From a virus: a DNA stretch of 20,020 bases. Shown here piece after piece: positions 1 to 20,020 of this stretch (its first letter is position 1; the number at the start of each line of letters is the position of its first letter). The DNA is taken from positions 1 through 20,020 of the IMG/VR virus record IMGVR_UViG_3300035180_000657; one strand, given 5' to 3'. The notes beneath the pieces were generated by a model. That model did no database searches and had not been told where the DNA came from. It saw nothing but the letters and a program-made list of their open reading frames with translations. A program made the position numbers and the translations under genes.

Positions 1-1532
1 TGATTGCCGATCAAGACTTGGCGGTCATCCCGGCAACGGTAGACAACATTGACGACGCGGACGTGGTGGCCGTCACTTTGCGCGCGACTAAATCTTGGCT
101 GCGTGAGCGCAAGGATCAGTTCTCGTCGAAGCAATACAAGCGGGCGATGGATCTATTCTCCGTCTCGTCGGATCGCAAGGAGAACCCTAACCATCCTGAC
201 GACCCTAAGCGGCAGGCCAAGGAGGCCGGGGTTAAGAGCGACAAGGGCACAAAACACTTGATGCTGCATCAGGTGTGGTGCAACCTGAAGATTGACGGGG
301 AATACACGCCTTGTTACTTTGTCGCCTTCGGGCCTGACGACTTTCTGACTATCAAGAAAAACCCGTTTTGGGGGCAACGCCCGCCCATTATTTCGGCGCC
401 CGTCAAGAAACTGCCGGGGAGTTTTTGGGGTGTCAGCCCGATCAAAGCTGTTTCCCAGTTGCAGTATCAGGCGAACGATGCGGTCAACATGGGCATGGAC
501 GCGGCGCAGTATGCCCTTGCGCCTATTGTCATGACGAACCCGGAGCGCAACCCTCGCGTGGGGTCAATGGTGCTGGAAATGGCCGCCGTGTGGGAAACCA
601 GCCCGCAGGACACGCAGATTTTGCAATTCCCGAAGCTGTGGCAGGACGCTTTGCAATTGGTTGCGGCTACAAAATCGCAGATTCAAGAGAGCTTCGGGCT
701 TAACCCGGCCATGATGCCGATGGGCGGATCGCCGTCACGCAAGCCAACGCAGGCGCAAGTGGCGCTGGAACAGCAAGTGACGATAGAAGGGATCAGCGAC
801 GCCGTTCGCGTGCTGGAGTCGTTCGTCCTGACGCCGCTGGTCGAGCGGATTTTTGAGTATGACCAGCAGTTCCGTGACAAAGACGCCAGCATCGAGCACT
901 TTGGCGAGCTAGGTTACGAGGCAGAACTGGAGCGCGTGCCCCCGGTGCAATGGGGGACGCGGTATCGGTTCGTGTGGAATGGCGTGCAGCGAATGCAGAA
1001 TGCGCAAAACGTTCAGCAGATGATCGCTGCGATGAACGTGTTGCGTGGGATTCCGCCAGCGCAACTCGGCGGACGCACGCTCGACGTTGGGCCGATCCTG
1101 GACGTGCTGACCGACACTGTGTTTGGCCCTAGGTTGGCGAGCCGTATTCTCAAGACGCCGCGCGAAACGTTGAGTATCGACCCGCGCCTGGAGAACGAGA
1201 TGCTGGTTCAGAATATGCCGGTTGTTCCAAGCCCGATGGACAACGACGCCGAGCATATTCAGATGCACCACATGGCCGCCATGCAGACCGGCGACCCGAC
1301 GCACCAGATTGCATCGCATATTCAGCTTCACAATCGCCAGATGCAGCAGAAGGCCGCCGCCCAAGCCCCGCAAGGCGCTCCAGGGGTTCCTGGCGGCGCG
1401 GGGCCGGGCGTGCCCGGCACTCCGCGCATGGGCGGGCAAGCTGTTGGTCCGCGCGGTGCGGCGCAGCAACCACCTGGTGCGGTTCATCCCGACCAGATGC
1501 ACGCGCCGGGGGTTATGCCCCGGAAAATGTAA
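1..1532 (+). CDS. Portal protein, 5'-truncated by the window edge
   Basis: The portal is a dodecameric ring at one capsid vertex through which DNA is packaged and ejected. The frame (first full codon at base 3) is open to the window edge, so the true start lies upstream; the TTG at 18 is just an internal Leu codon. About 510 residues are present. Support is the pattern SFWGVSPIKAVSQLQYQAND followed by long helical segments ending in a TPLVERIFEYDQQF-type helix, and the position directly before scaffold and capsid genes. The last ~55 residues are unusual: rich in Gly, Pro and Gln with short G-x-P units (GAPGVPGGAGPGVPG) and a basic PRKM end. Terminase genes would be expected just upstream. Assignment is by family pattern and synteny; the exact portal subfamily is not determined. 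Confidence 0.85.
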   Translation, partial: IADQDLAVIPATVDNIDDADVVAVTLRATKSWLRERKDQFSSKQYKRAMDLFSVSSDRKENPNHPDDPKRQAKEAGVKSDKGTKHLMLHQVWCNLKIDGEYTPCYFVAFGPDDFLTIKKNPFWGQRPPIISAPVKKLPGSFWGVSPIKAVSQLQYQANDAVNMGMDAAQYALAPIVMTNPERNPRVGSMVLEMAAVWETSPQDTQILQFPKLWQDALQLVAATKSQIQESFGLNPAMMPMGGSPSRKPTQAQVALEQQVTIEGISDAVRVLESFVLTPLVERIFEYDQQFRDKDASIEHFGELGYEAELERVPPVQWGTRYRFVWNGVQRMQNAQNVQQMIAAMNVLRGIPPAQLGGRTLDVGPILDVLTDTVFGPRLASRILKTPRETLSIDPRLENEMLVQNMPVVPSPMDNDAEHIQMHHMAAMQTGDPTHQIASHIQLHNRQMQQKAAAQAPQGAPGVPGGAGPGVPGTPRMGGQAVGPRGAAQQPPGAVHPDQMHAPGVMPRKM

Positions 1533-1550
1533 CTCACCTAGGAGACTGTT

Positions 1551-1733
1551 ATGTCCATGTTGACTGCAATTGAGAAGTTCATCTACGACCATTTGCATCC
1601 GCGCGTTATAGCGTTGGAGGCGCGTGTGGCCGAGTTGGAAGCGCGCGTTAAAGAGCTTCTTGGCGAAAAACCCGCGCCCGCGCCTGCCCCCGAGGCACCT
1701 GCAAACGACACGCACCCAGAAGATAAAGCGTGA
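1551..1733 (+). CDS. Small coiled-coil protein, unknown function
   Basis: A 60-residue protein 18 bases after the portal stop, with a good ribosome site AGGAGA (1540-1545) five bases before ATG. The first half contains heptad-like helix (VIALEARVAELEARVKELLG), so a short parallel coiled coil is likely. The second half is a Pro/Ala-rich, probably disordered tail (KPAPAPAPEAPAND). I do not recognise a named family. Its position between portal and scaffold suggests a minor head protein or assembly helper, but that is inference from context alone. Coding status is supported by the ribosome site, the tight spacing and the clear coiled-coil pattern. Confidence 0.72.
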   Translation: MSMLTAIEKFIYDHLHPRVIALEARVAELEARVKELLGEKPAPAPAPEAPANDTHPEDKA

Positions 1734-1781
1734 AGTGTTGCAATTTGTTTGGTTTGATGTAGCATTTGCGCATCTTCGATT

Positions 1782-1798
1782 AACGTCCGTAAGACGTT
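1782..1798. promoter_or_regulatory. Small perfect hairpin in the gap before the scaffold gene
   Basis: The ~100-base gap between the 60-aa gene and the scaffold gene is the longest non-coding stretch in the head module. It holds a perfect 6-bp inverted repeat, AACGTC (1782-1787) and GACGTT (1793-1798), with a 5-base loop CGTAA. No T-run follows, so it is not an intrinsic terminator. I see no convincing sigma70 promoter: TTGATG at 1754 has only a poor -10 match. It may be an mRNA processing site, an operator, or chance. Confidence 0.3.
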
Positions 1799-1824
1799 GT
1801 TCGACTTGTGGCCGTAAGCACACT

Positions 1825-1830
1825 AGAGGT
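1825..1830 (+). promoter_or_regulatory. Ribosome site that fixes the scaffold start
   Basis: AGAGGT lies four bases before the ATG at 1835. The in-frame GTG at 1808 has no comparable site, so the scaffold is read from 1835 rather than from the longest open frame. Confidence 0.6.
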
Positions 1831-1834
1831 AAGC

Positions 1835-2596
1835 ATGAACGACGATCCAGAATTTGAAGGTGGCTTGGATGAACTCGACACGGAGAAAATCACTCCCGGC
1901 GGTGACGAAAATGGCGACGCACAGCAAGGCGCTGATGAAGATGCCGAAGTCGTCAGCCAAGATGGAAGTGAAGACGCCGACGACGAAGCCATTGCCGAAG
2001 CTGCTCGCGCCGCGCAAGCCGCGCAAGTAAGTCATTCTTCAAGAGCGCAAGACCGGATTCGACGACAACAGGAGGAATTGCAACGCGAGCGTCAAGCGCG
2101 CGAATCGGCAGAACGAGAACGCCAACTATTGCTGCAACAGCTTGAACAACAGCGCAATGCGCTGGAACAAGCCCGGCAGCAGCAATACCTTGAAGCACTC
2201 GACCCTGCCGAACGCCAAGCGTATCTGCTCCAACAGCGTATGGAGCAAATGCAGCGCGAAATGCAGCAACAGCAGTTCAGCCAGCAGGACATGATGGACA
2301 AGATTGCGTTCCAACAGCGTGCGATGCAGAACCCGATGGTTGGCAAATATGCCGATCGGGTTGAGCAGACGCTGTTGCAGATGCGCGCAAAAGGCCAGAC
2401 TGCCCCCCGCGAATCGATTTTGAAATTTTTGGTCGGAGAAGATGTGCTCACCAAGGCTCCGGCGTCTATCGCCAAAGCCACTAAAGCCGCTTCTAAATCT
2501 ACGTCCAAGCCGCTACGTGCCCGTGGCAATGCTGCCCCAGGCGCACCGGATGACGATGCAGACTTGGAAGAACGCCTCTCTCGGATGACTTTTTAA
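1835..2596 (+). CDS. Capsid scaffolding protein
   Basis: A 253-residue protein expected to drive procapsid assembly and then leave the head. It has the usual scaffold layout. The acidic N-terminus (MNDDPEFEGGLDELDTEK) runs to about residue 60. A long Gln/Glu/Arg-rich helical centre (roughly 70-170, e.g. QQEELQRERQARESAERER) is strongly coiled-coil. A basic, Lys/Ala/Ser-rich linker follows, and the C-terminus is charged (DDDADLEERLSRMTF), where many scaffolds touch the coat protein. It sits directly upstream of the capsid gene, as scaffolds commonly do. Scaffold sequences diverge fast, so the call rests on composition, helix pattern and position rather than a conserved motif. The start at 1835 is preferred over GTG 1808 because of its ribosome site. 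Confidence 0.8.
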   Translation: MNDDPEFEGGLDELDTEKITPGGDENGDAQQGADEDAEVVSQDGSEDADDEAIAEAARAAQAAQVSHSSRAQDRIRRQQEELQRERQARESAERERQLLLQQLEQQRNALEQARQQQYLEALDPAERQAYLLQQRMEQMQREMQQQQFSQQDMMDKIAFQQRAMQNPMVGKYADRVEQTLLQMRAKGQTAPRESILKFLVGEDVLTKAPASIAKATKAASKSTSKPLRARGNAAPGAPDDDADLEERLSRMTF

Positions 2597-2608
2597 GGAT
2601 TTTGCATC

Positions 2609-3946
2609 ATGGCTACCAATAATGCTGCCAACTTTGCCGCAGACGTAGGCAAATACATTCAGAAAAAGACGCTGGAGTTGACTCAGCGTCAAATCGTTGT
2701 GTCTCAGCTTGCGGAGCGAGTTGACCTGCCGAAAGGCATGGGCACGACCTACTACGCGTTCCGTTACGAGCGCGTTCCCCTGCCCTACACCACTTTGTCG
2801 GAAGGCGTGCCCTCCGCTGGCGAGACGATGACGATTACGCAAGTAACCGGCACCGTGGCGCAGTGGGGCGACCTGATCCGCATCACGGACGTTGCTGAAC
2901 TGACCATCCATCACCCGGTCTTTAAGAAGGCCGTGGAACTGATCGGTTTGCAGGCGACGGAAACCATTGAGCGCAATACGTTCAACGCGATCATGGGCGG
3001 CACGCAGGTTAACTACGTTGGCGCTGTTGGCGCACGCGCTAGTCTGACGAACAGTTCTGTTCTGACCCCGCACGAGCTTAACCGTGCAATGGGCACGCTG
3101 TTCACCAACGGCGCGCGGTATTACATGGGCGGCAGCGAGACGGACATCAAGATGAAGCCTGCCGCAGGCTCCAAGGGCGTCACTGCCGCGACTGCTCCGC
3201 ACTACGTGGCCGTCATTCACCCGCTGGTCGAGCAAGACTTGCGCGAGAACTCGACTGTTGTGACTGCATGGCAATACAGCGACGTTGGCAAGCTGTACAA
3301 CAACGAGATCGGCCAGTGGTCTGGTGTGCGGTTTACCCGCTCCAACCTTGTCCCGGCGTGGACGGGCGCGGCGGCTGTCTCCGGCACGGCAGGCACTGCG
3401 GGTTCGCTGGCGACGAACACTTACTACATCCAGGTCACGGCCTCGGACATCAACACCAACTACGAGAAGGTGATCTACCAGCCGTCTACGGGCATCAGCG
3501 TGACGGGGCCGACCGGATCCATCAGTGTCACGGTGCCGAGCACGGCAGGCTACACCTACAACGTGTATGTTGGCACGTCGTCTCCCCCGTCGAACCTTGG
3601 CTTGTCTGCTTCCGGCCCAACGTCTGGCCCGCTGTCTGGCAACGCGACGCAAATCGCCCCCGGATCGACAGTTGTCATCACGGGCCTTGGCGTGTCGCAA
3701 ACCGCGCCTGCGGCCCCTGCAAACGGTGTGACGGTCTATCCTACCTTCATCTTTGGTAAGGAATCGTTCGCGCAAGTCGAACTTGACTCGCTCAAGACGT
3801 TCTACCTGACCGGCGCGGACAAGTTTGACCCGCAGAACCAAACCCGCGTGGTATCCTGGAAGGTCTTTTACGGCACGATGATCATGAACAACCAGTTCTT
3901 CATGCGCATCGAGTCGGGATCGGCCTTCTCGCCCACCTTTGGTTAA
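2609..3946 (+). CDS. Major capsid protein, N4-gp56 family, with Ig-like insertion
   Basis: The 445-residue coat protein forms the icosahedral shell. Residues about 40-130 show the N4-gp56 family pattern: GTTYYAFRYERVPLPYTTLS, the T-x-T-x-x-Q-V-T-G-T-V-A-Q-W-G-D segment, then LTIHHPVFKKAVELIG and ERNTF. The C-terminus (FGKESFAQVEL... WKVFYGTMIMNNQFFMRIES) returns to the fold core. Between them, residues ~252-370 are Gly/Ser/Thr/Pro-rich beta-strand sequence (TYYIQVTASDINTNYEK, YTYNVYVGTSS) resembling an Ig/FN3-like domain, probably displayed on the capsid surface. Ribosome site AAGGA (2595-2599) overlaps the scaffold stop. A terminator follows, so transcripts may end here and give high coat output. 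Despite the family name, the surrounding gene set is not that of coliphage N4. Confidence 0.92.
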   Translation: MATNNAANFAADVGKYIQKKTLELTQRQIVVSQLAERVDLPKGMGTTYYAFRYERVPLPYTTLSEGVPSAGETMTITQVTGTVAQWGDLIRITDVAELTIHHPVFKKAVELIGLQATETIERNTFNAIMGGTQVNYVGAVGARASLTNSSVLTPHELNRAMGTLFTNGARYYMGGSETDIKMKPAAGSKGVTAATAPHYVAVIHPLVEQDLRENSTVVTAWQYSDVGKLYNNEIGQWSGVRFTRSNLVPAWTGAAAVSGTAGTAGSLATNTYYIQVTASDINTNYEKVIYQPSTGISVTGPTGSISVTVPSTAGYTYNVYVGTSSPPSNLGLSASGPTSGPLSGNATQIAPGSTVVITGLGVSQTAPAAPANGVTVYPTFIFGKESFAQVELDSLKTFYLTGADKFDPQNQTRVVSWKVFYGTMIMNNQFFMRIESGSAFSPTFG

Positions 3947-3954
3947 TGGTTAAC

Positions 3955-3986
3955 CTGACGGGGCTAAGCGCCCCGTCAGTTTCTTT
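3955..3986 (+). terminator. Rho-independent terminator after the capsid gene
   Basis: A perfect 10-bp GC-rich stem, CTGACGGGGC (3955-3964) with GCCCCGTCAG (3970-3979), encloses the 5-base loop TAAGC and is followed by TTTTCTTT-type tract TTTCTTT (3980-3986). The tract runs straight into the GGAG ribosome site of the next gene. Partial read-through would keep downstream genes expressed at a lower level than the coat protein. Confidence 0.92.
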
Positions 3987-3995
3987 GGAGCAAGC

Positions 3996-4304
3996 ATGAA
4001 CGACAAACTTGAAGCACAAATCCGCGAAGCAGCGGCAGCCGCCAAGGCTAAAAAAGATGACAAGCCGGCCGAGGTCGAAGTCGAGTACGAAGAGGTGTTC
4101 ATCGACCTTCCCCCGCATAGCAGCCACCTCTCGATCGACGGGCGACATTTTCAACAAGGTGCGTCTTACAAGGTTACGAAGGCGCAGGCTGCGTCGATGC
4201 GTGATATCATGAGCCGCGCTTGGGCGCACGAACAAGAAGTCCGCGGCCAGCGCAAACCATTCGATGCATATCGTCGTCAACGCGAATTTAGCCTGAGGGG
4301 TTAA
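3996..4304 (+). CDS. Conserved-type small phage protein after the capsid gene
   Basis: A 102-residue protein with ribosome site GGAG (3987-3990), five bases before ATG. The N-terminal ~25 residues are Ala/Lys/Glu helix (KLEAQIREAAAAAKAKK), then an acidic stretch (EVEVEYEEVF). A short folded part follows, with beta character (HLSIDGRHFQQGASYKVTKA) and a helix (ASMRDIMSRAWAHEQE). Small proteins with an 'IDG-x-x-F/Y-x-x-G-x-x-Y-x-V' pattern and a helix ending near a His are, from memory, common next to phage coat genes, but I know of no assigned role. A minor head or decoration-related protein is possible. It is the first gene after the terminator. Confidence 0.7.
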   Translation: MNDKLEAQIREAAAAAKAKKDDKPAEVEVEYEEVFIDLPPHSSHLSIDGRHFQQGASYKVTKAQAASMRDIMSRAWAHEQEVRGQRKPFDAYRRQREFSLRG

Positions 4305-4307
4305 TCC

Positions 4308-4676
4308 ATGAGTGAAAACAGCAACGTTGGGTATGTCTATCAGTTTGCGGCAACTGTCGCAGACGGGATGAGCGTCACCTTCAACGGGAACTTTCCGATC
4401 GGTGTGTCGGCTGAAGCGATCAACGCTGAAATCGACCGCTTCCGCGCTGTGGCCGAGAGGCAACGCGCGAAGAACGAAGTCAAGATGCTTGAGGCAATGC
4501 TGATCGAGAAAGAAGCAACAATCCGTAACGCCGAACTGGATTTGCGCCAGTACCTCAAGAAGAACAAGGACGGCGACGACTTTTCTGAGCGGCTCAAGGC
4601 GAAGATCGAGGAACTGTCGCTCGACTACGAGCGCGGTGTCAAACAGCTCGAAGAAACACGGGCTAAGGCAGTCTAA
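4308..4676 (+). CDS. Coiled-coil phage protein, unknown function
   Basis: A 122-residue protein starting three bases after the previous stop, with a GAGGGG ribosome site (4295-4300). Residues 1-40 look like a small beta-rich part with the segment MSVTFNGNFPIGVSAEAINA. Residues ~42-122 form a long charged helix, almost certainly coiled coil, with Glu/Lys/Arg/Leu heptads (EVKMLEAMLIEKEATIRNAE). The stop overlaps the next start (TAATG), so translation is probably coupled to the adaptor gene at 4676. I do not recognise a named family. Its place between coat and tail adaptor suggests a structural or assembly role, by context only. Confidence 0.7.
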   Translation: MSENSNVGYVYQFAATVADGMSVTFNGNFPIGVSAEAINAEIDRFRAVAERQRAKNEVKMLEAMLIEKEATIRNAELDLRQYLKKNKDGDDFSERLKAKIEELSLDYERGVKQLEETRAKAV

Positions 4677-5344
4677 TGCTTACGGCGCAGCAGATCATTA
4701 CTTACGCTTTGCAGATTGCAAAAGCGCCTGGGTACACCGCGCAGGCGGGTGATCTGCTCAATATGCGCCTTGCAACGCTGGCGCGCACTTATGACCTGGA
4801 CGTGTTGCTCAACACGGCCCAGTTCTCGGTGCCCGCTGGCGTTCAGGTTTATGCGCTCCCTGCGGACTACGTTCGCGGGCACGAACTGTGGTATTACCTT
4901 GGCGGTCTGCCGCAGACGATGCGGCAGATTAGCTTGCCTGATTACGACCGGATCAACGTCGGCTCTGTCGCAATGGCACATCCGACGATGTGGGCAAGCA
5001 ATCCGGCGACTGGGACGCTGCACTTGTACCCTATGCTGAACAGCACGATTGCGTTCACGCTGCGGTATTGGAGTCAGCCGTCCGATATTGCTAACCCTGC
5101 AACGTCCAATGTTGTTCCTTGGTTCCCGGACAGCGACTACTTGCTCACGGCGTTGGCCGCAGACATGATGCGCTTGACCGATGACACGCGCCAGCCTCAA
5201 TATTCGGCTGAGGCGCAGAACAAGCTACAGGCATTCTTGAAGATGCAAGGCGATCGTGAGAACCACGCTCGCACTGTCCAGCTTGGCAATTCGTTTGCGC
5301 CCGGGTCAGGCCGACTGTCGCCGTCTAAGATCACGGGGTTCTAA
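4676..5344 (+). CDS. Head-tail adaptor (tail tubular protein A / P22 gp4-like)
   Basis: The 222-residue protein probably forms the ring that attaches beneath the portal and connects it to the tail nozzle. The pattern fits podoviral adaptors: an N-terminal helical part (MLTAQQIITYALQIAKAPGY, then LLNMRLATLARTYDL), a beta-rich centre with VYALPADYVRGHELWYY and a PTMWASNPATGTLHLYP segment, and a C-terminal helix beginning PWFPDSDYLLTALAADMMRL. The gene starts on the last base of the previous stop and is immediately followed by the nozzle gene, the usual gp4-gp10 or gp11-gp12 type pair. No catalytic motif is seen. The functional call is inferred from this pattern plus gene order, not from a decisive motif. 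Confidence 0.7.
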   Translation: MLTAQQIITYALQIAKAPGYTAQAGDLLNMRLATLARTYDLDVLLNTAQFSVPAGVQVYALPADYVRGHELWYYLGGLPQTMRQISLPDYDRINVGSVAMAHPTMWASNPATGTLHLYPMLNSTIAFTLRYWSQPSDIANPATSNVVPWFPDSDYLLTALAADMMRLTDDTRQPQYSAEAQNKLQAFLKMQGDRENHARTVQLGNSFAPGSGRLSPSKITGF

Positions 5345-6964
5345 ATGCTCCGCAACCCGGCAATCTACCAGTGGCGGCCGGTAGGTCTATCTGATGCGCG
5401 GGATGGCAAGCTGGCGTTCCCCGGCGCTTGCAAACTGCTGACGAACCTGATTCACGATCCGGTCAGCAACAGTATGCTGGCCCCGCGCCCTGCCAGCACG
5501 GTTATCACAACGTTCAGCGGGTTTACGTCGCCCGGCGTTGTGTCTGTCATGCTTTCCGTTGGCACGCGCGTCTTTGGCATGGTTGCCAGCGGGATTTACC
5601 TTGGGTTTGACCAGCCGTTTTGCTACGACACGGCAACTAATGCGTTTGTGCCCATTAGCGGTGTGACCGGCAACCATGTTCCTATAACGCAAGGCACGAG
5701 TGGCGCGTGGACACCCCCTTGCATGGCGGTTGTCGGAAACTACATCGTCATCACGCATCCAGGCTACACGCTGTCCAGCGGCCCAATTGGGACGATTGAC
5801 CTGACGACGCTGGCCTACAGCACGGGCAACATGATGAACGGCATGACCGCCGTGCTGAATGATGTACCGACGTCTGTTGCGCAGTTTTATGGGCGTGCAT
5901 GGTACGCAGTGGGCAACCAAGCCTACTTCAGTGACTCGCTTCTCCCGTTGCGGCAGACCAACGCGGGGCAAGTATTGACGCTTGGCGCAAGCACCGAGCC
6001 GATCACTGTGTTTGTGCCGCAAGGCATTTCAACTGCAACGCAAGGTATTTTGTCTGCGCTGATCGCGTTCAAGGCAAACTCGATTTGGCAGATTACCGGC
6101 GACTGGAACTATGGTGGGTCAACGACCGGAGGCAACCTTGCGCTGAACCAGATCACCGCCAGTGTCGGTTGTTCCGCGCCGCGCACAGCGGTTCCGACTC
6201 CTGCGGGGATCATGTTCATGGCAGCGGACGGGGTTCGCACCATCCCGACGCTGAGTATGGCTGTGACGGAGCCAAACCCTGACGTGGTATATCCGTTCTT
6301 CAACTGCACCCAGCCAACACGCGCCTGCGCGGCCTACAGTGCTGATACGTATCGTATTTCGCTCGATACGGTGACGACAACGGACGTGCTTGGTCGGTTC
6401 GAGTATTGGTTCCCCCTCAAGGTCGGCAAGTGGAATGGCCCACACACGTTCCCCGCGGACGTGATTACCCCACTCGACAACTCGTTCATCGTTGCGGTCA
6501 ACAGCGTCGGTGCAAAGCTGTTTCAGAGCAACGTCTATACTTCCCCAACAGACGTTTTTGTTGAAAACGGTGTGGCGCTGACTGTCAACATGACCAGCAG
6601 CTTGATTGACCCAGACCCGCCGATGGCTGAAAAGTCGTCAGTCGAAATGACGGTTGCAGCAGTAAATGGGCTACAGCCATACACTATACAAGTGTTAGAC
6701 GACCAAGGGCAGCTTATCAACCAAGCAACACTGAGTTCCATAGCTGCTCCAGTCAAATGGGGCGATCTTGGGCTTGTCTGGGGCGCGGCAAATGTTGTGT
6801 GGGGCGCGTTTCCCTACAACTCCACAATCTCGCCGTTGTATTTTTCTGCTCCGCTCGTTTTTCAGACGTGTCAAATCGTCCTTTTTGGAAACGGCGGCCC
6901 GTATTTGCGCTTGGGGCGGGTTAATTTCCGCTATGAGGCACTTCGATACATTGGAGCAAACTGA
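5345..6964 (+). CDS. Tail nozzle / DNA-stabilisation protein (P22 gp10, T7 gp12-like)
   Basis: The 539-residue protein is expected to form the hollow hexameric nozzle of the short tail and to hold packaged DNA in place. It is beta-rich throughout with propeller-like blades. Telling segments are the N-terminal 'P-R-P-A-S' region, GRAWYAVGNQAYFSDSLLP (residues ~183-201), the segment ALIAFKANSIWQITGDWNYG, then LALNQITASVGCSAPRTAVP and GIMFMAADGVRTI. This series recurs in podoviral nozzle or stabilisation proteins as I know them. The ATG directly abuts the adaptor stop with no intervening base, and its own stop (TGA) overlaps the tailspike ATG, so the three are probably translated as a coupled unit. 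The C-terminal ~120 residues are a separate beta domain of unknown contact. Confidence 0.78.
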   Translation: MLRNPAIYQWRPVGLSDARDGKLAFPGACKLLTNLIHDPVSNSMLAPRPASTVITTFSGFTSPGVVSVMLSVGTRVFGMVASGIYLGFDQPFCYDTATNAFVPISGVTGNHVPITQGTSGAWTPPCMAVVGNYIVITHPGYTLSSGPIGTIDLTTLAYSTGNMMNGMTAVLNDVPTSVAQFYGRAWYAVGNQAYFSDSLLPLRQTNAGQVLTLGASTEPITVFVPQGISTATQGILSALIAFKANSIWQITGDWNYGGSTTGGNLALNQITASVGCSAPRTAVPTPAGIMFMAADGVRTIPTLSMAVTEPNPDVVYPFFNCTQPTRACAAYSADTYRISLDTVTTTDVLGRFEYWFPLKVGKWNGPHTFPADVITPLDNSFIVAVNSVGAKLFQSNVYTSPTDVFVENGVALTVNMTSSLIDPDPPMAEKSSVEMTVAAVNGLQPYTIQVLDDQGQLINQATLSSIAAPVKWGDLGLVWGAANVVWGAFPYNSTISPLYFSAPLVFQTCQIVLFGNGGPYLRLGRVNFRYEALRYIGAN

Positions 6965-8655
6965 TGGCTATCATTAACCCTCTAGTCTATACGATCCAAA
7001 ACGGCAACCCGGTAGATGCAACTCCGGTGCAGGCCAATTTTGCGCAGATCGTTCAAGACGTGAACGCAAACGCCGCTCCTGTAGGCGGTAATGCTTCGCA
7101 ACAGTTTCTTGTCGCTCCTGCAACGGTGTCGTCTGCTGCGGTTCCTTTGAACCAAGTTCAGCAGCTTATCGTTGGAGGGGGCGGGGGCGGTGGGGGCCTA
7201 GGGGCGATTGACCCCTCCGCAAAGGCAACGGAAGGGGCTGTTGGGGACAACATCGCCGACGACACTGCCGCATTGCAAAGACTTGTTGCGCGCATTGGGA
7301 CAAACTGGAAGGTCGAGGCAGGAAAATACAAGCTGTCTGGGACGACTGGCGTAGGGGCGTTGCACTTAAGCTATGCAAATGGCGGCATGTACGCATTTGA
7401 CGGCGAGCCGATGCCCGGAGCTATTTACGGTGCGGGCCCGCAGAATAGCATCTTTTGCCCAACGACGACAGGGATGTATGCAATCCAAGCATCTTCAACC
7501 GAAGCGACGTCGGTTATGGAGGTGTGGTATCGCGACTTCTGCATTAGCGGAAGAAACAACATTAACAACGTCAATGGAATGTTCCTTGACGTTGTTGAAA
7601 TGCAAACGCTCGAAAATCTGCGGTTCGAGCAACTGAACACCGGGTTGTACCTCAACAGTGTTGAATACTTAACCCTGCGCAAGTGCCTTTTTGAAGGCAA
7701 CGTCAACGGCATTGTTAGCACCAAAGGGACGAACGGCTTTACACATCTGAACGCTTCGACTTTTCAAGACGTCATTCTTGATCGAAATACTGCCAACGGC
7801 TTGCTGGTGACAGATAACGCAGCTAACCTGACGATTGAAGGTGGCCAAGTAAGCAACAACGGCGTGATGGGCGTTTCTGGAACTGCCGGTCTAAACATCA
7901 CCGTCACCAGCGTAGAAGGGGCGAACGGCGTATCGATTAAGAACGTCTACTTCGAGCTAAACAACGGCGATGCAGACATCAAGATTGTAAACACTGGCAC
8001 TCAAAGGATGACGCACATCATCCAAGGGTGCAATTTCAACCGTGTTAGTAGCACGAACTACACACGAAACAACATTGTTTCGCAAGGCCCTAACACGATT
8101 ATCTTGATTGGTTGCTCGTTTCAGAACTACGGGAGCTATTCTCCAAGTTCATCTAGACCATTCCTTAATGGGGACTCTCAGACGCAATTTGTAGACCTTG
8201 GCTGTTGGTGGGGCAGCGTGCCAGATTACGTTCCGGTGCCAGCGTTCCCGCCGAACCAGATGTATCTTGTTCCTTCGTCGTCCCCAACGCTTTCTTCTTC
8301 GCCGTCCATCGTTCCTATGCAGAAGACGGACTCTTATGGGACGTCGCTATCACCGTATAATGGAGGCGTAAAAGTTTCGCTGCCCGGTTACTATCGAGCG
8401 TACATAAGCCTTCAAGTGAGTGCGGCTGGTGCGGGGTACATTTATGTTGGTGTCGCAGTAAACGGCGCGACGCCCGTCGTTGCCGCAAACTCAGCGTACA
8501 CACCATCCGCGCTAGCGGGCGTCATTATTCAGGCGACAGCGGTCATTCACTTGAACTCAGGAGACGTTGTCTACGTCGGTGGCGAAGCACCTGCGCAGGC
8601 GACGGTTTATCAAACCTCTCCGGCAAGCTGGATGGCGATCGAGGGGCCGATCTAA
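6964..8655 (+). CDS. Tailspike: N-terminal anchor, beta-helix, C1q-like tip
   Basis: A 563-residue receptor-binding protein, probably trimeric. Residues 1-70 form an anchor shared with the fibre at 9175 (31 of 70 identical, no gaps). Residues 71-78 are eight consecutive Gly, a hinge. Residues ~90-125 carry the pectate-lyase-like start of a right-handed beta-helix (DNIADDTAALQRLVARI... VEAGKYKLSG). Residues ~130-415 have short N/G/T-rich strand repeats of the helix (GLYLNSVEYLTLRKCLFEGN). A Ser/Pro-rich linker (~435-450) leads to residues ~465-563, which resemble a C1q/TNF-like jelly roll (GYYRAYISLQVSAAGAGYIY, VIHLNSGDVVYVGG). The host target is likely surface polysaccharide; whether it cleaves it cannot be read. 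The central gene is AT-richer than its neighbours, suggesting exchange. Confidence 0.88.
   Translation: MAIINPLVYTIQNGNPVDATPVQANFAQIVQDVNANAAPVGGNASQQFLVAPATVSSAAVPLNQVQQLIVGGGGGGGGLGAIDPSAKATEGAVGDNIADDTAALQRLVARIGTNWKVEAGKYKLSGTTGVGALHLSYANGGMYAFDGEPMPGAIYGAGPQNSIFCPTTTGMYAIQASSTEATSVMEVWYRDFCISGRNNINNVNGMFLDVVEMQTLENLRFEQLNTGLYLNSVEYLTLRKCLFEGNVNGIVSTKGTNGFTHLNASTFQDVILDRNTANGLLVTDNAANLTIEGGQVSNNGVMGVSGTAGLNITVTSVEGANGVSIKNVYFELNNGDADIKIVNTGTQRMTHIIQGCNFNRVSSTNYTRNNIVSQGPNTIILIGCSFQNYGSYSPSSSRPFLNGDSQTQFVDLGCWWGSVPDYVPVPAFPPNQMYLVPSSSPTLSSSPSIVPMQKTDSYGTSLSPYNGGVKVSLPGYYRAYISLQVSAAGAGYIYVGVAVNGATPVVAANSAYTPSALAGVIIQATAVIHLNSGDVVYVGGEAPAQATVYQTSPASWMAIEGPI
7177..7204 (+). other. Potential G-quadruplex at the tailspike poly-glycine hinge
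   Basis: Four G-runs of 5, 5, 5 and 4 bases (7177-7181, 7183-7187, 7192-7196, 7201-7204) are separated by loops C, CGGT and CCTA. This fits the classical G-quadruplex pattern on the coding strand, so it would also be in the mRNA. It overlaps the eight Gly codons at 7174-7197, and Gly codons are G-rich in any case, so function is not implied. Confidence 0.5.
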
Positions 8656-8662
8656 AGGAGGT
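8655..8662 (+). promoter_or_regulatory. Strong ribosome site for the 41-aa gene
   Basis: AAGGAGGT is a full-length Shine-Dalgarno match. It starts on the last base of the tailspike stop and sits five bases before the ATG at 8668. It is among the strongest in the window and is the main argument that this tiny frame is a real gene. Confidence 0.75.
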
Positions 8663-8667
8663 AGCCA

Positions 8668-8793
8668 ATGAGCAAGTCTGGGGCTAAAATCAACCCTGCC
8701 AACAAGGGCAAGCTGCACAAGACGCCCCCCGTCCCGAAGAACGAGAAAATTCCTATGGCAAGGCTAGAGAAAGCAAAGCGGTGGGCAAAATGA
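8668..8793 (+). CDS. 41-aa basic protein, unknown function
   Basis: A 41-residue, Lys-rich protein. The core reads NKGKLHKTPPVPKNEKIP followed by a short basic helix (RLEKAKRWAK). From memory, many phages encode small proteins with the scheme 'N-K-G-x-L-H/R ... V-x-x-x-x-K/x-I-P ... L-x-K-A', often near structural or lysis genes. I know of no established function. The strong AAGGAGGT site and the four-base ATGA overlap with the next gene support expression. The net charge is strongly positive, so nucleic-acid or acidic-protein contact is possible, but that is a guess. Confidence 0.65.
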   Translation: MSKSGAKINPANKGKLHKTPPVPKNEKIPMARLEKAKRWAK

Positions 8794-8897
8794 TCCTCGA
8801 CTTGCTGGATGTTCTTGCTGTGGCGGTGGTCTTTATTGTGGGCGAGATCGCTTTCCGACGCTACCTAAGACGCCGCTATGGATCACGACAAGATTGA
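8790..8897 (+). CDS. 35-aa single-span membrane protein
   Basis: A 35-residue protein starting in an ATGA overlap with the 41-aa gene and overlapping the next gene by 20 bases. Residues 2-21 are hydrophobic (ILDLLDVLAVAVVFIVGEIA), enough for one membrane helix. An Arg-rich tail (RRYLRRRYGSRQD) should lie in the cytoplasm by the positive-inside rule. It immediately precedes a holin-like gene, so a lysis accessory role such as a holin regulator is reasonable but only inferred from place and topology. It has no Cys lipobox, so it is not an Rz1-type spanin. It could also be a chance frame, but the two overlaps argue for translation coupling. Confidence 0.55.
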   Translation: MILDLLDVLAVAVVFIVGEIAFRRYLRRRYGSRQD

Positions 8898-9165
8898 TTT
8901 CTCGTTTTTTGCTTGGTCGTCCGTCCTCGGCGCGTTGATCGGGCTAGGACAACTTCTCGACTCTGCCGAGCGGCTATCCTGGCGTATCGTTGTTGGGCGC
9001 GCGCTCGTGTCAGCAGGGCTGGCGTCAATCGCCCCGGCACTGCTAACGTGGTTCCCTCAGATGCCGCGTATGGCCGAGTTTGCGTTCGCCGCCATGCTTG
9101 CAAGTTTGGGCACTTCTGCGCTTCAATCTATCGTGAAGCGTCTTTTGATTGGCCGCAACAGTTAA
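8878..9165 (+). CDS. Putative holin (LydA / holin superfamily III-like)
   Basis: A 95-residue membrane protein with three likely spans at about residues 9-27, 36-57 and 65-85, and a basic C-terminus (VKRLLIGRNS). The layout, with a short polar N-terminus, a W-R-x-x-V-G-R-A loop between spans 1 and 2, and a small-residue-rich third span (AAMLASLGTSALQSIV), fits small phage holins of the LydA type. Such holins permeabilise the inner membrane and time lysis. The gene overlaps the 35-aa membrane gene. No endolysin is adjacent; that gene lies 6 kb downstream with its own 3TM holin. The two therefore may act as holin and antiholin or as redundant holins. Family placement is by topology and general pattern only. 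Confidence 0.6.
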   Translation: MDHDKIDFSFFAWSSVLGALIGLGQLLDSAERLSWRIVVGRALVSAGLASIAPALLTWFPQMPRMAEFAFAAMLASLGTSALQSIVKRLLIGRNS

Positions 9166-9174
9166 GGATTTGTC

Positions 9175-10572
9175 ATGGGTGTTGTTCGTCCAGTCCCTTA
9201 CAACATACAAGTTGGCGAGTATATCGACGCAAGCGCGATCACAAAAAATTTCATCCAGCTTGTTGAAGACATAAACGCTAACGTCCTCGCTGCGGGTGGC
9301 AACCCGTCGCAGCCTTTCTTTGTGGCCCCTGCAGTTGACCCCGGTCAGGCAGTAAACTTGGGGCAAGCTAACTCTTTGTACGCCCCGGCTGGAAACTATG
9401 CGGCGCTTAACGGCGACCCTGCGCAAGTATTTGCAGTAGCAAACGCAACGTCGTCAAATCAAGCGGTCAACCTTTCTCAGCTTGGCAGCTACAACCAAGT
9501 CATTGCTTCTTTTGCAACCGGAACGTTGCCGTCTACTTGTTGGGGCGGCGCGGTTCAAGTTCAGCAAAACGCGACAGCTACGCTTCCAGCAACGAACCCG
9601 CCAGCAGGAAGCAAAGTTGTGCTGTTCGGGTTTGGGGGGCCGTTTTCTGTTGCTAGCAACGGCAACCAGTATATTTACTCTCCAGCATTAGGGTTAACCC
9701 CTAGTTCCGGCCCGACGACAGTCACTGTCTCTGATGGTGGCTGGATTGAGCTTACATCGCGTGGCAACGGTGAGTACGACATTACTGGCGGCTCTTTGTT
9801 AGTGTTTCAAAGTGTTGCTCCGGTCTTTACTCAACCGGTCAGTGTGCCCAATGCGGTGTCAAACGGGCAAGCGGTCAACCTCGGTCAAGTCCAAACTCTG
9901 ATAGGTAACAGCGGCAGTAGTTTGCCTGTTACACAACCCATTTCTTCGTTACCTGCTAACTACGACACAAACCAAGTCGTGTTGTTGGCAACGTCAACGC
10001 CGACGACAGGGGTGTCGTTTAGTTCGTCTGACTCGCGTGTTCTTTCTGTAGGCGAAGGGCCAAACGGCCCATTTGTTCGAGCAAACACAAACCCGCTTGA
10101 CCTGACAAGTAACAGTGGGGTTTTGGTGCCCAACGCGGTGACTAGCGCGCACGCACTAAACCTTGGGCAAGCTGATAGTCGTTACCAACAGCGGAATCTA
10201 ATTGTTGAGGCAGGGGCTGCGGGCACGTTGACTAGTAGTGCCTACATTGGAGTCTATGTTAACGCAATGCAGGTCAATGGCTCTGGCGTAGCGGTTACGT
10301 TGCCGGGGAATGGTGTCGGTAGCTACGCAGTTGCCACAGCCACGGCGACCGCCGCACAAACAATCAACGTCCTGAAGAAAGCTGTTGGCTCGACTACCTT
10401 GACTACGGTCGGAACAATTACTTTTGCAGCAGGTGCGTCGTCTGGAACGTTCTCCACAACCTCCGGCGCGGCAGTGACATTCAACCCCGGCGAAGCAATG
10501 TATGTGCAGGTTGGTAGCTCGGCAGATACAACGCTGGCGAACGTGGCAATTTCATTGTTCCTAACCTACTAA
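9175..10572 (+). CDS. Tail fibre with the same anchor as the tailspike
   Basis: A 465-residue fibre protein. Residues 1-70 are homologous to the tailspike anchor, with shared YxIQxG, NFxQxVxDxNAN, GGNxSQxFxVAPA and AVxLxQ patterns. The shaft contains recurring units around 'P-N-A-V-x-x-x-x-A-V/L-N-L-G-Q': QAVNLGQANSLY (near 60), QAVNLSQL (near 100), VPNAVSNGQAVNLGQVQ (near 222) and VPNAVTSAHALNLGQADSRY (near 320). These spaced repeats are typical of trimeric fibre shafts. The C-terminal ~120 residues form a compact beta domain (INVLKKAVGSTTLTTVGTIT; FNPGEAMYVQVGSSADTTLA), probably the receptor-binding tip. Ribosome site AAGGA precedes ATG. It and the tailspike could share or compete for the same attachment sites on the virion. 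Confidence 0.8.
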   Translation: MGVVRPVPYNIQVGEYIDASAITKNFIQLVEDINANVLAAGGNPSQPFFVAPAVDPGQAVNLGQANSLYAPAGNYAALNGDPAQVFAVANATSSNQAVNLSQLGSYNQVIASFATGTLPSTCWGGAVQVQQNATATLPATNPPAGSKVVLFGFGGPFSVASNGNQYIYSPALGLTPSSGPTTVTVSDGGWIELTSRGNGEYDITGGSLLVFQSVAPVFTQPVSVPNAVSNGQAVNLGQVQTLIGNSGSSLPVTQPISSLPANYDTNQVVLLATSTPTTGVSFSSSDSRVLSVGEGPNGPFVRANTNPLDLTSNSGVLVPNAVTSAHALNLGQADSRYQQRNLIVEAGAAGTLTSSAYIGVYVNAMQVNGSGVAVTLPGNGVGSYAVATATATAAQTINVLKKAVGSTTLTTVGTITFAAGASSGTFSTTSGAAVTFNPGEAMYVQVGSSADTTLANVAISLFLTY

Positions 10573-10581
10573 GGAAAAGAA

Positions 10582-11466
10582 ATGCTGATTTCAATTCCTT
10601 GGGGGCTGCGGAGTAGCCAAAGTGTAAAGGTTGGAACGTTTGCTCTGTTTGGCGGCGGGTATAACGGGGGCGATAAAAACACTACATCCGTTTACACCTA
10701 TTCCTCGAACACCGCTGTTGCTGGCGGGAACTTGAGCTACGCAGCGTCTAGTTTAGCCGCCGCAGGCAACAGTACGCTCGGCGTCTTTGGTGGCGGCAGC
10801 GGCCCTGTCAGCACTACATCCGTTTACACCTATTCCTCAAACACCGCTGTTGCTGGCGGGAACTTGAGCTATGCAGTGTATGGTTTGGCTGCTGCAGGCA
10901 ACAGCACGCTTGGCGTATTTGGTGGCGGTGCTGGCCCTGTCAGCACTACATCCGTTTACACCTATTCCTCGAACACCGCTGTTGCTGGCGGGAACTTGAG
11001 CTACGCAGCGTCTAGTTTAGCCGCCGCAGGCAACAGTACGCTCGGCGTCTTTGGTGGCGGCAGCGGCCCTGTCAGCACTACATCCGTTTACACCTATTCC
11101 TCAAACACCGCCGCTGCTGGCGGGAACTTGAGCTACGCAGCGTATGGTTTGGCCGCCGCAGGCAACAGCACGCTCGGCGTTTTTGGCGGCGGGAATAACG
11201 GGGGCGCTAAAAACACTACATCCGTTTACACGTATTCCTCGAACACCGCTGCTGCTGGCGGGAACTTGAGCTACTCGGCGTATTATTTAGCTGCCGCAGG
11301 CAACAGCACGCTCGGCGTCTTTGGCGGAGGGTATACCGGCTCCAGCCCATTTAATACTACATCCGTTTACACGTATTCCTCGAACACCGCCGCTGCTGGC
11401 GGGAACTTGAGCTACGCGGCGTATAGTTTGGCTGCCTGTTCGCCTAACCCCGGAGTAAACTGGTAA
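10582..11466 (+). CDS. Kelch-like six-repeat beta-propeller protein, probable adhesin
   Basis: A 294-residue protein made almost wholly of six repeats (residues 34-77, 78-121, 122-165, 166-211, 212-258, 259-294) of 44, 44, 44, 46, 47 and a shortened last unit. Each reads TTSVYTYSSNT, then A-G-G-N-L-S-Y-x-x-x-x-L-A-A-A-G-N-S-T-L-G-V-F-G-G-G. The hydrophobic-plus-GG strand and the V-Y-T-Y strand match kelch blades, though the usual Trp is missing. The N-terminal strand GTFALFGGG (18-26) supplies exactly the segment the last repeat lacks, which is how propellers close. Ribosome site AAGGAAAAG. Placed after the fibre gene, it is probably a receptor-binding or decoration protein; no anchor domain is seen, so how it joins the virion is open. 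Confidence 0.78.
   Translation: MLISIPWGLRSSQSVKVGTFALFGGGYNGGDKNTTSVYTYSSNTAVAGGNLSYAASSLAAAGNSTLGVFGGGSGPVSTTSVYTYSSNTAVAGGNLSYAVYGLAAAGNSTLGVFGGGAGPVSTTSVYTYSSNTAVAGGNLSYAASSLAAAGNSTLGVFGGGSGPVSTTSVYTYSSNTAAAGGNLSYAAYGLAAAGNSTLGVFGGGNNGGAKNTTSVYTYSSNTAAAGGNLSYSAYYLAAAGNSTLGVFGGGYTGSSPFNTTSVYTYSSNTAAAGGNLSYAAYSLAACSPNPGVNW
10681..11436 (+). repeat. Six tandem 132-141 bp repeats coding for the propeller
   Basis: The marker ACTACATCCGTTTACAC recurs at 10681, 10813, 10945, 11077, 11215 and 11356, giving periods of 132, 132, 132, 138 and 141 bases. Copies 1 (10681-10812) and 3 (10945-11076) are identical over all 132 bases while copy 2 differs from both, so recent gene conversion or a two-unit duplication is likely. 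Copies 4 and 5 carry longer, different loops between blades. The last copy breaks off at 11436. Confidence 0.95.
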
Positions 11467-12086
11467 TGCTTGTCAACAATCATCGGAAGCACTCTTCTTT
11501 CGCCCTTCGGCACTTCCTTGTTGGGTCTTGCTACACGCCAGATGCAGCGTTCTGCCTTTTGTACGCGCAAGGCGAACAAGTTGAAATGGACGTAGCGGCA
11601 GGCGAAGCGAGTCTCCTTGAGCAAAAAGCAAGCGAGATAGAGTTGCAAGAGAAGGTCGCCTCTGCCGCATCTGAGCCGGATCGTTTGCGCGCCCAGGCTG
11701 AACTCGTTAAGCTGAAGGCGGCTCGCAAGAACTTCGAGCTTAACCTGGAGGGCGCAAAGCGAGAACTGCAAGAGATCAACGCCATGCTCGAAGAACTCAA
11801 ACCCATGTGCAAACACTGGGACGCTGACATCCTCAAGATGGAGCAGGCCATGCAGCGAGACGAGTGGGCCGAAGAACTAAAGTCCCGCGCCGAAAACATG
11901 CTGCTCGCTAATGCAATCGGCATTAGCCACGACCAGATCGCCACTATGCGTCAGCACCCAGACTTTTCGGCCAAGATTTTGCCGCACATCCGCAAGGTGG
12001 GCACGCAGCTTGCGCTTGCACAACAGACGCAAGACTTCAAGCAAGTCGAGTCTATGTTGACCCAAACACTGCTGTTGGGGCGTTAG
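11466..12086 (+). CDS. Coiled-coil phage protein downstream of the fibre genes
   Basis: A 206-residue protein whose ATG overlaps the propeller stop (TAATG). The first ~35 residues are a compact segment with HSSFALRHFLVGSCYTPDAA and CLLYAQ. Residues ~40-140 are a long charged helix or coiled coil (LLEQKASEIELQEKVA, LRAQAELVKLKAARKNFELN). The rest is helical (IGISHDQIATMRQHPDFSAK). No signal peptide or membrane span is visible. I do not recognise a named family. Because fibre genes are often followed by their assembly chaperone and this gene is translationally coupled to the propeller gene, a fibre or propeller assembly role is a reasonable hypothesis, without sequence proof. A structural role is equally possible. 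Confidence 0.7.
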   Translation: MLVNNHRKHSSFALRHFLVGSCYTPDAAFCLLYAQGEQVEMDVAAGEASLLEQKASEIELQEKVASAASEPDRLRAQAELVKLKAARKNFELNLEGAKRELQEINAMLEELKPMCKHWDADILKMEQAMQRDEWAEELKSRAENMLLANAIGISHDQIATMRQHPDFSAKILPHIRKVGTQLALAQQTQDFKQVESMLTQTLLLGR

Positions 12087-12088
12087 CT

Positions 12089-12781
12089 ATGACCAAGCTG
12101 CTCTCTGTTGCCTTCGCTTTGTTGCTGGCTTCGGCGGCTGCACACGCCGTCGATGTTGAAGTTGGCGCAGGGGCTGCACGAGCCATCCCGCAGGAAAATG
12201 GGGTCTGGTATCAAGAAGGTTTCCCGCATTCCCTTAGCCTGCGCTCACCTGTGCTCTTGATCGGCGTGACAGACGACCTGACTCCGAACGTTGCTTGGCA
12301 CGTCAACGCGGTATCCCTCGGGTCTTACTCTGTCGACTCATGGGATACGCCGAACGATGCGAATTATTCCGGTTCAGGCTACCGAGGCAACGCGCTCCCC
12401 TTGGCGCACTACATGGGGTCTGGCTCGGCCTATGGCGTTGCAGCAACCCTGCAAGCGCATACGCGAGGGGAGTGGCAATTCGGTGTGCAGGCAGGGCCGT
12501 TCCTCTACCACTCTACATGGAGCCTTGCAGTCCCAAACTGGTATCCCTCGGCGGAAACCCCGCCCGGTGTGTTCGCGCAAACCGGGCCAATTTCGCCGAT
12601 CAATGTTAGCCAGTCACAATGGGCGCTTGGGCACATGGTGGGGCTAACCCTTAGGCATAAGCAGGTTTCCGTTGCTTTGTCTTACTATAGCGACAAGCAC
12701 GGGTTCAAAGGCCACGGCAACGACCCCTGGCCTCCCCTTTGGAAGGGGCAAACTGTCCTCATGCTCCTTTACTCGTTCTGA
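12089..12781 (+). CDS. Secreted outer-membrane beta-barrel-type protein
   Basis: A 230-residue protein with a clear Sec signal peptide: MTK, hydrophobic core LLSVAFALLLASAAA, and an AHA cleavage site after residue 20. The mature part is strand-rich with alternating aromatic segments (WQFGVQAGPFLYHSTWSLAV, QVSVALSYYSD). It ends in TVLMLLYSF, and a C-terminal Phe after alternating hydrophobics is the usual recognition signal for outer-membrane barrel insertion. So the phage likely places it in the host outer membrane during infection. Phage-encoded barrels of this kind (e.g. lambda Lom) are known or suspected to alter the cell surface; blocking further phage adsorption is one possibility. No Lom sequence match is claimed. 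It lies two bases after the coiled-coil gene. Confidence 0.72.
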   Translation: MTKLLSVAFALLLASAAAHAVDVEVGAGAARAIPQENGVWYQEGFPHSLSLRSPVLLIGVTDDLTPNVAWHVNAVSLGSYSVDSWDTPNDANYSGSGYRGNALPLAHYMGSGSAYGVAATLQAHTRGEWQFGVQAGPFLYHSTWSLAVPNWYPSAETPPGVFAQTGPISPINVSQSQWALGHMVGLTLRHKQVSVALSYYSDKHGFKGHGNDPWPPLWKGQTVLMLLYSF

Positions 12782-12800
12782 TTACACTGGCGCAACAACT

Positions 12801-12805
12801 AGGAG
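12801..12805 (+). promoter_or_regulatory. Ribosome site that fixes the start at 12811
   Basis: AGGAG lies five bases before the ATG at 12811. The longer frame from ATG 12739 would begin inside the previous gene with no such site, so 12811 is the start used. Confidence 0.75.
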
Positions 12806-12810
12806 TTAAC

Positions 12811-13209
12811 ATGGCCGTTCAATACTCAACCACACACCGCACCAATGCCATGACCGATTTGGTCACGCAATTGGGGTCTACAGGCTATCTGCTGATCTAC
12901 ACTGGCTCGCCGCCAGCTAACTGCGCAACGGCTGCCACAGGCACACTGCTCGTGTCGTTGCCTATGTCGTCAACACCAGGAACGGTGTCGAACGGCGTTC
13001 TGACGTTCAATGCGTTTACAACCACAAACGCCGCTGCGTCTGGCACCGCAGGCTACTATCGTCTTTGCACTTCTGCGGCGGGCACAACGTGCGTCAGCCA
13101 AGGCGTTTGTAGCACCAGCGGCGCGGATTTGAACCTGACTACGACATCCATCACGTCAGGCCAACCGGTCAGCGTTACAAGCTGGACAATTACGGCTTAC
13201 GGTGCGTAA
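12811..13209 (+). CDS. Conserved-type virion protein, 132 aa
   Basis: A 132-residue beta-rich protein opening with MAVQYSTTHRTNAMTDLV and a segment GYLLIYTGSPPANCATAATG. Later segments are SGTAGYYRLCTSAAGTTCVS, then LNLTTTSITSGQPVSVTSWT and a short end ITAYGA. I recall this overall scheme ('Y-x-x-x-x-R ... I-x-x-G-x-x-P-A-N-C-A ... G-T-A-G-x-x-R ... S-I-x-x-G-Q-x-V-x-I/V-T-S-x-T-I-T-A') as a recurrent phage protein beside tail genes, usually annotated hypothetical or virion structural. Four Cys are present. It begins a run of three closely spaced genes (12811, 13222, 14032) that probably form a structural cassette. The exact role is unknown. Confidence 0.75.
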   Translation: MAVQYSTTHRTNAMTDLVTQLGSTGYLLIYTGSPPANCATAATGTLLVSLPMSSTPGTVSNGVLTFNAFTTTNAAASGTAGYYRLCTSAAGTTCVSQGVCSTSGADLNLTTTSITSGQPVSVTSWTITAYGA

Positions 13210-13221
13210 TCGGGGCCGGTC

Positions 13222-14028
13222 ATGGCAATCACCACGCTCGATCAACTGCTGGCGGGGATGCAGCCGCCCGCGTCCATCGCAAAGGCCGCTACGCCCACGC
13301 TGGTCGCGGGTCGCCCGCAGAGCTTGTTCTACCTCGCAGGTGCTCCTGGGGCGGCTGTTGCGCCGGCTTCTGGCATGTCGGGCGCTGCGCTCACCAGCTA
13401 TGGCGGTCAAATCCCATTCCCCGCCGCAGTCGCTGGCAAGAACGTTTACCTGGCGCGATTTCAGGCCCAGGCATCCGTCGCTGGCACGCTCATCTTGTGC
13501 GACCGGCTTTGGCACAACTCTGGCCTGAACCTGACTGCAACGACCGCGCAGAATATCAACTCGGCGGCGTGGCCCGCACGCGATGCCAACGGTGCCGTCA
13601 GCGGCACTCAGGTTCTGATCGGCCTTGAGGTGACGACAGCGACCGGATCGGGCACGCCCGTATTCACGATGAGTTACACCAATCCGGCTGGCACGGCTGG
13701 TCAGACAGGCACAGGCATCCTGACCGGCGTAGCATCGTCCGCCATCGGGGCGTTTTATCCGATGGGCCTGGCCGCTGGAGATACCGGCGTGCAGTCGGTA
13801 CAGACTTTCACGCTCTCTGCAACCTGGACTTCTGGGGCCGCATCGCTTGTCGCATACCGCGAGATTGCGCGGCTTGAGATCACGTCTGCCAACGTACCGG
13901 CGGCCATCGACGCGATAACCTCTGGAATGCCGCGCATGTACGACGGCAGCGTGCCGTTTTTGCTGTTCGTGCCGTCTACCACGACGGCAAGCAACATCAG
14001 TGGGCACGTGGTGTACTCGCAAGGTTGA
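13222..14028 (+). CDS. Conserved-type phage structural protein, 268 aa
   Basis: A 268-residue protein without signal peptide or membrane span. The N-terminus (MAITTLDQLLAGMQPPASIA) is followed by LFYLAGAPGAAVAPASGMSG, a 'G-G-Q-I-P-F-P' segment, and LCDRLWHNSGLNLTATTAQN with NSAAWPARDANGA. The end holds a helix-like ANVPAAIDAITSGMPRMYD and VPFLLFVPSTTTASNISG. From memory this series is widely conserved in uncharacterised phage structural proteins, probably with two jelly-roll-like beta domains. No enzyme motif is visible. Thirteen bases separate it from the preceding stop and only three from the next start, consistent with one operon. A minor tail or decoration protein is plausible; the name is by context. 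Confidence 0.75.
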   Translation: MAITTLDQLLAGMQPPASIAKAATPTLVAGRPQSLFYLAGAPGAAVAPASGMSGAALTSYGGQIPFPAAVAGKNVYLARFQAQASVAGTLILCDRLWHNSGLNLTATTAQNINSAAWPARDANGAVSGTQVLIGLEVTTATGSGTPVFTMSYTNPAGTAGQTGTGILTGVASSAIGAFYPMGLAAGDTGVQSVQTFTLSATWTSGAASLVAYREIARLEITSANVPAAIDAITSGMPRMYDGSVPFLLFVPSTTTASNISGHVVYSQG

Positions 14029-14031
14029 CCC

Positions 14032-15378
14032 ATGACCGCTGCCGCGCAGATCAACGGCTGGCTCAATGCGCGGTACATCAAACGCAGCGCCGCGCAGATC
14101 TACGCGCGCATTGACTGGGGCGACCTAGACAAAACAGAGGCGCAGGTTTGGGGCGCGTGGATATTCGGCGCGGCCGGCAGCGGCGTTTCCGCAGCCGCTG
14201 CTCAGACTGACGCCGCAGACGTTCAGGCCGCGTCCGGCACAGTGCCTGCATCTGCCCAGGCTGCTCAGACTGACGCCGCAGACGTTCAGGCCGCGTCCGG
14301 CACAGTGCCTGCATCTGCCCAGGCCGCTCAGACTGACGCCGCAGACGCTCAGGCCGCGTCCGGCACGCTGACTGTCGTCGCCCAGGCCGCTCAGACTGAC
14401 GCCGCAGACGCTCAGGTCGCGTCCGGCACGCTGACTGTCGTCGCCCAGGCCGCTCAGACTGACGCCGCAGACGCTCAGGCCGCGTCCGGCACGCTGACCG
14501 TCGTCGCCCAGGCCGCTCAGGCTGACGCCGCAGACGCTCAGGTCGCGTCCGGCACGCCGACTGTCGTCGCCCAGGCCGCTCAGACTGACGCCGCAGACGC
14601 TCAGGCCGCGTCCGGCACGCTGACCGTCGTCGCCCAGGCCGCTCAGGCTGACGCCGCAGACGCTCAGGTCGCGTCCGGCACGCTGACTGTCGTCGCCCAG
14701 GCTGCTCAGGCGGACGCCGCAGACGCTCAGGTCGCGTCCGGCACGCTGCCTGTGTCCGCCCAGGCTGCTCAGGCGGACGCCGCAGACACGCAGGTTACAA
14801 GCGGAGTTCTCGGCATCAGCGTTGTTGCGGTGCAGGTGGACGACACGGATACGCAATCCGCGCTGGTTGTTACTAGTCAGCCTATTGTTATTACGGCGGT
14901 ACAAGTCAACGGCGCTGACGTTCAAATTGCGTCCATCAACTCCGGCTACAGCACACTGAACGCGGCATACTTATACGCTGCGCAACAAGCTGCGACACCG
15001 CAGTTCTATACTTCGTCACCCCCGCCGCAAGCGAACATAGCGGTCTATACGCAGTCCAGTACGTTCGCCGTCCCGGCGTATTCCAATTACTTCCTCGTGA
15101 GCGCAACGGCTGCGGGCGGTTCACCTTATGGCGCAGCAGGGCGGCAAACGTCACGGCAACAGTTGCCTGTCGTTGCTGGCGACATGCTGACAGTATCTAT
15201 CTCGCCAAACGTCACTGTTCAGCGTGGGAGCCAAACACTGTTGTCGTTGCTGGACGGCGCGGCGTATGCAAAAGGCACGCAAGGCGGCCTACCGCAAGAC
15301 TCTGGAATTGTAGGGCTTGGTAGTGGAGTCGATGAGGGCGAGCCATTTCCAGCGGCGCTCGTTTTTATTTGGAATTGA
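14032..15378 (+). CDS. Repeat-rich tail-fibre-like protein
   Basis: A 448-residue protein in three parts. Residues 1-55 are a compact start with Trp and Tyr (INGWLNARYIKRSAAQIYAR). Residues ~56-265 are ten tandem 21-residue units of the form A-A-Q-x-D-A-A-D-x-Q-x-x-S-G-T-x-x-V-x-A-Q, decaying into looser copies (VQVDDTDTQ, VQVNGADVQ) to about residue 305. Residues ~340-448 resemble the Gly-rich tips of phage fibres: FAVPAYSNYFLVSATAAGG, later VVAGDMLTVSISPNVTV, ending ALVFIWN. The repeat block could be a rigid beta-solenoid rod or extended spacer holding the tip away from the particle. Role as fibre is inferred from this layout. Start ATG 14032 follows AAGG (14021-14024). Confidence 0.75.
   Translation: MTAAAQINGWLNARYIKRSAAQIYARIDWGDLDKTEAQVWGAWIFGAAGSGVSAAAAQTDAADVQAASGTVPASAQAAQTDAADVQAASGTVPASAQAAQTDAADAQAASGTLTVVAQAAQTDAADAQVASGTLTVVAQAAQTDAADAQAASGTLTVVAQAAQADAADAQVASGTPTVVAQAAQTDAADAQAASGTLTVVAQAAQADAADAQVASGTLTVVAQAAQADAADAQVASGTLPVSAQAAQADAADTQVTSGVLGISVVAVQVDDTDTQSALVVTSQPIVITAVQVNGADVQIASINSGYSTLNAAYLYAAQQAATPQFYTSSPPPQANIAVYTQSSTFAVPAYSNYFLVSATAAGGSPYGAAGRQTSRQQLPVVAGDMLTVSISPNVTVQRGSQTLLSLLDGAAYAKGTQGGLPQDSGIVGLGSGVDEGEPFPAALVFIWN
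14201..14830 (+). repeat. Ten tandem 63-bp repeats
   Basis: Units beginning CTCAG(A/G)CTGACGCCGCAGAC start at 14201 and every 63 bases through 14768. The first two differ by one base. Units 5+6 (14453-14578) and 7+8 (14579-14704) differ at only two of 126 positions, so a two-unit block was duplicated recently. The tenth unit diverges after 14787. Period is a multiple of three, so copy number can change without breaking the frame. Confidence 0.95.
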
Positions 15379-15379
15379 T

Positions 15380-15865
15380 ATGTCGACCTTCGACGATGCG
15401 TTTACCGCCCTCATCGGCAACGAGGGGGGCTATAGCAACAACCCCGCCGACCCTGGCGGCGAGACGATGTGGGGCATCACGCAACGCGTAGCGCGTGCGT
15501 ATGGCTACACAGGCGCGATGAAGGATTTGCCGTTGGAGATGGCGAAGGCTATCGCCAAGGCGAAATACTGGGACACCTACTCGTGCGATAGCTTCGATCC
15601 GCGCATTGCGTTCCAAGTGTTTGATGCGGCGTATAATGGCGGCCAGCCAGCCCTATGGCTACAAAAAGCAGTCGGCGTGCCGGAGGACGGCATCATTGGC
15701 CCTGTAACGATTGCCGCCGTGAGCGCTGCCGACCCGTTGCAAGTCGTCATGCGGTTCAATAGCTACCGGCTAAGTTACTTGACATCGCTTAGTTCGTGGC
15801 AGACATTCGGGCGTGGGTGGGCGAACCGGATTGCACGCAATCTTTTACTAGGAGCGCAACGATGA
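15380..15865 (+). CDS. Endolysin, GH108 muramidase with C-terminal PG-binding domain
   Basis: A 161-residue cell-wall hydrolase that cuts the peptidoglycan glycan chain at the end of infection. The GH108 signature NEGGYSNNPADPGGETMWGI is at residues 14-33, with Glu15 the expected catalytic residue. Residues ~77-155 match the type-3 peptidoglycan-binding domain that usually follows (FQVFDAAYNGG... LQKAVGVPEDGIIGP). Length is normal for the family. No signal peptide or anchor is seen, so release needs a holin, and a 3TM holin overlaps its stop (ATGA). The start at 15380 is chosen over ATG 15317 because it follows the previous stop by one base and begins where the family begins; its ribosome site (GGA near 15371) is weak, suggesting coupled translation. 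Confidence 0.93.
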   Translation: MSTFDDAFTALIGNEGGYSNNPADPGGETMWGITQRVARAYGYTGAMKDLPLEMAKAIAKAKYWDTYSCDSFDPRIAFQVFDAAYNGGQPALWLQKAVGVPEDGIIGPVTIAAVSAADPLQVVMRFNSYRLSYLTSLSSWQTFGRGWANRIARNLLLGAQR

Positions 15866-16374
15866 GCCTAACATGGGCAGATGTTGGACGCGCAGTTGGC
15901 CGCGTTGCGCCGATTCTCGGCACGGCGCTTGGCGGCCCTGCGGGTGCCGTAGTGGGCAGCCTGATCGCTTCGGCGCTTGGGACGAACAATGACCCCGCGT
16001 CGGTGAATGCCGCCATCGCCGCAGACCCGACCAACGCGGCCAAAATCATTCAGCTTCAGGCGGAGCACGAAGAAGTCCTCGCCAAGATGAATCTGGATTA
16101 TGAGGCTGCGGTCGTCAACGCCCAGGCGGGCGACATTCAGGCCGAAGCGAAGTCAGAGTCCTGGCTCGCGGCGAACTGGCGGCCTATCCTGATGTTGTCG
16201 TTTACAGCGATCATCGTTGTGAACTACCTTGTGTTGCCTGTTGCGCAGTGGTTTGGAGTGACCGAACCGCCCTTGACGCTGCCGCCAGATATGTGGGCAC
16301 TGTTAAAAATCGGCGTAGGCGGGTATATTGTGGGCAGGTCTGGAGAAAAAATTGCACGGAGCTTAAACCCATGA
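15862..16374 (+). CDS. Holin of the 3TM (gene-transfer-agent release) family
   Basis: A 170-residue membrane protein. An N-terminal Gly/Ala-rich hydrophobic segment (residues ~12-40, PILGTALGGPAGAVVGSLIA) is followed by a long charged helix (~60-98). Then come the family core SWLAANWRPILMLSFTAIIV (100-119) and a last span with LPPDMWALLKIGVGGYIVGR (140-159). The W-L-A-A-N-W-R-P motif and the G-G-Y-I-V-G-R-S-G-E-K end are what I know of 3TM holins. It forms inner-membrane lesions that let the endolysin out. Start 15862 has AGGAG at 15850-15854 and lies in an ATGA overlap with the endolysin, preferred over ATG 15796. The next gene also overlaps its stop by ATGA, giving a tight three-gene cassette. 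Confidence 0.88.
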   Translation: MSLTWADVGRAVGRVAPILGTALGGPAGAVVGSLIASALGTNNDPASVNAAIAADPTNAAKIIQLQAEHEEVLAKMNLDYEAAVVNAQAGDIQAEAKSESWLAANWRPILMLSFTAIIVVNYLVLPVAQWFGVTEPPLTLPPDMWALLKIGVGGYIVGRSGEKIARSLNP

Positions 16375-16694
16375 TCTCACTCAAGGAACAAATCGATCGG
16401 GACACGATCCATCACTTTTCGTCGGGAGTCTACGCAAAGCAGATGCTCCTACCGAAAGGGTCAATTGCGTTGACGCACAAGCACAAGTATGACCACTTGA
16501 GCATTTTAGCGCAGGGCGCGGTAGTGCTGGAGACGCCCGAAGGACGGCAACTGTATCGCGCCCCGGTTGCCGTGACCATCCGCGCGGGGGTTTCTCACGG
16601 CATCATGGCGCTCGAAGATTCTGTTTGGTTTTGTATTCACGCTACGGACGAGACAGACCCTGCCAAGGTTGACGAAGTCGTCATACAGAAATGA
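16371..16694 (+). CDS. Small cupin-fold protein
   Basis: A 107-residue single cupin domain. The first motif is G30-x5-H36-K-H38-x3-H42-x6-G49: the two His of the classical H-x-H are present, but the Glu normally four residues after the second His is His42. The second motif is RAGVSHGIMAL with His76 as the expected fourth ligand. A metal site of four His is therefore possible. The substrate is not readable; cupins include sugar isomerases, dioxygenases and non-enzymatic binding proteins. It begins in an ATGA overlap with the holin, with GGAG at 16358-16361, and ends 18 bases before the internal-protein block. A structural or receptor-modifying role would fit the place, but this is speculation. 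The longer frame from 16248 lies inside the holin and is rejected. Confidence 0.75.
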   Translation: MISLKEQIDRDTIHHFSSGVYAKQMLLPKGSIALTHKHKYDHLSILAQGAVVLETPEGRQLYRAPVAVTIRAGVSHGIMALEDSVWFCIHATDETDPAKVDEVVIQK

Positions 16695-16712
16695 TCCAAC
16701 AAGGAGACTGAC

Positions 16713-17687
16713 ATGCCTATTATCGGCGCAATCGCGGGGCCTCTTATTGGGGGCGTTGTTGGAAATGCCCTATTTGGCGGCGGCAGTTCGTCTAGCAGCC
16801 AAGGCGGCTACCAAGGTGGCTCATACCTTCCGCCAAACTTGGATGTGGCAGCGGGCAACGAACTGAATTTGATCCCGCAAATCGGCGGGAACAACACCTA
16901 CCAGCAAGTGTTGCCAGACGCGCAAAACACCGTATACGGGGCGATCAACAGCCCCTACTACGGCCAAGCTCTCTCCGGTGCGCAGCAAGCGGCGCAGTAT
17001 GGGATGCAGCAAGGCTCGCAGGCAGTCAACGCGGCGAACCAACTTTACGGTCAAATGGGCCAGATTCCGTGGCTACAAAGCCAACTCGCTCAATCCGCGT
17101 TCGACCCGCAAAGCCAGCTTTACAACTACCTACAATCGCAGAATGCAAACCAAGTCAACGCAGACCTTGCCTCGCGAGGGTTAGGTATGAGCGGGGCTGG
17201 CGGGCAGATTGCGGCGCAGCAAAACCAGCTATTCAACCAGAACTGGCAGAACAACCTACTGAACCGGCAACTTGCCGGGGCGCGTGGGATTGGCGCACTT
17301 GATCAGTCTGCGGGGCAACTGGGCACGGCGGGGGCAAGAATGGGCCTGCAAGGGGTGAACTTGATGAACCAATCTGCGGCGATGCCCTACCAAACGCAGA
17401 TGAACTCGGCAAACTCGCTGCTCGGAATGATGAACAGTTTTGGGCAGATGGGCCAGCAGGCCAACGTGCCGATCCAGCAACAGATTTCTGACTACAACAC
17501 CTACCAAGGGCTTGGAAGCCCGAGCGCGCAGCTTGGGCAGCAAAACCAACTCGACCAAGCATCGCAAGCCTTTGGTAAAACAATCGCCGCACCAATCGGC
17601 AATGCTGTTGGCGGTTGGTTCAATAACTTGGGAGGGAGCAGCGGAGGCACCATCATGTCGGGCGACCCCCTCGCTTACACGGGTTAA
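16713..17687 (+). CDS. Internal virion / DNA-ejection protein, Gln-Asn-rich
   Basis: A 324-residue protein starting with a glycine-zipper-like hydrophobic segment (IIGAIAGPLIGGVVGNALFG, residues 3-22) and a Ser/Gly linker. The rest is rich in Gln, Asn, Ala and Gly helix (QALSGAQQAAQYGMQQGSQA; LYNYLQSQNANQVNADLASR; QNQLFNQNWQNNLLNRQLAG). A glycine-zipper start plus long Q/A/G helices is typical of podoviral pilot proteins that are packed in the head and ejected to form a path for DNA through the cell envelope. It has AAGGAG just before ATG and is followed after nine bases by another such protein. No enzymatic motif is seen. The role is inferred from composition and clustering. Confidence 0.75.
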   Translation: MPIIGAIAGPLIGGVVGNALFGGGSSSSSQGGYQGGSYLPPNLDVAAGNELNLIPQIGGNNTYQQVLPDAQNTVYGAINSPYYGQALSGAQQAAQYGMQQGSQAVNAANQLYGQMGQIPWLQSQLAQSAFDPQSQLYNYLQSQNANQVNADLASRGLGMSGAGGQIAAQQNQLFNQNWQNNLLNRQLAGARGIGALDQSAGQLGTAGARMGLQGVNLMNQSAAMPYQTQMNSANSLLGMMNSFGQMGQQANVPIQQQISDYNTYQGLGSPSAQLGQQNQLDQASQAFGKTIAAPIGNAVGGWFNNLGGSSGGTIMSGDPLAYTG

Positions 17688-17696
17688 GGGTTAAAA

Positions 17697-19349
17697 ATGA
17701 ACATCGGCAGCTATTTGCGGTTCGGCAACATGCTGGGGGGCGCCTACGACGCCAACCAGCAAAACCTCGTTAACCAGCAACGCCAGCAGCAGATCGACAA
17801 CTTGCTGGCGAACAGTGCGCTGGCGCGTCAGATTGACAGCCAAAAGTTCCAAGACTACCTAGCTGCAACGCAAGGCGCAGGGGGATTTTACCGAAGCCTT
17901 GCAGACAGCCCGCTGCCCGATCAGAACTATGCTCCCGCGCCAGCACCCGCACCAGGGCAAGACAGCGCACAGCAGCCGCTTCCGCCAGTAGACGCAGCGC
18001 AGGCGTCCCCCACTTCGCCTCAAAACATACAGTCCGTGCCGCTACCGGGCGCAGAGTCGGTCCCTATGTTCGGCCCGAAGCAGCAGTTTGAGCACATTTC
18101 GACCCCGGAGCAGGTCGCCGCTGCGCTCAAAGCAAAGCAGATGAGTCCGAACGCCGCGGCGAGTGTCTTGCTCGACATGGCGCGGCGTGGTGTAGGGCAA
18201 ACGCCCGCAGCAGCCCCGCCCCCGCCGCCTGCGCAACAAGGACAAGATACTGGCTCGTCGCTCCCAACTGGAACTTATGGGCGCATGATGGCGCTCATTC
18301 AGAACAACCAACCCATTAACCTCGCTGCTCGAGCCGCTGCGAATTTGCTCAAGGCGAATCCAAACATGAGCGACCGCGAGCTTGCCCTCACAATGGGCAC
18401 GATCAACCCGACGCTTACAAAGCAAGCCGACGCCGCGATCCGCGAGGCAGGGTTGAGTAGTACGGATTTTCTCAGGACCATGAATTTGATGCTGCGCGAG
18501 CGAAGCCTTGATGCGCGGTATCCTGGATTTGGCAACGGCCAGTCACCTTACACACCGCAACAATTGGCAACAGCCGCTGACATGCTGCGCAACGGGCAGA
18601 CGATTCCTGCGGCAATGAAACCTTGGGTTTATGGCGTGTACCCAGACCTAGCGCCCGAAGCATTGCAAGGCAATGCTCGGAAGGCGGCGGCAGTGGCGGA
18701 AGCAACTGCACCGATCAAGACACAGCAAGCCATTAACACCGCTGCTGGTGTTGCTCCGATCAAAACGCAACAAGCGGTTGATACGGCCAACGCTACAGCG
18801 GTTCCTAAAGCAAACAGCGCCGCTTTGACGCAAGTGCAGAAAAACCTATCGGCGGTTGAGCCTGCGTACGATGCGCTGCATGCAAACTTTGGGGGGTTGT
18901 TGGGTGCCGCTAAAAAGTATGGCCTTGGGCCAGCAACGCCAATTAACACGCTGTTGAACCGCATGCGCAGCGTGGGCGACCCGGACTACACGTACTACGA
19001 TATGTTTTTGAAGGGCGTGCAAAAAGAGTTCGGGAAGGTTCTTCAGGCGTCGACCAGCGCACGGGGTGTCTCCGTGGCGGCTATGAAAGACGCAGAGAAA
19101 ACGTTGTCAGGCAATATGACGCTCGGTCAGTTAGAGGCGGCGCAAAAAGCACTCGAAACGGAAGGCGAAAACGTTTTGAAGAGCCTGCGCCAACAGCGAG
19201 ATTCGCTCACCAAGCAAACACAGAGCGGCAACAGCCCGCGAGCGATGAACCCAGAAGATCAGCAAGCGTTTGATTGGGCTAAAAATAACCCAAGCGACCC
19301 TCGCGCAGACGCTATTTCCCGACACTTGAAAGAGAAGTATGGGCTTTGA
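17697..19349 (+). CDS. Internal virion / DNA-ejection protein, Pro-Ala linkers
   Basis: A 550-residue protein. Residues 1-70 are helical and Gln-rich (NQQNLVNQQRQQQIDNLLAN). Residues ~78-110 are an A-P repeat and Pro-rich linker, with a second Pro run near 172-178. Residues ~190-310 are a helical domain (AARAAANLLKANPNMSDREL). A short internal duplication APIKTQQA occurs twice about 16 residues apart (near residues 340 and 356). The C-terminal half is helical and ends DQQAFDWAKNNPSDPRADAI, a closing motif I have seen in phage proteins with transglycosylase or ejection roles. No catalytic site is visible. It overlaps the next gene by 11 bases. Assigned by composition, place between two similar proteins and length. 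Confidence 0.75.
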   Translation: MNIGSYLRFGNMLGGAYDANQQNLVNQQRQQQIDNLLANSALARQIDSQKFQDYLAATQGAGGFYRSLADSPLPDQNYAPAPAPAPGQDSAQQPLPPVDAAQASPTSPQNIQSVPLPGAESVPMFGPKQQFEHISTPEQVAAALKAKQMSPNAAASVLLDMARRGVGQTPAAAPPPPPAQQGQDTGSSLPTGTYGRMMALIQNNQPINLAARAAANLLKANPNMSDRELALTMGTINPTLTKQADAAIREAGLSSTDFLRTMNLMLRERSLDARYPGFGNGQSPYTPQQLATAADMLRNGQTIPAAMKPWVYGVYPDLAPEALQGNARKAAAVAEATAPIKTQQAINTAAGVAPIKTQQAVDTANATAVPKANSAALTQVQKNLSAVEPAYDALHANFGGLLGAAKKYGLGPATPINTLLNRMRSVGDPDYTYYDMFLKGVQKEFGKVLQASTSARGVSVAAMKDAEKTLSGNMTLGQLEAAQKALETEGENVLKSLRQQRDSLTKQTQSGNSPRAMNPEDQQAFDWAKNNPSDPRADAISRHLKEKYGL

Positions 19350-20020
19350 TCCTGATGCCTATTTGGCGTCCGCCAAGTCACCAGCAGGCGGGTTTGACCC
19401 GAACGCTTACCTTGCGGGCAACAAGATCGCAGCGCCAAAATCTACGCCGCCAAAGGCTGCTGCCCCAAGCGCCGGGGCCGGGTGGGACTGGTATGACAAG
19501 ATGGAAAATGCGGTCGGCGCGACAGGGCAGAGTATTGCTGATTTGGCGAAATCGGCGGCGGTGCCGACCCTTAATGCAGCCAGTCTGATTCCTGGAAAGA
19601 TTGGAGAACAGGCGCAGGCGACCGCGCGTGATTGGCAACGTGATGTTTCACCAATCTCACAAATTGTAGGCGGCATGATCGGTGGTGTGCCGCTTGCAAT
19701 GGGGGCCTCTGCGTTGACCGCGCCGGCTATGGCGGCTTCCCCCCTACTCGCACCTTTGATCCAGATCGGCACTGGCGCTGCCCTCGGCGCTGCAACATCC
19801 CCTCCTGGAGATCGAGTCCCTGGTGCGTTATTCGGCGCTGCCGGGTCTGCCGTGGCTGCGGCACCTAGTGCACTACAAGCGGCGAAGTATGGGATCGGCA
19901 AGCTCATTGCACCAGGAATTAAAAACGCGGCGGACGCGGACGCCGTGCGGGCTGCCCAAGCGGCTGGATTTGTCGTCCCGCCAAGCGAAATAACCAATTC
20001 GCCTCAAGTCGCGCGCGAGG
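19339..20020 (+). CDS. Large internal virion protein, 3'-truncated by the window edge
   Basis: The frame opens at ATG 19339, inside the last codons of the previous gene, and stays open to the window end (227 residues). The N-terminus has two copies of a short motif, GFDPDAYLA (2-10) and GFDPNAYLA (18-26), then a Pro/Ala linker with WDWYDKMENAVG. A long Gly/Ala/Pro-rich hydrophobic region follows (~106-180: ISQIVGGMIGGVPLAMGASA, LIQIGTGAALGAATSPPGD), suited to membrane insertion. The segment AADADAVRAAQAAGFVVPPS begins a new domain. Such proteins are usually very long and may carry a lytic or other enzyme domain further on, which cannot be checked here. GAGAAG precedes the start. Confidence 0.75.
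   Translation, partial: MGFDPDAYLASAKSPAGGFDPNAYLAGNKIAAPKSTPPKAAAPSAGAGWDWYDKMENAVGATGQSIADLAKSAAVPTLNAASLIPGKIGEQAQATARDWQRDVSPISQIVGGMIGGVPLAMGASALTAPAMAASPLLAPLIQIGTGAALGAATSPPGDRVPGALFGAAGSAVAAAPSALQAAKYGIGKLIAPGIKNAADADAVRAAQAAGFVVPPSEITNSPQVARE

Follow-up and report, generated by a model that had tools for sequence, protein, structure and literature searches.

In the window, by which we mean the whole 20,020-base virus record IMGVR_UViG_3300035180_000657 analysed here, the tailspike and the tail fibre begin with the same N-terminal head, which in most relatives opens the gene placed directly after that of the tail nozzle and is followed there by many unrelated C-terminal parts. We consider it probable, by analogy with phage SU10, that this head plugs the fibre trimer into a tryptophan loop of the nozzle and that spike and fibre share one type of dock. 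Different host-binding parts would then probably plug into the same socket.

In order, the genes of the window encode a portal, a scaffold-like protein, the major capsid protein, an adaptor, a nozzle of 539 aa and the spike; these are followed by a holin, the fibre and a kelch-like protein, with a GH108 lysozyme and a second holin further on. The portal matches SU10_portal (E 2.8e-11) and the adaptor SU10_adaptor (E 2.7e-15), while the holin gene between spike and fibre (8878..9165, plus strand) matches Pfam Phage_holin_3_2 (E 2.5e-12). Neither the head (E<=10) nor the fibre, the window nozzle or the nozzle of a relative had a tblastn match in the phage collection, and megablast of the window gave none. 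The capsid protein was the only window item matched there, in 33 records, each with less than 60% identity.

The shared head and the repeat behind it

The spike gene (6964..8655, plus strand) encodes a protein of 563 aa made of a head, one repeat, a Gly linker and a probable beta-helix-type spike, with homology to the tail protein family phrog_17420 (E 6.4e-24). Residues 213-416 match the tailspike gp13 of phage Sf11 (9occ, E 4.8e-23) and a weak match to NosD was found. The AlphaFold model of the spike was poor (pLDDT 48) and was set aside, and for this reason no structure of the head is presented. The fibre gene (9175..10572, plus strand) encodes 465 aa, in which a head is followed by four repeats separating small domains and by a fibre-like C-terminal domain; residues 373-460 match phrog_7049, tail fiber (E 7.9e-5), and a search of the whole fibre against solved structures found none.

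An earlier note on this DNA had described an anchor of 70 residues common to both proteins. The 31 identities that it counted in an ungapped alignment of residues 1-70 were reproduced, and its two motifs, NFxQxVxDxNAN and GGNxSQxFxVAPA, were both found. The first 80 residues give a BLOSUM62 local score of 161, whereas 1000 shuffles average 31.6 (s.d. 6.4) and do not exceed 62, and the best of the other 70-residue diagonals between the two proteins reach 18-19 identities. The anchor itself has to be redrawn, since profiles built from relatives divide the shared stretch into a head of 38 columns and a repeat of 26 columns. The statement that the proteins are unrelated after residue 70 holds for their domains but not for the second half of the anchor, which is one copy of a recurring fibre repeat.

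The head, residues 1-38, is N-terminal in the proteins of the loci profiled. In the spike the putative docking head lies at 6964..7077 (plus strand; head HMM i-E 3.5e-22) and is placed by the tree among the slot-1 type, and in the fibre it lies at 9175..9288 (plus strand; i-E 3e-20) and is of a divergent type that we call gamma. None of the Pfam or PHROGs matches listed in the scans made covers these 38 residues, and a profile search of the head against solved structures gave nothing convincing (best E 0.63).

The repeat, of about 30 aa, was located with the repeat HMM. The spike has one copy, at residues ~39-68 (7078..7167, plus strand), and the fibre has four, all on the plus strand: residues 39-64 (9289..9366), residues 77-102 (9403..9480) and two cores at residues 223-238 (9841..9888) and 317-332 (10123..10170). 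A T4-like contig encodes a fibre of 896 aa with eight copies, and several are present in loci L012 and L014, which both carry the repeat without the head. As the repeat recurs within fibres, half of the former anchor is better seen as a joint between fibre modules. It matched the "short tail fiber gp92" of 9zd7 (E 0.0018).

The nozzle, its tryptophan loop and the head-bearing genes of relatives

The gene upstream of the spike (5345..6961, plus strand; 539 aa) had no Pfam match above the cut-off, and by its predicted fold it is a podovirus tail nozzle of the P22 gp10, SU10 gp17 and T7 gp12 type. The AlphaFold2 model, made from a 40-row alignment, has a mean pLDDT of 84.3, and podovirus tail nozzles are its best matches when it is compared with the PDB by Foldseek. 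VIA-align gives a Z of 24.3 with the SU10 nozzle 7z4b_DW (rmsd 2.8 over 448 residues), of 25.7 with Pa223 9nwi_Y and of 24.5 with P22 gp10.

Towards its C-terminus the nozzle has three tandem WG-type repeats with W472, W479 and W486 (6758..6802, plus strand), which we propose from their conservation as the fibre dock loop; the model is of low confidence here (blocks within 471-490 with pLDDT 54 and 53). In an alignment of 85 nozzles, 81 have each of the tryptophans. The four nozzles lacking the triad comprise two truncated ones (L082 and L116), one with tyrosine in all three places (L096) and one in which the loop is missing (L120). A rule for the triad is satisfied in the last 170 aa of 98/101 nozzle clusters, which were formed at 90% identity from both nozzle searches described below and are phylogenetically non-independent, and in 0/201 control windows from the same proteins. 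Among the 17 window proteins scanned the nozzle alone carries the triad; spike, fibre and adaptor have none.

Searches with the spike found 6 loci, with the fibre 13 and with two head alignments 18 and 33. Contigs near the window mostly have two head-bearing genes each, and L001 has a third, between holin and fibre, so that use of the head by two proteins is common in the clade of the window. In L025 the major capsid protein, the adaptor and the nozzle are 97%, 91% and 86% identical to those of the window, and the spike match is limited to residues 1-62. As the backbone is nearly identical and the match ends there, the distal part of the spike has been exchanged and the head kept.

Searching with only the nozzle gave the first nozzle set, the best 80 of 313 stretches, in which five loci have less than 240 bases of sequence following the nozzle. 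Of the 75 loci with room, 73 have the head at the start of the gene right after the nozzle. At least two heads are present in 22 of the same best 80 of 313, and none of these 80 loci has a head on the minus strand or upstream of its nozzle gene. The nozzle also found five loci in bacterial genomes (three Paraburkholderia, an uncultured beta proteobacterium and an uncultured Methylococcaceae bacterium), all five with a head in the next gene, while a pattern search of bacterial genome contigs with the head alignment returned seven matches and no relative among them. When the 75 loci with room of the first set (best 80 of 313), the bacterial loci and the window are taken together, the head is present in 79/81 loci and in 43/45 nozzle clusters at 90% identity. 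The conservation of the anchor in homologues, on which the earlier note had made its idea depend, is thus borne out for the head.

The C-terminal parts of the 43 cluster representatives fall into 12 single-linkage groups, with 86 of 903 pairs alike at E<=1e-3, and they include Peptidase_S74, Gly_rich_2 and beta-helix domains; the heads of the same representatives have a median identity of 0.50 over 40 positions. The anchor therefore recurs with different C-termini, as had been anticipated, and the idea of a docking module with interchangeable parts is partly supported, with the module reduced to about 38 residues plus the repeat.

A second nozzle set, the best 80 of 455 stretches, overlaps the first (L175 and L113, and L187 and L118, are the same contigs). 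All 69 loci with room in this set (best 80 of 455) have the triad, and the head is in the next gene in 57 of the 69, further downstream in 10 and without an HMM match in two. Several of the first genes in the loci with a distant or absent head open in a signal-peptide-like manner, with no recognised head.

The two exceptions of the first set are L123, which keeps the triad and has its head 6.8 kb downstream, and L120, where the next gene is headless and encodes an Mtd_N domain (Pfam E 7.7e-7). A search with the L120 nozzle found seven loci of that lineage, six of them with downstream sequence. None of the seven nozzles has the tryptophan triad loop and all end in a tail with short aromatic repeats; in the six loci no head was found (best E 1.4), and the first genes begin MATQVxWRRGTHAQV and are Mtd_N-like. 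Socket and plug thus change together in this lineage. Because it is confined to one lineage, the joint absence of triad and head counts as one event.

A different explanation of the head is that it is a generic fibre element that starts a trimer and has no specific relation to the nozzle. The T4-like contig 3300005573_000057, whose first 9 kb encode T4 neck, sheath stabiliser and terminase families, has two head-bearing genes and no match to a nozzle or to the dock loop, which favours this explanation and counts against docking. The fibres of L055-L061 carry the head with no backbone gene of the window in the stretch examined; among them a Collar domain is shown only for L056, which lies outside the nozzle set. 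Nevertheless, the strict position after the nozzle and the joint absence with the tryptophan loop argue against a generic element. Moreover, window-like fibre modules stand behind other N-termini in L012, L014 and L033, so trimer building needs no such head. We regard the generic explanation as unlikely. Since the T4-like contig has neither nozzle nor dock loop, the head either can do something else there or is a passenger.

The head blocks of this contig are 87-90% identical in DNA to the short-tailed phage contig L026, so that receptor-binding blocks move between phages of the short-tailed and the T4-like kind. The first of the two head regions of the T4-like contig recurs in L016 at 99.98%. 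By eye, one of the two head copies appears disrupted. The triad rule picked out 5 of the 155 T4-like ORFs of at least 150 aa; none was WG-loop-like by eye and they were taken as background.

Docking of the spike and the fibre

We propose that receptor-binding trimers dock by the head that spike and fibre have in common. The nozzle carries one loop of three tandem tryptophan repeats per subunit, and by analogy with SU10 each tryptophan would grip a single chain of the trimer by its hydrophobic N-terminal strand, with the consensus M-x-I-I-x-x-L-P-Y-T-I-x-N-G. The helix DAxxVxxNFxxIVxxVNAN after the strand may start the trimeric stalk, and the repeat after the helix may act as a joint to any distal module. 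We infer that head and nozzle are in physical contact and that spike and fibre are trimeric and present in virions; their trimers would most likely use the same kind of dock, so that virions would bear either one alone or both together. The dock is an analogy that rests on the fold and the triad, and this weighs against the docking reading.

The earlier note had offered two arrangements, equivalent sites on the nozzle or one protein docked on the other. Since each nozzle subunit has one dock loop, spike and fibre most likely share docks, and the presence of the sole triad in the nozzle favours, rather than proves, equivalent or competing sites.

The main alternative is that the spike docks on the nozzle loop and the fibre elsewhere, as in SU10, whose long fibres are on the adaptor and whose short fibres are on the nozzle (PMC9509320, in the part of that paper drawn on here). 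This is possible, and two observations speak for it. The heads of the window are only 42% identical, which is at the same time a point against a common dock, and in the head tree the types are distinct: the first-gene heads of the clade of the window group together (seven of eight at 99/94, all eight at 65/88), and the second-gene gamma heads, including that of the window fibre, form a separate clade at 98/99, in a tree built on 38 columns in which 40 of 65 inner branches are open and the beta heads form no single clade. As first-gene and gamma heads cluster separately, the heads of the paralogues keep distinct types. However, the gamma head retains the hydrophobic, G-x3-DA and NFxQxVxDxNAN positions, and no second triad exists in the adaptor or in any other of the 17 window proteins scanned.

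A branched apparatus of the G7C/K1-5 type, with the fibre on the spike or the reverse, would agree with the presence of two receptor-binding genes in one phage, and branching is known for Klebsiella phages (PMC6872550, in the portion used here). We consider it very unlikely, because neither spike nor fibre has a tryptophan triad and both bear the head that elsewhere follows the nozzle; the Pfam scan, a weak test, gave no T4gp10-like docking domain in either.

Docking of both proteins on the nozzle has also to be set against an exported form of the plug, which turned up unexpectedly. When the nozzle-cluster representatives of the two sets are pooled, the head is present in 84 of their 96 first genes, and in 42 of these 84 a Sec-like signal peptide precedes it, which is hard to reconcile with simple cytoplasmic docking in those relatives. 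The home-made rule used here flags 45/96 first genes, 0/101 nozzles and 34/245 long open frames upstream, the latter including spurious frames and many possible starts. By eye, the cleavage site is of the AxA type and lies directly before the head, and the start codon of these genes often overlaps the nozzle stop. A pair of cysteines occurs in the head of 25/42 proteins with a signal peptide and 0/42 without (Fisher p 3e-10), and this association argues that export is real. A Phage Tail Collar match was found in eight of ten signal-peptide proteins examined, seven of them above the Pfam cut-off. Judging from sequence, we tentatively suggest that many such phages may export their fibres to the periplasm, where the head would form a disulfide, that the fibre would plug into the nozzle only at cell lysis, and that the phage of the window would carry a cytoplasmic form of this plug. 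Nothing recognisable on an export signal of nozzle-adjacent fibres was seen in the titles and abstract openings of the literature searched.

In a large group of short-tailed phages, uncultured and Burkholderiales-associated, both plug and socket can be read from sequence. By starting at the nozzle and working outward, one can therefore locate receptor-binding genes even where their distal parts are unrecognisable. A general question also becomes open to test, namely how a single nozzle subunit can hold a threefold fibre; our results suggest that it does so with a socket of three internal repeats.

Comparison with known systems

Exchangeable receptor-binding proteins on a common anchor are a known kind of system, and that of the window is one of them. 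The literature searched, in titles and abstract openings, held nothing recognisable on this head or on the triad beyond SU10, and the pairing of the head with a tryptophan-triad socket was absent from it.

In Klebsiella podoviruses the anchor receptor-binding proteins likewise have a conserved N-terminus and an exchangeable distal part, with one or two per phage. There the second protein is docked on a T4gp10-like domain and bears a short peptide of another kind (PMC6872550, as far as the portion used here goes), whereas the spike and the fibre of the window bear the same head. The likeness to the P22-like tailspike gp13 of Sf11 concerns the probable beta-helix region of this spike (E 4.8e-23) and falls outside the N-terminus; Sf11 is a siphophage, and gp13 uses its N-terminal helices to bind a helix in the distal tail protein (PMC12724387, in the part of that paper drawn on here). 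Mtd_N, which occupies the gene slot of the head in the L120 lineage, is unrelated to it in sequence, and the nozzle there has no tryptophan loop.

The closest parallel is SU10. In the dock loop of its nozzle gp17, W839, W847 and W857 are arranged with pseudo-threefold symmetry, and each contacts Ile24 in one of the chains of the short fibre gp16, which is trimeric and has a hydrophobic N-terminus like the window head (PMC9509320, same part). The nozzle fold is alike (Z 24.3) and both nozzles have three tryptophans in one loop towards the C-terminus. They differ in the spacing of the tryptophans, 8/10 in SU10 and 7/7 in the window, and in gene order, as the short-fibre gene of SU10 precedes the nozzle gene. 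Head and nozzle of the window showed no sequence similarity to gp16 and gp17 (hhalign probability about 0.1; 0.13 for gp16), and for this reason we say that the proposed dock would work like that of SU10, not that it is the same dock.

Predicted signal peptides and a third head-bearing gene

Among the 84 nozzle-cluster representatives whose first gene after the nozzle bears the docking head, the N-terminus of about 38 residues common to spike and fibre, 42 encode a Sec-type signal peptide, predicted by a home-made rule, immediately N-terminal to the head. A Cys pair within the head was found in 25 of these 42 versus none of the rest. Loci with a predicted Sec-type signal peptide on the nozzle-adjacent first gene include L113, L118, L161, L171, L183, L198 and L233. 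In the related locus L001 a third head-bearing gene (L001:7701-8189, 162 aa), with a weak H_lectin match, is placed between the holin and fibre genes; no counterpart of it is present in the window.

Nozzle loops of relatives, and other genes of the window

The nozzle dock loop of loci L103 and L126 is expanded and contains six Trp residues, resembling two tandem triads. In L149-L155 the Trp loop is missing from the nozzle, which carries at its C-terminus short aromatic repeats (DYG or DWG, DWG, DF), perhaps as a different socket, for the Mtd_N-type fibre.

The window also encodes a 294-aa kelch-like protein with near-identical repeats (10582-11466; Kelch_3, E 1.3e-10), which shows 77-82% identity to versions in close relatives and is possibly a further surface-binding propeller. 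The gene at 14032-15378 encodes many tandem Ala-rich units (AQAAQTDAADAQxASGTL). Two holin-type genes of different kind, Phage_holin_3_2 (8878-9165) and GTA_holin_3TM (15796-16374), were identified in this one phage.

Fibre blocks common to a T4-like and a short-tailed phage contig

Adjoining the fibre genes of the 140-kb T4-like contig 3300005573_000057 is a 396-aa transposon-like gene, recognized by eye (L033:3830-5020), which we take to be of the TnpB/OrfB type. The fibre blocks of this contig (L033 and L017) share 87-90% DNA identity with those of the short-tailed phage contig L026, and the matching blocks take in the docking head and a small gene downstream.

Follow-up and report, generated by a model that had tools for sequence, protein, structure and literature searches.

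The reading frame at positions 10582-11466 of the window, a 20,020-base record of an uncultured virus, is predicted to encode one closed six-bladed Kelch-type β-propeller, and structure modelling, structural matches and a family profile support this assignment. We propose, at a probability of about 0.68, that the propeller is a variable host-binding module borne on the virion and served by a dedicated partner protein, with its scaffold homogenised among the blades and its loops diversifying. The fold, the six-fold copy number, the variability of the loop face, the homogenisation of the blades and the linkage to the partner and fibre genes were established by computation.

The propeller gene and its repeats

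The reading frame lies on the + strand, is intact, begins with ATG and encodes 294 residues, with a ribosome-binding-like sequence, AAGGAAAAG, just 5' of it. It is considered a real gene because it is conserved in relatives with a low pN/pS of 0.16 in the scaffold. Six repeats were found to start at residues 21, 67, 111, 155, 199 and 245, the first five having lengths of 46, 44, 44, 44 and 46 residues and the sixth comprising 47 residues plus a C-terminal tail. Each repeat contains the motifs [AG][LV]FGGG and TSVYTYSSNT, the array yields a Tandem Repeats Finder score of 1020-1142, far exceeding chance, and the DNA of the blades is 80-95% identical pairwise, beyond the pairwise identity of about 60% that marks recently amplified propellers. 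These results confirm the six near-identical repeats claimed in an earlier sequence-only reading of this DNA.

The BC loops are YNGGDKN in blade 1, SGPVS, AGPVS and SGPVS in blades 2-4, NNGGAKN in blade 5 and YTGSSPFN in blade 6. The differing loops had been assigned to blades 4-6; blades 5 and 6 are indeed distinct, but the differences are not limited to that part of the array, as blade 1 shows. Only two Trp residues are present in the protein, at positions 7 and 294, and the absence of the kelch Trp from every blade was borne out. The features of the gene are as follows.

10582-11466, + strand: propeller gene, predicted six-bladed Kelch-type, 294 residues (Kelch_3 profile, AF2, structure matches)
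10582-10635, + strand: N-terminal tail, residues 1-18, MLISIPWGLRSSQSVKVG (motif M[LIF]xS[IV]PWG kept in close relatives)
10636-10779, + strand: strands B, C and D of blade 1 and the next strand A, repeat start at 10642 (ring closed by N-terminal strand; AF2, repeat register)
10780-10911, + strand: repeat 2, BC loop SGPVS (repeat alignment)
10912-11043, + strand: repeat 3, BC loop AGPVS (repeat alignment)
11044-11175, + strand: repeat 4, BC loop SGPVS (repeat alignment)
11176-11313, + strand: repeat 5, BC loop NNGGAKN (repeat alignment)
11314-11463, + strand: repeat 6, BC loop YTGSSPFN, tail SPNPGVNW (final strand A completes blade 1)
10680-10847, + strand: 168-bp exact internal duplication, copy 1 (offset of 264 bp, equal to two blades)
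10944-11111, + strand: 168-bp exact internal duplication, copy 2 (identical to 10680-10847)

The N-terminal tail (residues 1-18) is predicted to be flexible and is a candidate docking peptide.

Overall structure

Prediction by AF2 with an alignment of 94 rows, consisting of phage relatives of the window propeller, revealed a closed six-bladed propeller with a pLDDT of 92.8 and a pTM of 0.89, the five models being alike in confidence. The ring spans residues 19-288 of the model; the first ~13 and the last four residues are of low confidence. Six four-stranded antiparallel blades are arranged in a closed ring, as in Kelch-type propellers. According to the repeat register and DSSP, the ring is closed by three N-terminal strands (B, C and D) together with one C-terminal strand A. 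Similarly, the Kelch domain of KLHL20 is closed via a C-terminal strand A and N-terminal strands B-D (PMC6720452). The last repeat is not followed by a GVFGGG strand, and GTFALFGGG at the N-terminus supplies it, just as the sequence-only reading had it.

A Foldseek search against the PDB gave the designed propeller SAKe6 (7on7) as the top match, with an E-value of 3e-19 and TM-scores of 0.84/0.90, followed by the Kelch domains of KLHL3, Keap1 and KLHL17. Superposition by VIA-align on 7onc yields a Z of 38.0 and an rmsd of 2.0 over 270 residues, and the Z for Keap1 is about 36.5. The suspected resemblance to a designed propeller is thus literal, the top PDB matches being the computationally designed SAKe6. 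The Pfam profile Kelch_3 (PF13415) scores 41.6 bits over the whole protein against a curated cut-off of 22, the single best stretch alone scoring 16.8 bits. The GG doublet at the end of strand B (VFGGG or LFGGG) is present in all six repeats. In place of the canonical Tyr and Trp after the GG strand, the Tyr is found (VYTY) and the Trp is absent; because of this missing consensus Trp, we describe the protein as a divergent Kelch-type propeller rather than placing it among the canonical kelch-repeat proteins.

The alternative to a closed ring would be an open fibre of repeats or a solenoid. The AF2 model computed from the single sequence does look solenoid-like, and with it Foldseek found no match at E < 0.001 and only weak, non-significant β-helix matches. 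However, that model has a pLDDT of 66 with five discordant models, and it is superseded by the alignment-based model, a confident six-blade Kelch ring. In addition, the copy number is fixed at six across the family, which an open fibre would not require. The open-fibre reading is therefore essentially refuted, and the preference of the sequence-only reading for a closed six-bladed propeller is supported by the AF2 model, the structural matches with Z of 36-38, the Kelch_3 profile and the constancy of six blades. That reading had named structure prediction and a kelch-profile search as checks; the former gave a closed six-blade ring when the alignment of relatives was used, and the latter a Kelch_3 score above the cut-off.

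Relatives and number of blades

Relatives were fetched by motif scans that are independent of repeat number, resulting in nine close loci and many diverse ones (loci are designated L with a number). A blade profile was run on all frames, giving 90 distinct complete genes. Exactly six blades were counted in 84 of them and twelve in one, and two entries are the 4+2 pieces of one gene, which a single stop codon splits in L048 (8486-9514). The propeller of L029 has five blades and a degenerate first blade. The only true deviants among the 90 are L007 with five blades and L008 with three. In both short genes (L008 630-1109 and L007 4013-4726) the start, the end and the partner gene are intact, and they could represent a real half-ring and a short ring, respectively, or collapse during assembly. 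A fixed count of six is what a closed ring leads one to expect, and an open fibre does not.

We also considered that the number and uniformity of the repeats might be an artefact of short-read assembly. The 168-bp exact duplicate is close to a typical short-read length, and the arrays of L008 and L007 could be collapsed ones. Against this, arrays of six repeats were found in dozens of independent contigs with differing blades and also in the genome of the cultured phage BcepSauron (L200), and exact repeats are shorter than 113 bp in most relatives, which makes such an artefact scarcely credible.

A tblastn search with the window propeller against phages and plasmids returned no relatives, probably as the repeats are lost to low-complexity masking; queries with more diverse relatives reached BcepSaruman, BcepSauron and S-SKS1. 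Bacterial and archaeal genome contigs gave no relatives with the blades of the close family or with the wider motif, these pattern searches being narrow.

Homogenised scaffold and variable loop face

The scaffold DNA of the blades is 0.907 identical within phages, compared with 0.858 between phages at the same blade position and 0.849 at different positions. The wider family follows the same trend, with a blade identity of 0.729 within and 0.625 between. The uniformity of the array looks to be maintained by exchange between blades. The six-blade array predates this phage, and the 168-bp duplicate is a recent duplication or conversion with a two-blade period. The sequence-only reading had suspected a newly amplified propeller. 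The array itself is not new, as six-blade genes sharing this scaffold occur widely in phages, and what is recent is the one 168-bp duplication or conversion.

Nearly all amino-acid changes within the close family fall between GGG and TSVYTY, which is the BC loop and also varies in length, and after GGNLSY, which is the DA loop. Between phages, the pN/pS is 0.16 for the scaffold, 0.63 for the BC loop and 0.80 for the DA loop; as the loop values stay below 1 and the blades are not orthologous, relaxed constraint is inseparable from positive selection here. Over 544 blades of the wider family, the within-protein entropy is highest in columns 7-13 (BC loop) and 33-37 (DA loop), and 96% of the inserted residues fall in the BC loop. 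The ligand surface of KLHL20 is likewise formed by the BC and DA loops (PMC6720452). Comparison with four close phages revealed a pN/pS of 0.33-0.43 for the propeller gene versus 0.06-0.27 for seven neighbours at similar pS. The propeller gene has the highest value of all genes compared and thus diverges faster than the neighbouring structural genes, as receptor-binding proteins are expected to do. The loop changes include indels and varied codons, and their pattern does not suggest adenine-specific mutagenesis by a diversity-generating retroelement as the source.

Genomic neighbourhood

The genes around the propeller that are relevant here are listed below.

6964-8655, + strand: tailspike-like gene (phrog_17420 tail protein, weak NosD)
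9175-10572, + strand: upstream tail-fibre-like gene (C-terminal 130 residues match phrog_7049 tail fibre)
11466-12086, + strand: partner gene, 206 residues (start codon overlaps propeller stop; motif family, no named family)

Tail-fibre genes lie directly upstream of the propeller in the window, L007, L021, L026 and L049, an association with tail-fibre genes that is expected of receptor-binding proteins. In the loci examined other than BcepSaruman, the propeller follows tail-fibre genes, usually gapless. The fibre gene differs in L007 and L018 except for its C-terminal 130 residues, which stay beside the propeller there as well, and in L030 the propeller sits at the end of a tail-type protein as a fusion.

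Several other observations were made in these loci. The tailspike-like and fibre-like proteins of the window have a common N-terminal module of about 70 residues with about 45% identity (6964-7170 and 9175-9380), a further copy of which occurs in L016 at 4040; this module is probably a virion anchor. In L042, a C-terminal six-blade Kelch domain is fused to long RCC1-type repeats in a protein of 1414 residues (2521-6762, - strand). Downstream in the window, positions 14200-14794 within the reading frame 14032-15378 hold 9.4 copies of a 63-bp repeat (21 residues, AQAAQTDAADAQAASGTLTVV) in a gene of the structural module. This frame and its upstream neighbours 12739 and 13222 are present in L017, and L011-L015 are without all three between the homologues of 12089 and 15377. 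In L046, a gene for a 2OG-Fe(II) oxygenase (7494-8162; PF13759, phrog_81) immediately precedes the partner, and collagen-like fibres with GPTGPTG repeats are found in related phages (L049 3810-5651); hydroxylation of prolines in phage collagen is possible.

The partner gene

In the partner protein, a conserved N-terminal motif, [KH][RK]xNxxFxxxxFxxGSCxTxDxAxxLL, precedes a charged, coiled-coil-like region, and no named family was found for this protein in Pfam, NCBIfam or PHROGs. A CDPS match (0.007) and coiled-coil matches to C/EBP were judged meaningless for function. The partner was found in 65 of 72 propeller loci, and three of the seven others end too soon; the propellers of L022, L042, L063 and L090 are without it.

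A scan for the partner alone was also carried out, of which the best 80 of 134 loci were kept and pooled with the earlier loci, giving 70 distinct partner genes. Within this set, 69 partners share the locus with a propeller and one lies at a contig end; the propeller is directly upstream on the same strand in 63 and elsewhere in the locus in six. Propeller-free partners may be commoner than this suggests, given the 54 weaker partner loci outside the kept set. A scan with divergent partners yielded 31 loci, of which 28 have a propeller next to the partner and one lies at a contig end; in L203 a lectin-type Laminin_G_3 protein replaces the propeller beside the partner, and in L206 the partner adjoins a tail-fibre protein. 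Among 50,697 cultured phage records, the partners of the window and L027 match only those of the Burkholderia jumbo phages BcepSaruman and BcepSauron, both of which have a propeller, the two genes being adjacent and divergently oriented. The partner is a near-obligate companion of the propeller. A role as a general tail-fibre chaperone was rejected, as almost all copies in the partner-only scans accompany a propeller, and so was its being a mere neighbour in the lineage of the window's phage, as it also occurs in BcepSaruman and BcepSauron.

Up to three consecutive propeller genes share one partner, as would befit a chaperone or adaptor acting on the constant part. We infer that the partner most likely serves as an assembly chaperone or adaptor, folding the propeller or attaching it to the fibre. 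Triples of consecutive propeller genes with different loops, overlapping ends and one partner occur in L044, L049, L074, L082, L089 and L093. The first propeller of a triple has an fn3-like domain in L048, and its N-terminus is similar in other loci.

Proposed function

Based on these results, we propose that phages use the propeller as a host-surface-binding module, either adhesin or receptor-binding, that is made together with the tail fibres. The propeller would be present in the virion and bind a ligand of the bacterial surface. The scaffold would be kept constant and homogenised across the blades by intragenic exchange, and on one face the BC and DA loops, six of each, would diversify and form the ligand surface. 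The dedicated partner encoded by 11466-12086 would fold the propeller or mount it on the fibre. The phage adhesin suggested by the sequence-only reading would be consistent with the location beside tail-fibre genes and with the variability of the loop face. As a distant precedent, the Kelch-domain protein CBB_552 was detected in the virion of phage CBB by mass spectrometry (PMC5259590). A sign against a virion adhesin is that the propeller-partner pair of BcepSaruman lies among metabolic genes and not among tail genes.

Two other functions were weighed. The propeller might sit on the fibre or baseplate as a virion decoration or structural cap, stabilising that structure or binding nonspecifically, with loops that vary because they are unconstrained. 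Loop pN/pS values below 1, the fusions to a tail protein (L030) and to RCC1-type repeats (L042), and the Kelch proteins with no known role in jumbo-phage virions (PMC5259590) would all suit a cap. However, the pN/pS of the propeller is clearly above that of the adjoining fibre and tailspike, both variation and indels are restricted to the face with which other Kelch domains bind their ligands, and a lectin-type domain takes the propeller's place in L203, so that we consider a cap unlikely. The position of the BcepSaruman pair, divergent and between metabolic genes, instead recalls an intracellular protein-binding or host-takeover factor, whose loop face would bind a host protein during infection with the partner as a co-factor; Kelch domains are, moreover, mostly protein binders. 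Yet the other examined loci place the gene after tail-fibre genes, usually without a gap, fusions to tail-type proteins occur, and CBB_552 was found in a virion, all of which render a takeover role rather improbable.

Beyond the host-binding module itself, we tentatively suggest, as an idea with somewhat less than even odds, a widespread phage host-recognition system resembling a natural binder library. It would pair a uniform six-blade scaffold, on one face of which up to twelve loops could vary independently of each other, with a dedicated partner, would be swappable as a unit (with a lectin in one phage), and the three-repeat protein of L008 would assemble as 2x3 half-rings.

Comparison with known systems

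Kelch propellers, amplified propellers (PMC9218822) and Kelch proteins in phages (PMC5259590) are already known. Similar to the window protein, the designed SAKe6 propellers (7on7, 7onc) have six near-identical four-stranded blades and an equal ring size, but they are human-designed, not of phage origin, and about 12-21% identical in sequence. The Kelch domains of Keap1 and the KLHL proteins likewise have six blades, a GG strand B, closure by strand A with strands B-D and a BC/DA ligand face, whereas they are about 15% identical, with diverged blades and a conserved Trp, and belong to eukaryotic BTB-linked ubiquitin ligase adaptors. In BcepSaruman, gp110, annotated as a 'kelch-motif containing protein', is a homologous propeller (31-34% identity) and the adjoining gp109 a homologous partner (31-39% identity); this phage differs from the window in the divergent orientation, the surrounding metabolic genes, the 263-kb genome and the more diverged blades. 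No study of the function of gp110 or gp109 was found in the literature searched. The recently amplified propellers described by Pereira and Lupas 2022 (PMC9218822) likewise have highly repetitive blades and include a Kelch group and viral members; that article makes no mention of phage, whereas the family represented in the window has a constant number of six blades, a variable loop face and a partner gene. The Kelch proteins of jumbo phage vB_PcaM_CBB are also Kelch-type propellers but a more distant structural match (E 3e-8), and no partner gene is reported in the passages of PMC5259590 consulted. No description of a six-blade family with a variable face and a partner gene was found in a literature search whose scope did not extend to subscription journals and preprints.

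This natural family nears the perfect symmetry that has been achieved in Kelch propellers by design. It keeps a strict count of six blades across very different phages, with variation mainly on the ligand face, and thus lends itself to testing how repeat proteins remain uniform as they diversify. Binding scaffolds might be drawn from it, and it provides a way to approach host recognition in uncultured phages. The partner family, previously unnamed, gains a first functional lead and can be used to flag such putative adhesins in metagenomes.
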